Source of the DNA: Desulfovibrionaceae bacterium | Lineage (GTDB): Bacteria; Desulfobacterota; Desulfovibrionia; Desulfovibrionales; Desulfovibrionaceae | DNA length: 61,951 nt | Direction of reading: 5' to 3' | NCBI GenBank assembly: GCA_016932995.1 | Contig: JAFGBU010000037.1 | Coordinates: 1 to 61,951, forward strand | Shown: piece after piece, positions 1-61,951 of the stretch | How positions within the stretch are numbered: the stretch's first letter is position 1 | Layout: each line of letters opens with the position of its first letter | Translations under genes and position numbers: made by a program | The notes under the pieces: generated by a model | Told to the model about the DNA's origin: nothing | The model's input: the letters and a program-made list of their open reading frames with translations, nothing else | Databases searched by the model: none

Positions 1-34
1 ATGTTTCAATCCACGCCCCCGCGCGGGGGGCGAC
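1..34 (-). CRISPR. Leader-proximal repeat of a type I-C CRISPR array
   Basis: Positions 34 to 3 (minus strand) hold a 32-nt repeat that starts GTCGCCCCCCGCGCGG and ends GTGGATTGAAAC, the standard type I-C repeat form with an internal GC palindrome and the ATTGAAAC 3' handle. Only this one repeat and two bases of the following spacer are inside the window; the array runs off the left edge. The repeat lies downstream of cas2 in the transcription direction of the cas operon, so this is the leader-end repeat and the missing spacer beside it should be the newest one. Confidence 0.93.
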
Positions 35-219
35 TGTAAAGCTTTTTTCCTTCGAGTTCCCAACACCTCCCAGTACCCTTTTTGCGAAACCCGCTTCCTC
101 TTATCGCTTCAAGGCCTGAAAAATCCGGCCTCCATTAAAAAATCAGGGCTTGCGGCTAGTTACCCGGCCCGCGAAACCCCCGCCCAAATGCCGTCCGCTC
201 CAGGTTCGCGCAACACCGC
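35..219 (-). promoter_or_regulatory. CRISPR leader between cas2 and the array
   Basis: This 185-bp non-coding stretch lies between the cas2 stop codon and the first repeat. It is clearly more AT-rich than its surroundings, with A/T runs near 47-55 and 137-145. Its position and composition fit a leader carrying the array promoter and the spacer-integration signals. I cannot point to a convincing -35/-10 pair, so only the leader assignment is made. Confidence 0.7.
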
Positions 220-513
220 TCACACAACAAGCGGACCCTCCGGGTCATAGCCCTTTTTAGCCCCAACATGCTCCACACGGCGCTTCCAATTCGCGCCCAA
301 AAAATAAAACCGCAAGCTGTCCTTCTCCTTGTCGGCCAACTCCACCAGACGATGCCGAAACGCCGCCCATTGCGCCGGGTCCACCAAGCACTCAAACACC
401 GAGTTCTGCACCCGCTGGCCTACGTTCTCACACGCCTTGGCCACGCGCCGGAGCCGCCGCCTGCCCTCGGCCGTCTCAACGTTCACGTCATAGCTCACCA
501 CCACCAGCACCAA
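220..513 (-). CDS. cas2: CRISPR-associated protein Cas2 (type I-C)
   Basis: Encodes 97 aa, the usual Cas2 length. The N-terminus MVLVVVSYDV shows the ferredoxin-like first strand with the conserved Asp at residue 9, and the C-terminal half contains the RFYFLG strand typical of the family. Cas2 dimers scaffold two Cas1 dimers in the spacer-integration complex. The start codon lies one base after the cas1 stop, so the two are certainly co-translated, and the leader and array follow directly. This is the last gene of the cas operon. Confidence 0.95.
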   Translation of the reverse strand: MVLVVVSYDVNVETAEGRRRLRRVAKACENVGQRVQNSVFECLVDPAQWAAFRHRLVELADKEKDSLRFYFLGANWKRRVEHVGAKKGYDPEGPLVV

Positions 514-514
514 A

Positions 515-1546
515 TCACCTCCAAAAAAACGGCGGATATCCGTCCAAATCGCCGCGCAGATGCCGCGCCAAAAGCATGGCCTGGGCGTGCGGCAGCAGCC
601 CCACAGACACGCGCTCCCCCAAAAACCGGTGCTCGATCTCCTCCTGCTTGCGCTTCTGGTAGGCCACCAGCACGTCCTTGCGCGTGGCGTCAGTCATGAC
701 CACGCCGCCGGACTCGCTTTGCCTAAAGCCCCGGCCCTCCACCTGCCGCCGGTTCACCAGCGACAACACGAGCCGGTCCGCAAGCACCGGCCGAAACTCC
801 TCCATCAGGTCCAGGGCCAACCCCTGCCGGCCCGGCCGGTCGCGGTGCAGATACCCCACCGCCGGATCCAGGCCCACCCCGGCCAAGGCCGAGGCCACAT
901 CGTGCATCACCAAGGTGTACACGAACGACAACAGCGCGTTCAGGTTGTCGAGCGGCGGCCTCCGGCTGCGCTCCCCAAAGAAGAACGCCGCCTTGTCCCC
1001 GACCACCAGGTGATCGAGCACCCCGAAGTAGACCCGCGCGGCGTCTCCCTCCAGGCCCCGGATCGTGTCCAGGGACAAGGAGGCGCGCAGGGCGTCGAGC
1101 ACGCCCCGCAGATGACCCGCCGCCCCCTCGACGGCCAAAGCGCCCGGCGCTTCCGGGTGATCCCGCAACGAACGCAAAAGCACGGTCCGGCAGTTGGACA
1201 CCTTGGCCGCGACCATTGCCTGGGCCACGGACGCCGAAAAGCCCGGGTCGTCGGCCCGGCGATACTGCTCCCGCCTGAGCAGCACGTTGCCGGACGCCGG
1301 GCCCTCGACCCGGGCCAGAAACCGGCCGTTCTCGGTGAGGAAGCTCACCCCCACCCCGGCCTCGGCGCAGGCCCCGAGCAGAAACGGGCTCGCCGAGACC
1401 TGCCCGAAGCAGACCAGCCCGCCCAGGGTGTGCAAGGGCACGCGCAGCCGCTCCTGCGCGTCCACGCGCACGGCCACGGTCGCGCCGTCCTTGGCCAGAT
1501 AGGAGCCCTGGGTGGTCACGTAAAGCGTGTTCAAGAGCCGCTTCAT
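515..1546 (-). CDS. cas1: CRISPR integrase Cas1 (type I-C)
   Basis: Encodes 343 aa, matching type I-C Cas1. The metal-binding triad characteristic of the family is visible: Glu166 in GLEGDAARVYF, His234 in GYLHRDRPGRQG and Asp246 in LALDLMEEFRP. Cas1 is the metal-dependent integrase that joins protospacers to the leader end of the array. The ATG overlaps the cas4 stop by four bases (ATGA), and cas2 follows after one base, so cas4-cas1-cas2 form a coupled adaptation module. It appears intact and its catalytic residues are in place. Confidence 0.96.
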   Translation of the reverse strand: MKRLLNTLYVTTQGSYLAKDGATVAVRVDAQERLRVPLHTLGGLVCFGQVSASPFLLGACAEAGVGVSFLTENGRFLARVEGPASGNVLLRREQYRRADDPGFSASVAQAMVAAKVSNCRTVLLRSLRDHPEAPGALAVEGAAGHLRGVLDALRASLSLDTIRGLEGDAARVYFGVLDHLVVGDKAAFFFGERSRRPPLDNLNALLSFVYTLVMHDVASALAGVGLDPAVGYLHRDRPGRQGLALDLMEEFRPVLADRLVLSLVNRRQVEGRGFRQSESGGVVMTDATRKDVLVAYQKRKQEEIEHRFLGERVSVGLLPHAQAMLLARHLRGDLDGYPPFFWR

Positions 1547-2232
1547 GCCGATTCAAGCTCCCTGGCCAGGTATCGCCTGGCCGATCTGCCCCGGCCGCAG
1601 GTCCGGGGCAGGCAGAGGTCCTTGAGCGAGCAGGACTCGCATTTCTTGGAGGCCTCGGCCGCCGGGGTCCGGCCCGCGGCCACGAGCTCGTGCAGGCGAC
1701 GCGCCGCATCCTCGGTCTGTTGCCGCAGCCCGGGAGTGAACAGGACCTCGGAACGCCTTCGCGTCTTTCCGTAAAACAGGGCCCCGGCCGGAACGTGGAC
1801 CCCCAGCATCTCCTCCAGGCACAGGGCCTGGGCGCAGAGCTGGACCTCGTAGCCCTGCTCGCGCCTGAGCCGGCCGCGCTTATACTCGATCGGGAAAGAC
1901 GTCCAAAGGCCGTGGGCCCCGGGCAACTCGACGCCCACAGCCAAGCCGCTCGGTGGAGAGCGCGACCCTCCTGGCCGCTGGAACTCGACCACGTCCGCGA
2001 TCCCGCTCAAGCCTAGCCGCAAGGACCGCAGTCGAAGGCCCCGGGCCACACGCACCTCGCCCACGATTTCCGAGGCCCCGCCGGAATCCGCCTTGGCGTG
2101 GAGTTGCGCCCCTTCTATGGTCGCCAGATTATCAGCCCACAGCTGCTCAAGGTAAATCAGCGCCGCGCGCCGCGGGCAAAAGAGCAGGTGCTGAAGGGCT
2201 GAAAGCGGCAAAAGGTCGTCTTCCGGGTACAT
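1543..2232 (-). CDS. cas4: CRISPR-associated exonuclease Cas4
   Basis: Encodes 229 aa with an N-terminal Cys19 in LLFCPRRAAL and a C-terminal cysteine group at residues 198, 201, 207 and 212 (CESC...LC...TC); one N-terminal and three C-terminal cysteines normally hold the Cas4 4Fe-4S cluster. The central part has the PD-(D/E)xK-type IEYKRGR segment. In type I-C systems Cas4 works with Cas1-Cas2 to trim prespacers and select those next to a correct PAM. It lies 49 bp after cas7 and overlaps cas1 by four bases. The start was chosen because it gives the usual family N-terminus. Confidence 0.95.
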   Translation of the reverse strand: MYPEDDLLPLSALQHLLFCPRRAALIYLEQLWADNLATIEGAQLHAKADSGGASEIVGEVRVARGLRLRSLRLGLSGIADVVEFQRPGGSRSPPSGLAVGVELPGAHGLWTSFPIEYKRGRLRREQGYEVQLCAQALCLEEMLGVHVPAGALFYGKTRRRSEVLFTPGLRQQTEDAARRLHELVAAGRTPAAEASKKCESCSLKDLCLPRTCGRGRSARRYLARELESA

Positions 2233-2281
2233 GGCCCCTCCACGAAAGGCTTGGCTTGTGCTCGTTCATGATTTCATGCGC

Positions 2282-3274
2282 TCATTGGCCGAGGTGCTTC
2301 TGCAACAGGCGCACGCCCGGGAGCAGCCGGTCCTCGTGCACAATCACAGCGTAATCAGAAAACGCCCGGGGGGCGCCGGCGATGCCGTCCTTTCGGCCGA
2401 TCTCCACGATACAGCCGGGCAGGGGCCGCTGTTCCGTGCCGAAGTCGAGCAAACGGTGCGCCGGAGCGCAGCCCAGCATGGCCTGGCGCACCCGTTGGGC
2501 AGCGTCACTGTCCGTGCCCTCGTGCTTGAACACGAACAGCCCCCTGCAGGACATCATGCCCTTGCTGGCAGAGCGGTCGTGGTCGTACATATGAAGCAGC
2601 GCCTCCCAGAGATTGCCCAGGTCCGCGTCGGAGAAACCGGTCCCCTTGGCCAGGTTCGCGCTAACGAATCCCTTGGCCACATACAGGCCGTATGGGATGA
2701 GCGCCTTGCGGCCCATGGTACGCAGCTTGTCTTCCTCCTGCTCCCCCTCCCATTTCTCATAGTCGGCCATACTCGTCGCACCAGTGACCTTTTCCGCCAC
2801 TGCCATGCGGGTGATAGAGGGCTCCAGCGAGAGTATCGGGTCGACGGACCGGGCGAACGCGATCTGCACCGGGCCACGCACCTGTCCGGCGTTGGCTCCG
2901 GTGCTCATCACCGCCCCGAAGGTCCGCACGTCGAAAAAGGTAGCGCACATCCAGTCGCGAGCCTGCGTGACTTGGCCGCGGTTGGCCCCGCCCTCTGGCC
3001 TGCCGCCCGTCTCCTCATGGGCTTTGGTGATGTACTTATTGAGATTGGTGGCGTGTTGCACGTATATGGCGTTGGGAGCTGCCGTCTTGATGTCGACGCC
3101 GAATTTGGCTTGGATGTAGTTGCGCACCCGCCGTTTCATGGCCACATCGGAGACCAGGCCGTGCATGTCCTCGGGATCGATGCGCGGGCTGTTGCCGGCG
3201 TCCGGATCGCCGTTGGGATTGCCGTTTTCACAATCGAACAGATAAAGAAACTCATAGCGATTCTGAATGCTCAT
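2282..3274 (-). CDS. cas7c: Cascade backbone protein Cas7c (Csd2)
   Basis: Encodes 330 aa. The start [28 protein letters not shown]... carries the NGNPNGDPD signature (residues 17-25) of the Csd2/Cas7 family. Multiple copies of Cas7c form the crRNA-binding filament of the type I-C surveillance complex. The open frame extends far upstream inside cas8c, but the true ATG at 3274 overlaps the cas8c TAA by one base (TAATG), so translational coupling is expected. A 49-bp gap with no clear hairpin separates it from cas4. Confidence 0.95.
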
Positions 3275-3681
3275 TATGCCTCTCCTTCGATGCTTTCGGT
3301 TGTGGTCGTGGCCCCGGCTTCGCCCTTCTTTCCGGCACGATTGGCGGCGATCTGTTGGTAGTAGCCCAGGGCGAAGAGCCCCTGGCCTTCCATGTCGAGG
3401 GTGCGGGGGAAACGGTCCTGGATGCGGCCCATAATCTCGGCGATCTGGTCCTCGAACCAGAAGGCCAGGCCTCCCTCCAGCTTGTTCAGGTGGTTCTTGG
3501 CATTGGCCACGAGACGGCCCAGGGTGAGCCCGGGGGTCTGGCTGGCCGCCACATAGTAGCGCTGCACCACGCCAGCGCCCACATCTCCCAGCGCGGCCCG
3601 TTGCAGTCCAGCGAGCATGGCCAGAAGCCGTCCGCACTGATAAGCGGATTCCGGGTGTTCCTTGTTCAGGTAGGCACTCAT
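3274..3681 (-). CDS. cas11c: Cas11c small subunit, internal in-frame product of cas8c
   Basis: An ATG at codon 457 of cas8c (position 3681) is preceded by AAAAGGAGGG with nine bases of spacing, a near-perfect Shine-Dalgarno sequence inside coding DNA. Starting here gives a 135-aa protein beginning [15 protein letters not shown] and sharing the cas8c stop. Type I-C systems, first shown for Desulfovibrio vulgaris, make the small subunit Cas11c from an internal start in the 3' part of cas8c. Position, size and ribosome-binding site all agree. Cas11 lines the Cascade belly and supports R-loop formation. The frame was checked: it lies 1368 bases from the cas8c start. Confidence 0.85.
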
Positions 3682-5049
3682 ACCGTGATTCCCTCCTTTT
3701 CGGATGTAATACGCCTTGATGAGCCCCATGCGGGCATGGTTGAACGATTCGTCGTCCAGCAGGTCCGAGCGGAAGCGGGACAGGGCCTGGGCCACGAACG
3801 GCAAGGGAATGGGCAGACCGGCCAGAGCCACGCGCCACAGGTTGGCCGACGTGGAAGCGGGGAGGTCCTTCAACTCCCGCGCAAGAGCCCCGCAGACCGC
3901 CATGAACTTGGGTTCGCGCGCGAGCCCGTCACCTTTCCTGGCCACGATTTCCAGGTCCGAGAACCATTGATGGATCCGCGTCACCAAGTCTTCGAAAGGG
4001 CCCTCCATCCAGTCGCGCACCATGACCCGGCCCGAGGCCCCGGAGAGCGTCATGGCATAGTAACGATTCTGCGGCGGAACCGGCCTCTTCCCGCTGCGCA
4101 AGGACTCCAGTATCTCCCGCGCCGTGAGCCACGCCGCCGCCTCGGTCCGTTCCGGCGGCTCGGCAAGAAACGCCAGCGGATCGTCCTCGACCGGAACGGG
4201 TTCCTTGAACCAGTGGACCACGAGTGCGCCCGCCAGCTTGCGCGAGTGGTTCTTGACGAGATGCTTGAGTGCTTCCACGTACTTGCTGACGGCCTTGTCG
4301 TTCATGGCCGCGTTACTGGATTGCTCAAGCCCGTAGGAACAGAAGGCGTCCTTGTCGAACCCGACCATGACGTCTCCGGTTCCCAGGCCGCCGACCCCGG
4401 ACAGGCCGGTTATTTTCCCGTGGGTCGGCAGGGGGGTTGTTCGCTCACCGGTCAGAAAGCAGATCATGCCACCATCGCCCGGAGCGGGTTTGCCTTTGCC
4501 CCTTGTGGACTTTGCCGCAGATGCACCCTGACCCAGGTCCGCCTCGCGCCAGGCGCGCCACCAGCCCTGAACCTCCGCTTGCGTAAGCGGGTCTGCCCCG
4601 GCGATGCGCCAACGCATCCAATCCGTGGGCTTGGCACTGGCCTGGCCCAGCCTCTCGCGCAGGGCCGCGAGCTGCCCCTCATCGGCCAGGAATACCTTCA
4701 GTGGCGAAAGCGGCTGAACCTTGGAGGCTGCCTGCTCCACCATGTCCCTGAAGAATGAGTGCTTTTTTTCGAATCCGGCCACCCTTTCGGGCTTTTCATT
4801 GGATTTCCAGAAGAGCGCCACGGTTTGCAGCGTCTCCACCAGGAAGTGGGCGCGGCCCCCGGCCACCATGCCGTGCATGTCCGGGCACCTTGGAGTTTGT
4901 TCCCCTCTGCCGTCCTCGCCACCCAGGGGCAGCACGTTGACGAACTCGCCCGCAGCCGAGATTTCCACCAGCCAGCGCACGGTGCGCGTGGTGAAGCCCG
5001 GCTCGGAGTCGAGTTCTTTTTCCGCATAGGCCACGAGTTCGTGCAGCAT
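3274..5049 (-). CDS. cas8c: Cascade large subunit Cas8c (Csd1)
   Basis: Encodes 591 aa, the usual Csd1 size. The start [19 protein letters not shown] and the C-terminal helical region ([18 protein letters not shown], ending near [16 protein letters not shown]) are family hallmarks. Cas8c is the large Cascade subunit that recognises the PAM and helps recruit Cas3. The ATG overlaps the cas5c stop by one base (TGATG) and its own TAA overlaps the cas7c ATG. Its last 135 codons also encode Cas11c from an internal start. No frame disruption is seen. Confidence 0.95.
3691..3700 (-). promoter_or_regulatory. Internal ribosome-binding site for Cas11c
   Basis: The minus-strand sequence AAAAGGAGGG, followed by nine bases and then ATG at 3681, sits inside codons of cas8c that read RKGG. 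It is a stronger Shine-Dalgarno match than those I see at the cas operon start codons, which argues that it is selected for internal initiation. Confidence 0.8.
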
Positions 5050-5807
5050 CAGGTCCGCCCCCTTTCCGGCTTGCGCACGGCGTCGCTCGCAAAGGGCGGA
5101 ACCTCCAGCACGCCCTGTTTCACCACGGCCTCGAAAAGCGAGATGAAGGGCGTATCGTCCCGCACGCTCTCCCTGCGCAGATCGAACACATCATAAAGCA
5201 TCCAGCCGAGGCGCTGGTCCAGGGGCGCGCGGGGTTTTCCCGCCGCGCCCGGCTCGACGTACTCAAAGAAGGCCGGGAACTCGCTGCAGCCGAAGAAAGG
5301 CTGCTGAAAGCACTTGCCGTGCCTGGCCCGGCGCTCGAATTGGGCGTCGAACTTCGCCGCATTGCGGGCGAATTGCGGCTTGGGCTCCACGTGGGCGGTA
5401 ATGCGGTAGCGCACGTTCTTGAGGGCCATGGTCTGGCGCTGGGTGCGGCCTTTCTGGTCCGTGCCCAGAGAATCCTTTCCTCCATCGGCCCAGAGGGGCT
5501 CCGGCTCGCTACGCCCGGCGATCCAGGCGTTGATGGTCCGGTCGGATGGGGCCTTGTCCTTGACCTCGTTGCGCCGCAAAGCAATGTAGCGCGGCATCTC
5601 CAGAACCTCGATGCGCTCCACCTGCCAGTGGAAATAGGGTTTCATGGCCCCGCCCTCGCGCAGGCCGTCCCAGTAAATGGCATCGAAGATGCCCCGGGCT
5701 GCGGAGGGTGTAATGACCGGATAGCTGAAGCGTTCCACCTTGTTCTCCGGCCTGCTGAAACAGGCCAGATCACCCCAGACTTCCAATGTGTGGGATCGTC
5801 TGCTCAC
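5049..5807 (-). CDS. cas5c: crRNA-processing endonuclease Cas5c (Cas5d)
   Basis: Encodes 252 aa. The N-terminal strand LEVWGDLACFSRPENKVER and the segment SYPVITPSAARGIFDAIYW are typical of Cas5d. Type I-C lacks Cas6; Cas5c cleaves the repeat hairpin and stays on the 5' handle. Tyr45 in DAIYWD sits where the catalytic tyrosine of characterised Cas5d enzymes lies; I did not map the other catalytic residues. It starts 15 bp after cas3 and is coupled to cas8c through a TGATG overlap. Confidence 0.94.
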   Translation of the reverse strand: MSRRSHTLEVWGDLACFSRPENKVERFSYPVITPSAARGIFDAIYWDGLREGGAMKPYFHWQVERIEVLEMPRYIALRRNEVKDKAPSDRTINAWIAGRSEPEPLWADGGKDSLGTDQKGRTQRQTMALKNVRYRITAHVEPKPQFARNAAKFDAQFERRARHGKCFQQPFFGCSEFPAFFEYVEPGAAGKPRAPLDQRLGWMLYDVFDLRRESVRDDTPFISLFEAVVKQGVLEVPPFASDAVRKPERGRT

Positions 5808-5822
5808 ATGCCGCCTCCTTGG

Positions 5823-8156
5823 TTAGCCGATTAAAATCTGTTGGGACTGCGGTAGGCGAAGCCCCATGACTTCGTCGTAGCCGTTCCCGTTGCGGTCTTC
5901 AAAGATGTACCATTCATCGGACGTTCCTTTTCCGTGCCGAAGCTTGGCCGGAATGAGCGCCTCCCAGGCCGGGGTGCCGACTTGAGGGCGATAGACGCTC
6001 ACCGCCAGACCCTGTGCCCGCCGTATCCATTTTGCCCCAATGCCCTGGCCCAAGGCCTCGTCGCGCAGTTCTTGGAACTGGCCCAGGCGTGGAAAATAGG
6101 GCACAAGCACCTGGATGGCCGCCTTCTCGATCAGCCGGTACAGTTTGGCCACCTGGACAAAGTCCACGCCATCTATCGCCGCTTGAAAGTCCGGGTTCTG
6201 GCCTTCCGGCTTGCCCACGTCGTAAAGTCGGCGATAGTACTCGCGGAATACCTCGGGATTGTGCAGGTCAAGTCCCGCGCTACCGCCCTCCACGAGTAGG
6301 GACCGGGTCACTTCCGTTGCCTGAAAATAGGCGTGGGTCGGATAACGCTTGCGCCACGTCCCCTCCACGTCAGGCTCGAACACCCGCACCTGGCCCGGCC
6401 TCAAATTCCCGGCGGCATCCCTGAGCCCGCCCTCGCGGTTGCAGCGGCCTGCAGCCTGGGCAATGGCGTCCAGCGGGGCCAGGGCGCGGAAAACTGCCGG
6501 GAAGTCCACATCCACCCCTGCCTCCACACACTGCGTGGACACCAGACGGCAAGGCCGGCCGCTTTCCAGCCTGGCCCGGACCGTTTCGAGAACGGCCCGC
6601 CGATGCAACGGGCAGAGGTTGGTGGAGAGGTGCAAAGGCGCATCGAATTCACCGGCGTCACGCTGCAGGACCGCCGTCACCTCCTCGGCATGGCGTTTGA
6701 GGTTTAAAACGCACAACGCCTGTTCCTCGCCGCAGACCTCGTCCGCCAAGACTGACAGTGACGTCGTCTCGCCTGGGCTGGGCCAGATGATCTCGTAGCG
6801 CTTGAGGGCCGCATAGAGTCCGACATGCCCGGGAGTTGCGTCCGTGGGCTGCCAACCCAAGGCCCATTTCTTTCGCATGGCCCCGTCGAGGACATCGAAG
6901 GCCGGCTGTGTCGCAGTGGCGAATACAATGCTGGAACGATAGCCTTGAACAAGATGAGAAAGCGCCGCCAGGGTCGGCACGACGAGACCTTGGGGTAGGG
7001 TTTGGGCCTCGTCGAACAAAATTACCGCCCGCATCAGGTTGTGCAGCTTGCGGCAGGCCGAGGGACGGTTGGAAAAGAGAGATTCCAACAACTGCACGTT
7101 GGTGGTGATGACGACGGGCGCGTCCCAATTCTCGGCCAACAGGCGACGGCCGCGCTCCACTTCGCTCCCAGCCTCGCTTGCGGCCTCCTCAATGCCCAGC
7201 CCGGCCAGGCTGTGGTGCTCCAGCACGTAGTGCTCGGGGAAACCTTTGAAGACCGCCCGATAGATTTCCGCTGTCTGCTCAATGATGGACAGAAAGGGCA
7301 CGGCGAGCACGATGCGTTCGAGCCCGTTGCGGGCGGCGTGCTCCAGGGCGAACTTGAGCATGGCCAAGGTCTTGCCGCTGCCCGTGGGGGCGGTCAGGGT
7401 GAACAAACCGGGTGATGCCAGGGAGGATGAAACGCACATCCTCCAAAGACGTTCGCGCGCGTCCAAAACCGCGTTGTCCGCGCTCCTGCGCGCGCGAACC
7501 TTGTCCATAAACCGATCCAGGGCGCTCAGAGCCGCCGGCGCATCCAGGGGCGGACCGGACTCGCGGAACCGTTTGCCGTTTTCGCCCCCCTCGAAATGGG
7601 CCTCGGTGTCCAGAAAATCGGCATCCACCAAACAAGAAAAAAGCATCCGCACGTTCAGCATGTCTGGAAGCGGTGTCTGAAACAGCTTTTTAGGGGAGAC
7701 GATCATCTCCACTGGGTGCGGCAAGTCCAGGCGGTCGGATGCGGCGCGCTTTTGAATACGGCCCATGTCCGTATCCGTGAGGCGCAGCCCCAAGGGGTGG
7801 TGTTCTTGGAGCCAAGCGGGATTCAACCTGCCAAGGGGCTCCTTGAGGCCTTGTTGCAGACCTATGTGGTGTCCCTGGATGGCCAAGGCCGCGGCCACGG
7901 CTTGACGCTGGGTCAACACGACCCAGGCCCCGGGAGACCAGTGGTCGAGGCCGCGTTCCTGACCGCGCAGCCGGCTCTGGAACAGTTCCGGATACTTGCC
8001 CAGGTCATGCGCCATGCCTGCCAGGAGAGCCTCCCCGGCCCAAGATACAGGTCCCGCAAATGCTTGGGCTAGGTGTGCAACCCCCTCTAAATGTTCACGC
8101 AAAGGATGCCAATCCCCCGCGAGATTGCCACTGTGGGCAAAAAACGTGTCTCCCAT
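5823..8156 (-). CDS. cas3: CRISPR nuclease-helicase Cas3 (HD plus SF2 helicase)
   Basis: Encodes 777 aa with an N-terminal HD nuclease domain (His22 in EHLEGV, His50-Asp51 in AHDLGKY, GHH at 95-97, Asp near 178-180) fused to a superfamily 2 helicase: Walker A APTGSGKT at 256-263, DEAQ at 382-385, an ATATQP motif III, and a motif VI-like QAAGRCNREG. Cas3 is recruited to the Cascade R-loop and degrades the non-target strand. It is the first gene of the operon, with GGAAGAG before the ATG. All motifs are present, so it should be active. A remnant of another cas3 start lies just upstream. Confidence 0.96.
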   Translation of the reverse strand: MGDTFFAHSGNLAGDWHPLREHLEGVAHLAQAFAGPVSWAGEALLAGMAHDLGKYPELFQSRLRGQERGLDHWSPGAWVVLTQRQAVAAALAIQGHHIGLQQGLKEPLGRLNPAWLQEHHPLGLRLTDTDMGRIQKRAASDRLDLPHPVEMIVSPKKLFQTPLPDMLNVRMLFSCLVDADFLDTEAHFEGGENGKRFRESGPPLDAPAALSALDRFMDKVRARRSADNAVLDARERLWRMCVSSSLASPGLFTLTAPTGSGKTLAMLKFALEHAARNGLERIVLAVPFLSIIEQTAEIYRAVFKGFPEHYVLEHHSLAGLGIEEAASEAGSEVERGRRLLAENWDAPVVITTNVQLLESLFSNRPSACRKLHNLMRAVILFDEAQTLPQGLVVPTLAALSHLVQGYRSSIVFATATQPAFDVLDGAMRKKWALGWQPTDATPGHVGLYAALKRYEIIWPSPGETTSLSVLADEVCGEEQALCVLNLKRHAEEVTAVLQRDAGEFDAPLHLSTNLCPLHRRAVLETVRARLESGRPCRLVSTQCVEAGVDVDFPAVFRALAPLDAIAQAAGRCNREGGLRDAAGNLRPGQVRVFEPDVEGTWRKRYPTHAYFQATEVTRSLLVEGGSAGLDLHNPEVFREYYRRLYDVGKPEGQNPDFQAAIDGVDFVQVAKLYRLIEKAAIQVLVPYFPRLGQFQELRDEALGQGIGAKWIRRAQGLAVSVYRPQVGTPAWEALIPAKLRHGKGTSDEWYIFEDRNGNGYDEVMGLRLPQSQQILIG

Positions 8157-8191
8157 CTTCTCTTCCTTGAGTAGCCCTGTTTCGAGGGGTT

Positions 8192-8308
8192 AGCAATCCG
8201 CCCCCAGTCCCCGGCCCCGAACGCCGCGGCGAATTCGGCCCCACGGGCCGCGACCCCGGACAAATGCCCCTCAAGCGCCTGCCCCGGCCGGGCGAGAAAT
8301 CCGCTCAT
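8192..8308 (-). pseudogene. Remnant of the 5' end of a second cas3 gene
   Basis: An ATG at 8308 opens 39 codons that resemble the start of a Cas3 HD domain: a conserved His15 in LEGHLSGVAARGAEFA followed by AAFGAGDWGRIA. In intact Cas3 proteins this segment is followed by a LxHDLGKY motif; here the resemblance stops at about 8192 and the frame runs into the real cas3 start. The text differs from the intact Cas3 N-terminus next to it, so it is not a simple tandem duplication. I infer a scar left when one cas3 (or cas operon) replaced another. The match is by recognition, not by a computed alignment. Confidence 0.6.
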
Positions 8309-8581
8309 GCCGCGCCTCCGCGCCAAACCCGGCGCCCCAGTCATCGTTCACGCCAAAAGACAATCGACCACCTTCCCCGTCATATCTACAAACCTAAAAA
8401 GCTTTTCTTGTAAAGCCCGGTCACAAGCTACCGCAATGGCCTGCCAGAACCCTCCAGACACGTGCTCCGGGAACCGGAACTATCCGCTTTGTCCATTGTT
8501 GCGATAGAATATGTCGATGAGCCGGCCAAAAAGGCCAGCAACGGGAAGGGGACTTTTTCAAAAACCCGGCGAACGGGCGGC
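8309..8581. other. Non-coding interval between the cas operon and tRNA-Phe
   Basis: No convincing gene is present. The middle (about 8380-8430) is AT-rich and on the minus strand contains TTTACA near 8420 and TAGATA near 8390, a possible but poorly spaced promoter for the cas operon. Positions 8556-8565 read GGACTTTTTC, matching one arm of the last hairpin of the repeat at 47786-47924, perhaps a decayed copy. I see no integrase gene and no direct repeat of the tRNA 3' end. Confidence 0.4.
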
Positions 8582-8616
8582 AAAAAAACGGGCCTGCGAC
8601 GTATTGCGCAGGCCCG
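8582..8616 (-). terminator. Rho-independent terminator of tRNA-Phe
   Basis: A perfect 10-bp stem (8589-8598 with 8607-8616, CGGGCCTGCG and its complement) encloses an 8-nt loop and is followed on the minus strand by seven T residues (8588-8582). It begins eleven bases past the CCA end of the tRNA. Confidence 0.92.
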
Positions 8617-8626
8617 CTTCGTTTCC

Positions 8627-8702
8627 TGGTGCCGAGGGACAGAATTGAACTGCCGACACGGGGATTTTCAGTCCCCTGCTCTACCGACTGAGCTACCTCG
8701 GC
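8627..8702 (-). tRNA. tRNA-Phe (anticodon GAA)
   Basis: The 76-nt minus-strand sequence folds into a standard cloverleaf: acceptor GCCGAGG paired with CCTCGGC, D arm GCTC/GAGC, anticodon stem GGGGA/TCCCC with loop CTGAAAA giving anticodon GAA, variable loop GTGTC, and T arm GGCAG/CTGTC with loop TTCAATT. The CCA end is encoded. It is a single-gene unit with its own terminator. Its 3' end points at the CRISPR-Cas block, the usual side for island integration. Confidence 0.97.
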
Positions 8703-8787
8703 GCCCGGTGAGGGGCAACTTGTAACCGATCAAACCGCACCTTGGCAAGGCCCTTTTGACCCGCGACCGCCAGACAGGGCGCCGAAG

Positions 8788-10539
8788 TCACTGCTCCGGC
8801 TCCTCCCGGCCCAGCTCCCTGATCGCCTCGGCGTAGGCCCGCCTCAGCCTTTCCATGTACCCCGCGTCCACCGGACCCTTGGCCGAGACCACCTCGCTGA
8901 AGCGCTTGGGGATGCGCGCCTCTTCCGGGTCGTACCCGGTGCGCAGCCGCGTGCGCCAGCGCAGTCTGCGCATGTCCTCGGCCACCCGGCCCATGTTCTC
9001 GGCCAGCCCCTTGTACCCCACGCAGCGCAGGGCCTCGGCCAGGAGCTCGTCCTTGTACACCCCGCGCGAGAACAGGCAGGCCACCATGCAGTTCAAAAAG
9101 ACCCGCTCCGGCTCGTTGGAGACCAGAAACGCCACGTCGCGCTCCAGGTCCCGGTCCAGGTGCTTCTGCTCAAAGGAGTAGGCGCTGGTGTCCAGGTGCG
9201 AGTGCCTGAAGCCCAGGGCCTCGGCCACGAAAAAGACCTCGCCCGTGGCGTAGCCGGCCATCTCCTGGCCGAGCACGCAGGCAAAGTCCCGGCCCCCGTA
9301 CTCCTCGGCCGCGACCAGGGCCCCCTGGGCCAGCCGGGCGTAAAAATCGTTCTCCGCCCGGCCCAGGCGCTCCACGGCCCGCCTGAAGGCCTCGGCGTCG
9401 CCGAAGCGCAGGGCCTCGCCGGTCTGGTCCGGGCCGATGAGCCCCTTTTCCGAGGCCTCCGCGGCCCAGGCCAGGGCCACGCCCGCGGACATCACGTCCA
9501 GGCCCATGCGCTCCACGCTGTCCATGATCTTGAGCACGTCAAAGGCGTTGGTCACCCCGAGCATGGACCCGGTGGAGAAGATGGGCTCGTAGTCATAGGG
9601 CACCTGGCGGTACAGGTACTGGTTGTCGGTCATGAACTTCTCGCGCACAAAGCCCACGTGGATGCAGCCCACCGGGCAGCCCGCGCAGGCCGCGTTGCGC
9701 AGCAGGGTCTGGTCCGCGAAGCGCTCGCCGCTGATCCCCTCGATGGCCGGGTCCGAGGTCTGCTGGAGGTTGCGCCAGGGCAGGGCCTTGGCCGTGTTCA
9801 GGGCGGCCATGTTCCCGGCCGTGCCCAGGCTGTGGTACTTGCCCATCATGTGCGTGTTCGTGAGCTGAGTGTATATCTCCTTGAAAAGCTTCGCGTACTC
9901 CTTGCCCGGGGGCAGGTCGAAGGCCGCGTCCCCGCCTATGGCCACGGCCTTGACCTTTTTCGCCCCCAGGACCGCGCCGGCCCCGAGCCGGCCGAAGTGC
10001 CGGAAGGTGTCCACGTTCACGCAGGCCATGGCCGAGCGCCGCTCCCCGGCCGGGCCGATGCGCAGGATGCTCCGGTTGCCCGAGCCCGGGAACATGCGCC
10101 GCAGGTACTTGCCCGAGACCAGCACGTCCTTGCCCCACAGGAAGTGGGCGTCCATGATCTCCATGTGCCTCGCGCCCACGGACACGCAGCACGGCCGGTC
10201 GGACCGGCCGACCAGGACCAGGGCGTCCAGGTCCGCGAAGCGCATGGCCAGGGCCGAGCGGCCCCCGGCGTGGCTCTCGGCGTACTGGTCGTGATACGGG
10301 GACTTGAACGCGGCCACGGTCTTGCTCATGAGCGGGAAGTAGCCGGTCAGGGGCCCGATGGCCAGGATGAAGGGCTGATCCGGGTCGTCCCAGGGCCTGT
10401 CGGCCCGGCCGTAGAGGCCGAAGAGCAGGGCGGCCAGGCCGCTGCCCCCGGCGTATCGGTCGCGGCCCTCCACGCGCTCCACCCGGGCCCTGCCCTGGCC
10501 CAGGTCCACGACCATGACCCTGAAGTGGTCCCGGATCAT
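8788..10539 (-). CDS. aor: Tungsten-containing aldehyde:ferredoxin oxidoreductase
   Basis: Encodes 583 aa from ATG 10539, which overlaps the stop of the upstream ferredoxin gene (ATGA); the frame is open further upstream but that part is only the ferredoxin gene read out of frame. The protein has the AOR N-terminal tungstopterin domain (GPLTGYFPLMSKTVAAFKSP), the GRLGAGAVLGAKKVKA segment, and the 4Fe-4S cysteines C285-C288-C292 (CAGCPVGC) with a distal FLNCMVAC (C484/C488). AOR oxidises aldehydes to carboxylic acids and passes electrons to ferredoxin in the cytoplasm. The adjacent ferredoxin-like protein is the probable partner; the acetate-activating acs lies a few kb away. Confidence 0.93.
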   Translation of the reverse strand: MIRDHFRVMVVDLGQGRARVERVEGRDRYAGGSGLAALLFGLYGRADRPWDDPDQPFILAIGPLTGYFPLMSKTVAAFKSPYHDQYAESHAGGRSALAMRFADLDALVLVGRSDRPCCVSVGARHMEIMDAHFLWGKDVLVSGKYLRRMFPGSGNRSILRIGPAGERRSAMACVNVDTFRHFGRLGAGAVLGAKKVKAVAIGGDAAFDLPPGKEYAKLFKEIYTQLTNTHMMGKYHSLGTAGNMAALNTAKALPWRNLQQTSDPAIEGISGERFADQTLLRNAACAGCPVGCIHVGFVREKFMTDNQYLYRQVPYDYEPIFSTGSMLGVTNAFDVLKIMDSVERMGLDVMSAGVALAWAAEASEKGLIGPDQTGEALRFGDAEAFRRAVERLGRAENDFYARLAQGALVAAEEYGGRDFACVLGQEMAGYATGEVFFVAEALGFRHSHLDTSAYSFEQKHLDRDLERDVAFLVSNEPERVFLNCMVACLFSRGVYKDELLAEALRCVGYKGLAENMGRVAEDMRRLRWRTRLRTGYDPEEARIPKRFSEVVSAKGPVDAGYMERLRRAYAEAIRELGREEPEQ

Positions 10540-10970
10540 GACTCGCCCTCCTCGGGCCCGTTGCCAGGGGCCTCGGCCAGCTCCAGACAGCCGTGGGGGC
10601 AAAAGCCCGCGCAGCGGCCGCAGTGGATGCAGACAAAGGGCCGTCCGGTCTCGTCCAAGAAGATCGCGTCCACCGGGCAGGCCCCGGCGCACTCCCCGCA
10701 GCGGATGCACAGCTCGGGCTTGACCTTGACCCCGCCGCCCTTTCGCGGGCTGAAGCTGCCCGTGGGGCAGGCCAGGGCGCAGGGCGGCGGATCGCAGGCC
10801 AGGCAATGGCAGGCCTCGAAGCCCGTGGTCACCCCGCCCGAGGACCGGATGCGGATGCCCGAGGCGTTCCAGGACAGGAGCCCGTGCACCAGCCTGGCGC
10901 AGGCCAGGGCGCAGGAGTGACACCCGATGCAGCGCTCCATGCGCGGCGCGGTCAAAATCTTCATGGGCAA
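10536..10970 (-). CDS. Polyferredoxin-like 4Fe-4S protein, AOR electron-transfer partner
   Basis: Encodes 144 aa with four cysteine groups: CIGCHSCALAC near residue 14, CHCLACDPPPCALAC near 54, CIRCGECAGAC near 87 and CIHCGRCAGFCPHGC near 113, enough for four 4Fe-4S clusters as in HycB/DmsB-type subunits. No signal peptide or Tat motif is seen, so it should be cytoplasmic. It ends in a four-base overlap with aor and begins three bases after the pat stop, so it probably carries electrons between AOR and a further acceptor. A second Met at codon 3 could be the real start. Confidence 0.9.
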   Translation of the reverse strand: MPMKILTAPRMERCIGCHSCALACARLVHGLLSWNASGIRIRSSGGVTTGFEACHCLACDPPPCALACPTGSFSPRKGGGVKVKPELCIRCGECAGACPVDAIFLDETGRPFVCIHCGRCAGFCPHGCLELAEAPGNGPEEGES

Positions 10971-10973
10971 AGA

Positions 10974-13703
10974 CTACCTGTTGGGGGCTTCCGCGTCCAG
11001 CGCCTTGTTTTGCTTGCCGAAATCCAGGACCATGTCCACCAGGTCCGGATCCTCGCGGCTGGGGCCGACCTCAAAGCCGAACTTCCTGGACAGGCCGACC
11101 ATGCCCTTGTTCTCGACCATGGTCTGGCCCTTGATCACCGCCGTGCCCCGGTCCCGGGTGTAGCGGATGCTCTTTTCGAAGAGCAGGCTGCCCAGGCCCT
11201 GGCGCTTCTGGTCCGAGCGGACCACAATGGCGAACTCGGCCTCGGAGTTGTCCGGCTTGGTGGCCGTGCGGGACACGCCCAGGGTCTCGGGCCGGTTGTG
11301 CTCGTCGAGCGAGGTGGCGATGAAGGCCATCTCCCGGTCGTAGTCGATCTGGGTGAACCGGGCCAGGTCCTTGTGGTCGAACTCGCGGCGGACCACCCCG
11401 AAGAACCTGAGCCTGAGGTCGTCGTCGGAAAGCCTGGCCAGGAACTCGCGGTGCGTGGCCTCGTCCTCGGGCCGGATCGGACGCAGGGTGACCTTGCGGC
11501 CGCTTTTCAGGGTCACGCACTCCTCCAGCTCGCGCGGATAGGGCCTGATGGCCAGGCGGCCGTGGCCCGGCCCGCCGGCCCGGGCCACCCTGATCTCCGC
11601 GTCCAGGGCCAGGACCCCCTGCTCGTCGGCGTACAGGGGGTTGATGTCCAGCCCGGCCACCTGGGGCACGTCGATGAGCAGCTGGGAGACCTGGATCAGG
11701 GTCAGGCAGACGTCGTCGATGTCCGCGGCCGGGTGCGAGGGCGTGCCCGAGAGCAGCCTGGATATCCTGGTCCGGTTCACGACCTCGTTGGCCAGGCTCA
11801 TGTTCAGGGGCGGCATGGTCACGGCCCGGTCCCCGACCTTTTCCCTGGCCATGCCCCCGTGGCCGAAGTGGATCACCGGCCCGAACACCGCGTCGACCTC
11901 CGCGGAGATGAACAGCTCGTGGGCCCCGGGCCTGCGCCCCATCTTCTGGACCGTAAAGCCCTCTATGTAGGCGTCGGGCCGCTGGTGGGAGACCCTGGCC
12001 AGGATGCCGGCCGCGGACTCCCAGACCTGCTCCGGGGTCTCCAGGTCCAGGACCACCCCGCCGACGTCAAAGGGCTGGCTTATCTGCGGGGACCTGAGCT
12101 TGAGGGCCACGGGGTAGCCCAGATCGTCCGCGGCGATGACCGCGTCCCTGGCCGAGACCGCTATGCGCGTGTCCACCACCGGGATGCCGTAGGCCGCGAG
12201 CATGTCCCGGGCCTCGGGCTCGGTCAGGGTGTCCCGGCCCTCGGCCAGGACCGCCTCGGCCACGGCCCTGGCCTTGGTGGTGTCCGGAAAGAAGTCCGTG
12301 GGCAGGGAGTCCGGGGTCTCCATGAGCATTTCCTGGTTGCGCCGGAAGTCGACCATGTACAGATAGGCCCGAATGGCGTTGTCCGGGGTCTCGTAGGTCG
12401 GTATGCCCGCGTCCGTGAATATCTGGCGGGCCTTCTGGGCCGCGCCCGTGCCCTGCCAGGAGGTCAGGACCATGCGCTTGACCTTTTTCAGGGACTCGGC
12501 CACGGCCCTGGCCACCTCCACCTCGGGCAGGGCCGCGAAGGGCGCGTGCATCACCAATACCGCGTCCACGGCCTTGTCCTTGAGCAGCGCGCCGATGACC
12601 TCGGCGTAGACCCTGCCTCCGGAGTCGAAGCGGATGCCCACCGGATTGGCCCGCGACCACTGCTCCCCGCAGATGTCGTCAATGGCCGTCCTGGTCTGGA
12701 CGGACAGGTCGGCCAGCCTGCCGCCGCCGGAAAGCAGGGCGTCCGCGGCCAGGACGCCCAGGCTCGTGCCGTTGGTCAGGATGGCCAGCCGGTCCCCGCG
12801 CACCGGCTTGAGCCCGGCCAGGGCCTGGGCCGCGTCGAACAGGCCGTCCACGGTCTGGACCCTGAGCATGCCCGCCCTGCGGAAGGCCAGGTCGTATATG
12901 TCGCCCGGACAGACCCGATTCCGGCACTCGGGCGCCCCGGTCTCGGCGAGCATGGCGGCCAGGGCCTGGCCGGGCCGGATGACCAGCACGGGCTTGTTCC
13001 GCGAGGCGGCCCGGGCCGCGGACATGAAGTTGCGGGCGTCGCGCACGGACTCGATATACAAGAGGATGGACCGGGTCAGGGGGTCCGAGGCCAGGTAGTC
13101 GAGCACGTCGCTGAAGCCCACGTCGATGCGCGAGCCCAGGGAGACCACGTGGGAAAAGCCTATGCCGTGGGTCTTGGCCCAGTCCAGGACCGTGGTGAAC
13201 AGGCTGTCGGACTGGGAGACAAAGGCGATGTTCCCGGGCAGGACGCTGGTGTGCGACAGGCTGGCGTTCAGGTTCAGGGACGGGACCATGAAGCCCAGGC
13301 ACTTGGGGCCCAGGATGCGCACCTCGGGCGGGCCGGCTATGGACAGGATGGTCTCGCGCACGTCCTGGCGCTCCTCCGCGTCCATGCCCATAAACCCCGC
13401 GCCGATCAGAGCCACGGCCCTGGTGCCGCGCTCCTTGAGGCGCATGACTATCTCGGGAACGTCGGAAAGCGGCCGGCAGACAATGGCCAGGTCCGGGGTC
13501 TTGGGCAGGTCCATGACCCGGCGGTAGGTCAGGACCCCGGCAATGGCCTCGGCCTCGTCGCTCACCGGCATGACCGGGCCCGCGAACCCGCCGCCCATGA
13601 TGTTCTTCATCACGATGTTGCCGGGGTTGGCCGGATCATTGGTCGCCCCGATGACGGCCACGGACTTCGGCTGGAACAGGTGACCTAGGTTGACAACGCC
13701 CAT
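10974..13703 (-). CDS. pat: Pat-type protein lysine acetyltransferase (inactive NDP-forming acyl-CoA synthetase fused to GNAT)
   Basis: Encodes 909 aa. It has a CoA-binding Rossmann start (FQPKSVAVIGATNDPANPG), a succinyl-CoA-ligase-like part with SQSDSLF and VSLGSRIDVGFSDVLDYL, an ATP-grasp part, and a C-terminal GNAT domain (about 740-909) with the acetyl-CoA loop QKRQGLGSLLFEK. In true ADP-forming acyl-CoA synthetases the phosphohistidine sits in SHTG; here the aligned residues are AETG with Glu254, so the synthetase is probably dead and regulatory, as in Pat/PatZ. The family acetylates the catalytic lysine of acetyl-CoA synthetase, and acs is divergent 229 bp away. The ferredoxin and aor genes follow on the same strand. 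Confidence 0.88.
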   Translation of the reverse strand: MGVVNLGHLFQPKSVAVIGATNDPANPGNIVMKNIMGGGFAGPVMPVSDEAEAIAGVLTYRRVMDLPKTPDLAIVCRPLSDVPEIVMRLKERGTRAVALIGAGFMGMDAEERQDVRETILSIAGPPEVRILGPKCLGFMVPSLNLNASLSHTSVLPGNIAFVSQSDSLFTTVLDWAKTHGIGFSHVVSLGSRIDVGFSDVLDYLASDPLTRSILLYIESVRDARNFMSAARAASRNKPVLVIRPGQALAAMLAETGAPECRNRVCPGDIYDLAFRRAGMLRVQTVDGLFDAAQALAGLKPVRGDRLAILTNGTSLGVLAADALLSGGGRLADLSVQTRTAIDDICGEQWSRANPVGIRFDSGGRVYAEVIGALLKDKAVDAVLVMHAPFAALPEVEVARAVAESLKKVKRMVLTSWQGTGAAQKARQIFTDAGIPTYETPDNAIRAYLYMVDFRRNQEMLMETPDSLPTDFFPDTTKARAVAEAVLAEGRDTLTEPEARDMLAAYGIPVVDTRIAVSARDAVIAADDLGYPVALKLRSPQISQPFDVGGVVLDLETPEQVWESAAGILARVSHQRPDAYIEGFTVQKMGRRPGAHELFISAEVDAVFGPVIHFGHGGMAREKVGDRAVTMPPLNMSLANEVVNRTRISRLLSGTPSHPAADIDDVCLTLIQVSQLLIDVPQVAGLDINPLYADEQGVLALDAEIRVARAGGPGHGRLAIRPYPRELEECVTLKSGRKVTLRPIRPEDEATHREFLARLSDDDLRLRFFGVVRREFDHKDLARFTQIDYDREMAFIATSLDEHNRPETLGVSRTATKPDNSEAEFAIVVRSDQKRQGLGSLLFEKSIRYTRDRGTAVIKGQTMVENKGMVGLSRKFGFEVGPSREDPDLVDMVLDFGKQNKALDAEAPNR

Positions 13704-13792
13704 AGTCCTCCCGGATAAAAAGGCCGCGGCCGGGCCCGATTCCGGGTCCGTTGCCGTTCACTGCGCGTTTTACAACCGTTTACCAAAAAAAC

Positions 13793-13821
13793 TTGGGGAT
13801 TGAAATTGGAGAATATATAGA
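13793..13821 (+). promoter_or_regulatory. Possible sigma-70 promoter of acs
   Basis: TTGGGG at 13793-13798, a 17-bp AT-rich spacer and TATAGA at 13816-13821 lie in the divergent pat-acs interval, about 110 bp before the acs start. The -10 is good and the -35 only half matches. Confidence 0.4.
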
Positions 13822-13828
13822 GCATAAC

Positions 13829-13848
13829 CATGCGCTAATCCGCGCATG
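13829..13848 (+). promoter_or_regulatory. Short inverted repeat in the acs upstream region
   Basis: CATGCGC (13829-13835) and GCGCATG (13842-13848) form a perfect 7-bp inverted repeat around TAATCC, just past the proposed acs promoter. It could be an operator or a leader RNA hairpin; nothing in the sequence decides between them. Confidence 0.35.
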
Positions 13849-13932
13849 ACCGGCCCATCCACACTGAACGCGCCCGGGGGCCCCGGTCCCGGGGCAAAAT
13901 GTTTTGCGCAAAGGAGTAGCAGGAGTACAGCG

Positions 13933-15921
<1,989 letters not shown>

Positions 15922-15934
15922 GACGCAACAGCAA

Positions 15935-15966
15935 ACAGGGGGGCCTGCCGGCCCCCCTGTTTTTTG
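15935..15966 (+). terminator. Rho-independent terminator of acs
   Basis: A perfect 11-bp stem (15935-15945 ACAGGGGGGCC with 15950-15960) and a TGCC loop are followed by a T tract at 15960-15965. It starts 13 bases past the acs stop. Confidence 0.93.
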
Positions 15967-15972
15967 CCGGCC

Positions 15973-16000
15973 TTGACAATCCCGCCCGTACTGATACCTT
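15973..16000 (+). promoter_or_regulatory. Probable promoter of the DUF4390-ntrY operon
   Basis: A consensus TTGACA (15973-15978) lies directly after the acs terminator, with TACCTT at 15995-16000 after a 16-bp spacer, or ATACCT one base earlier. It is the only strong -35 in the interval before the operon. Confidence 0.5.
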
Positions 16001-16065
16001 TTTTCCGCCAAGGCGAGACCCACTCCCGGAACACGGGCCTCGGCCCGGGAGCAAGACAAGACGAC

Positions 16066-16677
16066 TTGAACGCATCGCCCTCCAAAACATCCTTGCCGGC
16101 CGTTTGCAGGCCGCGGCCGGCCGTCCGCGCGGCCCTGGTCCTGGCCCTGGTCCTGGCCTTCGCGGCCCAGGCCGCGCCCGGCCTGTGCCAGTCCCTGAAC
16201 CTCAGGGACCTGGTCGTGGACAACCAGGCCGGCACGCTCACCGCCAGGTTCGGGGTCCTGGTCGGAGGGGCCAAGGAGGTGGCCGAGAGCCTGGAGGACG
16301 GCGCGGTCCTGGCCCTGACCTGCCAGGCCAGGCTCTACCAGCGCCGCGACTACTGGCTCGACGGCCTGCGCGCGGAAAACACCTTTGTCAGCAGGCTGCG
16401 CCTGGACTCCCTGACCAGGGAGTTCGTGCTGGACATCCCCGGACGCGAGGCCCCGCTCAAAAACAAGGACCTGGAGGCCCTGCTGGCCGAGGGCTGGAGC
16501 GACATCGGCCTGTCCCTCGGGCCCTGGAACGCGCTCAGACACGGCGCGTCCTACAGCCTGGGCCTGGACGTCAAGCTCAACCAGGCCGACATCCCCAACT
16601 GGTTCAAAAGACTCCTCTTCTTCTGGTCCTGGGACGTGATTCCGGCCACCTCGTACAAGCTGGACTTCAAGTACTAG
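16066..16677 (+). CDS. DUF4390-family exported protein
   Basis: From TTG 16066 this gives 203 aa. A hydrophobic stretch VRAALVLALVLAFAAQAAPGLCQS forms an N-terminal signal sequence, and the mature part LNLRDLVVDNQAGTLTARFGVLV... through WFKRLLFFWSWDVIPATSYKLDFKY is the DUF4390 pattern of beta strands. The family has no established function but is commonly found before NtrY-type kinases; here ntrY begins four bases later. The frame is open back to 15964, which lies inside the acs terminator, so a later non-ATG start is needed. The start is the least certain part. Confidence 0.7.
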   Translation: MNASPSKTSLPAVCRPRPAVRAALVLALVLAFAAQAAPGLCQSLNLRDLVVDNQAGTLTARFGVLVGGAKEVAESLEDGAVLALTCQARLYQRRDYWLDGLRAENTFVSRLRLDSLTREFVLDIPGREAPLKNKDLEALLAEGWSDIGLSLGPWNALRHGASYSLGLDVKLNQADIPNWFKRLLFFWSWDVIPATSYKLDFKY

Positions 16678-16681
16678 GGAC

Positions 16682-18877
16682 ATGGTCGAAGAGCTCATAG
16701 ACATAAGCACGCCCTCGCAAAAGGACCTCTCCCGGCGCAGGCGGGAGCTCATCCTGGCCCTGGGCTGCTTCGGGGTCATCGCCCTGCTGACCTACGTGGA
16801 GCTCAGGTTCATCGGGGTCAACTCCTACCTGTTCCTGGGCCTGTTCAACCTGAACTTCATCCTCCTGCTCCTGGTCCTGTTCCTGGTCACCCGCAACGCG
16901 GTCAAGCTGATCCTCGAACGCCGGCGCAACGTGCTCGGGTCCAAGCTCCGGACCAGGCTCGTCCTGGCCCTGATCTCCCTGTCCATCATCCCCACCCTGC
17001 TCATGTTCCTGCTCTCGGTGAAGTTCGTGCAGACCTCGGTGGACTACTGGTTCAAGGCCCAGGTGGAGGACTCCATGGTCCAGGCCCTGGACCTGGGCCG
17101 GGCCTTCTACGCCTCGGCCCAGAAGCGCCTGGAGCGGCGGGGCAAGAACATGATCGCGGACATCCGGGCCAAGGAGTTCGCCTGGGGCGGCAAGGCCATG
17201 GACCGCTACCTGGACGAGAAGTACGCCGAGTACGACCTGGCCCTTTTGGGCGTGGTCACGCCCGAGGGCAAGGACCAGAACCAGCACGCCGCCGGATCCT
17301 GGGACCAGGCCTGGCGGGAGATCAAGGAGCGCATCGACTGGGAGGCCCTGAAAAAGACCCCGGGCTACTGGTCCACGCTCCTGCCCACGCCCAGCGAAGA
17401 CCTGATCGTGGGCATGACCCCGGTGGACGAGGGCCGCACCGGGTACCTGCTGCTCGGCGAGTCCATCGGCGAGGGCCTGCTCTACAAGCTCGACCAGGTG
17501 GTCAGGGGCCTGGATGACTACAAGAAGCTCAAGACCTTGAAATATCCTTGGAAAATGACCCTGTATCTGACCCTGGGGGTGATGACCCTGCTGATCATCC
17601 TCGGGGCCATCTGGTTCGGGTTCCGGGTCGCCAAGGAGCTCTCCGAACCGGTCCAGGCCCTGGCCGCGGGCACCGAACGGGTGGCCCGGGGCGACCTCTC
17701 GGTGCGCCTGGAGGACCGCTCGGACGACGAGATCGGCTTCCTGGTCCGGTCCTTCAACCGCATGACCGAGGACCTGGCCCAGAGCAGGGCCAGCCTGCAG
17801 ACCGCCAACCTGCGCCTGGCCCAGCAGAACCAGGAGCTCGAGCAGCGCGGCCGGTACATCGAGGCGGTGCTGGACAACATCACCGCCGGGGTCGTCTCCA
17901 TGGACGCCGAGGGCCGCATCGGCACGGTGAACAAGGCCGCCGAGGCCATGCTGGGCATCGACGCCCGGACCCTGATCGGCAAGCAGCCCCTGGCCCTTTT
18001 GCGCAACGAGTTCGCCGAGCTCCTGCGCGAGGCCCTGGAGCAGATGGCCGTCAGCCCGTCGTCCCAGTGGCAGCGCCAGATCGACCTGACCATCAGGGGC
18101 CGCCACGTGAGGCTCTTGGTCAACGTGGTCGCCCTGAGCACGGAGCAGGGCGCGGACGCGGGCACCGTGGCCGTGTTCGAGGACATCACCGAGCTGGAGA
18201 AGATCCAGCGCCTGGCCGCCTGGCGCGAGGTGGCCCGGCGCATCGCCCACGAGATCAAGAACCCGCTCACGCCCATCAAGCTCTCGGCCCAGAGGCTCCA
18301 GAGGCGCTTCGAGGACCTGGCCGGGGACCAGGTCTTTGACGAGTGCACCAAGCTCATCGTCCGCCAGGTCGAGCGGCTGCAGCAGATGGTCACCGAGTTC
18401 TCCAGCTACGCCAAGCTGCCCGAGGCCGTGCCCAAGCCGGACTTCCTGGCCCCGGTCCTGGAGGAGGTCGTGGCCCTGTTCGAGACCTCGCACCGCCAGA
18501 TCGCCTGGAAGATGGTCTTCAAGACCCCGATCCAGGAGCTGCCCTTTGACCGCGAGGGCCTGCGCAGGGTGTTCATAAACCTGTTGACCAACGCGGCCGA
18601 GGCCCTTGAAGGCCGGGACGACGGCGAGGTCGTGGTCACCGCGGCCGAGGACCGGGACGCGGGCCGGGTCCGGGTCGCGGTGGCCGACAACGGCCCGGGC
18701 TTCTCGCCCCAGGAGTCGGCGCGCATGTTCGAGCCCTACTTCTCCAGCAAAAAGGGCGGCACCGGACTGGGCCTGACCATCGTCAGGAGCATAATCAACG
18801 ACCACAAGGGCAGGATCAGCGTCGCGCCCAACTCGCCCACCGGCTCGGTGTTCATAGTCGAGCTGCCCGCGGGCTAG
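16682..18877 (+). CDS. ntrY: NtrY-type membrane sensor histidine kinase
   Basis: Encodes 731 aa: three hydrophobic segments in the first 115 residues (about 24-43, 48-69, 92-114), an extracytoplasmic region of about 175 aa, another membrane segment (about 292-312), HAMP (313-365), PAS (about 392-505), the HisKA H-box RRIAHEIKNPLTPIKLSAQR with His523, and an HATPase with NLLTNAAEAL, DNGPGF and GGTGLGLTIV. All kinase boxes are intact. NtrY kinases phosphorylate NtrX-class sigma-54 activators. The expected partner ntrX is in the same transcription unit but two genes downstream, after an epimerase-like gene and an HD-GYP gene. Confidence 0.9.
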   Translation: MVEELIDISTPSQKDLSRRRRELILALGCFGVIALLTYVELRFIGVNSYLFLGLFNLNFILLLLVLFLVTRNAVKLILERRRNVLGSKLRTRLVLALISLSIIPTLLMFLLSVKFVQTSVDYWFKAQVEDSMVQALDLGRAFYASAQKRLERRGKNMIADIRAKEFAWGGKAMDRYLDEKYAEYDLALLGVVTPEGKDQNQHAAGSWDQAWREIKERIDWEALKKTPGYWSTLLPTPSEDLIVGMTPVDEGRTGYLLLGESIGEGLLYKLDQVVRGLDDYKKLKTLKYPWKMTLYLTLGVMTLLIILGAIWFGFRVAKELSEPVQALAAGTERVARGDLSVRLEDRSDDEIGFLVRSFNRMTEDLAQSRASLQTANLRLAQQNQELEQRGRYIEAVLDNITAGVVSMDAEGRIGTVNKAAEAMLGIDARTLIGKQPLALLRNEFAELLREALEQMAVSPSSQWQRQIDLTIRGRHVRLLVNVVALSTEQGADAGTVAVFEDITELEKIQRLAAWREVARRIAHEIKNPLTPIKLSAQRLQRRFEDLAGDQVFDECTKLIVRQVERLQQMVTEFSSYAKLPEAVPKPDFLAPVLEEVVALFETSHRQIAWKMVFKTPIQELPFDREGLRRVFINLLTNAAEALEGRDDGEVVVTAAEDRDAGRVRVAVADNGPGFSPQESARMFEPYFSSKKGGTGLGLTIVRSIINDHKGRISVAPNSPTGSVFIVELPAG

Positions 18878-18970
18878 CCGGTCTTTTCCCCCTGGCTTGT
18901 CTTTGTCCCTGAAAAAGGGCTAACCTCGCATTTCAAGGTCCGGACCTTTCGCAAGACCAGGGAGCGGGGC

Positions 18971-19897
18971 ATGCGGGTCATCGTCAGCGGCGGGACAGGG
19001 TTCATCGGCCGGGGCCTCTGCGGCCTCCTGGCCCGGCGCGGCCACGAGGTCTTCGCGCTCACCAGGTCCCCGGCCAGGGCCGTCCGGGTCCTTGGCCCGG
19101 GCATAACCCCGGTGGCCTGGGACGCGCCCGGCGGGTTCGCGGAGATCGTCGAGCCCGGCTGCGGCATCGTCAACCTGGCCGGGGAGAACATCGCCGCCCG
19201 CTGGAGCGCGGAAAAGATGCGCCGGATCATGGACAGCCGGGTCCAGGCCGGGCAGGCCGTGGTCCGGGCGGTCAAGGACTCCGGGGCCCGGCCCGGGGTC
19301 CTGGTCCAGGCCTCGGCCGTGGGCTACTACGGCCCGCGGGGCGCCGAGGCGGTGCGCGAGACCGAGCCCGCGGGCCAGGGCTTTCTGGCCGAGGTCGCGG
19401 CCCGCTGGGAGGAGTCCAGCCTGGCCCTGGAGGACCTGGGCGTGCGCCGGGCCGTGGCCCGCACGGGCATGGTCCTGGGGCCCGGCGGGGCCCTGGCCAG
19501 GATGCTGCCGATATTCCGGCTCGGCCTGGGCGGCCCGCTGGGAAACGGCCGCCAGGGCGTGTCCTGGATCCACATCGCGGACGAGATCGGGGCCCTGGCC
19601 TTTCTCCTGGAGAACCCCGAGGCCCGGGGGCCGTTCAACCTGACCGCGCCCGAAGCGGTGAGCGCGGCCCAGTTCGCCAGGGCCCTGGGCCGGGCCCTGG
19701 GCCGGCCGGCCCTGATCCCGGTCCCGGGCTTCGCCCTCAGGGCCTTGTACGGGCAGATGGCCGACGAGGTACTGCTCTCCGGCCAGATGGCCCACCCCTC
19801 CAGGCTCCTGGCCGCGGGCTACGGGTTCGCCTTCCCGGGCCTTTCGGCCGCGCTCGCGGACCTGCTGGGCAAAAAAAGACCGCGCCAGGCAAATTGA
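18971..19897 (+). CDS. TIGR01777-family epimerase-like SDR protein
   Basis: Encodes 308 aa with an NAD(P)-binding GGTGFIG motif at residues 7-13, the family-specific VNLAGENIAARWS, the QASAVGYYGPRG segment carrying an SxxxYY-type active site, and SWIHIADEIGA. This subgroup (YfcH/SDR39U1-like) is widespread, but its substrate is unknown. It lies 93 bp after ntrY and 31 bp before the HD-GYP gene on the same strand, so it is probably part of the unit. The assignment to the family is firm, its role here is not. Confidence 0.9.
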   Translation: MRVIVSGGTGFIGRGLCGLLARRGHEVFALTRSPARAVRVLGPGITPVAWDAPGGFAEIVEPGCGIVNLAGENIAARWSAEKMRRIMDSRVQAGQAVVRAVKDSGARPGVLVQASAVGYYGPRGAEAVRETEPAGQGFLAEVAARWEESSLALEDLGVRRAVARTGMVLGPGGALARMLPIFRLGLGGPLGNGRQGVSWIHIADEIGALAFLLENPEARGPFNLTAPEAVSAAQFARALGRALGRPALIPVPGFALRALYGQMADEVLLSGQMAHPSRLLAAGYGFAFPGLSAALADLLGKKRPRQAN

Positions 19898-19928
19898 CCC
19901 CTTTAATTATAGAGTTTAAACTATCTAA

Positions 19929-21335
19929 ATGCAGACTCAACGTATCCTGGTCGTGGAGGACGAGCGCATCGTCTCTCTTGACCTGTGCAGCCGACTGAAA
20001 CGCCTCGGCTTCGAGGTCGCCAGCACCGCCTCCACAGGGGACGCGGCCGTGGAAGCGGCCCTTGAGCTCAAGCCCGACCTCATCCTCATGGACATCGTGC
20101 TCGAGGGCCAGACCGACGGCATCCAGGCGGCCGAGATCATCCGCGGCCGGGCCGAGGTGCCGATCATCTATCTTACCGCCTACGCGGACGAAAAGACCCT
20201 GGACCGGGCCAAGCTCACCGGGCCCGAGGGCTACATCATCAAGCCCCCGGCGGAACGGGAGCTCAAGATGGCCATCGAGGTCGCCCTGTACAAGCACGGC
20301 ATGGAGGCCAAGCTGGAGCAAAACCGGCGCTGGCTGGCCACGACCCTGGAGAGCATCGGCGACGCGGTGCTGGCCACGGACAACCAGGGCCGGGTCGTGT
20401 TCCTGAACCGGGCCGCGGCCGGGCTTTTGGACTGCGGCCAGGACTCGGCCAAGGGCAGGCCCCTGGCCGAGGTCTTCAGGCTGCGCGACCCCGAGACCGG
20501 CCTGGACGCCGAGCACCTGGTCAAAGGCATCCTGGCCAACAACCCGGCGCTCGGCCTCGGCCAGGAGACCCTGCTGCTGACGCCCGGCGGCAGGGAGGTG
20601 CCGGTGTCGCTGAAGGCCGCGGCCATCCACAACGCCAACAACGGCAAGGGCGGCATGGTCCTGGTCATCCGGGACATCAGCGAGGAGAAGCGCGGCAAGG
20701 AGGCCCTGAAGAACAGCCTGAACATGCTCCGCCAGACCCTGCATGAGACGGTCGCGGCCCTGGCGGCCATGGGCGAGAAACGCGACCCCTACACCGCAGG
20801 CCACCAGGCCCGGGTGTCCCTCTTGGCCTGCGCCATCGCCGAGGAGATGGGCCTGGAGCCGGACCGGCTGGAGGGCCTGGGCGTGGCCGGCAGCCTGCAC
20901 GACATCGGAAAGATATACGTGCCCGCGGAGATACTGTCCAAGCCCTCGGCCCTGACCAACATCGAGCGCAGTCTGGTCAAGAGCCACCCCGAGGTGGGCT
21001 ACGAGATACTCAAGACCGTGTCCTTTCCCTGGCCCGTGGCCAGGATAGTCCGGCAGCACCACGAACGGCTCAACGGCTCCGGCTACCCCGACGGCCTGCT
21101 CGGGGACCAGATACTGCTGGAGGCGCGCATCCTGGCCGTGGCCGACGTGGTCGAGGCCATGTCCTCGCACCGGCCGTACCGCGCCGCCCTGGGCATCGAC
21201 AAGGCCCTCGACGAGATCAACGCCAAGCGGGGGGTGTTGTACGAGCCAGAGGCCGTGGACATCTGCCTTGACCTGTTCAGGGAAAAGGGCTTCACCTTCA
21301 AACGCGACGAGCCCGGCCGGCCGGGCAGGGGCTGA
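19929..21335 (+). CDS. Response regulator with PAS and HD-GYP domains (c-di-GMP phosphodiesterase)
   Basis: Encodes 468 aa: a receiver domain (acidic pocket Glu10-Asp11, phospho-acceptor Asp55 in LILMDIVLEG, Lys in YIIKPP), a PAS domain (about 135-255) and an HD-GYP domain with SLHDIGK and HHERLNGSGYPDGL. These are the catalytic HD and GYP motifs, so it should hydrolyse c-di-GMP. It begins after a 31-bp AT-rich gap containing the palindrome AGTTTAAACT (19913-19922) and lies 10 bp before ntrX. The order NtrY, SDR, HD-GYP, NtrX suggests that NtrY may phosphorylate two regulators. Confidence 0.93.
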   Translation: MQTQRILVVEDERIVSLDLCSRLKRLGFEVASTASTGDAAVEAALELKPDLILMDIVLEGQTDGIQAAEIIRGRAEVPIIYLTAYADEKTLDRAKLTGPEGYIIKPPAERELKMAIEVALYKHGMEAKLEQNRRWLATTLESIGDAVLATDNQGRVVFLNRAAAGLLDCGQDSAKGRPLAEVFRLRDPETGLDAEHLVKGILANNPALGLGQETLLLTPGGREVPVSLKAAAIHNANNGKGGMVLVIRDISEEKRGKEALKNSLNMLRQTLHETVAALAAMGEKRDPYTAGHQARVSLLACAIAEEMGLEPDRLEGLGVAGSLHDIGKIYVPAEILSKPSALTNIERSLVKSHPEVGYEILKTVSFPWPVARIVRQHHERLNGSGYPDGLLGDQILLEARILAVADVVEAMSSHRPYRAALGIDKALDEINAKRGVLYEPEAVDICLDLFREKGFTFKRDEPGRPGRG

Positions 21336-21345
21336 ACAACCGGCG

Positions 21346-22719
<1,374 letters not shown>

Positions 22720-22743
22720 CCGGGCCGTCGGACCAAGACGCGG

Positions 22744-22929
22744 CTAGTGGCGCAGCCTGGCCACCCCGCGGACCAGGTTTATGGCTATCTCGCCCACGCC
22801 CGGCCGGTAGAGCCCGGCCTTGACCTGCTCCTTGAGCTCCCGGACCTTTTCCCTGCGGAGTCCGGCGTCGTTCTGGTCCTCGCCGGGCTCGGCCTCCGGG
22901 GCCCTGCGCGCCTCGTCCTTGTCTTCCAT
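22744..22929 (-). CDS. Small FlgM-like protein (putative anti-sigma-28)
   Basis: Encodes only 61 aa. The C-terminal half, REKVRELKEQVKAGLYRP then GVGEIAINLVRGV, follows the FlgM pattern in which KVxxLKxxVxxGxY is followed by the sigma-binding helix. The first 25 residues are charged and disordered-looking. Typical FlgM is about 90-100 aa, so this is short. It stands alone, convergent with ntrX, with no flagellar gene nearby in the window. It may be a genuine anti-sigma-28 factor or a paralogue; the family call rests on pattern recognition only. Confidence 0.6.
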   Translation of the reverse strand: MEDKDEARRAPEAEPGEDQNDAGLRREKVRELKEQVKAGLYRPGVGEIAINLVRGVARLRH

Positions 22930-22990
22930 GCCCGCTCTATCGTCAGGCGCCGGGATTTATTTAGGGACCCGCCCAGGGGTCGGGCCAGCG

Positions 22991-23020
22991 AAAAAAAGCC
23001 GCGCCCATAACGGGCGCGGC
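22991..23020 (-). terminator. Rho-independent terminator of the CGGC gene
   Basis: A perfect 9-bp stem (22998-23006 GCCGCGCCC with 23012-23020) with a 5-nt loop is followed on the minus strand by seven T residues (22997-22991). It starts about 30 bases after the stop of the CGGC-domain gene. Confidence 0.92.
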
Positions 23021-23049
23021 CAATGGCGAGGAGGTCCCCCAAGACCCCC

Positions 23050-23439
23050 TTATCCTATCGACACGACCTCCGGGGCATAGCCCGGGGGCAAATGGGCCGT
23101 GCCCTTGACGCAGGGAAGACCGCTGGCCCTGGCGGCCTGCTCCACGATCCGGTCCATGTGCTCGCAGAGCCCCTGGCCCAGGGACCAGCCGTCCTTTGAC
23201 TTCTTGGAAAAGGCGCAGGTGCAGAAGTGAATGACCTCGGCGCCCTTCTTGTTCAATATCTCGGCCAGGGCGGAGACGTTGTCCCCCGGACAGCGGCAGG
23301 TCATCACCCCGACCAGGCGACAGCCCTGGTCATAGCCGGAAAAACCGTTGATCCCATCGTACATGCTCTTGAAACAGTTGGTCAGGGGACAGCGCTCGGC
23401 GTTCTTCTCGCACCTGATTATGGCCACCTTGGTCATCAA
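23050..23439 (-). CDS. CGGC-domain protein (putative metal-binding)
   Basis: Encodes 129 aa with many cysteines: IIRCEKNAERCPLTNCF, the VGVMTCRCPGDN segment and HFCTCAF. This is the CGGC domain, a small cysteine-rich fold thought to bind metal, common in anaerobes; no reaction is established. The start may be either of two adjacent Met codons. It lies 28 bp downstream of the NifX-like gene on the same strand and is followed by a strong terminator, so the two probably form a two-gene operon. Confidence 0.8.
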   Translation of the reverse strand: MMTKVAIIRCEKNAERCPLTNCFKSMYDGINGFSGYDQGCRLVGVMTCRCPGDNVSALAEILNKKGAEVIHFCTCAFSKKSKDGWSLGQGLCEHMDRIVEQAARASGLPCVKGTAHLPPGYAPEVVSIG

Positions 23440-23467
23440 TGCCTCCCTGTTGTCCGCTTGGCCCGAC

Positions 23468-23980
23468 TCAAACCCGGCCGCCGCCGCCCATTCCGCGGCC
23501 TCCGCCGCCCATTCCCCGGCCTCCGCCGCCCATTCCGCGGCCGCCGCCGCCCATGCCCCGGCCTCCGCCGCCCGTTCTGCGGCATCCGGCGGCGCCGGGC
23601 TGAGGTCCGGCGGCTCCGGGCTGAGGTCCGGCGGCTCCGGCCTCCTGGGCCACGGGCCTGAGCCGGCCCTGGCGAAAGGCCTCTACGGCCGCGCCGACCG
23701 TGGCCTCGGCGCAGGCGTAGACCTCGACCCCGCCCCTGGCCAGCGCGTCCCGGGCATTGGGCCCGACCTGGCCGGTGAGCACGGCCCCGGCCCCGGCCTG
23801 GGCCAGCATCTGGGCGGTCTGGATGCCCGCGGCCTGGGCCAGCTCCGAGTTGGCCGAGTTGTCCAGGTACTCGGTTTGGTTGGTCTCAAGGTCTACGAGC
23901 ACGAATCCCTGGGCGCGCCCGAAACGGGGCTCCAAGGGGCTTTCCAGGGACTGACCCCGGGAACTCACGGCTATCTTCAT
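23468..23980 (-). CDS. NifX/NafY-family (dinitrogenase iron-molybdenum cofactor) protein with a glycine-rich tail
   Basis: Encodes 170 aa from ATG 23980 (MKIAVSSRGQSLESPLEPRFGRA). Residues 1-115 match the NifX/NafY/VnfX cofactor-binding fold (YLDNSANSELAQAAG, AVLTGQVGPNARDAL). The C-terminal third is low complexity: two PQPGAAG units, then CRR, then repeats of GGGGRGM. A region upstream of the ATG is open but lacks similarity. In non-nitrogen-fixing anaerobes such proteins are of unknown function, perhaps Fe-S or Mo cofactor handling. It is probably co-transcribed with the CGGC gene downstream. Confidence 0.85.
   Translation of the reverse strand: MKIAVSSRGQSLESPLEPRFGRAQGFVLVDLETNQTEYLDNSANSELAQAAGIQTAQMLAQAGAGAVLTGQVGPNARDALARGGVEVYACAEATVGAAVEAFRQGRLRPVAQEAGAAGPQPGAAGPQPGAAGCRRTGGGGRGMGGGGRGMGGGGRGMGGGGRGMGGGGRV
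23481..23585 (-). repeat. Five 21-bp tandem repeats coding a glycine-rich tail
   Basis: Five consecutive units begin at 23481, 23502, 23523, 23544 and 23565, each of the form CCGCCGCCCATTCCGCGGCC plus one base, with one to four substitutions. The unit is seven codons long, so it encodes the GGGGRGM repeat of the NifX-like protein without breaking frame. Copy number is likely variable between strains. Confidence 0.85.
23599..23640 (-). repeat. Two identical 21-bp tandem repeats coding PQPGAAG
   Basis: Positions 23599-23619 and 23620-23640 are identical (GCTGAGGTCCGGCGGCTCCG plus G). They are a second, unrelated in-frame seven-codon repeat in the same gene, lying before the glycine-rich repeats in the protein. 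Confidence 0.9.
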
Positions 23981-24184
23981 GGTCCGGCCTCCAGTGTTCA
24001 ATGTCCTGCGCCTGGGCCTAAGCAACCAGCGTGCCGCCGGCCAAAGCCCTAGCTTTTACAGTTGGTTAACTCAGGGACAGGGCCCGGACAGGGCCTTCCA
24101 TGGCGAAAAAAACGCCCGGCGAGAAAAGGCCCCCGGGCTACTTTTGCGCGAAGCCCTGATCTTGCATCTTGGCCCGGGATTGCT
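23981..24184. other. Non-coding divergent interval upstream of NifX-like and cytochrome genes
   Basis: The 305 bp between the two divergent genes holds no gene I can support. Its right part carries the cytochrome promoter (24185-24212) and a leader of about 70 bp. The left part should hold the NifX-like promoter, but I find no clear hexamers on that strand. A purine-rich run with AAAAAAA lies near 24107-24113. Confidence 0.5.
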
Positions 24185-24212
24185 TTGACATTTTATTGAA
24201 GACGTGTATACG
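24185..24212 (+). promoter_or_regulatory. Strong sigma-70 promoter of the tetraheme cytochrome gene
   Basis: Consensus TTGACA (24185-24190), a 16-bp spacer and TATACG (24207-24212), in a markedly AT-rich patch, 74 bp before the ATG. It is the best promoter match in the window. Confidence 0.75.
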
Positions 24213-24285
24213 AAAACGTACAACCTGACATTTTCGGCCTTGCTTAATGCTTGGACTTCGCCAACAGCCAAGGAGAGGTAGAGTC

Positions 24286-24849
24286 ATGAAACGCTTTTTC
24301 GCGGCCGCCATGTGCGCCGCCCTGGGCCTGGCCTTCTGCGCCACGGCCATGGCCGCCGGGCCCCACGACATGGAATGCATGGAGTGTCACAGCACCCACT
24401 ACGCCAAGGGCGACTACGCCATCGGCGTCAGCCCCAACGACAAGGCGATCAACCCCGCGCGCACGGCCATCAAGAAGACCGCGGCGGACATCGACGCCCT
24501 GTGCCTCGGCTGCCACAACAACGAGGCGGGCATCATGCCCGTGGCCCTGCAGTCCAGCCACCCGACCGGGGTCAGGCCGACCTACACCAACGTGCCCAAG
24601 CAGCTGCTCAAGGACAACATGTTCTCCTGCGTGAGCTGCCACAACCCGCACCCGTCCAACCCCAACTACAAGTATCTCATCGTGGCCACGGACGGCGGCA
24701 AGACCATGGGCGTTTTCTGCGCCAAATGCCATCCGGCCCAGTGCGATCCGAGCTCCATCAAGGTCGCGGACACCGAGCGCATCAAGAGCGACACCGCCTC
24801 CCCGCCCATCGTCAGGATCAAGCCCGTCGAAGAAGAGAAAAAGCCCTAG
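24286..24849 (+). CDS. Periplasmic tetraheme cytochrome c
   Basis: Encodes 187 aa from ATG 24286, nine bases after AGGAGAG. A signal peptide (MKRFFAAAMCAALGLAFCAT, cleavage near AMAA) precedes four c-type haem sites: CMECH 31-35, CLGCH 73-77, CVSCH 115-119 and CAKCH 145-149, with several free histidines (HSTH, SSH, HNPH) able to give bis-His ligation. The paired spacing resembles doubled-CxxCH cytochromes rather than classical cytochrome c3. It should be a soluble periplasmic electron carrier. It has its own promoter and terminator, so it is a single-gene unit; its redox partner is not in the window. Confidence 0.9.
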   Translation: MKRFFAAAMCAALGLAFCATAMAAGPHDMECMECHSTHYAKGDYAIGVSPNDKAINPARTAIKKTAADIDALCLGCHNNEAGIMPVALQSSHPTGVRPTYTNVPKQLLKDNMFSCVSCHNPHPSNPNYKYLIVATDGGKTMGVFCAKCHPAQCDPSSIKVADTERIKSDTASPPIVRIKPVEEEKKP

Positions 24850-24865
24850 GCCGGCACAACGCAAG

Positions 24866-24900
24866 GCGGGCGCGGGCTTTGGTCTGCGCCCGCTTTTTTT
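24866..24900 (+). terminator. Rho-independent terminator of the cytochrome gene
   Basis: An 8-bp stem GCGGGCGC (24866-24873) with GCGCCCGC (24886-24893) and a 12-nt loop is followed by seven T residues (24894-24900). The opposite strand lacks a good T run, so it probably works only for the cytochrome. Confidence 0.9.
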
Positions 24901-24909
24901 GCGCCCCGA

Positions 24910-25959
24910 TCAGAGCCCGAGTTTCTGCTCAAGCGCGGCCCAGACCGCATCAACCTCGATGCCGGTCATGCAGGCCTGGTGCCCGAGCGGGCAGCGCCGG
25001 GGCCCGTGCAGGCCGCAGGGCCGACAGTCCAGGTCCGTCTCCAGGACCGTGGACCCCGGGCCCCGGGGGAAAAAGCCCAGGGAGCGCACCGTGGGCCCGA
25101 ACAGGGCGGTCAGGGGCACGTCCTGTATCCAGGCCAGGTGCATGGGGCCGGAGTCATTGGTCAGGCAGGCGTCCAGGCGGCCGATGAACGCGGCGAGCTC
25201 GGGCAGGTCGAGCCCTCCGGCCAGGTCGAGCACCCGGTCCCCGGACACCTCCCCGGCCTCGGCCTGGGCCCGGGCCGCGATCCGGCCGGCCAGGTCCTCC
25301 TCGCCCGGGCCGCCGAAGACCAGCACCCGGACCCCGGCCCGGGCGGCCAGGGCCGCGATCCGGGCAAAGCGCTCCGCGGGCCAGCACTTGGTCGGCCAGG
25401 TCGAGCCCGGATGCAGGCCCAGGACCTTGTCCCGGCCCAGGCGCTCATCCCAGAACCGGGCGGCCTTTTCCACGGCCCGCCCAGGCAGGGTCAGCCGGGC
25501 CTTGGGCGCGGGCAGGGCGATGCCCAGGGGGGCCAAAAGCTGGAAGAGCCTCTCTATCTCCTCCAGGCGGGCGAAGGCCCGGTCCACGGTCTGGGTGTAG
25601 GCCAGGCGGTTGAACCACGGCCGGTCGTAGCCGATGCGCCAGGGTATCTTGGAGGACCAGGCGACAAGGGCGCTGCGCAGGCTGGCGTGGGCCGAAATCC
25701 AGAGGTCGAAGCCCCGGCCGGACAGGTCCCGGCCAAGGGCCAGGGCCGCGGCCGGGCCCTTCTGGCCGCCGCGCTTGTCAAAGCCGTGGACCCCGGCCAG
25801 GCCCTCCTGGGCCGAGAACAGGTCCTCCAGGCCCCTGCGCACGAAAAAGTGGACCTCGGCCCCGGGCCAGGCCGCGTTCAGGGCGGCCAGCATGGGCAGG
25901 CTGAGCAGGGCGTCGCCCAGAAACGCGGTCTGCCAGACCCCTATCTTGGCAAGTTCCAT
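24910..25959 (-). CDS. Glycosyltransferase family 9, heptosyltransferase-like (WaaF/RfaF)
   Basis: Encodes 349 aa of GT-B fold type: N-terminal IGVWQTAFLGDALLSLPML, nucleotide-sugar site LHPGSTWPTKCWP and TNDSGPMHLAW, all hallmarks of ADP-heptose:LPS heptosyltransferases. It should add a heptose to the lipopolysaccharide inner core at the cytoplasmic face of the inner membrane. The C-terminus carries three cysteines (CRPCGLHGPRRCPLG), found in the WaaF branch. It stands alone, convergent with the cytochrome gene. Whether it is HepI, HepII or a later transferase cannot be told from this sequence. Confidence 0.88.
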   Translation of the reverse strand: MELAKIGVWQTAFLGDALLSLPMLAALNAAWPGAEVHFFVRRGLEDLFSAQEGLAGVHGFDKRGGQKGPAAALALGRDLSGRGFDLWISAHASLRSALVAWSSKIPWRIGYDRPWFNRLAYTQTVDRAFARLEEIERLFQLLAPLGIALPAPKARLTLPGRAVEKAARFWDERLGRDKVLGLHPGSTWPTKCWPAERFARIAALAARAGVRVLVFGGPGEEDLAGRIAARAQAEAGEVSGDRVLDLAGGLDLPELAAFIGRLDACLTNDSGPMHLAWIQDVPLTALFGPTVRSLGFFPRGPGSTVLETDLDCRPCGLHGPRRCPLGHQACMTGIEVDAVWAALEQKLGL

Positions 25960-26073
25960 GACCAGTGAGCCTTAGCGCGAACCCAACGCCCTGGCAACGC
26001 CTTGCCCTGGGCCGCGGATGCGGATATTTTGAAACCGGCGCGGCCTGCGCCCAAAACCGATCCGGAGGGCGGG

Positions 26074-26313
26074 ATGAAGTACATCATGTTCGAGGACTTT
26101 TCCGGGGACCCGGTGCCGATCATCTTTCCCCGGCGCATCGACTACCAGGAGATGCGCGAGCAGATCCCCTACGCCAAGGTCCTCTCCGCGGGCTACGTCC
26201 AGATCAGGGGCGCGGCCTTTGCCTGCCACGGCGAGGCCAAGGAGCTCGGGGCCAAGGCCGCGGCCGGGGACGCGGAGATCATCCTTGAAAAGTTCTCCAG
26301 GCCCGAGACCTAG
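26074..26313 (+). CDS. Conserved hypothetical small protein
   Basis: Encodes 79 aa from ATG 26074, with GGAGGGCGGG immediately upstream; the frame is open further upstream but without a ribosome-binding site. The sequence MKYIMFEDFSGDPVPIIFPR then RIDYQEMREQIPYAKVLSAG is acidic-aromatic, with no membrane segment or known motif. Codon use matches the neighbours, so I take it as a real gene. It converges on trmO and their ends overlap by four bases. Function unknown. Confidence 0.72.
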   Translation: MKYIMFEDFSGDPVPIIFPRRIDYQEMREQIPYAKVLSAGYVQIRGAAFACHGEAKELGAKAAAGDAEIILEKFSRPET

Positions 26314-26810
26314 GCCGGTTGCCGGTTGAACCTGTCGTCGGCCCTGAGCGTCCGGCCCTTGTCCGCGCGGCCGGTGAGCCAGCCCGTGCGGACCTCGCTT
26401 TGGGCGTCGAACTCAGGGACATAGGGCTTGATGTCCAGAAGCGGGGTCCCGTCCACCACGTCCACGTCCTCCAGGCGCAGGACGTTGCCCTCGACGCCCA
26501 GGAGCCGGACCACGGAAAGCCCGATCGGGTTGGGCCGGCAGGGCGCCCGGGTGGCGAACACGCCCCGGGTCTCGCCGTCCAGAAAGGGCGTAACCGACAG
26601 CCTGCGCGCCTCGCAGAGGTGAAAGGCGTACAGGAGATAGATGTGCGAGAAGCCCTCCAGGTCCTTGAGGCCCTCGGCGTACTCCGGCTCGATCACCGCC
26701 CGGCCCAAAACGCCCCGCGCGCCCGAGGGCTGTATGGGCGCGCCCTCCACGTCCTTGAACGGGGAGTAGACCACCCCGATGGGCACAAAGGCCGGGACCT
26801 GGCTAGTCAT
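26310..26810 (-). CDS. trmO: tRNA N6-threonylcarbamoyladenosine methyltransferase TrmO (TsaA)
   Basis: Encodes 166 aa with the full TrmO/TsaA signature: PIGVVYSPF, GFSHIYLLYAFHL, and the diagnostic FATRAPCRPNPIGLSVVRL followed by DVVDGTPLLDIKPYVPEFD. TrmO uses S-adenosylmethionine to methylate t6A37 in threonine tRNAs. The ATG overlaps the end of the fructose bisphosphatase gene by eight bases, so it is the last gene of the long minus-strand operon that starts at rpoH. Confidence 0.93.
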   Translation of the reverse strand: MTSQVPAFVPIGVVYSPFKDVEGAPIQPSGARGVLGRAVIEPEYAEGLKDLEGFSHIYLLYAFHLCEARRLSVTPFLDGETRGVFATRAPCRPNPIGLSVVRLLGVEGNVLRLEDVDVVDGTPLLDIKPYVPEFDAQSEVRTGWLTGRADKGRTLRADDRFNRQPA

Positions 26811-27783
26811 AGTCCACCGCGCTGAAGCGCATCAGGCTCTCCCAGGTGTGCACCGCCTCGATGTAGCGGATGGTCCCGGTCTTGCCGCGCATGACCAGGG
26901 ACGAGGTCTCGGCCCCGGTGCCGGTGTAGCGGACGCCCTTGAGAAAGGTGCCTCCGGAGATCCCGGTGCAGGCGAAGAAGATGTCCTCGCTCTTGACCAG
27001 GTCCTTGACCGTGAACACCCGGCGCACGTCCTGCCCGGCCTCGGCCAGGGCGTTCTTCTCGGCCTGCTTCTGGGGGTCCAGCTTGCAGTACATCTCCCCG
27101 CCCATGATCCGGATGGCGATGGCCGAGAGCACGCCCTCGGGCGTGCCGCCGGTGCCCATCATCAGGTCCACCTCGCTCCTGGGGTCCACGGCCAGGAGCG
27201 ACCCGGCCACGTCGCCGTCGGTGTGCAGCTGGATGCGCGCCCCGGCCTGGCGTATCTCGCCGACCAGCTTCTTGTGCCTGGGCTTGTCCAGGACAAAGAC
27301 CACCAGGTCGTCCACGTCCTTGCCCAGGGCCTTGGCTATCTTCTGGAGGTTCTCGGCCACGGGCGCCTCGATGTCGGCCGCGTCCTTGGCCGCCAGGGGC
27401 ACCACCAGCTTCTGCATGTAGAAGCTCGGGCCCGGATCGTACATGGCCCCGGCCGGGGCGACCCCGACCACGGATATGGCGTTGGGCCGGCCGAAGGCCA
27501 GGAGGTTGGTGCCCTCGACCGGGTCCACGGCCACGTCCACGGCCAGGCCGCCGGCCCCGATCTTCTCCCCGTTGTAGAGCATCGGGGCCTGGTCCTTCTC
27601 GCCCTCGCCGATGATTATGGTCCCGCTGATCCTAAGCGAGTTGAAGCACAGGCGCATGGCGTCCACCGCGGCCTTGTCCCCGGCGTCCTTGTCGCCCTTG
27701 CCCAGCCAACGGCCGGAGGCCAGGGCCGCGGCCTCGGTGACCCTGACCATGTCCAGCGCCAGATTTCTCTGCGGAGCCTCCAT
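26803..27783 (-). CDS. glpX: Fructose-1,6-bisphosphatase class II (GlpX)
   Basis: Encodes 326 aa from ATG 27783, which has AGGGGGG just upstream; the frame runs on upstream into tkt but without similarity. It shows GLPX-type signatures: ISGTIIIGEGEKDQAPMLY, the metal-site VDPVEGTNLLAFG, MMGTGGTPEGVL and ACTGISGG. It hydrolyses fructose 1,6-bisphosphate in gluconeogenesis and supplies fructose 6-phosphate, the substrate of the transketolase encoded eight bases upstream. Overlap with trmO indicates a shared transcript. Confidence 0.94.
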   Translation of the reverse strand: MEAPQRNLALDMVRVTEAAALASGRWLGKGDKDAGDKAAVDAMRLCFNSLRISGTIIIGEGEKDQAPMLYNGEKIGAGGLAVDVAVDPVEGTNLLAFGRPNAISVVGVAPAGAMYDPGPSFYMQKLVVPLAAKDAADIEAPVAENLQKIAKALGKDVDDLVVFVLDKPRHKKLVGEIRQAGARIQLHTDGDVAGSLLAVDPRSEVDLMMGTGGTPEGVLSAIAIRIMGGEMYCKLDPQKQAEKNALAEAGQDVRRVFTVKDLVKSEDIFFACTGISGGTFLKGVRYTGTGAETSSLVMRGKTGTIRYIEAVHTWESLMRFSAVDYD

Positions 27784-27791
27784 GGTCCCCC

Positions 27792-29780
27792 CTAATTGAA
27801 ATGTTCTCGAATCAGCCTGGCCAGGTTCCGGGCCGTGAATCCGTACTTCTCGGCCAGTTGCCCGGCCGGGGCGGACTCGCCGAAGTGGTCGATCCCGAGC
27901 ACCAGGCCGTCCAGGCCGACATACCTGGACCACAGGTCCGGGCTGCCGGCCTCCACCGCGACCCTGGCCCGCACCCCGGGGGGCAGGACCTGGTCCCGGT
28001 ACTCCCGGGGCTGCTCGTCGAAAAGCCTGACCGAGGGCATGCTTACCAAACGCACATTCTTATCCTTGAGAATGCGGCAGGCGTCAAGGGCCAGCGAGAC
28101 TTCCGAGCCCGTGGCGATGATGATCAGCTCGGGCTCGCCCCGGGAGTCCTTGAGCACGTAGCCGCCGCGCCGCGGCCCCTGAAGCACGCCCGGGTACTCC
28201 CCGGGGTCCAGGACCGGCAGGCCCTGGCGGGTCAAAAACAGGCACGACGGCCGCGCCTCCTGCCTCAGGGCCGTGTCCAGGCAGGCCGCGGTCTCGTTGG
28301 CGTCGCAGGGCCTGAAGTCCAGCAGGCCGGGGATCAGCCTGAGCGAGGACATGTGCTCCACGGGCTGGTGCGTCGGGCCGTCCTCGCCCAGGTAGAAGGA
28401 GTCGTGGGTAAAGACATAGAGCACCGGGAGCTTCTGCAGGGCGGACATGCGCAGGCCGTTTCTGCAGTAGTCCGAAAAGGTCAGGAACGTGGCCCCGAAG
28501 GGCACGACCCCGCCGTGCAGGGCCAGGCCGTTGAGGATCGCGGCCATGGGGAACTCGCGCACCCCGAAGGCCAGGTTGCGGCCCAGGCGCCTGCCCGCGC
28601 CGAAGTCGCCCACGGCCTTGCGAAAGGCCGAGGTCTGGTTGGAGGGGTCAAGGTCGGCCGAGCCGCCCATGAGCTGGGGCAGCCTGGGGTGGAGGTGGTT
28701 GAGGCACGCGCCCCACGCCTTGCGGGTGGCGATCTTCTCGCCCGGCTTGAACTCCGGCCAGGCCAGGGGCAGGTCCCGGCGCCTGGCCATGAACAGCGGC
28801 CAGGTCCCGGCGAACTCCTCGTCCCCGCCCGCGAGCCTGGCCTGCACGCCCGCCCTCCAGGCCGCGGCCGTCTCGCGCAGCCGGCCGAAGCGCTCCTGGA
28901 AGTACTCCCTGACGTCGCCGGGCGAAAAGAACTCCACGCCCTCGGGCAGCCCGAGCTTCTGCTTGGTCGCCGCGATCTCCTCGGCCGGCAGGGGCGAGCC
29001 GTGGGTCTCGCTGTCGCCCTCCCTGGTGGCCGCGCCCTTGGCCATGGTCGTGTGCCCGATGATGAGCGTCGGGCTGTCCGGGTCCTGCCTGGCCTCGGCC
29101 AGGGCCCGGCGCAGGGCGGCCCTGTCGTGGCCGTCCACTGAAATGACCCGCCAGCAGAAGGCCTCGAACATCTTGGCGTAGTCCGTGCAGTCGGCCCGGC
29201 TGGTCGGCCCGGCCAGCTGGATCTTGTTGGAGTCGTAGTAGACCACCAGCCTGCCCAGGCCCCAGAGCCCGGCCAGGGAGGCCGCGCCCAGGGCCACGCC
29301 CTCCTGGAGGTCGCCGTCCGAGGCCAGGACATAGGTGAAGTGATCGACCGTCGCGGCCCCGAACTTGGCGCGCTGAAAGGCCTCGGCCGCGGCCATGCCC
29401 ACGGCCATGGCCAGGCCCTGGCCCAGGGGCCCGGTGGTCGCCTCCACGCCCGGGGTGAGGTCGTGCTCGGGATGGCCCGGGGTCCGGCTGCCCAGCTGGC
29501 GGAAGCTCTCGATGTCCGCCAGCTCGATGAACCCGCACAGATAGAGCAGGCTGTAGAGGAGCATGGACTCGTGGCCGGCCGAGAGCACGAACCGGTCGCG
29601 GTTGTGCCAGGACGGGTCGTCCGGGTCAAAGACCAAAAACTCCCTGAACAGCACCGCGGCGAAGTCCGCGGAGGACATGGCCCCGCCCGGGTGGCCGGAG
29701 TTGGCCTTGCGCGTGGCGTCCATGACCAGGCCCTTGATGACGCTGACCAGCTTGTGGTCCATGTGGCTGTCGAGGTTCAT
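27792..29780 (-). CDS. tkt: Transketolase
   Basis: Encodes 662 aa from ATG 29780; a TTG three codons upstream is possible, as AAGGAA lies close to both. Thiamine-diphosphate enzyme with ANSGHPGGAMSSADF, the TPP motif GDGDLQEG-type VLASDGDLQEGVALGA through DSNKIQLAG, and in the pyrimidine domain FGVREFPMAAILNGLALHGG and THDSFYLGEDGPTHQPVEHM. It moves two-carbon units between ketose and aldose phosphates in the non-oxidative pentose phosphate path. Placed between rpiB (28-bp gap) and glpX (8-bp gap), it forms a sugar-phosphate module. Confidence 0.96.
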   Translation of the reverse strand: MNLDSHMDHKLVSVIKGLVMDATRKANSGHPGGAMSSADFAAVLFREFLVFDPDDPSWHNRDRFVLSAGHESMLLYSLLYLCGFIELADIESFRQLGSRTPGHPEHDLTPGVEATTGPLGQGLAMAVGMAAAEAFQRAKFGAATVDHFTYVLASDGDLQEGVALGAASLAGLWGLGRLVVYYDSNKIQLAGPTSRADCTDYAKMFEAFCWRVISVDGHDRAALRRALAEARQDPDSPTLIIGHTTMAKGAATREGDSETHGSPLPAEEIAATKQKLGLPEGVEFFSPGDVREYFQERFGRLRETAAAWRAGVQARLAGGDEEFAGTWPLFMARRRDLPLAWPEFKPGEKIATRKAWGACLNHLHPRLPQLMGGSADLDPSNQTSAFRKAVGDFGAGRRLGRNLAFGVREFPMAAILNGLALHGGVVPFGATFLTFSDYCRNGLRMSALQKLPVLYVFTHDSFYLGEDGPTHQPVEHMSSLRLIPGLLDFRPCDANETAACLDTALRQEARPSCLFLTRQGLPVLDPGEYPGVLQGPRRGGYVLKDSRGEPELIIIATGSEVSLALDACRILKDKNVRLVSMPSVRLFDEQPREYRDQVLPPGVRARVAVEAGSPDLWSRYVGLDGLVLGIDHFGESAPAGQLAEKYGFTARNLARLIREHFN

Positions 29781-29808
29781 TTCAGGCAATGTTCCTTTGC
29801 GGGCCGCT

Positions 29809-30255
29809 TCAGTCGGCCTCGATGAGATTTATCCTGGCCTGGTGGCGGCCGCCCTCGAACGCGGTGGACAGGAACACGTCCAGGATGGCCACGGCCAGGC
29901 CCGGGCCGACCACGCGCTCGCCCAGGCAGAGCAGGTTGGCGTTGTTGTGCGCCCTGGCCATGCGGGCCATGTACTCGTTGACGCAGACCGCGGCCCGTAT
30001 CCCGGGGAACCTGTTCGCGGTCATGGACATGCCGAGGCCCGTGCCGCAGATAAGCACGCCCAGGCAGCCCCGGGCCTCCAGCTCCAAGACCTTGCGGACC
30101 GCCCTTTTGGCGAACACCGGATAGTCGCAGGTCTCGGCGCAGTCCGGGCCCAGGTCCAGGACCTCGATCCGCCTTGCGGCCAGTCTCCCGACAAGGGTCT
30201 TCTTGAGCCCGAACCCGCCGTGGTCCGAAGCGATGACCACGCTCGCGCAGTTCAT
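29809..30255 (-). CDS. rpiB: Ribose-5-phosphate isomerase B
   Basis: Encodes 148 aa with the RpiB/LacAB fold: ASDHGGFGLKKTL, VLDLGPDCAETCDYP, the phosphate-binding and catalytic loop LICGTGLGMSMTANRFPGIRAA, and RAHNNANLLCLGERV. The Cys in ICGTG is the usual catalytic base. It interconverts ribose 5-phosphate and ribulose 5-phosphate. The ATG overlaps the stop of the preceding small gene by four bases, and tkt follows after 28 bp. Confidence 0.95.
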   Translation of the reverse strand: MNCASVVIASDHGGFGLKKTLVGRLAARRIEVLDLGPDCAETCDYPVFAKRAVRKVLELEARGCLGVLICGTGLGMSMTANRFPGIRAAVCVNEYMARMARAHNNANLLCLGERVVGPGLAVAILDVFLSTAFEGGRHQARINLIEAD

Positions 30256-30587
30256 GATCCTCCCCCCTCCCGGCCCGGGTCCGAGAGGCGCCTGCGGCGC
30301 AGGGCCGAGGCCTCCTCCAGGTCCCTGGCCAGGGCCTGTATCTCGGTCTTCAAAAATCCGATCTGGCCCAGGCAGAACTCCCGGGCCCCGGGCCCGGCCT
30401 GGTCCGCGTCCCCGGCCTCCAGGCGGCCGAGAAGGCCGTACTCCTCTCCGAGCCGCTTTTCAAGCCGGCCGATCTCGTAGCGCCTAACCGCCCTGGCCGC
30501 GAGCCACTTGATCTCCGAGGCCCAGACCCTGAGCCCCAGGCCCAGGGCCGAGGCCCGGGGGCCGGGATTCGGACAAGGGTCCTTCAC
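30252..30587 (-). CDS. Hypothetical coiled-coil protein
   Basis: Encodes 111 aa with overlaps of four bases at both ends (with the lipoprotein gene and with rpiB), the strongest reason to call it real. The middle, YEIGRLEKRLGEEYGLLGRL through IGFLKTEIQALARDLEEASA, has a heptad pattern that suggests a short coiled coil. The N-terminus is proline/glycine-rich. No signal peptide, no known domain. Function unknown. Confidence 0.7.
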   Translation of the reverse strand: MKDPCPNPGPRASALGLGLRVWASEIKWLAARAVRRYEIGRLEKRLGEEYGLLGRLEAGDADQAGPGAREFCLGQIGFLKTEIQALARDLEEASALRRRRLSDPGREGGGS

Positions 30588-31447
30588 GGCCGCGCCTCCC
30601 CGGGCTCAAACCCTCCGCCTCCCGCGGCCTGATCGTCCAGAAGCCGCAGGTTCGTGCCCTGGGGCAGGCGCAGGGCCAGGGACGACGCGGGCCAGGGACG
30701 GGCCTTGAACTCGCGCCCCTTGATCCGCAGGACGCCCTTTGCTCCCTCGGCCATGACCAGGGTCAGCCTGTCCGCCAGGACCCGGGCCGAAGAGGCGTCC
30801 AGGGGGTATGAAAAGGTCAGCTCCCAGGGCCCGGACGCGCCCGGGCCGCCGTTGCCCTCGCCCCTGAGGGTCGCGGGCCGGCCCAGCCTGTCCAGGGTCA
30901 GCTCGCGGACCCGGCCGGTCCTGAACCCGAAGGCGTAGCCCTTGCCCGGGGCCGGGCCGGCCCGGTCAAAGGACTCGGGCGCGAACCCGGCCAGGTCCCC
31001 GGAAAGCAGGGCGGCCAGGTCCTTGAGCGAAAAGGACAGGGGCAGGCTCAGGCAGCGCGCGGCCTTGATCGGATCGGCGTGGCTAAAGGCCTGGCCCTTG
31101 TCCGGGTAGTAGGCCAGAAGGCCGTCCGCGTCCTCCCGGAAAAAGGCCAGGGAGGTGCCCACCCCGGCGCTCACGTCCAGCCTGAGCGGCAGGTCCAGGT
31201 CGCCCCAGAACCTGAGGGTGGTGCGGTTGGTCTTGTTGCCCTTGAAATAGTAGAAGCTGGCCTCGGTCAGGATGCCCGAGGCGCGCGGGGCGGGCCGGCA
31301 ATAGGCCTGCCTGAACCACTGCCAGGCCTGGGCCGGGCCGCTGAAGTCCGGCCCGGTCAAGGACTTGGGCCCGCAGCCGCAGAGCGCGGAAGACACGGCC
31401 AGGGCCAGGACGCCCAGCCAGGCAAGACCGACACGGGGCGCGTTCAT
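30584..31447 (-). CDS. Outer-membrane-type lipoprotein, LolA/LolB-like fold suspected
   Basis: Encodes 287 aa starting MNAPRVGLAWLGVLALAVSS, with a lipobox-like ALCGC placing the lipidated Cys near residue 25. The rest is mostly beta (TTLRFWGDLDLPLRLDVSAG, GLLAYYPDKGQAF, WELTFSYPLDA, VLRIKGREFKARPWP), which resembles LolA/LolB or DUF4292 proteins. It overlaps the TPR lipoprotein gene by four bases, so the two lipoproteins are coupled and may act together at the outer membrane. The fold assignment is tentative. Confidence 0.7.
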   Translation of the reverse strand: MNAPRVGLAWLGVLALAVSSALCGCGPKSLTGPDFSGPAQAWQWFRQAYCRPAPRASGILTEASFYYFKGNKTNRTTLRFWGDLDLPLRLDVSAGVGTSLAFFREDADGLLAYYPDKGQAFSHADPIKAARCLSLPLSFSLKDLAALLSGDLAGFAPESFDRAGPAPGKGYAFGFRTGRVRELTLDRLGRPATLRGEGNGGPGASGPWELTFSYPLDASSARVLADRLTLVMAEGAKGVLRIKGREFKARPWPASSLALRLPQGTNLRLLDDQAAGGGGFEPGEARP

Positions 31448-33198
31448 AGCGAGTCCATCTTGCCCCGGACCCTCTTCGGGTCCTCGGTCTGGTGCTTGAG
31501 CGCGTTGCGGTAGCCCTTGAGGGCCTTGTTCCTGTCGCCCGCGGCCCGGGCGATGTCCCCGTAGTGCTCCCAGATGATCGGGTCGTCCCCGACTATGGCC
31601 ACGGCCCGCTGGATCTCGGTCCAGGCCTCGCCGAAGCGCTTGAGCCGGAAATAGACCCAGGCCAGGGAGTCGATGATGTACCCGTTGTCCGGGGACTGGC
31701 CCACGGCGGTCTCGATGAGCACCAGGGCCCGGTCCAGGTCCCGGCCCTCGTCGGCCAGGGTGTAGCCCACGTAGTTGAGCGCGTCGGCGTGGTCCGGGTC
31801 CTTGGCGATGACCTTCTCCATGACCGCGAGCCCCCCGGTCCGATCGCCCTGGCCCTCGAGGACCACGCCGAGCTCGAAGAGCAGCTCGGAGTCGTTGGGC
31901 ATGAGCTCAAGGCCCTGGTCCACGATCCGCTTGGCCGCGGGGTACTCCTTCTTGTCCACCCAATAGGCGGCCTCCAGGAGAAAGAAGCGGTTCTGACCGG
32001 GGTACAGCCGCCTGCCCCTGGCCATGAGCTCCAGGGCCTGGGAGTCGCGGCCCATGGCCAGGTATATCTGGGCCCTGAACTGGATGGCCTGGCTGCGGGT
32101 GCGGTCCTCCTCGGGCACCTTGTCCAGAAAGGCCAGGGCCTTTTCCGGGTCGTTCTCGCCCTCGTAGGCGATGACCGCCTTGTAGAAGTAGTACTCCGAG
32201 GGCACGGGCTTGGCCGCGGACAGCACGTCCAGGACCGTGGAGGCCTGGGCCGGAAAGCCCTCGGACAGAAAGACCGCGGCGGCGTCCAGGACAAAGGCCT
32301 TGGTCCCGGGCCCGTTGAGGGCCACGGCCAGGGCCTTTTCCGGGTTGTTCATCTTCAGGCCCAGGTTGATGAGCCTGATCATGACCTCGTCCTGGAGCTC
32401 GCCCAGGGACAATATCTTGTTGTACGTCTTCTCGGCCGAGACGTAGTCCTTTTCCAGCTCGTACTGGTAGGCGAGCTCGGCCCAGGCCTCGATCAGGTCG
32501 CCGTCCTTTTCCAGGGACCTCTTGAGGGTCTCGATGGCCTGCCTGCGCTGGCCCAGGCGGGCCTGGGCCCTGGCCATGAGATACAGGGTCTCGGCGCTGC
32601 GCTCCGGACCGGGTATGAGCTTGAGCTCGTCCAGGGCCCTGGCGTCCTGGCCGGTGTCGAGGAGTATCTGGGCCAGCCTTTCCCTGGCCAGGTGGTCGTC
32701 CGGGGCCCGCCCGAGGTAGTCGCCAAGGGTCAGGGCCGCGTCCTGCAGCCGGTTCTCCACCAGGTAGGAGTTGGCCAGATAGAGGTTCAGGGTCTTGTCC
32801 TTGGGGAAGCGCTCAAGCCCCTGCTTGAGCGCCTGCCTGGCCTCGGCGATCTGCTCGGTGTTCCAGTACAGGCCGGCCTTCTCGGCGTAGAGCTTGGGCT
32901 CGGGCTCGGACCCGATTATCTTGTCCAGGGCCTCGGCGGCCTTTTTCTGGAGCGCGTAGGCCTCGTCCATGTCCTGCTTGGAGGGGTTCTCCTTGCGCAC
33001 CAGGCGCTGGAGCCTGAGGATCATGTCCTGGTACACGAGGTAGTCGTAGGTCTGCTTGGCCTCCGGACTCAGGCGCCCGCCCTGGGCCCTTTGCGCGGAC
33101 CTCGCGCCGCAGCCGCAGACCGCCAGACAGGCCGCCAGGATCAGCCAGCAGGCCAGGGCCGAGGCAAGGCGCCCAAAAGGCGGAATGCGTCCTGTCAT
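31444..33198 (-). CDS. TPR-repeat lipoprotein
   Basis: Encodes 584 aa with a signal peptide and lipobox-like AVCGC (Cys near residue 30), then about ten tetratricopeptide repeats (for example KLYAEKAGLYWNTEQIAEAR, AWAELAYQYELEKDYVSAEK, DALNYVGYTLADEGRDLDRA, GYIIDSLAWVYFRLKRFGEA and IIWEHYGDIARAAGDRNKAL). TPR lipoproteins scaffold envelope complexes; no specific partner is evident apart from the coupled lipoprotein gene downstream. It lies 34 bp after rpoH, the gap holding a GC-rich hairpin. Confidence 0.85.
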   Translation of the reverse strand: MTGRIPPFGRLASALACWLILAACLAVCGCGARSAQRAQGGRLSPEAKQTYDYLVYQDMILRLQRLVRKENPSKQDMDEAYALQKKAAEALDKIIGSEPEPKLYAEKAGLYWNTEQIAEARQALKQGLERFPKDKTLNLYLANSYLVENRLQDAALTLGDYLGRAPDDHLARERLAQILLDTGQDARALDELKLIPGPERSAETLYLMARAQARLGQRRQAIETLKRSLEKDGDLIEAWAELAYQYELEKDYVSAEKTYNKILSLGELQDEVMIRLINLGLKMNNPEKALAVALNGPGTKAFVLDAAAVFLSEGFPAQASTVLDVLSAAKPVPSEYYFYKAVIAYEGENDPEKALAFLDKVPEEDRTRSQAIQFRAQIYLAMGRDSQALELMARGRRLYPGQNRFFLLEAAYWVDKKEYPAAKRIVDQGLELMPNDSELLFELGVVLEGQGDRTGGLAVMEKVIAKDPDHADALNYVGYTLADEGRDLDRALVLIETAVGQSPDNGYIIDSLAWVYFRLKRFGEAWTEIQRAVAIVGDDPIIWEHYGDIARAAGDRNKALKGYRNALKHQTEDPKRVRGKMDSL

Positions 33199-33208
33199 GG
33201 GCTCTCCG

Positions 33209-33231
33209 CCCGGCCGGCCGAACCGGCCGGG
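33209..33231 (-). promoter_or_regulatory. Intercistronic hairpin between rpoH and the TPR gene
   Basis: A perfect 9-bp inverted repeat (33209-33217 with 33223-33231, CCCGGCCGG and its complement) with a 5-nt loop fills the rpoH-TPR gap. There is no T tract on the minus strand, so it is not an ordinary terminator; it could stabilise the rpoH message or mark a processing site. Confidence 0.5.
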
Positions 33232-33232
33232 G

Positions 33233-34204
33233 CTATTGGTTGTCTATCCAGTCCGCGGAAAAGTCCTTGATCTCCAGGGACAGGTGGTCCTTTATCTTCT
33301 CCAGGAGCCGGGCCTCGATCTGCCTGACCCGCTCCCTGGTCACCCCGAAGCGCTCGCCTATCTCGCGCAGGGTCACCGGCGAGTCCGAGAGCAGCCTTTC
33401 CCTGAACACCACCAGCTCCTTGTCGTTGAGCTTGGGCTCCACGGTCCTCAAGTTCTCCTTGAGCAGCCTGGATATCTCGTTTTCGGCCAGGGTCTCCTCC
33501 ACCCCGGGCCCCTCGGAGGGCAAAAAGTCCAGGCGCGTGGCGTCCGAGTCCTCGCCCAGGGGCAGATCCAGGGACATGTCGTTGCGCCTCAGGCGCTGGT
33601 CCATCTCGTCGATGTCCTGCTCGCTCACGTTCAGGCTCTCGGACAGGGCCTGGGTCGTGGGGTCGAAGCCCAGGGCCTGAAGCCGCTGCCTCTCCTTGTT
33701 CAGGTTGTAGAAGAGCTTGCGCTGGGTCTGGGTGGTGCCGATCTTGACCAGCCGCCAGTTGTCCATGATGTACTTGAGTATGTACGCCTTGATCCAGAAC
33801 GCGGCATAGTATGAAAACTTGATGCCCCTGTCCGGGTCGAACCTGCGCACGGCCTTCATAAGCCCTACGTTGCCCTCCTGAATCAGGTCCAGGACATTCT
33901 GCATCCATCTGCGCTGGAAGTCCATGGCGATCTTGACCACCAGGCGCAGGTGGGAGGAGATGAGCCGGAAGGCCGCGTCCTGGTCGCCCTTGTCGCGCAC
34001 CCGCTTGGCCAGCTCGAACTCCTCGTCCGGTTCGAGCATGGGAAAGGCCGCTATCTCCCGCAGATAGAGCTGCAGGGGGTCGCGGGCGGCCACGGCCTTG
34101 CCCGTCTTGTAAAAGGTCGCGGGCAGGCCGGGCTTCTCGCCCTTGGCCGGCAGGCGCTTGTGGGTCCCGCCGGTCGCGGCTGCGGCTTTGTCCTCTGGCT
34201 TCAT
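33233..34204 (-). CDS. rpoH: RpoH-like alternative sigma factor (sigma-32 group)
   Basis: Encodes 323 aa. It has sigma-70 region 1.2/2 (DPLQLYLREIAAFPMLEPDE, LISSHLRLVVKIAMDF, DLIQEGNVGLMKAVRRFDP, FSYYAAFWIKAYILKYI), the RpoH-box-like segment TTQTQRKLFYNLNKE that marks sigma-32 proteins, and region 4 (VTLREIGERFGVTRERVRQIEARLLEK). There is no region 1.1, so it is an alternative sigma factor, most likely for heat shock. It heads a minus-strand train reaching trmO eight kb away. Group membership rests on the RpoH box; an RpoS-like role is the alternative. Confidence 0.85.
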   Translation of the reverse strand: MKPEDKAAAATGGTHKRLPAKGEKPGLPATFYKTGKAVAARDPLQLYLREIAAFPMLEPDEEFELAKRVRDKGDQDAAFRLISSHLRLVVKIAMDFQRRWMQNVLDLIQEGNVGLMKAVRRFDPDRGIKFSYYAAFWIKAYILKYIMDNWRLVKIGTTQTQRKLFYNLNKERQRLQALGFDPTTQALSESLNVSEQDIDEMDQRLRRNDMSLDLPLGEDSDATRLDFLPSEGPGVEETLAENEISRLLKENLRTVEPKLNDKELVVFRERLLSDSPVTLREIGERFGVTRERVRQIEARLLEKIKDHLSLEIKDFSADWIDNQ

Positions 34205-34274
34205 TCCTCAGGCAGGGCGTTTGGACGGCCCGGAAACCCCGGACAGTTCGATTCTGTTTTTGAGCAAGCCTGAA

Positions 34275-34302
34275 GCGTATAGTTTTTATTTGTCCTTTTC
34301 AA
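34275..34302 (-). promoter_or_regulatory. Possible rpoH promoter
   Basis: On the minus strand TTGAAA (34302-34297) is followed after a 16-bp AT-rich spacer by ATACGC (34280-34275), or by TATACG one base earlier. It is about 70 bp upstream of the rpoH ATG and lies in the most AT-rich part of the rpoH-metH divergent interval. Confidence 0.45.
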
Positions 34303-34374
34303 CGTTTTTCAGTACACGGTCATTGCCCGCAACCAACGCGCGGCGGGCCGCGAAACCGGCCATTGGGGGACGAG

Positions 34375-36780
34375 GTGCCAAACTTTCGAGACATCCTCGG
34401 CGACGGCAGGCTGTACTTTTTCGACGGCGGATACGGCACGCTCCTGCAGTCAAGGGGCATGCCCCCGGGCCTGTCCCCGGAGATGTTCGGGCTCAAGAAC
34501 CCGGAGGTCGTCCGCCGGGTCCACGAGGAGTACCTCGAGGCCGGGGCGGACGTGCTGACCACCAACACCTTCGGCGGCACGCGCCACAAGCTCGGGCCCG
34601 GCGCGGAGGTGACCGCGATCAACCGGGAGCTGGCCGCCCTCGCCCGCAGGGCGGCCGGGGACAGGGCCTTTGTGGCCGGCAGCGTCGGCCCGAGCGGCCA
34701 CTTTGTCGAGCCCCTGGGCGAGCTGACCCTGGCCGACCTGGTCCAGGCCTTCAAGGAGCAGATCACGGGCCTGGTCCAGGGCGGGGTGGACCTGATCCTG
34801 GCCGAGACCCACTTCGACCTGGCCGAGGCCAAGGCCGTGGTCCTGGCCGCCAGGGAGGTCTGCGACCTGCCCGTGGCCGTGTCCATGACCTTCGAGGCCG
34901 AAAAGAGCCTCACCGGCACCCCGCCCCTGACCTTTGTGGACACCATGCAGAACCTGGGCGTGGAGGTCGTGGCCACCAACTGCGGCGCCGGGCCGGAGCA
35001 GATCCTGGCCGCGGTCCGGGCCATGCTCCCGAGGCTCGAGACCCCGCTCTTGGTCGAGCCCAACGCGGGCCTGCCCGAGCTCGACGAGCGCGGCAGGACG
35101 GTGTTCAGGCTGGGGCCCGGGCCCTTTGCCCAGGCCTCGCGCAAGTTCGCGGCCCTGGGGGCCAAGTTCGTCGGGGGCTGCTGCGGCACCACCCCGGAGC
35201 ACATCAGGGCCCTGCGCAAGGCCTGTCAGGGCCAATCCGCGCCCCGGCCCGGGCCCGGCCCGGGCTGCCTGGTGCTGACCTCCCGGTCCGCGAGCGCGGC
35301 CGTGGGTTTCGGACATCCGGCCGCGCTCATAGGCGAGCGCATCAATCCCACGGGCAAAAAGGCCCTGGCCCAGGACCTGGCCCAGGGCCGGCTCGGCGCG
35401 GCCCAGGACCTGGCCCAGGAGCAGATCGACGCCGGGGCCCCGATCCTGGACGTGAACGTGGGCGCGGCCATGGTCGACGAGCAAAAGGTCCTGCCCGAGC
35501 TGGTCAAGGCCCTTTCGGCCCGCTTCCAGGTCCCGCTGAGCATCGACTCGGCCGACGCCAGGGCCGTTGAGGCCGCGCTCTGGGTCTCGGCCGCCTCGCC
35601 CCTGGTCAACTCGATCAGCGGCGAGCCCGGCCGGATGGAGGTCCTGGGCCCGCTGTGCGCGCGCTTCGGGGCCCCGTTCATCCTGCTGCCCATCCCGGGC
35701 AAGGACCTGCCCCTGACCGCCTCCGAGAGGCTTGCGGTCATCGAAAGGCTCCTTGGCCGGGCCCTGGACCTCGGGGTCCCGAAACGCCTGGTCCTGGTGG
35801 ACGCCCTGGCCCTGACCGTGTCCTCCAAGCCCGAGGCCGCCCGCCACTGCCTGGAGACCATCCGGCTGTGCCGCGAGAACCTGGGCCTGCCCTGCGTGGT
35901 CGGGCTGTCCAACATCTCCTTCGGGCTGCCGGCCAGGGAGCTTCTGAACTCCGCCTTCCTGTCCATGGCCAGGGGCCAGGGGCTCTGCGCCCTGATCGCC
36001 AACCCGGGCTCGGCCCGGGTCAGGGAGGCCCTGGCCGCGTCCGAGGTGCTCATGGACCGGGACCCCCAGGCCGCGAGGTTCATCGCCGCGTTCTCCGGCT
36101 GGAGGCCGGGCGGGGGCCCGGGCCCGGCCGCGGGACCCGCGGCCCCGGGACCCAAAAAGGCCCGGGGTCTCTACGAGGCCGTGGTCCAAGGCGCCAAGGA
36201 CGTCATCCTGGACCTGGTCGAGGAGGAGCTCGCCCGGGGCGCGGCGCCCATGTCCCTGGTCGACGAGAAGCTCATCCCGGCGATCATGGAGGTCGGCGAG
36301 AGGTACGAGCGCAAGGAGTACTTCCTGCCCCAGCTCCTGCTCTCGGCCGAGACCCTGCAGACCGCGTTCGGCCGCCTCAGGCCGCTCATGGAAGAGGAGG
36401 CCGGGGCCGAGACCCGGCCGGTGGCGGTCATGGCCACGGTCGAGGGCGACATCCACGACATCGGCAAGAACATCGTCTGCCTGATGCTCAGAAACCAGGG
36501 CTTCGAGGTCCTGGACCTGGGCAAGGACGTGCCGGCCGGGGAGATCGTGGCCGCGGCCGTGGAAAAAAAGGCCCGGGTCATCGGCCTGTCCGCGCTCATG
36601 ACCACGACCATGGTCCGGATGCGCGACACCGTGGACCTGCTCAGGGAAAAGGGCCTGGACATCAAGGTCATGATCGGCGGGGCCGTGGTCACCGAGGCCT
36701 TTGCCCAGGCCATCGGCGCGGACGGCTGCGCCACGGACGCGGTGGCCGCGGTCAGGCTGGCCAAGCGCCTGGTCCAGTAG
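34375..36780 (+). CDS. metH: Cobalamin-dependent methionine synthase lacking the reactivation domain
   Basis: From GTG 34375 (GGGGGA upstream) this gives 801 aa; a TTG four codons earlier is possible. Domains in order: homocysteine-binding with zinc cysteines C203 (TNCGAG) and C269-C270 (GGCCGTTP); pterin-binding (about 310-570, GERINPTGKK, DVNVGAAMVD, LSIDSADARAVEAAL); B12 cap and B12-binding with axial-ligand motif DIHDIGKN (692-699, His694). It ends after the B12 domain; the C-terminal AdoMet reactivation domain of E. coli MetH (about 1,227 aa) is absent. It methylates homocysteine using methyltetrahydrofolate. It heads a plus-strand train through the zinc-ribbon gene. Confidence 0.94.
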   Translation: MPNFRDILGDGRLYFFDGGYGTLLQSRGMPPGLSPEMFGLKNPEVVRRVHEEYLEAGADVLTTNTFGGTRHKLGPGAEVTAINRELAALARRAAGDRAFVAGSVGPSGHFVEPLGELTLADLVQAFKEQITGLVQGGVDLILAETHFDLAEAKAVVLAAREVCDLPVAVSMTFEAEKSLTGTPPLTFVDTMQNLGVEVVATNCGAGPEQILAAVRAMLPRLETPLLVEPNAGLPELDERGRTVFRLGPGPFAQASRKFAALGAKFVGGCCGTTPEHIRALRKACQGQSAPRPGPGPGCLVLTSRSASAAVGFGHPAALIGERINPTGKKALAQDLAQGRLGAAQDLAQEQIDAGAPILDVNVGAAMVDEQKVLPELVKALSARFQVPLSIDSADARAVEAALWVSAASPLVNSISGEPGRMEVLGPLCARFGAPFILLPIPGKDLPLTASERLAVIERLLGRALDLGVPKRLVLVDALALTVSSKPEAARHCLETIRLCRENLGLPCVVGLSNISFGLPARELLNSAFLSMARGQGLCALIANPGSARVREALAASEVLMDRDPQAARFIAAFSGWRPGGGPGPAAGPAAPGPKKARGLYEAVVQGAKDVILDLVEEELARGAAPMSLVDEKLIPAIMEVGERYERKEYFLPQLLLSAETLQTAFGRLRPLMEEEAGAETRPVAVMATVEGDIHDIGKNIVCLMLRNQGFEVLDLGKDVPAGEIVAAAVEKKARVIGLSALMTTTMVRMRDTVDLLREKGLDIKVMIGGAVVTEAFAQAIGADGCATDAVAAVRLAKRLVQ

Positions 36781-36847
36781 GCCGAGGCTTTTCCTGGGAC
36801 CGGGTTTCTGTTACAGGGGCCTTGATTTGCTCCAAGCGGGGATCGTC

Positions 36848-37345
36848 ATGTCCATAGGCAAAAAGACCATTGCCCTGGCCGGGGCCCTCCTGGCCCTGAC
36901 CCTGGCCCTGACCCCGGCCTGCTCCAGGCCGTCCGGGGCGGCCGAGGACTTCCCGGGCCTGGACGCTCCGGGCCTCAAGAACCTCCTGGCCAGGTCCAAG
37001 GCCGGGGGCCAGGCCGTGCTCATCTGCTTCTGGGCCACGAACTGCCCGGCCTGCAGGCTGGAGCTCGTGGAGCTGGAGAGGCTGCGCGAGGCCAATGGGC
37101 AGGGGCTGCTCATCATCGCCGTGGCCATCGAGAGGGACCGCCAGGCCCTCGAGACCTTCTTCGCCTCCAGGATGCCCAATTATCCGGTCTACCTGGCCCA
37201 GAACGGGGTCTACGAGGACTACGAGGTGAGCGCCATACCGACCCTGGTGCTCTACGACAAGGCCGGGGTCCTGCGCTTCAACCGCTCCGGGGCCTACCCG
37301 TTCGCCATGCTCGAAGGCATGGCCCGCCAGGCCGTGGGAGGATGA
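36848..37345 (+). CDS. TlpA/ResA-like thioredoxin-fold exported protein
   Basis: Encodes 165 aa from ATG 36848. The N-terminus (MSIGKKTIALAGALLALTLA then LTPAC) is a signal peptide ending in a possible lipidation Cys25. The mature part is a thioredoxin fold with the active-site CPAC at residues 66-69 (FWATNCPACRLELVELERL) and the cis-Pro segment VSAIPTLVLYD. It should act as a periplasmic membrane-attached disulfide reductase, as in cytochrome c maturation or oxidative defence. It lies 67 bp after metH and overlaps the next gene by four bases. Confidence 0.87.
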   Translation: MSIGKKTIALAGALLALTLALTPACSRPSGAAEDFPGLDAPGLKNLLARSKAGGQAVLICFWATNCPACRLELVELERLREANGQGLLIIAVAIERDRQALETFFASRMPNYPVYLAQNGVYEDYEVSAIPTLVLYDKAGVLRFNRSGAYPFAMLEGMARQAVGG

Positions 37346-37815
37346 CCTTGGCTTCTGATTCGCTTCTGCGCAAGGCCAGGATACAGGACGTCAAGACCAT
37401 CCACAGCCTGCTGGTCAACTGCCAGGACGGCCTGGTCCTGCCCCGGTCCTTCAGCGAGCTCTACAGCCGGCTGAGGGAGTTCTACGTGGCCGCGGACAAG
37501 GGCGACGGCCGGGTTGTGGGCTGCTGCGCCCTGTCCATCTGCTGGGAGAACCTGGCCGAGGTGCGCTCCCTGGTGGTCGAGAGGGACTCGCGGGGCAAGG
37601 GGCTCGGCCGCCAGCTGGTCGAGGCCTGCCTGAGCGAGGCCCTGACCCTGGGCATCTACCGCATATTCACCCTGACCGACCGGCCGCAGTTCTTCATCAA
37701 GCTCGGCTTCAAGGAGGTCAGCAAGGAGAGCCTGCCCCAGAAGGTCTGGGCCGACTGCCTCAACTGCCCCAAGTTCCCGGACTGCGACGAGGTGGCCCTG
37801 GTCATGGACCTCTAA
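37342..37815 (+). CDS. argA: GNAT acetyltransferase, ArgA-like N-acetylglutamate synthase candidate
   Basis: Encodes 157 aa with a GNAT fold: VRSLVVERDSRGKGLGRQLV carries the acetyl-CoA loop RGKGLG, and LTDRPQFFIKLGFKEVSK is the typical ArgA/GNAT beta-bulge region. The C-terminal LPQKVWADCLNCPKFPDCDE with three cysteines is shared with the short GNAT proteins that serve as N-acetylglutamate synthase in bacteria lacking classical ArgA. The proposed reaction is acetyl-CoA plus glutamate to N-acetylglutamate. It overlaps the thioredoxin-like gene by four bases. Substrate is inferred from the family only. Confidence 0.75.
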   Translation: MTLASDSLLRKARIQDVKTIHSLLVNCQDGLVLPRSFSELYSRLREFYVAADKGDGRVVGCCALSICWENLAEVRSLVVERDSRGKGLGRQLVEACLSEALTLGIYRIFTLTDRPQFFIKLGFKEVSKESLPQKVWADCLNCPKFPDCDEVALVMDL

Positions 37816-37826
37816 CCCCCAGCGAG

Positions 37827-38348
37827 ATGGCCGAAAAGCTGAAAAAGATCATCGGCGCCGGCGAGATCCGAACCAGGGTCCGCGAGCTGGCCGGGGAGAT
37901 AAACGGGTTCTACGGCGACCAGCCCCTGGTCTGCGTCTGCGTGCTCAAGGGCGCGTTCATCTTCTTCGCCGACCTGCTCCGCCGGCTCAGGGGCCAGCCC
38001 GTGGTGGAGTTCGTGCGCCTGGCCAGCTACGGCCAGGGCACCCGGCCCGGGGACCTCTGCTTCACCAAGGACTTGGAGGTCCCGGTGCAGGGCAAAAACG
38101 TGCTCATCGTCGAGGACATCGTGGACACCGGCCTGTCCATGCAATACCTGAAGGCCGTGCTGGCCGGCCGGGAGCCCTTGAGTTTGAAAATTTGCGCGCT
38201 CATTGATAAGGTCGAGCGCCGGGTGACGGATTTAACGGTTGACTTTACCGGTTTCAGGCTGAACAAGGGATTCTTAGTGGGCTACGGCATGGATTGCGCG
38301 GAAAGGCATCGCCGGCTGAACGCGATCTATGAACTCCTCGGGCCCTAG
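37827..38348 (+). CDS. hpt: Hypoxanthine phosphoribosyltransferase
   Basis: Encodes 173 aa. The PRPP-binding motif NVLIVEDIVDTGLS (residues 91-104) with its two acidic residues and the VCVLKGAFIFFADLLRRL segment identify a type I purine phosphoribosyltransferase; the C-terminal FLVGYGMDCAERHRRLN is the hypoxanthine-guanine branch pattern. It salvages hypoxanthine or guanine to IMP or GMP. The last quarter of the gene uses more AT-rich codons than its surroundings. It lies 11 bp after the GNAT gene and 27 bp before the zinc-ribbon gene. Confidence 0.94.
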   Translation: MAEKLKKIIGAGEIRTRVRELAGEINGFYGDQPLVCVCVLKGAFIFFADLLRRLRGQPVVEFVRLASYGQGTRPGDLCFTKDLEVPVQGKNVLIVEDIVDTGLSMQYLKAVLAGREPLSLKICALIDKVERRVTDLTVDFTGFRLNKGFLVGYGMDCAERHRRLNAIYELLGP

Positions 38349-38375
38349 GCCGCCAAAGCAGCAAAGAGAGCCGCC

Positions 38376-39362
<987 letters not shown>

Positions 39363-39366
39363 CCTG

Positions 39367-39397
39367 AAAAGGCCCCGCCAAGCGGGGCCTTTTCTTT
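39367..39397 (+). terminator. Rho-independent terminator of the metH train
   Basis: A 12-bp stem AAAAGGCCCCGC (39367-39378) with its complement (39382-39393) and a CAA loop ends in TTTT followed by CTTT. It starts four bases after the stop. Confidence 0.92.
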
Positions 39398-39486
39398 GCC
39401 ACCGCCTGTCCCGGCCTTTGCATCCCCGGTCTTTTCAGGCATAATTTCAGCCAGGCCGCGCCAAAATCACCTTGCCGGGAGTGGAG

Positions 39487-41697
39487 ATGAAGAGATCGAA
39501 AAAGACCGCGCCCATCGAGCAGGCCGGCATGTGCGCCTTTTTCGAGGCCGTTCCAGAGGCGGCCCTGATCCTGGACCGCGACGGCGCGATCATCGCGGCC
39601 AACACCACGGCCGCCAGGCGCATGGGCCTTGACGACCCCTTGGACCTGCGCGGCAAGAACGTCCTGGACTCCCTGCCCAAGGAGGTCGCGGAGCACCGCC
39701 GGGAAATGATCCGCCAGGCCGTGGCCACGGGCGAGGCAATGCGCTTCGAGGACGAGCACGACGGGCGCATCGAGAGCCACGTGCTCTCCCCGATCCTGGA
39801 CGAGGACGGCCGGGTGGTCAGCCTGGCCGCGTCGATCACCGACATCACCGAGTTCCGGCGCGCGGGCGAGGAGCTCAGGCGCGAGCAGCAGCGCCAGATA
39901 TTCCTCATGGAGTTCCTGCCCGGGTTCGTCTTTGTCCTGGCCCAGGACCACACCATCCGCTACGCCAACCGCTACTTCAGGCGCTACTTCGGCAGCCCCA
40001 AGGGCAAGCGCTGCCACGAGATATTCCGCAAATCGAGCACGCCCTGCGCCAGCTGCGCGCCGGCCAACGTGTTCCGCTCCGAGCGGCCGACGCAGTGGGA
40101 GTGGACCAACGCCGACAACCGGACCTTCCAGATCCACAGCCACCCGATGACCGACGTGGACGGCTCCCTGGTGGCCGTGATCCTGGGCATGGACATCACG
40201 GCCAGGAAGCTGGCCGAGGACGAGCTCAGGCGGGCCCACGACGAGTTGGAGGTCCGCGTCGAGCAGCGCACCTCGGAGTTGCGGCGCAGCGAATCGCGCT
40301 ACCGGGCCGTGGTCGAGGACCAGAGCGAACTCATCTGCCGCTTCGGGGACGACCGCAGGATCACCTTTGCCAACAGGGCCTTCTGCCGCTTCTTCGGCAG
40401 GCAGGACGAGGAGATGTCGGGACGGCCCTTCCTGCCCGAGGTGGTCGACGACGACCTGCCGGTCCTGGAGTCGCTCCTCGAGTCCCTGTCCGCCCAGAGC
40501 CCGCTCAAGATGGACGACTTCCGGGTCGTGGCGCCCTCGGGCGAGACCCGCTGGATCCGCTGGACGGTCAGGGCCGTGGTCTCCGAGTCCGGGGAGCTGA
40601 CCGAGTACCAGGCCGTGGGCCGGGACATCACGGCCCGCAAAAAGGCCGAGCAGCGCTACTTCGACCTCATCCAGAGCCTGCCCATCGTGGTCTTCGCCCT
40701 GGCCGACGACTTCCAGCTGGAGTTCATAAACAAGACCTGCGCCGACCTCTTGGGATTTACGCCCGAGGAGGCCCTGAGCGCGCCCAACTGGCTCCTGGCG
40801 CACGTCGAGGACGTGGACCGCGAGGCGGTCAAGGCCTTTTTTCAGTGCTGCTTCCAGGACCGCTGCGACACCCCGGAGTCCATAGAGTTCCACTTCCAGC
40901 ACAAGAACGGCTACCTGGTGCACCTCCAGGCCAGGCGCATCCACCAGGTCGGCCGCGGCGCGGACCGGGCCAGGCGCGTCGAGGGCATCATCGTCGACGT
41001 GACCGAACGCGAGTTCCTGGACAAGGTCCTGGTCCAAAAGGAAAAGCTCGACACCCTGGGGGCCATGTCCGCGGAGCTGGCCCACGAGATGCGCAACCCG
41101 CTCATGCCCCTGGCCGGGTTCGCCAAGCGGCTCCAGCAGAAGCATCCGGAGCTGGCCGAGACCGAGATCATCCTGGAAAACGCCAGGCGCCTGGAGGAGC
41201 TCCTGGACCGGATCAAGGACCACCTGCAGCCGGTCCAGGTGACCCGCAACCAGTGCCGGATCAACCCCATCGTCACCTTCTGCGCGGACCGCCTGGCCTC
41301 GCGCTTCTCCAGGCAGTCCCAGAGGCTGCGCCTGGACCTGGACCCGAACCTGCCGCCCCTGATGTCCGACCCGGACCTGCTGACCCAGATATTCCTGAAC
41401 CTGATCAACAACGCGGCCTCGGCCATGCCCGAGTCCGGCCTGCTGACCATCAAGACCTTCGAGACCAAGAACAACCTCTGCGTGGAGTTCACCATCGCGC
41501 CCAAGGCCATCAGGGAGCTGCGCCTGGAGATACTGTCCCTGGCCCCGGAGCAGGACAAGGGCAACGTCGGCCTGGCCCTGAGCTACCGGCTGACCAAGAA
41601 CGTGGGCGGCTATTTGTCCGTGGAAGAGGACCCGGAGGCCACGGTGTTCACGGTCTACCTGCCCAAGGAAGAGGGGCCGGGCCGGGCCGGGCCCTGA
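39487..41697 (+). CDS. Soluble multi-PAS sensor histidine kinase with a degenerate ATP-binding site
   Basis: Encodes 736 aa from ATG 39487 (GGGAGTGGAG just before it). Four PAS domains are seen at about 10-125, 137-245, 268-388 and 391-508; the second has a CHEIF..CASC cysteine group as in PAS domains suspected of binding cofactors. A coiled linker (about 245-265) and the HisKA box SAELAHEMRNPLMPLAGF with His533 follow. The ATPase domain keeps the N box NLINNAASAM (638-647), but the G1 box (DxGxG) is not recognisable and G2 is GNVGLAL. There is no membrane segment, so it is cytoplasmic. No response regulator is adjacent; rsmG follows after 16 bp. Confidence 0.87.
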   Translation: MKRSKKTAPIEQAGMCAFFEAVPEAALILDRDGAIIAANTTAARRMGLDDPLDLRGKNVLDSLPKEVAEHRREMIRQAVATGEAMRFEDEHDGRIESHVLSPILDEDGRVVSLAASITDITEFRRAGEELRREQQRQIFLMEFLPGFVFVLAQDHTIRYANRYFRRYFGSPKGKRCHEIFRKSSTPCASCAPANVFRSERPTQWEWTNADNRTFQIHSHPMTDVDGSLVAVILGMDITARKLAEDELRRAHDELEVRVEQRTSELRRSESRYRAVVEDQSELICRFGDDRRITFANRAFCRFFGRQDEEMSGRPFLPEVVDDDLPVLESLLESLSAQSPLKMDDFRVVAPSGETRWIRWTVRAVVSESGELTEYQAVGRDITARKKAEQRYFDLIQSLPIVVFALADDFQLEFINKTCADLLGFTPEEALSAPNWLLAHVEDVDREAVKAFFQCCFQDRCDTPESIEFHFQHKNGYLVHLQARRIHQVGRGADRARRVEGIIVDVTEREFLDKVLVQKEKLDTLGAMSAELAHEMRNPLMPLAGFAKRLQQKHPELAETEIILENARRLEELLDRIKDHLQPVQVTRNQCRINPIVTFCADRLASRFSRQSQRLRLDLDPNLPPLMSDPDLLTQIFLNLINNAASAMPESGLLTIKTFETKNNLCVEFTIAPKAIRELRLEILSLAPEQDKGNVGLALSYRLTKNVGGYLSVEEDPEATVFTVYLPKEEGPGRAGP

Positions 41698-41713
41698 CCC
41701 TGCGCCAAGGGCC

Positions 41714-42388
41714 ATGCGCGACCAGGAGCCGAACAGGGAGGCCGTGCTCGACGCGGCCGCCGGGGCCGGCCGGCCGGTGAGCCCGGGGCAGGCCGAGGGG
41801 CTCGCGGAGTTCCTGTCCCTGCTCGTCAAGTGGAACAGGGGCCTGAACCTGGTCGGACCCGGGACCTGGCGGGATATCTTCGACCGACTGGTTGTCGACA
41901 GCCTGTTTCTGGCCGACTTTCTGACCGGCCTGGACCTGGCCGCCGAGCCCCTGTGCCTGGACCTGGGCGCGGGCGCGGGCCTGCCCGGCATCCCCCTGCG
42001 CCTGGTCTGGGGCCCGGGCGACTACTGGCTCGTGGAGTCGCGGCAGAAGAGGGCCGCGTTCATGCGCTCGGCCCTGGCCCGCCTGGGCCTGGCCCGGACA
42101 ACGGTCTTTCACGGCCGGGCCGAGGACGCGGCCCGGGAGATATTCAGGGCCGAAGGGGCTGCCGGGGCCGACCTGGTCCTGGGCCGGGCGTTCATGCCCT
42201 GGCCGGAGTTTCTGGCCTTTTCCCGGCCCCTGCTCGGGCCCGAAAAGGGCCTGGTCCTGGTCATGGCCAACGAGCCGCCCCCAGGGGACCCGGGCCCGGG
42301 CTGGTCCCTGGCCGGCCGGGCCTCGTACCCCGCGGCCGGAGCCAGCCGCTACTTCTGGGCGCTGACCCCGGAGAGCATCTCCAGGTAG
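41714..42388 (+). CDS. rsmG: 16S rRNA m7G527 methyltransferase RsmG (GidB)
   Basis: Encodes 224 aa. FLSLLVKWNRGLNLVGPGTW and the SAM-binding CLDLGAGAGLPGIPLRLVW are typical of RsmG, followed by LVESRQKRAAFMRSAL. The enzyme methylates N7 of G527 in 16S rRNA, in the 530 loop. The first 25 residues are less conserved, and no better start is seen. Its 3' end overlaps by 40 bp the 3' end of a convergent small gene, unusual but with both frames looking coding. Confidence 0.92.
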   Translation: MRDQEPNREAVLDAAAGAGRPVSPGQAEGLAEFLSLLVKWNRGLNLVGPGTWRDIFDRLVVDSLFLADFLTGLDLAAEPLCLDLGAGAGLPGIPLRLVWGPGDYWLVESRQKRAAFMRSALARLGLARTTVFHGRAEDAAREIFRAEGAAGADLVLGRAFMPWPEFLAFSRPLLGPEKGLVLVMANEPPPGDPGPGWSLAGRASYPAAGASRYFWALTPESISR

Positions 42389-42567
42389 CCGTCCTTGAAG
42401 ATCAACCTGGTCGCGGTCTGGTCCGCGAGCTCGGCCAGGTCCATGATCCGCTCCAGAAAGTCCAAAATCCTGCCCCTGCGCTCCTCGTCCCCGTTCTCGA
42501 AGTCAAAGGCCAGGTCCCCGGAGCGGATATAGTCCTCGAGCTTTTTCAAATACTCGGCGTCGAGCAT
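42349..42567 (-). CDS. Conserved hypothetical small protein
   Basis: Encodes 72 aa, acidic and mostly helical (MLDAEYLKKLEDYIRSGDLA, RRGRILDFLERIMDLAELAD). The codons are clean and it lies 14 bp after rlmH on the same strand, which supports it. Its last 13 codons lie on the strand opposite the end of rsmG. No known domain is recognised. Function unknown; perhaps linked to ribosome maintenance by position only. Confidence 0.72.
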   Translation of the reverse strand: MLDAEYLKKLEDYIRSGDLAFDFENGDEERRGRILDFLERIMDLAELADQTATRLIFKDGYLEMLSGVSAQK

Positions 42568-42581
42568 CGAACCTCCGCTGG

Positions 42582-43049
42582 CTAGTGGTGGTAGGGCGCG
42601 CCCCTGATTATGGTCGAGGCCCTGTATATCTGCTCCAGGAGCACGACCCTGGCCAGTTCGTGGGGCAGGGTCAGTGGGCCGAGGGAGAGCAGGACCCCGG
42701 CCCTCTGCCTGACCTCGTCCGAGAGCCCGAAGGCCCCGCCGAGCACGAAACAGGGCCTGCGGACCGGGTCCTCGATCCAGGTCTTGAGCCTCTCGGCCAG
42801 GGCCCCGGAGCTCAGGGCCTGGCCGCGCTCGTCCAGGACGCAGGCCATGTCCCTGGGCCCGAGCCTGGCCAGTATGTCCCGGCCCTCGCGCGCGGCCTTC
42901 TCGGCCGGCCCGAGCCTGGCCGGGGCGTCCTTGACCACGGTCCGCTCAAGGTCAAAGGACCTTGCCAGCCGCTCCAGGTAGTGCTCGGCCGCGGCCTGGA
43001 AGAACGGCCTCTTGAGCCGGCCGACCCAGATGAAGCCCAGGGTCTTCAA
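42582..43049 (-). CDS. rlmH: 23S rRNA pseudouridine-1915 N3-methyltransferase RlmH
   Basis: Encodes 155 aa of the SPOUT superfamily: FIWVGRLKRPFFQAAAEHYL at the N-terminus, CFVLGGAFGLSDEVRQRA for the knotted SAM site, and the diagnostic C-terminus LPHELARVVLLEQIYRAST then IIRGAPYHH. It methylates pseudouridine 1915 in helix 69 of 23S rRNA. It lies six bp after the phosphoesterase gene, and the small hypothetical gene follows. Confidence 0.95.
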   Translation of the reverse strand: MKTLGFIWVGRLKRPFFQAAAEHYLERLARSFDLERTVVKDAPARLGPAEKAAREGRDILARLGPRDMACVLDERGQALSSGALAERLKTWIEDPVRRPCFVLGGAFGLSDEVRQRAGVLLSLGPLTLPHELARVVLLEQIYRASTIIRGAPYHH

Positions 43050-43055
43050 GGCCGC

Positions 43056-43712
43056 CTACACGCTTTCCAGCCCGGCGGAAAGCTCGCCGCCATCCAGGGT
43101 CATGCGCACGAACCCGCCCAGGGACAGCATCCCCGGGTTCAGGACCAGGGTCCGGCCCAGGCGCTCTTGGCCCCTGGACTCGTGGATGTGCCCGGTCAGG
43201 ACGATGTCCGGCTGGACCTCCTCGATCCAGGCGCGCACGGCCCTGCTGCCCACGTGCGCGCCGTTCGAGAGCCTGTCCGCGGCCGTGTTGAAGGGCGGCT
43301 CGTGGATCACGGCCACCAGCCTCTCAAAGCCCCGGGCCAGCTCAAAGGTCTGCCTGAGCCAGACCTCCAGCTGGCGGTCCTCGACCTCGCTCGGGGTCGC
43401 GAACGGGGTCGGCGCGGAGCAGCCCACGCCCATGATCCCCACGCCCGGGGCCAGCTCGCGGGCCTTGAGATGGATGTCCGCGCCCTGCTCCCGGAGATAG
43501 TCGGCCACGGCCTGGGTGTCCATGTTCCCGAGCTGGGCCAGTATCCTGGGGTTCAGCGCCTCGATCGAGCGGTACAGGGCCTGCACGGCCAAGCGCCCGC
43601 CCCTGTTGGTCCAGTCCCCGGTGACTATCACCGCCTCGGCCCGGGCCAGGCCGGGAATCCTCAGGGCCGCGGCGATGTTCTCGTGGATGTCGCCGAAAGC
43701 TATCCAGTACAT
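43056..43712 (-). CDS. Calcineurin-like metallophosphoesterase
   Basis: Encodes 218 aa with the metal-binding motifs of the family in order: FGDIHEN, VTGDWTNRGG, LGNMDT (in place of GNHD), VIHEPP and LTGHIHESRG. It is a cytoplasmic hydrolase of unknown substrate; related archaeal and bacterial proteins act on phosphodiesters. The GNMD variant suggests a subgroup in which Asn and Asp keep the metal-binding roles. First gene of a three-gene minus-strand unit with rlmH. Confidence 0.88.
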   Translation of the reverse strand: MYWIAFGDIHENIAAALRIPGLARAEAVIVTGDWTNRGGRLAVQALYRSIEALNPRILAQLGNMDTQAVADYLREQGADIHLKARELAPGVGIMGVGCSAPTPFATPSEVEDRQLEVWLRQTFELARGFERLVAVIHEPPFNTAADRLSNGAHVGSRAVRAWIEEVQPDIVLTGHIHESRGQERLGRTLVLNPGMLSLGGFVRMTLDGGELSAGLESV

Positions 43713-43804
43713 GTCCGTCTCCTGTCCGGGTCTTGCCCGGCTTGCCGGGCCAGCATAAACGAATTAAGACTGGCATGCCAGACGCGCGCAAGGGGGCGGC
43801 GGAC

Positions 43805-44389
43805 ATGGACATCAACAAGGCCGATCTGCGGCGGCGATTCCTGCAAAGACGGCTCGCCCTGGACCGAGGCGAGGTCGAGGCCCAAAGCAGGGCGGCCTGC
43901 GACTGCGTGCGGGGCCTTGCCGAGTGGCGCGCGGCCCGCCGGGTCCTGGCCTACTGGCCGACCAAGAACGAGATCGACGTAAGGCCCCTGGTCCGGGGGC
44001 TCTGGGACCGGGGCCTGGCCGTGCTCCTTCCGCGCTGCCTCCGGGACCGGCCGGGCCGCTTGGAGCTCGCCTGGGCCGGGTCCGAATCAGACCTCCGCCC
44101 GGGCCCCTACTCGATCCTGGCCCCGGGCCCGGCCTGCCCCTGCGCCCAAGAGGGGCCGGACCAGGTCCGGCCGGACCTGGTCCTGGTGCCCGGCCTGGCC
44201 TTTGACCCCCGGGGCTTCCGCCTCGGGTTCGGCGGCGGCTACTACGACCGGCTGCTGGCCGAGCCCTGGATGCAAGGGGCCTTTACGGTCGGCCTGTGCT
44301 ACGCCTTCCAGGTGGTCGAGGAGTTGCCCGTGGACCCCTGGGACCGGCCCGTGGACGCGCTCTGCCCGGGGGGGCCGTGGAGCGGATAG
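43805..44389 (+). CDS. fau: 5-formyltetrahydrofolate cyclo-ligase
   Basis: Encodes 194 aa from ATG 43805 (AAGGGGGCGG upstream); an ATG ten codons earlier at 43775 is possible. Signatures: MDINKADLRRRFLQRRLAL, VLAYWPTKNEIDVRPL, and the substrate/Mg-ATP site LVLVPGLAFDPRGFRLGFGG followed by GYYDRLL. It converts 5-formyl-THF to 5,10-methenyl-THF with ATP. Divergent from the phosphoesterase and overlapping pgeF by 13 bp. Confidence 0.92.
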   Translation: MDINKADLRRRFLQRRLALDRGEVEAQSRAACDCVRGLAEWRAARRVLAYWPTKNEIDVRPLVRGLWDRGLAVLLPRCLRDRPGRLELAWAGSESDLRPGPYSILAPGPACPCAQEGPDQVRPDLVLVPGLAFDPRGFRLGFGGGYYDRLLAEPWMQGAFTVGLCYAFQVVEELPVDPWDRPVDALCPGGPWSG

Positions 44390-45123
44390 CCTGCCTGTTC
44401 TTCGATTTCCCGGGCCTGGACCGGGTGGCCTGCGTGTTCACCACCCGCCGGGGCGGCCAAAGCGGGCCGCCGTTCGACTCGGCCAACCTGTCCCTTGACC
44501 TGGGCGACGAGCGGGACCGGGTCCTGGCCAACCGCGCGGCCCTTCAGCGCGACCTGGGCTTCAGGCACTGGCAGGAGTGCCGCCAGGTCCACGGCCAGAC
44601 CCTGCACTTCGACCCCCGGCCCGCCGGGCCCGGAGACGGACCCGGTATCGAGGGCGACGGACTGGCCACGGCCAGGCCCGGCCAGGCCCTGGTGGTCAAG
44701 ACCGCGGACTGCCAGCCCGTGCTTTTGGCCCACCGAAGCGGCCGGTTCGTGGCCGCCCTGCACGTGGGCTGGCGGGGCAACCGGGCCGGGTTCCCGGCCC
44801 TGGCCGCGGCCGCCTTCTGCGAACGCTACGCCGTAAGCCCGGCCGAGGTCATGGCCGTGCGCGGCCCGAGCCTGGGGCCCACGGCCAGCCGGTTCAGCGA
44901 CTTCGAGGCCGAGTTCGGGCCCGGGTTCAGGGACTACCTGGACCCCAAGGCAATGACCGTGGACCTCTGGCGCCTGACCAGGGACCAGCTGGTCTCGGCC
45001 GGGCTGCGGCCTGAAAACGTCTTCGGCCTGGACCGCTGCACCATGAGCGATCCGGACTTCTTCTCCTACCGCCGGGACAGGGTCACCGGCCGCCAGGCCG
45101 GGCTGATCTGGATCAGGGGCTAG
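44377..45123 (+). CDS. pgeF: Peptidoglycan editing factor PgeF / multicopper-oxidase-like (YfiH) protein
   Basis: Encodes 248 aa from GTG 44377, preceded by seven G residues; the frame is open further upstream only as a shadow of fau. Family metal/catalytic residues are visible: His72 (CRQVHGQ), Cys112 (KTADCQPVLL) and His129 (ALHVGWRGNRAG). YfiH proteins act as purine nucleoside phosphorylases or deaminases and prevent faulty peptidoglycan precursors. The start overlaps the end of fau, so the two are probably coupled. It converges with the antiporter gene, the stops overlapping. Confidence 0.9.
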   Translation: MERIACLFFDFPGLDRVACVFTTRRGGQSGPPFDSANLSLDLGDERDRVLANRAALQRDLGFRHWQECRQVHGQTLHFDPRPAGPGDGPGIEGDGLATARPGQALVVKTADCQPVLLAHRSGRFVAALHVGWRGNRAGFPALAAAAFCERYAVSPAEVMAVRGPSLGPTASRFSDFEAEFGPGFRDYLDPKAMTVDLWRLTRDQLVSAGLRPENVFGLDRCTMSDPDFFSYRRDRVTGRQAGLIWIRG

Positions 45124-46295
45124 TCCTCGGCCGCGCCCAGGGCCAGCCTGGCCCTGGTCCTGCGGCCCAGGGAGAGCCTGAACAGGAGCGGACCCAGAAA
45201 ACAGGTCAGCAGGGCCAGAAGGACTATGACGTCCTTCATCTCCGGGTCCAGGAAGCCCTCCTGCAGGCCGATGGCCGCGGCGGCCACGATGAGGCTCAGG
45301 CGCGAGGACAGGAGCAGCCCGGCCCTCAGGCCGTCGCCCAGGCCCAGGCCCCAGAGCGGGAAGAGCAGCCCGGGCAGGACCTTGACCACCAGGGCGCAGC
45401 CGAGCAGGGCAAGGAGAAAGACCGGCCGGCCGGGCCCCAGGACGTTGGAGGCCTCGAAGCCCATGCCCACGTGGATGAAGAAGATCGGGACCAGAAAGCC
45501 GAAGCCCAGGGCCGATATCTTGGACCCGAGCAGGCCCTTTTCCCGGAACACGAAGGAGATGATGCAGCCGCCCATGAACGCGCCCAGGACCGGCTCGAGG
45601 TCGACCAGCTCCGAGGCGGCCACGAACAGGAACAGCAGGGCCAGGCACAGGCGCACGCCCTGCTCCTGGGCGTCCTCGGACAAGAGCAGCCGGGCGGCCT
45701 TTTCCGGGTGCCACCAGGCCCACATCCGGGCCAGCCAGATGACCAGCCCGAACCCGAAAAACAGCGGCAGGGGCTGGATGAAGCGCCAGGTCAGGCCGTA
45801 GCGGCCCCAGAGCACGAAAAAGGTGATCCCGAACAGGGTCAGGAAGTCGGCCAGGGTCGAGGCCACCAGGATGGTCTGGCCCAGCGGGGTCCTGCTCAGC
45901 CTGGTCTCCCTGAGCACGGTCATGACCAGGCCCAGGGAGGTGGTCGAGAGCACCAGGGCCAAAAACAGGCCGTGGCCCAGAAAAAACGAGGCCAGGCAGG
46001 CCAGGCCCAGGGTGGCCCCGAAAAAGACCAGCTGAAAGGCCAGCCTGGAGCGGCCCTGGGCCTTGAGCATGGCGAAGTCTATCTCCATGCCCGCCTGGAA
46101 CATGAGCAGCAGAAAGCCCAGCTCGGCCAAGAACGGCAGCCACTGGCCCCCGAGGTCCAGGTCCAGCAGGCTCTTGCCCAGGGCCACGCCGAAGAGTATC
46201 TCGGCCACCGAGGTCGGCAGCCGGAGCAGCCTGCCCACTCCGGGCAGGAGCGCGGCCGCCAGGCAGACCAGGAACAGGGACGCGGCCTGGTCCAT
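45120..46295 (-). CDS. CPA2-family cation:proton antiporter membrane subunit (Kef-type)
   Basis: Encodes 391 aa, nearly all membrane: about 12 hydrophobic segments. FLLLMFQAGMEIDFAMLKAQ, STTSLGLVMTVLRE, VASTLADFLTL and LGAFMGGCIISF follow the CPA2/Kef pattern, in which an acidic residue in the TLADF segment carries the exchanged ion. The usual C-terminal TrkA-N regulatory domain is missing; a separate TrkA-N/Usp protein is encoded nine bp upstream and probably supplies it. It should exchange K+ or Na+ for protons in the inner membrane. Confidence 0.9.
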   Translation of the reverse strand: MDQAASLFLVCLAAALLPGVGRLLRLPTSVAEILFGVALGKSLLDLDLGGQWLPFLAELGFLLLMFQAGMEIDFAMLKAQGRSRLAFQLVFFGATLGLACLASFFLGHGLFLALVLSTTSLGLVMTVLRETRLSRTPLGQTILVASTLADFLTLFGITFFVLWGRYGLTWRFIQPLPLFFGFGLVIWLARMWAWWHPEKAARLLLSEDAQEQGVRLCLALLFLFVAASELVDLEPVLGAFMGGCIISFVFREKGLLGSKISALGFGFLVPIFFIHVGMGFEASNVLGPGRPVFLLALLGCALVVKVLPGLLFPLWGLGLGDGLRAGLLLSSRLSLIVAAAAIGLQEGFLDPEMKDVIVLLALLTCFLGPLLFRLSLGRRTRARLALGAAED

Positions 46296-46304
46296 GGCCC
46301 GGCC

Positions 46305-47732
46305 TCAGGAGGTCACGACGAGCACCGAGCAGCGCGCCCTGCGCGCCAGGTGCTCGCCCCTGTTGGGCGAAAACAGGCCCCGGTCCCGGCTGGAGCTGCC
46401 GACCACGACAAGGTCGTGGCCCTCGGCCAGGGCCAATATCTCGCGCACCGGGTTGCCCACCGCGCCGAGCTGCTCGAACCCGGTCCTGTGGATGTGGCCG
46501 AGCTCCTTGAGCCGTTCCCGGGCCCGGGCGGCAAAGCCCTTGTCCTCGTCGCTTATGAACACCGGCTCCTCGACCACGGCCACCCGGATCCTGGAGCCGA
46601 GCTGGCCGGCCAGGTCCACGGCCACCTCCAGGGCCAGCTCGGAGCTGGCCGTGGCGTTGAAGGGCACCAGTATCTGCTCGTAGGGGAAGGACAACCTCGA
46701 TATCAGCAGGGGGCAGTCCAGGTCGTGGGCCAGGCGGACCACGACGGGCGCGGCCAGGTACCTGAACAGGGGCGGCCTGGGCCCGGGGATCACGGCCAGG
46801 CCGAACAGGCCCCGGCCGCACAGCTCGCGCATGCGGCCGCGCACGTCCCGGACGCGCTCGATCTCGATCCCGGCGGGCTCGGGCCAGTCATCAAGGCCCT
46901 GCTCCACCTTTCCGGCCCCCTGCGGGGCCAGGACCGTGACCTTCTTGACCTTGGTGTTCCTGGACAGATACAGACCCTCGCTGAGCAGGGCCTCGGCCGG
47001 GCCGGGCGCGTCCGGAAGCCCCAAAAGCAGGCCCGGGCCGTAGGCCAGGGGGAAGTGCGCGCTGCCGCACTCCAAGAGCTCGCAGACCGGCTGGAAGGAG
47101 TCGGGCTCGCCCAGGAGCACCAGCCGGTCGTCCGGCCGGACCACGGTCCGCGGCCCGGGAAACACGAGCTCGCCCCGGCGGAATATCGCGGCCAGGCGCA
47201 GGCCCTTTTCACCGAAAAAGGCCGGCCTCTTGCCCACGGCCCGGAAGTGGTCCGAGGCCTTGAACTCGAACACCGCGCCCGGACCCGAGGCCAGGGGCGT
47301 GATGCGCATGCGCGGGTCCTCGATGTAGTGGTAGATGTCCTGGGCCAGAAGCCCGCTGCCCGTGACCGTGTGCACGCCCAGCTCCTGGAAGGGCCGCAGG
47401 TTCGCGGAGTCGTGCACCAGGGCCAGGACCCGGTCCGCGTCCTTGGCCACGGCCTCCCTGGCGATGGCCAGGTTGACCTTGTCGCTGTGGGTCAGGGCCA
47501 GGACAAAGGCCTGGTCCGCAAGCCCGGCCTCCTCCAGGAGCACCGGGCTTGCGGCGTCCCCGACCAGGGCCCTGGCCACGTTGGGGTACAGGGAGGCGGC
47601 CGTTTGGACCTTGGCCTCCGAGGTGTCGATCAGGCTGACCACAAAGCCCTCGCCCAGGCGTCTGAGGACCTCGCGGCCGACCCTGCCGACCCCGCAGACC
47701 AGTATGCTCATGGCCTGGCGAACAGCGCCCAT
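46305..47732 (-). CDS. TrkA-N / TrkA-C / universal stress protein fusion, antiporter regulator
   Basis: Encodes 475 aa from ATG 47732; ATG 47711 (MSILVCGVGRVG) is an alternative start. Order: Rossmann TrkA-N (GVGRVGREVLRRL with LIDTSEAKVQ, about 8-130), TrkA-C (about 160-225, VRPDDRLVLLGE), then a duplicated Usp-like region ending in ILVPFNATASSELALEVAVD and the nucleotide-binding GHDLVVVGSSSRDRGLF. It is cytoplasmic and probably senses NAD(H) or nucleotide and gates the CPA2 antiporter encoded directly downstream. Splitting of channel and regulator is less common than the single-chain Kef arrangement. Confidence 0.88.
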   Translation of the reverse strand: MGAVRQAMSILVCGVGRVGREVLRRLGEGFVVSLIDTSEAKVQTAASLYPNVARALVGDAASPVLLEEAGLADQAFVLALTHSDKVNLAIAREAVAKDADRVLALVHDSANLRPFQELGVHTVTGSGLLAQDIYHYIEDPRMRITPLASGPGAVFEFKASDHFRAVGKRPAFFGEKGLRLAAIFRRGELVFPGPRTVVRPDDRLVLLGEPDSFQPVCELLECGSAHFPLAYGPGLLLGLPDAPGPAEALLSEGLYLSRNTKVKKVTVLAPQGAGKVEQGLDDWPEPAGIEIERVRDVRGRMRELCGRGLFGLAVIPGPRPPLFRYLAAPVVVRLAHDLDCPLLISRLSFPYEQILVPFNATASSELALEVAVDLAGQLGSRIRVAVVEEPVFISDEDKGFAARARERLKELGHIHRTGFEQLGAVGNPVREILALAEGHDLVVVGSSSRDRGLFSPNRGEHLARRARCSVLVVTS

Positions 47733-47785
47733 GAACTCAACCTAGCACGAAGCCGTCCGCCTGGACACAAAAATCCGGACAGGGG

Positions 47786-47924
47786 CTAGGAGGTCGTTGA
47801 TAAACAATCTCCGCGCGCCAGGACGGCGCGTCCGAAAGCATTGGCTTCCAATGATTCCGGAGGGTTGGCGAAACCGCGCTTTCGCCGAATCGAGTTGAAA
47901 AAGTCCAGGACGGACTTTTTCAAC
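47786..47924. repeat. Multi-hairpin repeat element, copy 1
   Basis: This 139-bp intergenic block folds on either strand into a row of hairpins: 47789-47812 (one mismatch), 47813-47831 (GCGCGCC, loop AGGAC), 47834-47849 (weak), 47867-47886 (GGCGAAA, loop CCGCGC) and 47894-47924 (13-bp perfect stem, loop AGGAC). Positions 47786-47872 match 61865-61951 with about six differences in 87 bases. The last hairpin lies six bases past the selD stop and could also end that transcript, although no T run follows. Confidence 0.85.
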
Positions 47925-47930
47925 ATTCTG

Positions 47931-48983
47931 CTAGACCAGGCGCAGGGGTTTTTCCCCGGGCTCCGGGGCCAGGGTCCGGCCGATGTGCTCGGCCAGGTCC
48001 CCGGCCTGCCTGAGCGCGGAGCAGGCCCGTTCAAGGTCCTCCGGGGGCACGGCCAGGACCAGGCCGCCCGAGGTCTGGGCGTCGAAGACCAGGTCCACGC
48101 GGATCGGGTCCAGGCCCTTTGCGACCTCGACCCTGGGCAGATAGAAGTTCCGGTTGCAGATGCTCCCGGCCGGCAAAAGGCCCATGCCCGCCAGGTCCAC
48201 GGCCTCGGGGATGAAGGGTATGCGCTCCAGCCAGAGCTCCACGGCCACCCCGCTGGCCTTGGCCATCTCCAGGACGTGGCCGCCCAGGCCGAAGCCGGTC
48301 ACGTCCGTGGCCCCGGTCAGCCCGAGCTCGGCTATGAGCCGGCCCCCGGCCCTGTTCAGGCGCGAGGCCCAGCGGTGCAGGAGCCTTTCCAAGTCCCGGT
48401 AGCCCTCCCATTCGGCCTTGAGCGCCGTGGCCAGGACCCCGGTGCCCAGGGGCTTGGTCAGGACCAGGTCCAGGCCCGGGACCAGGCCCCGATTGCTGGC
48501 GAAACGGTCCGGGTCCACGGTCCCGGAGACCGCCAGGCCGTACTTGAGCTCCTCGTCCTCCACGCTGTGCCCGCCCGCGGGCGCGGCCCCGGCCTCCAAT
48601 ATCTTGTCCAGGCCGCCCTCCAGGACGCGCCTCAAGACCCGGGTGGGGAACTTCTTGATCGGGAAGCAGACGATGCTCATGGCCGCGTAGGGCTCGGCGC
48701 CCATGGCGTAGATGTCGGACAGGGCGTTGGCCGCGGCCACCTGGCCGAACCAGAACGGGTCGTTGACGATCGGGGTGAAGAAGTCCACGGACTGCACCAG
48801 GGCCTTGCCGGCCGGGAAGCGGAGCACGACGGCGTCCTCGTTGTCCCCTGCCTGGCCGGTCAAAATCCGGCTGTCTCCGCCCATGGGGCCGAGCCCGGCA
48901 AGAACCTGCTCCAGGTCCCCCGGAGCTATCTTAGCCGCTCAACCCGCGGCCTTGACGCTCTTGACCAGCTTGAACTCTTCCAT
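47931..48983 (-). CDS. selD: Selenide, water dikinase SelD with in-frame UGA selenocysteine
   Basis: The gene runs from ATG 48983 and reads MEEFKLVKSVKAAG, then UGA at 48941-48939 (codon 15), then AAKIAPGDLEQVL and continues without further stops to 47931: 350 aa with Sec15. In SelD the catalytic residue is Cys or Sec in G(C/U)xxK; here it is GUAAK. The body shows DVTGFGLGGHVLEMAKASG, AGGHSVEDEELKYGLAVSG and FDAQTSGGLVLAVP. It makes selenophosphate from selenide and ATP. Starting at the later ATG 48884 would remove the active site. A stem-loop just after the UGA fits a bacterial SECIS. It follows copZ by 67 bp. Confidence 0.95.
48892..48927 (-). promoter_or_regulatory. Bacterial SECIS element of selD
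   Basis: The message folds just downstream of the UGA into a lower stem AGC(U)CCGG paired with CCGG...GCU and an upper stem GACCUG paired with CAGGUU (one G-U pair), with apical loop GAG about 30 nt from the UGA and a bulged U. Distance and form fit a SelB-binding SECIS. The pairing was worked out by hand. Confidence 0.75.
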
Positions 48984-49050
48984 TTCCCCTTCCTTGTCCC
49001 GCGCCTGTGGTCGTGTAGCACGCCGCCCCGGCCCGGGCAAACCCGGGCCC

Positions 49051-49254
49051 TCAGGCGTAGGCGGCCTCGTACCCGGCCCTGCGCACGGCCTCGAGCACCG
49101 CGGCCTCGGAGACCTCGGGCCCGGCTCTGAACACCGCCTCCCCGGCCGCGAGGTCCACGGCCACCTCGCTCACCCCGTCGACCGACTCCAGGGCCCTGGC
49201 CACCGCCTTGCGGCAGTGCCCGCAGCTCATGCCCTTGATCTTTATCCTGGCCAT
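49051..49254 (-). CDS. copZ: Copper chaperone CopZ (HMA domain)
   Basis: Encodes 67 aa from ATG 49254, with GGGAGGCGAG before it. A single heavy-metal-associated domain: MARIKIKGMSCGHCRKAVAR holds the CxxC copper site at Cys11 and Cys14, and the C-terminal LEAVRRAGYEAAYA is standard. It carries Cu(I) in the cytoplasm and hands it to CopA, encoded 78 bp upstream. No copper regulator such as CsoR or CueR is adjacent in the window. Confidence 0.92.
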   Translation of the reverse strand: MARIKIKGMSCGHCRKAVARALESVDGVSEVAVDLAAGEAVFRAGPEVSEAAVLEAVRRAGYEAAYA

Positions 49255-49332
49255 CTCGCCTCCCGGGACGGCCCGCCCGGGCCGCACCCTATGCCCTTCT
49301 ACGCCCAAGGCCGGGCAAAGCACAACCGCCGC

Positions 49333-51627
49333 CTAGGGCCTGAAGGACCTGAGCCTCAGGGCGTTGGAGACCACGGCCAGGGAGCTCATGGCCATGGCCG
49401 AGCCCGCGAGCATGGGGTTCAGGGTCGGGCCGCCGAACAGGTGCAGGACGCCCGCGGCCACCGGGATGCCCACGACGTTGAAGGCAAAGGCCCAAAACAG
49501 GTTCTGCCTGATGTTGCGCATGACCGCCCGGCTCAGGGCGATTGCCGCCGGCACCCGGCTCAGGTCCGGCCGGACCAGGACCACGTCCCCGGCCTCCACG
49601 GCCACGTCCATGCCCGAGCCCATGGCCAGGCCCACGTCGGCCGCGGCCAGGGCCGGGGCGTCGTTCACCCCGTCGCCGACCATGGCCACCCTGAGCCCCT
49701 GGGCCTTTAGCCCTGCAACCTCCCGGGCCTTGCGCTCGGGCAGGACCCGGGCCGCCACCCTGTCGATCCCCGCCCCCCGGGCCACGGCCCTGGCCGCGGC
49801 CTCGGTGTCGCCGGTGAGCATGACCGCGTCCAGGCCCATGGACCTCAGCCTGGCCACGGCCTCCGCGGCCTCGGGCCTGAGCCGGTCGGCCAGGCCGAAG
49901 ACCGCTGCCAGGCGGTTGTCCAGGGCCAGGTACAGGGCGCTGACCCCCCGCTCGCCGAGGCCCCGGCCCGGGTCCTGGTCCGGGCAAAGGACCTGGTTCG
50001 CGTCCATGAACTCCCGGTTGCCGAGCAATATCCTTTGCCCGTCCAGGACCGCAAAGACCCCCATGCCCGGCGCGGCCTCGAAGTCCCGGACCTCGGGCAA
50101 ATCGAGACCCCTGGCCCGGGCCGCCCGGACCACGGCCTCGGCCAGGGGGTGCTCGGAGAGCCTCTCCACGGCCGCGGCCAGGCCAAGGGCCCGGTCCGGA
50201 TCAAGACCCGCCGGGACCTCCAGGACCTCGACCACCTCGGGCCGGCCCACGGTCAGGGTCCCGGTCTTGTCAAAGACCACCACGTCTATCTTGGCCGCGG
50301 CCTGCAGGGCCGCGCCGCTCTTGACCAGTATGCCGAGCTGCGCGCCCCGGCCCGTGCCGACCATGATCGAGGTCGGCGTGGCCAGGCCCATGGCGCACGG
50401 GCAGGCGATGACCATGACCGCGACCAGGATGCGCAGGGAAAAGGACAGCCCGGCCCCGCCGATCAGGAGCCAGGCCAGGCCCGAGGCCAGGGCCGCGGCC
50501 ATGACCGCGGGAACGAAGTAGAAGCTGACCCGGTCGGCCAGGTCGGCTATGGGCGCCTTTGTGCCCTGGGCCTGGCGGACCAGGCGCACGATCCCGGCCA
50601 GGGTGGTCTCCCGGCCCACGCGCTCGGCCCTGACGGTCAGGGACCCGTGGGCGTTCAGGGTCCCGGCCGTGACCTGGTCGCCCACGGCCTTGGCCACGGG
50701 CATGGACTCGCCGGTGAGCATGGACTCGTCCACGCTGGACGCGCCCCTGACCACGGCCCCGTCAACAGGCACCCGCTCCCCGGGCCGGACCAGCACCAGG
50801 TCGCCCGGGGCCAGCTCGTCGACCCGGACCGTTTCCTCGCCCTGGTCCCGGATCAGGAGCGCGGTGTCCGGCGAAAGCCTCATGAGCGCGCCGACCGCCT
50901 CGCCGGTCCTGAGCCTGGCCCGGGCCTCCAGGAACCTGCCCAGGGAGATCATGGCCAGGAGCACGGCCGCGGACTCGAAGTACAGGTCCCGGGCCCTGGC
51001 CGCGGGGTCCAGGCCCAGGACCATGTCCGTCAGGGACCACAGGCTGTAGGCGAGGGCCGCGCCGGTGCCCACGGCGACCAGGGAGTCCATGTTCGGGGCC
51101 CGGCGCCACAGGGCGGGCAGGCCCCGCACATAGAAACCCCGGCCCAACCAGACCACGGGCAGGGCCAGGCCCAGCTGGGTCAGGCCGAAGGCAAGGGGCG
51201 AGTGCTCCGGGTCGAGCCATGAGGGCAGGACCAGGCCGACCATGTGGCCCATGGCCAGGACCAAGAGCAGCAGGGCGAAGAACAGGGCCGGGACCAGGCT
51301 GCGGCCCTGGCGGGCCAGATCGCGCCTGGACTCCTCCTGGCGGCGCGCAAACCCGGACCCAGAGTCGTCCAGGTCCTCGGCCCGGTACCCGGCCTCCCTG
51401 ATCGCCCTGCGCACGGGCCCGGGCCCGGTCCTTGCGGGGTCGTAGTCGAGCTCGGCGCCGGCCGAGGCCAGGTTGACCGAGGCCCGGAGCACGCCGGGCA
51501 GGGCGCGCAGGGCGCGCTCGATCCGGGCGGCGCAGGCCGCGCAGCTCATGCCCTTGACCGCCAGACGCAGGGTGGCCAGGGCCGGGCCGGGGCCCTCAGG
51601 CCCGGGGTCGGTTGATCTTTCCCGCAT
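49333..51627 (-). CDS. copA: Cu(I)-exporting P1B-type ATPase CopA
   Basis: Encodes 764 aa with one N-terminal HMA domain (GMSCAAC, Cys29 and Cys32), eight predicted membrane helices, the actuator TGES motif (305-308), the transmembrane CPC metal site (409-411, [13 protein letters not shown]), the phosphorylation site DKTGTLT (Asp453), an HP dipeptide (SEHPLAE) and the hinge [10 protein letters not shown]. The C-terminal NxxxN segment ends in [11 protein letters not shown]. It pumps Cu(I) from the cytoplasm across the inner membrane. All catalytic motifs are intact. It starts the copA-copZ-selD run. Confidence 0.95.
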
Positions 51628-51684
51628 ACAAGGGGGATAACCTTTTCGCGGCCCGGGTCAAGCCCGGCGCTGAAAAAGGAAGGC

Positions 51685-52116
51685 CTAGACCACGGCCAAA
51701 AGGGATCGGCAAGGGGCGGGCTCAGGACCGGCCGCGCACCTCTGGTAGGCGGCCAGGCCCGATTCCAGGCCCAGGGAGGGCCGGGCCGGGCAGTCCTGGT
51801 CCTTTGCCCCGAGCCCGAGTTCGCTGCGCAGGACAGCCGTCTCGCACTCGTCTTCAAAGGCCCTTCTGCGCTGGGCGTCCATCACCCGGCCGCAGGCCTC
51901 GGCCAGGCCCCCGGGGTCCAGGTCAAGGTCCCTGGCCGTATACCGGACCCCGAACCGGCCCCAGTCAAGGCCGAAGCTCCTGGTCCGGACCCGGGCGGTC
52001 CCGGTCCGGGCAGTCCCGGTCCGGGCGGTCCCGGTCCGGGCGGTCCCCAGCCGGGACGCCGCATCCTGGAAAACGGCCTCATACCTGCCGCAGGCCTGGC
52101 CGGCCATGACGCTCAT
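51685..52116 (-). CDS. Hypothetical protein with a tandem GTART repeat
   Basis: From ATG 52116, preceded by GGAGGA, this gives 143 aa; the open frame extends further upstream without similarity. It reads MSVMAGQACGRYEAVFQDAA, then LGTART repeated, then a region beginning VRTRSFGLDWGRFGVRYTA with charged, probably helical segments and several cysteines. No signal peptide, no membrane segment and no recognised domain. It is upstream of copA on the same strand (57-bp gap), so it could be part of the copper unit. A non-coding region cannot be excluded. Confidence 0.55.
   Translation of the reverse strand: MSVMAGQACGRYEAVFQDAASRLGTARTGTARTGTARTGTARVRTRSFGLDWGRFGVRYTARDLDLDPGGLAEACGRVMDAQRRRAFEDECETAVLRSELGLGAKDQDCPARPSLGLESGLAAYQRCAAGPEPAPCRSLLAVV
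51991..52050 (-). repeat. Four 15-bp tandem repeats
   Basis: Units at 51991, 52006, 52021 and 52036 read CCGGGCGGTCCCGGT, the second with one change and the last with a variant end. The 15-bp period keeps the reading frame and encodes five-residue GTART units in the hypothetical protein. Confidence 0.88.
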
Positions 52117-52256
52117 CCGTCCTCCGCGCCCCGGGGCCTGGAGACAAAAAGACCGGATCGCCGCTCTGGGCAACCCGGCCGTCCCTGCGGCCCTAAGGCC
52201 GCGCTCGCTCCAGAAGGACCCGTGGTTTTCCGCCCCCCAATCCCTGGGGGTTGGCT

Positions 52257-52285
52257 TTTCGGATCGGAACCATAAACAATATAAT
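52257..52285 (+). promoter_or_regulatory. Probable promoter of fabD-argS
   Basis: A perfect -10 TATAAT at 52280-52285 lies in an AT-rich patch 100 bp before fabD. The -35 is weak: TTTCGG at 52257-52262 is the match at 17-bp spacing, and the better TTGGCT (52251-52256) is too far away. The unit is likely to depend on an activator or a leader element. Confidence 0.45.
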
Positions 52286-52384
52286 GCACATTCAGGGGCC
52301 TGGCAAGGCGGGGCCGGGGACCATTTGCAATCCCGGTGCCTACAATATATGGATGTCGGGCGAACAGCGGGGGTGGGGAATTTC

Positions 52385-53314
52385 ATGACCAAGACAGCGG
52401 TTCTCTTTCCCGGCCAGGGCTCCCAGGAGCGGGGCATGGGCCGGGACGCGGCCGAGGCCAGCTCCGAGGCCATGGACCTCTGGGTCCTGGCTGAAAAAGA
52501 GTCCGGCCTGGCCCTGCGCGAAATCTACTGGCACGGGGAGGACCGGGACCTGGCCGAGACCAGGGCCCTGCAGCCGGCCCTGACCGCGGTCAACCTGTCC
52601 CTGTGGCTGGGGCTCAGGGACCGGCTCAGGCCGTGGGCCGCGGCCGGGCACAGCCTGGGCGAGTTCTCGGCCCTGGCCGCGGCCGGGGTCCTGTCCCTCA
52701 AGGACGCCGTCAGGGCCACGGCCCTGCGCGGCCGGCTCATGGCCGAGGCCGGGCATGAGGGCCAGGGCATGGCCGCGGTGCTCAAGCTGCCCCGGCAGGC
52801 CGTGGAGGACATCGTGGCCCGGGCCGCGGAGCAGACCGGAAAGGGCCTGCTGCTGGCCAACTACAACTCCCCGGCCCAGTTCGTGATCAGCGGCGAGAAG
52901 GCGGCCCTGGACGCGGCCGCGGCCATGGCCAAGGAGCAAAAGGGCCGGGCCGTGGCCCTGAGCGTGAGCGGGGCCTTTCACAGCCCGCTCATCAGCGAGG
53001 CCGCGGCCGAGTTCGCCGCGTTCCTGAACAGGCTTGACTGGCGGGAGCCGAGGTTCAGGGTCTACCTGAACGCCACGGCCCGATCCGTGGCCGATCCGGC
53101 CGGGATACTGGAGACCATGGCCGGGCAGATGACCTCGCCGGTGCGCTGGATACAGACCGTGGCCGCCCTGTGGGACGCGGGCTGCCGCGAGTTCGTGGAG
53201 ATCGGCCCCAAGACCGTGCTCTCCAAGCTCATCAAGGCCAACCTGGGAGACAAGGCCGAGGACTGGACCTCGCTCAGCGCGTCCGGACCGGGCCGGCCCA
53301 CACCTGTTTCATAG
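52385..53314 (+). CDS. fabD: Malonyl-CoA:ACP transacylase FabD
   Basis: Encodes 309 aa from ATG 52385 (GTGGGGAA upstream); the earlier open frame is not similar to the family. LFPGQGSQERGMG at the N-terminus, the active-site serine motif AAGHSLGEFSA (Ser90) and the catalytic-His region SGAFHSPLI identify FabD. It transfers malonyl from CoA to acyl carrier protein for fatty acid synthesis. It lies 12 bp before argS on the same strand, so the two should be co-transcribed; no other fab gene is adjacent. Confidence 0.94.
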   Translation: MTKTAVLFPGQGSQERGMGRDAAEASSEAMDLWVLAEKESGLALREIYWHGEDRDLAETRALQPALTAVNLSLWLGLRDRLRPWAAAGHSLGEFSALAAAGVLSLKDAVRATALRGRLMAEAGHEGQGMAAVLKLPRQAVEDIVARAAEQTGKGLLLANYNSPAQFVISGEKAALDAAAAMAKEQKGRAVALSVSGAFHSPLISEAAAEFAAFLNRLDWREPRFRVYLNATARSVADPAGILETMAGQMTSPVRWIQTVAALWDAGCREFVEIGPKTVLSKLIKANLGDKAEDWTSLSASGPGRPTPVS

Positions 53315-53326
53315 CCGACCAAAGAG

Positions 53327-54982
53327 ATGAAGACAAAACAACTGCTCGAGGGCGCGCTGCGCCGGGTTTTGGCCCAAAAGGGCTGGGAGTGGCCGGAAAA
53401 GGCGGTGCTGGAGCCGCCCAGGGACAAGAGGTTCGGGGACCTGTCCGCCAACCTGGCCCTGATCCTGGCCGGCCAGGCGGGCAAGAGGCCCCTGGACGTG
53501 GCCCAGGACATCAAGGACGGCCTGGCCCGGGACCCGGACATCCAACGGGTCGATATCGCCGGGCCGGGGTTTCTGAACTTCACCTTTTCCCCGGGGTTCT
53601 GGCGCAGGGTCGCGCTCGACGTCCTGGCCCAGGGCCCGGAGTACGGGGCCTCGGACCTGGGTCGCGGCCAAAGGGCCCAGGTCGAGTTCGTGTCCGCCAA
53701 CCCGACCGGGCCCCTGCACATCGGCCACGGCCGGGGCGCGGCCCTGGGCGACTCCCTGGCCAGGATCCTGCGCAAGGCCGGGTTCGAGGTCCAGACCGAG
53801 TACTACATCAACGACGCCGGCCGCCAGATGCGCCTGCTGGGCGAGTCCATCTGGTACAGGCTGGAGCAGCTCGCCGGCCGGACCCCGGCCGAGCCCGCGG
53901 ACTACTACAAGGGCGAGTACGTCAGGGACCTGGCCGCGGAGATGCTGGCCGCCGACCCGGACCTGGCCGCGCGGCCCGCTGACCAGGCCCTGGCCGCGTG
54001 CCGGGAGTACGGCATGAGCGCCATCCTCAAGGGCATAAAAAAGGACCTTGCGGACTTTCGGGTCGGGCACGAGGTGTGGTTCTCGGAAAAGGGCCTGGTC
54101 GAGTCCGGCAGGGTCGAGCAGACCTTTGCCTGGCTGAAGGACAAGGGCCTGGCCTTTGAGGCCGACGGGGCCCTGTGGTTCAAGAGCGCCATGTTCGGAG
54201 ACGACAAGGACCGGGTGCTCAGAAAATCCAGCGGCGAGCTGACCTACTTCGCCTCGGACATCGCCTACCACGACGACAAGTTCAGACGCGGCTTCGACCT
54301 GGTGGTGGACATCTGGGGCGCGGACCATCACGGCTACGCCCCCAGGCTCCAGGCCGCGGTCGAGGCCATGGGCGCCAAGGGCCGGCTCCAGATCCAGCTG
54401 GTCCAGCTGGTGAACCTGCTCCGGGACGGCGAGCAGGTGGCCATGTCCACCCGGGCCGGGCAGTTCGAGACCCTGGCCGACGTGGTCGCCGAGGTCGGCG
54501 TCGACGCCAGCCGGTTCATCTTCCTGTCCAGGAAGAGCGACAGCCACCTGGACTTCGACCTGGAGCTGGTCAAGAGGCAGAGCATGGACAACCCGGTCTA
54601 CTACGTGCAGTACGCCCACGCCCGGATCTGCTCGGTCCTGCGCAAGGCCGGGGAGCGGGGCATAACCCCTGCCCGGCCCTCGGAGCTGGCCCTCGCGGCC
54701 CTGGACACGGCCGAGGACATGGACCTCCTGAGGCTCCTGGACCAGTACCCGGACTCGCTGGAGGCCGCGGCCAGGACCCTCAGCCCGCATCTTATCAGTT
54801 TCTACTTGCAAGACCTTGCCTCCGTATTGCACAAATACTACACTGTGCACCATGTGCTGTCGGCCGGGCCCGACCTCTGCCGGGCCAGGCTGCTGCTCTT
54901 GCAGGGCGTGGCCCAGGTGTTGAAGAACGGGCTGGAGCTCCTCGGGGTGAGCGCCCCGGAGCAGATGGAGTCCATTAACTGA
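53327..54982 (+). CDS. argS: Arginyl-tRNA synthetase
   Basis: Encodes 551 aa, typical for ArgRS. The N-terminal tRNA-D-loop-binding Add1 domain (about 1-90), the class I signature HIGH (131-134, [16 protein letters not shown]), the WGADHHGY segment and the MSTR variant of KMSKS ([13 protein letters not shown]) are visible, with the DALR anticodon-binding domain at the C-terminus ([18 protein letters not shown] onward). It charges tRNA-Arg. It is followed after 20 bp by the SPOR gene. Confidence 0.96.
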
Positions 54983-55002
54983 GGCAACGGAAGAGGCCGC
55001 GT

Positions 55003-55650
55003 ATGCCGGACTACAGGGTGAAGATCCCCAAGGAAAAGGCGCCCCCCAAGACCTATGCCTTTACCCTGTCCCTGCCCGGGCTGATCTCGGCCGCAGGCGG
55101 CCTGGTCCTGGCCCTGACCGTGTTCTTCATCCTGGGCATCCTCATCGGCCGGGGCTACCGCCCCGAGGCCGACGTGCCCGAGCTGGCCAGGATCATGCCG
55201 GTCCAGGAGTTCGGCAACCTGACCAGCGAGGCCCCTGTCGAGGTCTTAAGGCCCGAGGATCTCCAGTATCCCGAGCGCCTGAGCCAGACCCCGGCCCAGA
55301 CCGCGGCCAAGGCCGCGGCCGACAAGGCCGAGGTCCAGGCAAAGGCCCAGCCCAAGGTCCAGGCAAAGGCAGGGGAGCAGGCCGCGGCGGCCGGCGGCCG
55401 GGCCTATGACTACGTGTACCAGGCGGCCTCGTTCAGGAAGCTGGACATGGCCGAGGACCTGAGCCAAAAGATAGCCGCGCTCGGCCTGAAGACCCGGATC
55501 GACACCAGTCAGGTCTCCGGGACCACCTGGCACCGGGTCATGGTCCTGTTCCGGGGCACGCCCGAACAGACCGGCGGGATGAAGGAAAAGCTCTCGGCCT
55601 TCAACATCAAAAAGCCCCTGCTCAGGGAAAAGACCCCGGTCAAGGACTAG
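55003..55650 (+). CDS. Single-pass SPOR-domain protein
   Basis: Encodes 215 aa: a short cytoplasmic N-terminus, one membrane segment (LSLPGLISAAGGLVLALTVF...), a flexible Ala/Lys/Gln-rich linker (AQTAAKAAADKAEVQAKAQP), and a C-terminal SPOR domain (YVYQAASFRKLDMAEDLSQK, TTWHRVMVLFRGT). SPOR domains bind denuded septal peptidoglycan, so it probably acts in division or cell-wall remodelling in the periplasm. It is at the end of the fabD-argS unit. Confidence 0.88.
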   Translation: MPDYRVKIPKEKAPPKTYAFTLSLPGLISAAGGLVLALTVFFILGILIGRGYRPEADVPELARIMPVQEFGNLTSEAPVEVLRPEDLQYPERLSQTPAQTAAKAAADKAEVQAKAQPKVQAKAGEQAAAAGGRAYDYVYQAASFRKLDMAEDLSQKIAALGLKTRIDTSQVSGTTWHRVMVLFRGTPEQTGGMKEKLSAFNIKKPLLREKTPVKD

Positions 55651-55669
55651 CGGCCGCGGCCCTTGGGGC

Positions 55670-56368
55670 TCAGGCGTCCGAGCCGAGGGCCTGCCTGTCC
55701 GGCGCCGACCGCATGCGGCCGGCCAGGTACATGAACGGCGTGTCCAGCGCGGCCATCAAAAACTTCATGACATAGGTGGTCAGGACGATCTCCAGCCAGA
55801 CCCCGGCCGGAAACAGTCCCCACAGGGCCACGAAGCAGAAGATCACCGAGTCCAAAAGCTGGCTGACCATGGTGCTCAGGTTGTTCCTGAGCCACAGGTG
55901 GCGGCCGCGGGTCCGGCCCTTGATGTAGTGGAAGGCCCAGACGTCGTGGAGCTGGGAGGCCAGGTAGGCGGCCATGCTGCCCAGGGCCACCCGGGGCAGG
56001 AACCCGAACACGGCCTCCAGGTGGGGCTGGGCGAAGTCGCTGGCCGCCGGGACGAAGAGCAGGGCCAGCTGCATGTAGACCGCGGCCAGGCCCAGGGCCA
56101 CGAACCCGAGCAGCACGGCCTTCTTGGCCTCCTGCTTGCCGTGATACTCGCTCAAGAGGTCCGTGGACAGGAACACGCTGGCGTAGAGCACGTTGCCCAG
56201 GGTCGTGGTCAGGCCGAAGATCTGGACCGTCTTGAGCACCTGGATGTTGCACAGAACCAGGCTCAGGACCACCATCCCGAACAGACCGGTCCGGCCGAAC
56301 AGGCGGTAGACCGCAAGGACCATGCACAGGTCCAGTATCGCGAAGCCGAACCACAGGATTTCGTTCAT
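55670..56368 (-). CDS. yhhQ: Queuosine precursor transporter YhhQ
   Basis: Encodes 232 aa with six or seven hydrophobic segments. STDLLSEYHGKQEAKKAVLL and ASQLHDVWAFHYIKGRTRGR are signature stretches of the TIGR00697/YhhQ (VUT) family, and the C-terminal TTYVMKFLMAALDTPFMYLA is also conserved. It imports queuine or pre-queuosine bases through the inner membrane for tRNA queuosine synthesis. It stands between convergent SPOR and the upstream diguanylate cyclase gene (81-bp gap). Confidence 0.9.
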   Translation of the reverse strand: MNEILWFGFAILDLCMVLAVYRLFGRTGLFGMVVLSLVLCNIQVLKTVQIFGLTTTLGNVLYASVFLSTDLLSEYHGKQEAKKAVLLGFVALGLAAVYMQLALLFVPAASDFAQPHLEAVFGFLPRVALGSMAAYLASQLHDVWAFHYIKGRTRGRHLWLRNNLSTMVSQLLDSVIFCFVALWGLFPAGVWLEIVLTTYVMKFLMAALDTPFMYLAGRMRSAPDRQALGSDA

Positions 56369-56449
56369 CTCCCCTCCGCGGCCGGGCCTCGGGCCGGGCC
56401 GGTGTCAGGGGATGTGCCCGGAAATCGCTCCCGGGTCAAGGGACGGGGA

Positions 56450-57928
<1,479 letters not shown>

Positions 57929-58148
57929 CTCCAGCGCTCCTTGCATGGCCCGCGACACGGCAATCCTTGCCTTTGGCCCCGTTTCTGCAAAAAAGGAGCC
58001 AAGCCATGGAAATCCTTGGGGGACAAAGGCTGTCCCGGGCCGATCCCCGGTTTCGGGCCCCGGCCGAAACCCGGGCGTCAAAAACCCGGCCTGCCCGCGG
58101 TTTCAAACCCTTTGACAAAAGCCCCTGATTGGGATTTGACCTTAGGGC

Positions 58149-59759
58149 ATGAGCTCGAAGCGCATCTGGGGCTCCCTGGACCCCTTCCTGGAGCCGGGCC
58201 CGGTCCTGGGCAGGCGGGTGGCCAACAGCCAGTTCCTGGCCGCCCTGCTCCGCGCGGACCCCTTTGACCACTACCACTTCTTCCTGGCCGACCAGGGCGG
58301 CCGAAAGGACCTGGCCGAGCGCCTGGACGGGATACTGCCCCCGGACCTCAGGGCCAGGGTCAGGGTCATGGACCGCAGGGAGCTGCCCCGGGCCCTGGGC
58401 CGAAACAGCTATCACTGCTTTCACCAGTCCGACTGCATCGCCCTCCAGGCGCACCTGTCCAGGCTGCGCAACGCCTACAGCCGGGACGTCTTCCCGGTGA
58501 CCGGGCCGACGCACTCCCTGAGCTACTCCAACTACGCCCAGGCCTTTCTGAACCACCTCTGGCCCGGGGCCTCCAAGAGGGACTGCGTGGTGGCGACCTC
58601 AAGGCCCGGGCTCAGGGCCGTGGAGGCCCTGTTCAGGCACCTGCGGCAGGCCCTGGACCTGCCCGAGGAGCGCTTCCCGGGCCCGAGCCTCAAGGTCGTG
58701 CCCCTGGGCGTGGACCCGGACGAGTTCAAGACCGCCCCGAGCCCGGCGGGCGAGGGGCCGGTGCGGCTGCTGGTCTTCGGGCGCATCTCGCACTACTCCA
58801 AGATGGACGTCCTGCCCCTGTTCAGGGCCCTGCAGCGCCTGTTCGCGGACGGCCTGGCCCGGGACCGGGTCAGCCTGACCCTGGCCGGGTGGGTCGAGGA
58901 GGGCGACGACTTTCCAGAGACCCTCAAGGGCCTGGCCGCGAACATCGGCCTGGACCTGCGCGTGGTCCCCAGGCCGAGCGCGGAGCACAAGCCCGGGCTC
59001 TACGCCGCGGCGGACATCTTCGTGTCCATAGCCGACAACCCCCAGGAGACCTTCGGCCTGACCGTGCTCGAGGCCGGGGCCTGCGGCCTGGCCTGCGTGG
59101 TCTCGGACTACGACGGCTACCGGGACCTGGTCCTGGACCGGGAAACCGGGTTTCTGGTCCCGACCATCGGCCCGGCCCGCTCCGGGGAGGTGGACATGCT
59201 CGCCCCGCTGCTCTTCGACAACCAGTACCACCTGCTCCTGGCCCAGCAGACCGCGGTGGACGTGGCCGCCCTGGCCCGGGTTTTGAAGGCCCTGATCGAC
59301 TCCCCGCGGCTTCGCCTGGACATGGGCGCGGCCGCCAAGAGGCGCGTGCTGGGCGAGTTTTCCTGGCAGGCGGTGATAAAAAGATACCTCGACCTCTGGG
59401 ACGAGCTCCGGCAGCTGCCCGGAGACGCGCCGCCGGACGCGGCCCATCCCCTGCACCTGCCCTACGCCGAGGTCTTCGCCTCCTACCCGTCCAGGGTCCT
59501 GGGCCCGGAGATCAGGCTGGTCAGCACCAAAACCGGCCAGGCCGTGTACCGGGACCGGGAGTTCCCCCTGATCTACGCCGGGCTAAAGGGCCGCATCCTG
59601 GCCGAGGCGGCCAAGAAGTTGGCCTTTCTGGCCAGAAAGCCCGTGCCCGTCCCGGACCTGGTCCAGGGCCTGAGGCGCGTGTTCCCGGACCTGAGCCTGG
59701 AAGGGGCCGAGGCGCACATCCTCTGGGCCCTGAAAAACGACCTCCTGGAACAGGCATGA
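58149..59759 (+). CDS. GT4-type glycosyltransferase with an extra C-terminal domain
   Basis: Encodes 536 aa. Residues up to about 430 form a GT-B glycosyltransferase: VVPLGVDPDEFK, LVFGRISHYSKMD, and the donor-binding SIADNPQETFGLTVLEAGAC followed by GLACVVSDYDGYRDLV. After about residue 445 comes an additional segment of some 90 aa (FPLIYAGLKGRILAEAAKKL ... LWALKNDLLEQA) that looks like a small helical, winged-helix or PqqD-like domain and is not usual in GT4 enzymes. It overlaps the next glycosyltransferase start (ATGA). Acceptor unknown; a surface polysaccharide or LPS role is likely. Confidence 0.85.
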   Translation: MSSKRIWGSLDPFLEPGPVLGRRVANSQFLAALLRADPFDHYHFFLADQGGRKDLAERLDGILPPDLRARVRVMDRRELPRALGRNSYHCFHQSDCIALQAHLSRLRNAYSRDVFPVTGPTHSLSYSNYAQAFLNHLWPGASKRDCVVATSRPGLRAVEALFRHLRQALDLPEERFPGPSLKVVPLGVDPDEFKTAPSPAGEGPVRLLVFGRISHYSKMDVLPLFRALQRLFADGLARDRVSLTLAGWVEEGDDFPETLKGLAANIGLDLRVVPRPSAEHKPGLYAAADIFVSIADNPQETFGLTVLEAGACGLACVVSDYDGYRDLVLDRETGFLVPTIGPARSGEVDMLAPLLFDNQYHLLLAQQTAVDVAALARVLKALIDSPRLRLDMGAAAKRRVLGEFSWQAVIKRYLDLWDELRQLPGDAPPDAAHPLHLPYAEVFASYPSRVLGPEIRLVSTKTGQAVYRDREFPLIYAGLKGRILAEAAKKLAFLARKPVPVPDLVQGLRRVFPDLSLEGAEAHILWALKNDLLEQA

Positions 59760-60862
59760 GCCACGGCCTCCCGGACATCCGGCAGCACGTCATGCTCGAG
59801 CTCCGGGGCGGAGCGACCAGGGTGGCCGGGCTCCTGGCCCAGGGCCTGGCGGACATGGGCCTGGCCTGCGGCCTGAGCTTCGAGGTCCGCGAGGCCCAGG
59901 ACCCGGGGCCGGTGCTCGCGGCCGCGGACCTGGGCCCGGGCCTCGACCCGAACGTCCTGCTCCACGTCCATTCGACCGCGGACTGGGCCGGCCTGCTCGG
60001 CGGGCTTGGGCCCGGCCAGAGGCTGGTCGTCAGCCTGCACGACGCGACCCTGCTCACCGGGGGCTGCGCCCAGCCCCTGGACTGCCCGGAGTTCGGGCGC
60101 GGCTGCCCCGGGCCCTGCCCGCGCAACTTCGAGGACCCGGCCGAGACCCGGCGCGCCAATCTGGGGCTCCTGAAAAGGCTCGACCCGCTGCTCATCAGCC
60201 CCTCGGCCTGGCTGGCCAGGCTGGCCAAACAGGCCCTGCCCGGGTGCAGGCTCACGGTCATCCCCAACGGCGTGCCCTGGCCGGACAGGCCCCGGTCCAA
60301 GGCCGAGGCCCGCAGGTCCATGGGCCTGGACCCCGGGGCCAGGGTGGTCCTTTTCGTGGCCCACGGCGGGGTTCGGGCCGCGTACAAGGGCGGCGGCAAG
60401 TGGCCGGACTACTGGCGGCAAATCAAGGCCCTGGCGCCCGGGGCCCTGGGCTTTGCCGTGGGCGGGGACAGCGCGGACCGGGACGGGGACCTCTTCTACT
60501 GGCCCTACGTGGGCCGGGACAGGCTGCTCCAGCTCATGGCCGCGGCCGACGCGCTCATGTACCCGACCCTGGCCGACAACCACTCCCTGGTCATCCTGGA
60601 GGCCATGAGCGCGGGCCTGGCCTGCGTGTCCTTTGAGGTCGGCGGGGTCCCGGAGCAGATACGCCACGAAGAGAACGGGCTTCTCGCGCCGCCCGGCGAT
60701 CACCAGGCCATTGTCCGGGCCGCGGCCCGGGTCCTGAACGACCCACGGCTCTCCAGGACCCTGGGCCGGAACGCCTTTTTCCTGGGCCAGAAGCGCTTCG
60801 AGGCCCGGCGCATGGTCGCCGACCACCTAAGGGCCTACCGGGCCGAGTGCCGGGCGGGCTAG
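59756..60862 (+). CDS. GT4-type glycosyltransferase
   Basis: Encodes 368 aa from ATG 59756, in a four-base overlap with the previous gene; the long open frame further upstream is a shadow of that gene. It has the GT-B pattern: LISPSAWLARLAKQALPGCR, VIPNGVPWPDRPRSK, VLFVAHGGVRAAYKGGGKWP, and MYPTLADNHSLVILEAMSAG then LACVSFEVGGVPEQI, with a PNGV element and the ExxxE region for the donor. An early cysteine-rich patch (GGCAQPLDCPEFGRGCPGPC) is seen in WcaC-like transferases. It probably works in the same pathway as its neighbour. It converges with sppA, the ends overlapping by four bases. Confidence 0.87.
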   Translation: MSHGLPDIRQHVMLELRGGATRVAGLLAQGLADMGLACGLSFEVREAQDPGPVLAAADLGPGLDPNVLLHVHSTADWAGLLGGLGPGQRLVVSLHDATLLTGGCAQPLDCPEFGRGCPGPCPRNFEDPAETRRANLGLLKRLDPLLISPSAWLARLAKQALPGCRLTVIPNGVPWPDRPRSKAEARRSMGLDPGARVVLFVAHGGVRAAYKGGGKWPDYWRQIKALAPGALGFAVGGDSADRDGDLFYWPYVGRDRLLQLMAAADALMYPTLADNHSLVILEAMSAGLACVSFEVGGVPEQIRHEENGLLAPPGDHQAIVRAAARVLNDPRLSRTLGRNAFFLGQKRFEARRMVADHLRAYRAECRAG

Positions 60863-61830
60863 TCGGCCGCGCCCGGGTGCCAGAGGTAGTAGAACCCGGC
60901 CCTTGGCGGCAGGAGACGGCCCGCGCCCAGGTCCACCAGGGCCGGCTTGGCCGGTCCGGCCTGGTTCAGGGTGTTGTACGCCGTGTCGTTGGGGTACTCC
61001 GTGCGCCGGTAGACCACCACCCGGGCGTCCTCGGGCAGCCCGGCCAGCTTCTTGGCCTCCTCCAGGACCTGGTCCAGGTAGGCGACCCCGTCCACCAGGC
61101 CCAGGTCCAGGGCCTGGTCCGCGGTGAACACCCTGGCCGTGGCCACCTGGTCCAGGGCCGGACCCTGGATGCGCCGGTGTTCCTTGACCAGGTCCAGGAA
61201 GCGGCCGGCAAGGCGCTCGATGATCGAGTTCATGATCCCGAGCTCCTCCTCGGTGGTCGGCCTGAAGGGCGAGCCCATGTCCTTGTTCCGGCCGGACTTG
61301 CTGACCTCCACGTCCACCCCGATCATGTCCATGAGCCCGACGACCTTGGGCCGGAAAAAGACCACGCCCACGGACCCGGTGATGGTCGTGGGGTTGGCCA
61401 TGATCCTGTCCGCGGGCAGGGCCAGGTAGTAGCCGCCCGAGGCGGCCAGGCCCATCATGCAGGCCACGACCTTTTTCTTGCTGCGCTCCCTGAAGGCCCT
61501 TATCTCGTGGTAGAGCACGTCGCTGCCCGTGGTCGTGCCCCCGGGCGAGTCTATCTTCAGGACCACGGCCCCGACGTCCTTGTCCTTCTCGGCCAGCCTG
61601 AGCTGGCTGACGACCTCCTGGACCACGCTGGGCCGGGAGACCAGAAGGCCCTCCCTGGGCTCGTCCCAGATGAAGCCCTGGATCGGGAGCACCAGGACCT
61701 TGCCCCGGGCCTGGCCCTCGAGCACGAACTCCCGGAGCGGGTCGCCGGAGTCGGAAAACAGCTTGAGCTTGGGGGCGCACCCGCAGGCGAGGACCAGGAC
61801 CAGGACCAGGGGCAGAAAACGCAAGCTCAT
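60859..61830 (-). CDS. sppA: Signal peptide peptidase SppA (S49 family), lipoprotein form
   Basis: Encodes 323 aa from ATG 61830 (MSLRFLPLVLVLVLACGCAPK); the leader ends in a lipobox (VLAC), so the mature enzyme is probably a lipoprotein. Catalytic parts: VVLKIDSPGG, the nucleophile Ser in MMGLAASGGYYLALPADRI, and the general-base Lys in SKSGRNKDMGSPFRP, followed by FLDLVKEHRRIQ and ARVFTADQALDLGLVDGV. This is the short, single-repeat S49 form that digests signal peptide remnants. The open frame extends upstream into the repeat element; the chosen ATG gives the usual leader and has AGGAGCC just before it. Confidence 0.93.
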   Translation of the reverse strand: MSLRFLPLVLVLVLACGCAPKLKLFSDSGDPLREFVLEGQARGKVLVLPIQGFIWDEPREGLLVSRPSVVQEVVSQLRLAEKDKDVGAVVLKIDSPGGTTTGSDVLYHEIRAFRERSKKKVVACMMGLAASGGYYLALPADRIMANPTTITGSVGVVFFRPKVVGLMDMIGVDVEVSKSGRNKDMGSPFRPTTEEELGIMNSIIERLAGRFLDLVKEHRRIQGPALDQVATARVFTADQALDLGLVDGVAYLDQVLEEAKKLAGLPEDARVVVYRRTEYPNDTAYNTLNQAGPAKPALVDLGAGRLLPPRAGFYYLWHPGAAD

Positions 61831-61864
61831 GGCTCCTCCTTGGTTTGGGACCGGCCGGGGCGGT

Positions 61865-61951
61865 CTAGGAGGTTGTTGATAAACAACCTCCGCGCGCCAG
61901 GACGGCGCGCCCGGAAGCATTGGCTTCCAATGATTCCGGAGATTTGGCGAA
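61865..61951. repeat. Multi-hairpin repeat element, copy 2 (cut by window edge)
   Basis: Positions 61865-61951 match 47786-47872 with about six differences. This copy folds more perfectly: 61868-61891 (10-bp stem GGAGGTTGTT, loop GATA), 61892-61910 (7-bp stem GCGCGCC, loop AGGAC), 61913-61928 (6-bp stem GGAAGC, loop ATTG). It starts 34 bp upstream of the sppA start on the opposite side and continues past the window. Confidence 0.88.

Follow-up and report, generated by a model that had tools for sequence, protein, structure and literature searches.

A selenocysteine-type selD gene with an in-frame UGA at the catalytic position in a Desulfovibrionaceae bacterium

In this study, a stretch of 61,951 nucleotides from a Desulfovibrionaceae bacterium (the window) was analyzed. 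One of its genes is very probably an ordinary bacterial selD encoding selenocysteine (Sec) as the catalytic residue, with a probability of about 0.97 as judged from sequence. This reading is based on a UGA in an open and conserved frame, a hairpin downstream of it, the presence of selA, selB, and tRNA-Sec, and a TGA in nearly all examined members of the order.

The selD frame ran on the minus strand from an ATG at 48983 to a TAG at 47933–47931 and was open except for one TGA. With TGA read as U, the translation had 350 residues, and its sole TGA was codon 15. This agreed with the initial annotation, which had followed the frame through a single UGA at 48941–48939 to the ATG at 48983 and had placed G-U-A-A-K at the catalytic site. 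It had also held that standard gene calling would lose the first 33 codons together with the active site. The open reading frame listed with translation table 11 was 47931–48884 (317 aa); since it begins at 48884, those 33 codons are indeed lost together with the active site, and this table-11 gene call is corrected here. The features are summarized in Table 1.

Table 1. Features of the selD region in the window.
Feature	Position	Strand	Basis or remark
selD, selenide water dikinase, 350 aa, predicted Sec at residue 15	47931..48983	−	TIGR00476, Pfam AIRS and AIRS_C, translation with one TGA
In-frame UGA (putative Sec codon), catalytic position, motif G-U-A-A-K	48939..48941	−	Sequence, translation, alignment to 3u0o_A and 2yye_A
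bSECIS-like hairpin, stem GCUCCGGG/CCUGGAGC, loop GGA	48908..48926	−	13–31 nt after the UGA; folding tests
Shine-Dalgarno-like stretch AAGGAAGGGGAA before ATG 48983	48984..48995	−	Read by eye
Dispersed repeat of about 148 bp	47783..47930	−	Starts directly after the selD stop codon

The table-11 listing is exactly what would be obtained if the true start were the ATG at 48884, with a 317-residue protein that lacks the catalytic loop and a non-coding frame upstream. The solved chain 2zau_A (311 residues) aligned only from query residue 59, so a SelD core lacking the loop is at least workable as a protein. However, relatives with as little as about 42% identity conserve the protein sequence encoded by the upstream codons, and the UGA occupies the same column in them. 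Since these codons align with SelD relatives that have TGA in that column, the UGA is not due to chance. The purine-rich AAGGAAGGGGAA ahead of ATG 48983 resembled a Shine-Dalgarno sequence by eye, whereas none was seen by eye before ATG 48884. The shorter protein was considered highly improbable.

The identity of the protein was investigated by profile search and by alignment with solved structures. The SelD protein scored 319 bits against TIGR00476, above the curated cut-off of 125, and contained both AIRS domains (Pfam AIRS and AIRS_C). It was aligned by phmmer with the chains 2yye_A (E 1.7e-59) and 3u0o_A (E 5.7e-57), the latter of which we take to be the E. coli SelD enzyme. The UGA residue was opposite a Cys in both chains ('agcgck' in 3u0o_A and 'sgcaak' in 2yye_A), which together with the profile score bore out the proposed SelD identity with Sec at the catalytic position. 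Lys18, at +3 from U15 in the N-terminal loop, fell on a Lys in both chains. 3u0o_A is a Cys-type SelD of the same family, and its catalytic residue and Lys align with those of the window SelD. Compared with C-G-C-K of 3u0o_A, the window SelD has a predicted Sec for the first Cys and Ala for the second.

SelD is listed as a selenoprotein family with the motif UxxK in a passage of PMC13188914. The U-A-A-K of the window SelD fits this motif in a protein of family TIGR00476, and no difference from such bacterial SelD was seen. SelD is on the 2006 selenoprotein lists of Desulfovibrio vulgaris and D. desulfuricans (PMC1794560, Table 3), in accordance with the earlier remark that some bacteria are known to have SelD with Sec. 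According to a passage of the same paper, no bacterial selenoproteins are more widespread than FdhA and SelD. Among 223 reference prokaryote genomes, Sec was found in 19% of the detected SelD genes, always at the same position, according to a passage of PMC4561486. Set beside the Sec-SelD of Desulfovibrio and Deltaproteobacteria in the lists of PMC1794560, the window protein comes from the same group, would likewise be a selenoprotein, and differs only in its own sequence. Since SelD was already a listed selenoprotein, including in Desulfovibrio, a Sec-SelD in the window is ordinary. Both for the enzyme and for this bacterial group, Sec in SelD was described about twenty years ago and is not novel, and more generally it is established that SelD frequently is a selenoprotein.

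The codon at the catalytic position was compared across 247 genomes drawn evenly from the larger order (presumably Desulfovibrionales), of which 217 had a SelD match. SelD was inspected in 175 of these 217 (150 listed and 25 more), mostly as the TGA count in the aligned stretch; the catalytic codon itself was read in 107 loci covering the site, corresponding to 99 distinct sequences. Among the 150 matches listed, each from a different genome, 149 had exactly one TGA and one (G112) had none. The closest relative among the matches listed was 72% identical to the window SelD. The genome_contigs set held 50 SelD loci, and the 49 covering the site comprised 48 with TGA and one with TGC (L083). Of these loci, the nearest ones with a genus name were from an uncultured Desulfovibrio (71%, L048) and Desulfoplanes (64%, L050), which points to Desulfovibrionales as the order. 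A further 33 genomes were hand-picked, not randomly drawn, for having no selB, no SelD match, or a low-scoring SelD; 27 of them matched, with 21 TGA, 4 Cys, 1 fragment, and 1 remote protein. The SelD of G023 was a fragment outside the site, and that of G204 was a remote SelD-like protein with 29% identity. Six of the 99 distinct sequences were without TGA at the site; all six had Cys codons, one of them being the remote SelD-like protein L127. In the column of the UGA, these sequences had either TGA or a Cys codon. A second stop was present in the SelD alignment of L051 and L073.

The TGA is one base from TGC or TGT, the codons carried by four genomes of the order, and could have arisen from a Cys-type selD by erroneous sequencing or a recent nonsense mutation. 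The single TGA in 149 of the 150 listed matches and the Sec machinery in the host genome stand against this, and it was judged extremely unlikely.

The host genome was searched family by family. The assembly (2.48 Mb, 49 contigs, 99.5% complete) had one selD match. The family search gave selA at 593 bits and selB at 365.9 bits, and a tRNA-Sec with anticodon TCA was found at 85.7 bits (ARAGORN, Rfam). selA and selB shared a contig and were separated by an M18 aminopeptidase gene (L099, G000:C32:22000-33000); the flanking open reading frames, named by eye, are presumably folC-like and murA-like. A full-length fdhA (1367 bits) had one in-frame TGA; the further fdhA matches were two contig-end fragments, of which one had one TGA and the other lacked it, and a weak match. 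Because tRNA-Sec, selB, selA, and an fdhA with TGA are present, the host has what Sec decoding requires; the bacterium has the genes for making selenoproteins. The lack of selA, selB, and selC, which had been named beforehand as an argument against a Sec-type SelD, was not observed, as all of these were found in the same assembly as selD, along with the UGA-containing fdhA. A second tRNA-Sec candidate (C13, 51.6 bits, over the Rfam cut-off) was identified by ARAGORN as tRNA-Ser with anticodon TGA and was rejected. For selenouridine use (ybbB, TIGR03167), no match above the cut-off was found in 11 genomes including the host, and two weak ones were below it. Read-through of the UGA, or its reassignment to an amino acid other than Sec, found no supporting evidence and is scarcely credible given the TCA tRNA-Sec, selA, and selB, and the exclusive use of Cys codons (remote L127 included) in sequences without TGA.

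The Cys-codon SelD genes of the order had TGC in G112 and G232 and TGT in G126 and G159. In these four genomes (95–99% complete), selA, selB, and tRNA-Sec were not found. Both selA and tRNA-Sec were found in all six TGA genomes examined for comparison (G000, G087, G104, G235, G164, and G196). selB was not found at E 1e-60 in the UGA genomes G087, G104, and G235, though selA and tRNA-Sec were present; assembly gaps are the likely cause. The selB search over the 247 genomes used E 1e-60 and five scored candidates per genome, so its misses are no proof of absence. The Cys-type SelD at L102, L103, L106, and L109 (G112, G232, G159, and G126) were orphan SelD, with selA, selB, tRNA-Sec, and ybbB not found; orphan SelD has been linked to selenium-dependent molybdenum hydroxylases (PMC2276186). 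Six genomes (G056, G071, G103, G234, G241, and G245) had selB and no SelD match, which may reflect an assembly gap or a divergent SelD.

The hairpin of bacterial SECIS elements follows a distance rule of 16–37 nt. In the window, the two stem strands were at 48926–48919 and 48915–48908 with the loop at 48918–48916, and the distance from the UGA to the loop GGA was 20 nt. A hairpin directly 3' of the UGA with a G in a small apical loop is a feature of bacterial SECIS according to a passage of PMC1088965, and the window hairpin had a G in such a loop. The stability of the hairpin was investigated with 1000 synonymous recodings drawn with the gene's own codon usage. The hairpin was more stable than the recodings (p = 0.014). 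Among distinct UGA relatives, 63 of 93 had p < 0.05 and 30 were above 0.05, with a median z of −2.47; these sequences are related, so the tests are not independent. Only one of the six Cys-codon sequences, L103 (G232), had p < 0.05, which would fit a Sec-to-Cys change with the old hairpin retained. The codon-preserving z at the hairpin was second of 322 windows in selD, after an overlapping window one codon upstream, and by raw energy the 30-nt hairpin window was 26th of 325 in this GC-rich gene. At gathering scores, the Rfam search of the window returned no SECIS family. The hairpin was thus present at the right distance, as had been claimed, and stood out against the recodings, though dinucleotide shuffles of the 44-nt segment were not significant (z = −1.22, 27 of 200 as stable).

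From established knowledge of the pathway, SelB with Sec-tRNA(Sec) and GTP would bind the hairpin when the ribosome arrives at the UGA, and would then insert Sec15. The finished SelD, with Sec15 and Lys18 in a mobile N-terminal loop, would convert selenide and ATP to selenophosphate, with which SelA would turn Ser-tRNA(Sec) into Sec-tRNA(Sec). Using Sec and making selenophosphate, SelD would thus be both supplier and customer of the Sec pathway. Since completion of SelD needs Sec-tRNA(Sec), the UGA might serve as a switch that senses selenium and provides positive feedback. It would be conserved in the order, with Cys taking its place only where the Sec system was lost, and in selenium starvation a minor product without Sec might or might not be made from ATG 48884. 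Such a switch is considered unlikely.

Just upstream of selD, a CopZ-like HMA protein and a copper-type P-type ATPase were encoded on the same strand (49051–51627, minus). A c-di-GMP-I riboswitch (52166–52265, minus; 42.5 bits, Rfam) preceded a short minus-strand open reading frame from ATG 52116 to 51685, the longer form of which had no Pfam or NCBIfam match. A tRNA-Asp called by ARAGORN at 46352–46436 (minus) was within a TrkA/Usp gene and absent from the Rfam result, and is probably false.

The repeat abutting selD opened with a perfect 13-bp inverted repeat, GTTGAAAAAGTCC, and had 38 matches in the host assembly, fragments included. The repeat alignment contained 20 copies including that of the window, and 19 could be anchored. 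TAG or TAA preceded 16 of the 19, with CTAG in 9 of these; at selD, the preceding TAG was the stop codon itself. In 13 of the 16, an open frame of at least 32 codons ran into the repeat, a raw count in GC-rich DNA. None of 140 other loci contained an exact match to the central inverted repeat. The repeat is possibly a miniature mobile (MITE) or REP-like element with CTAG/TTAA-like insertion sites that serves as a source of stop codons or terminators. At L146 (G000:C26:68100-70100), an MscS-type mechanosensitive channel gene (Pfam MS_channel_2nd) was located between two short inverted copies of the repeat.
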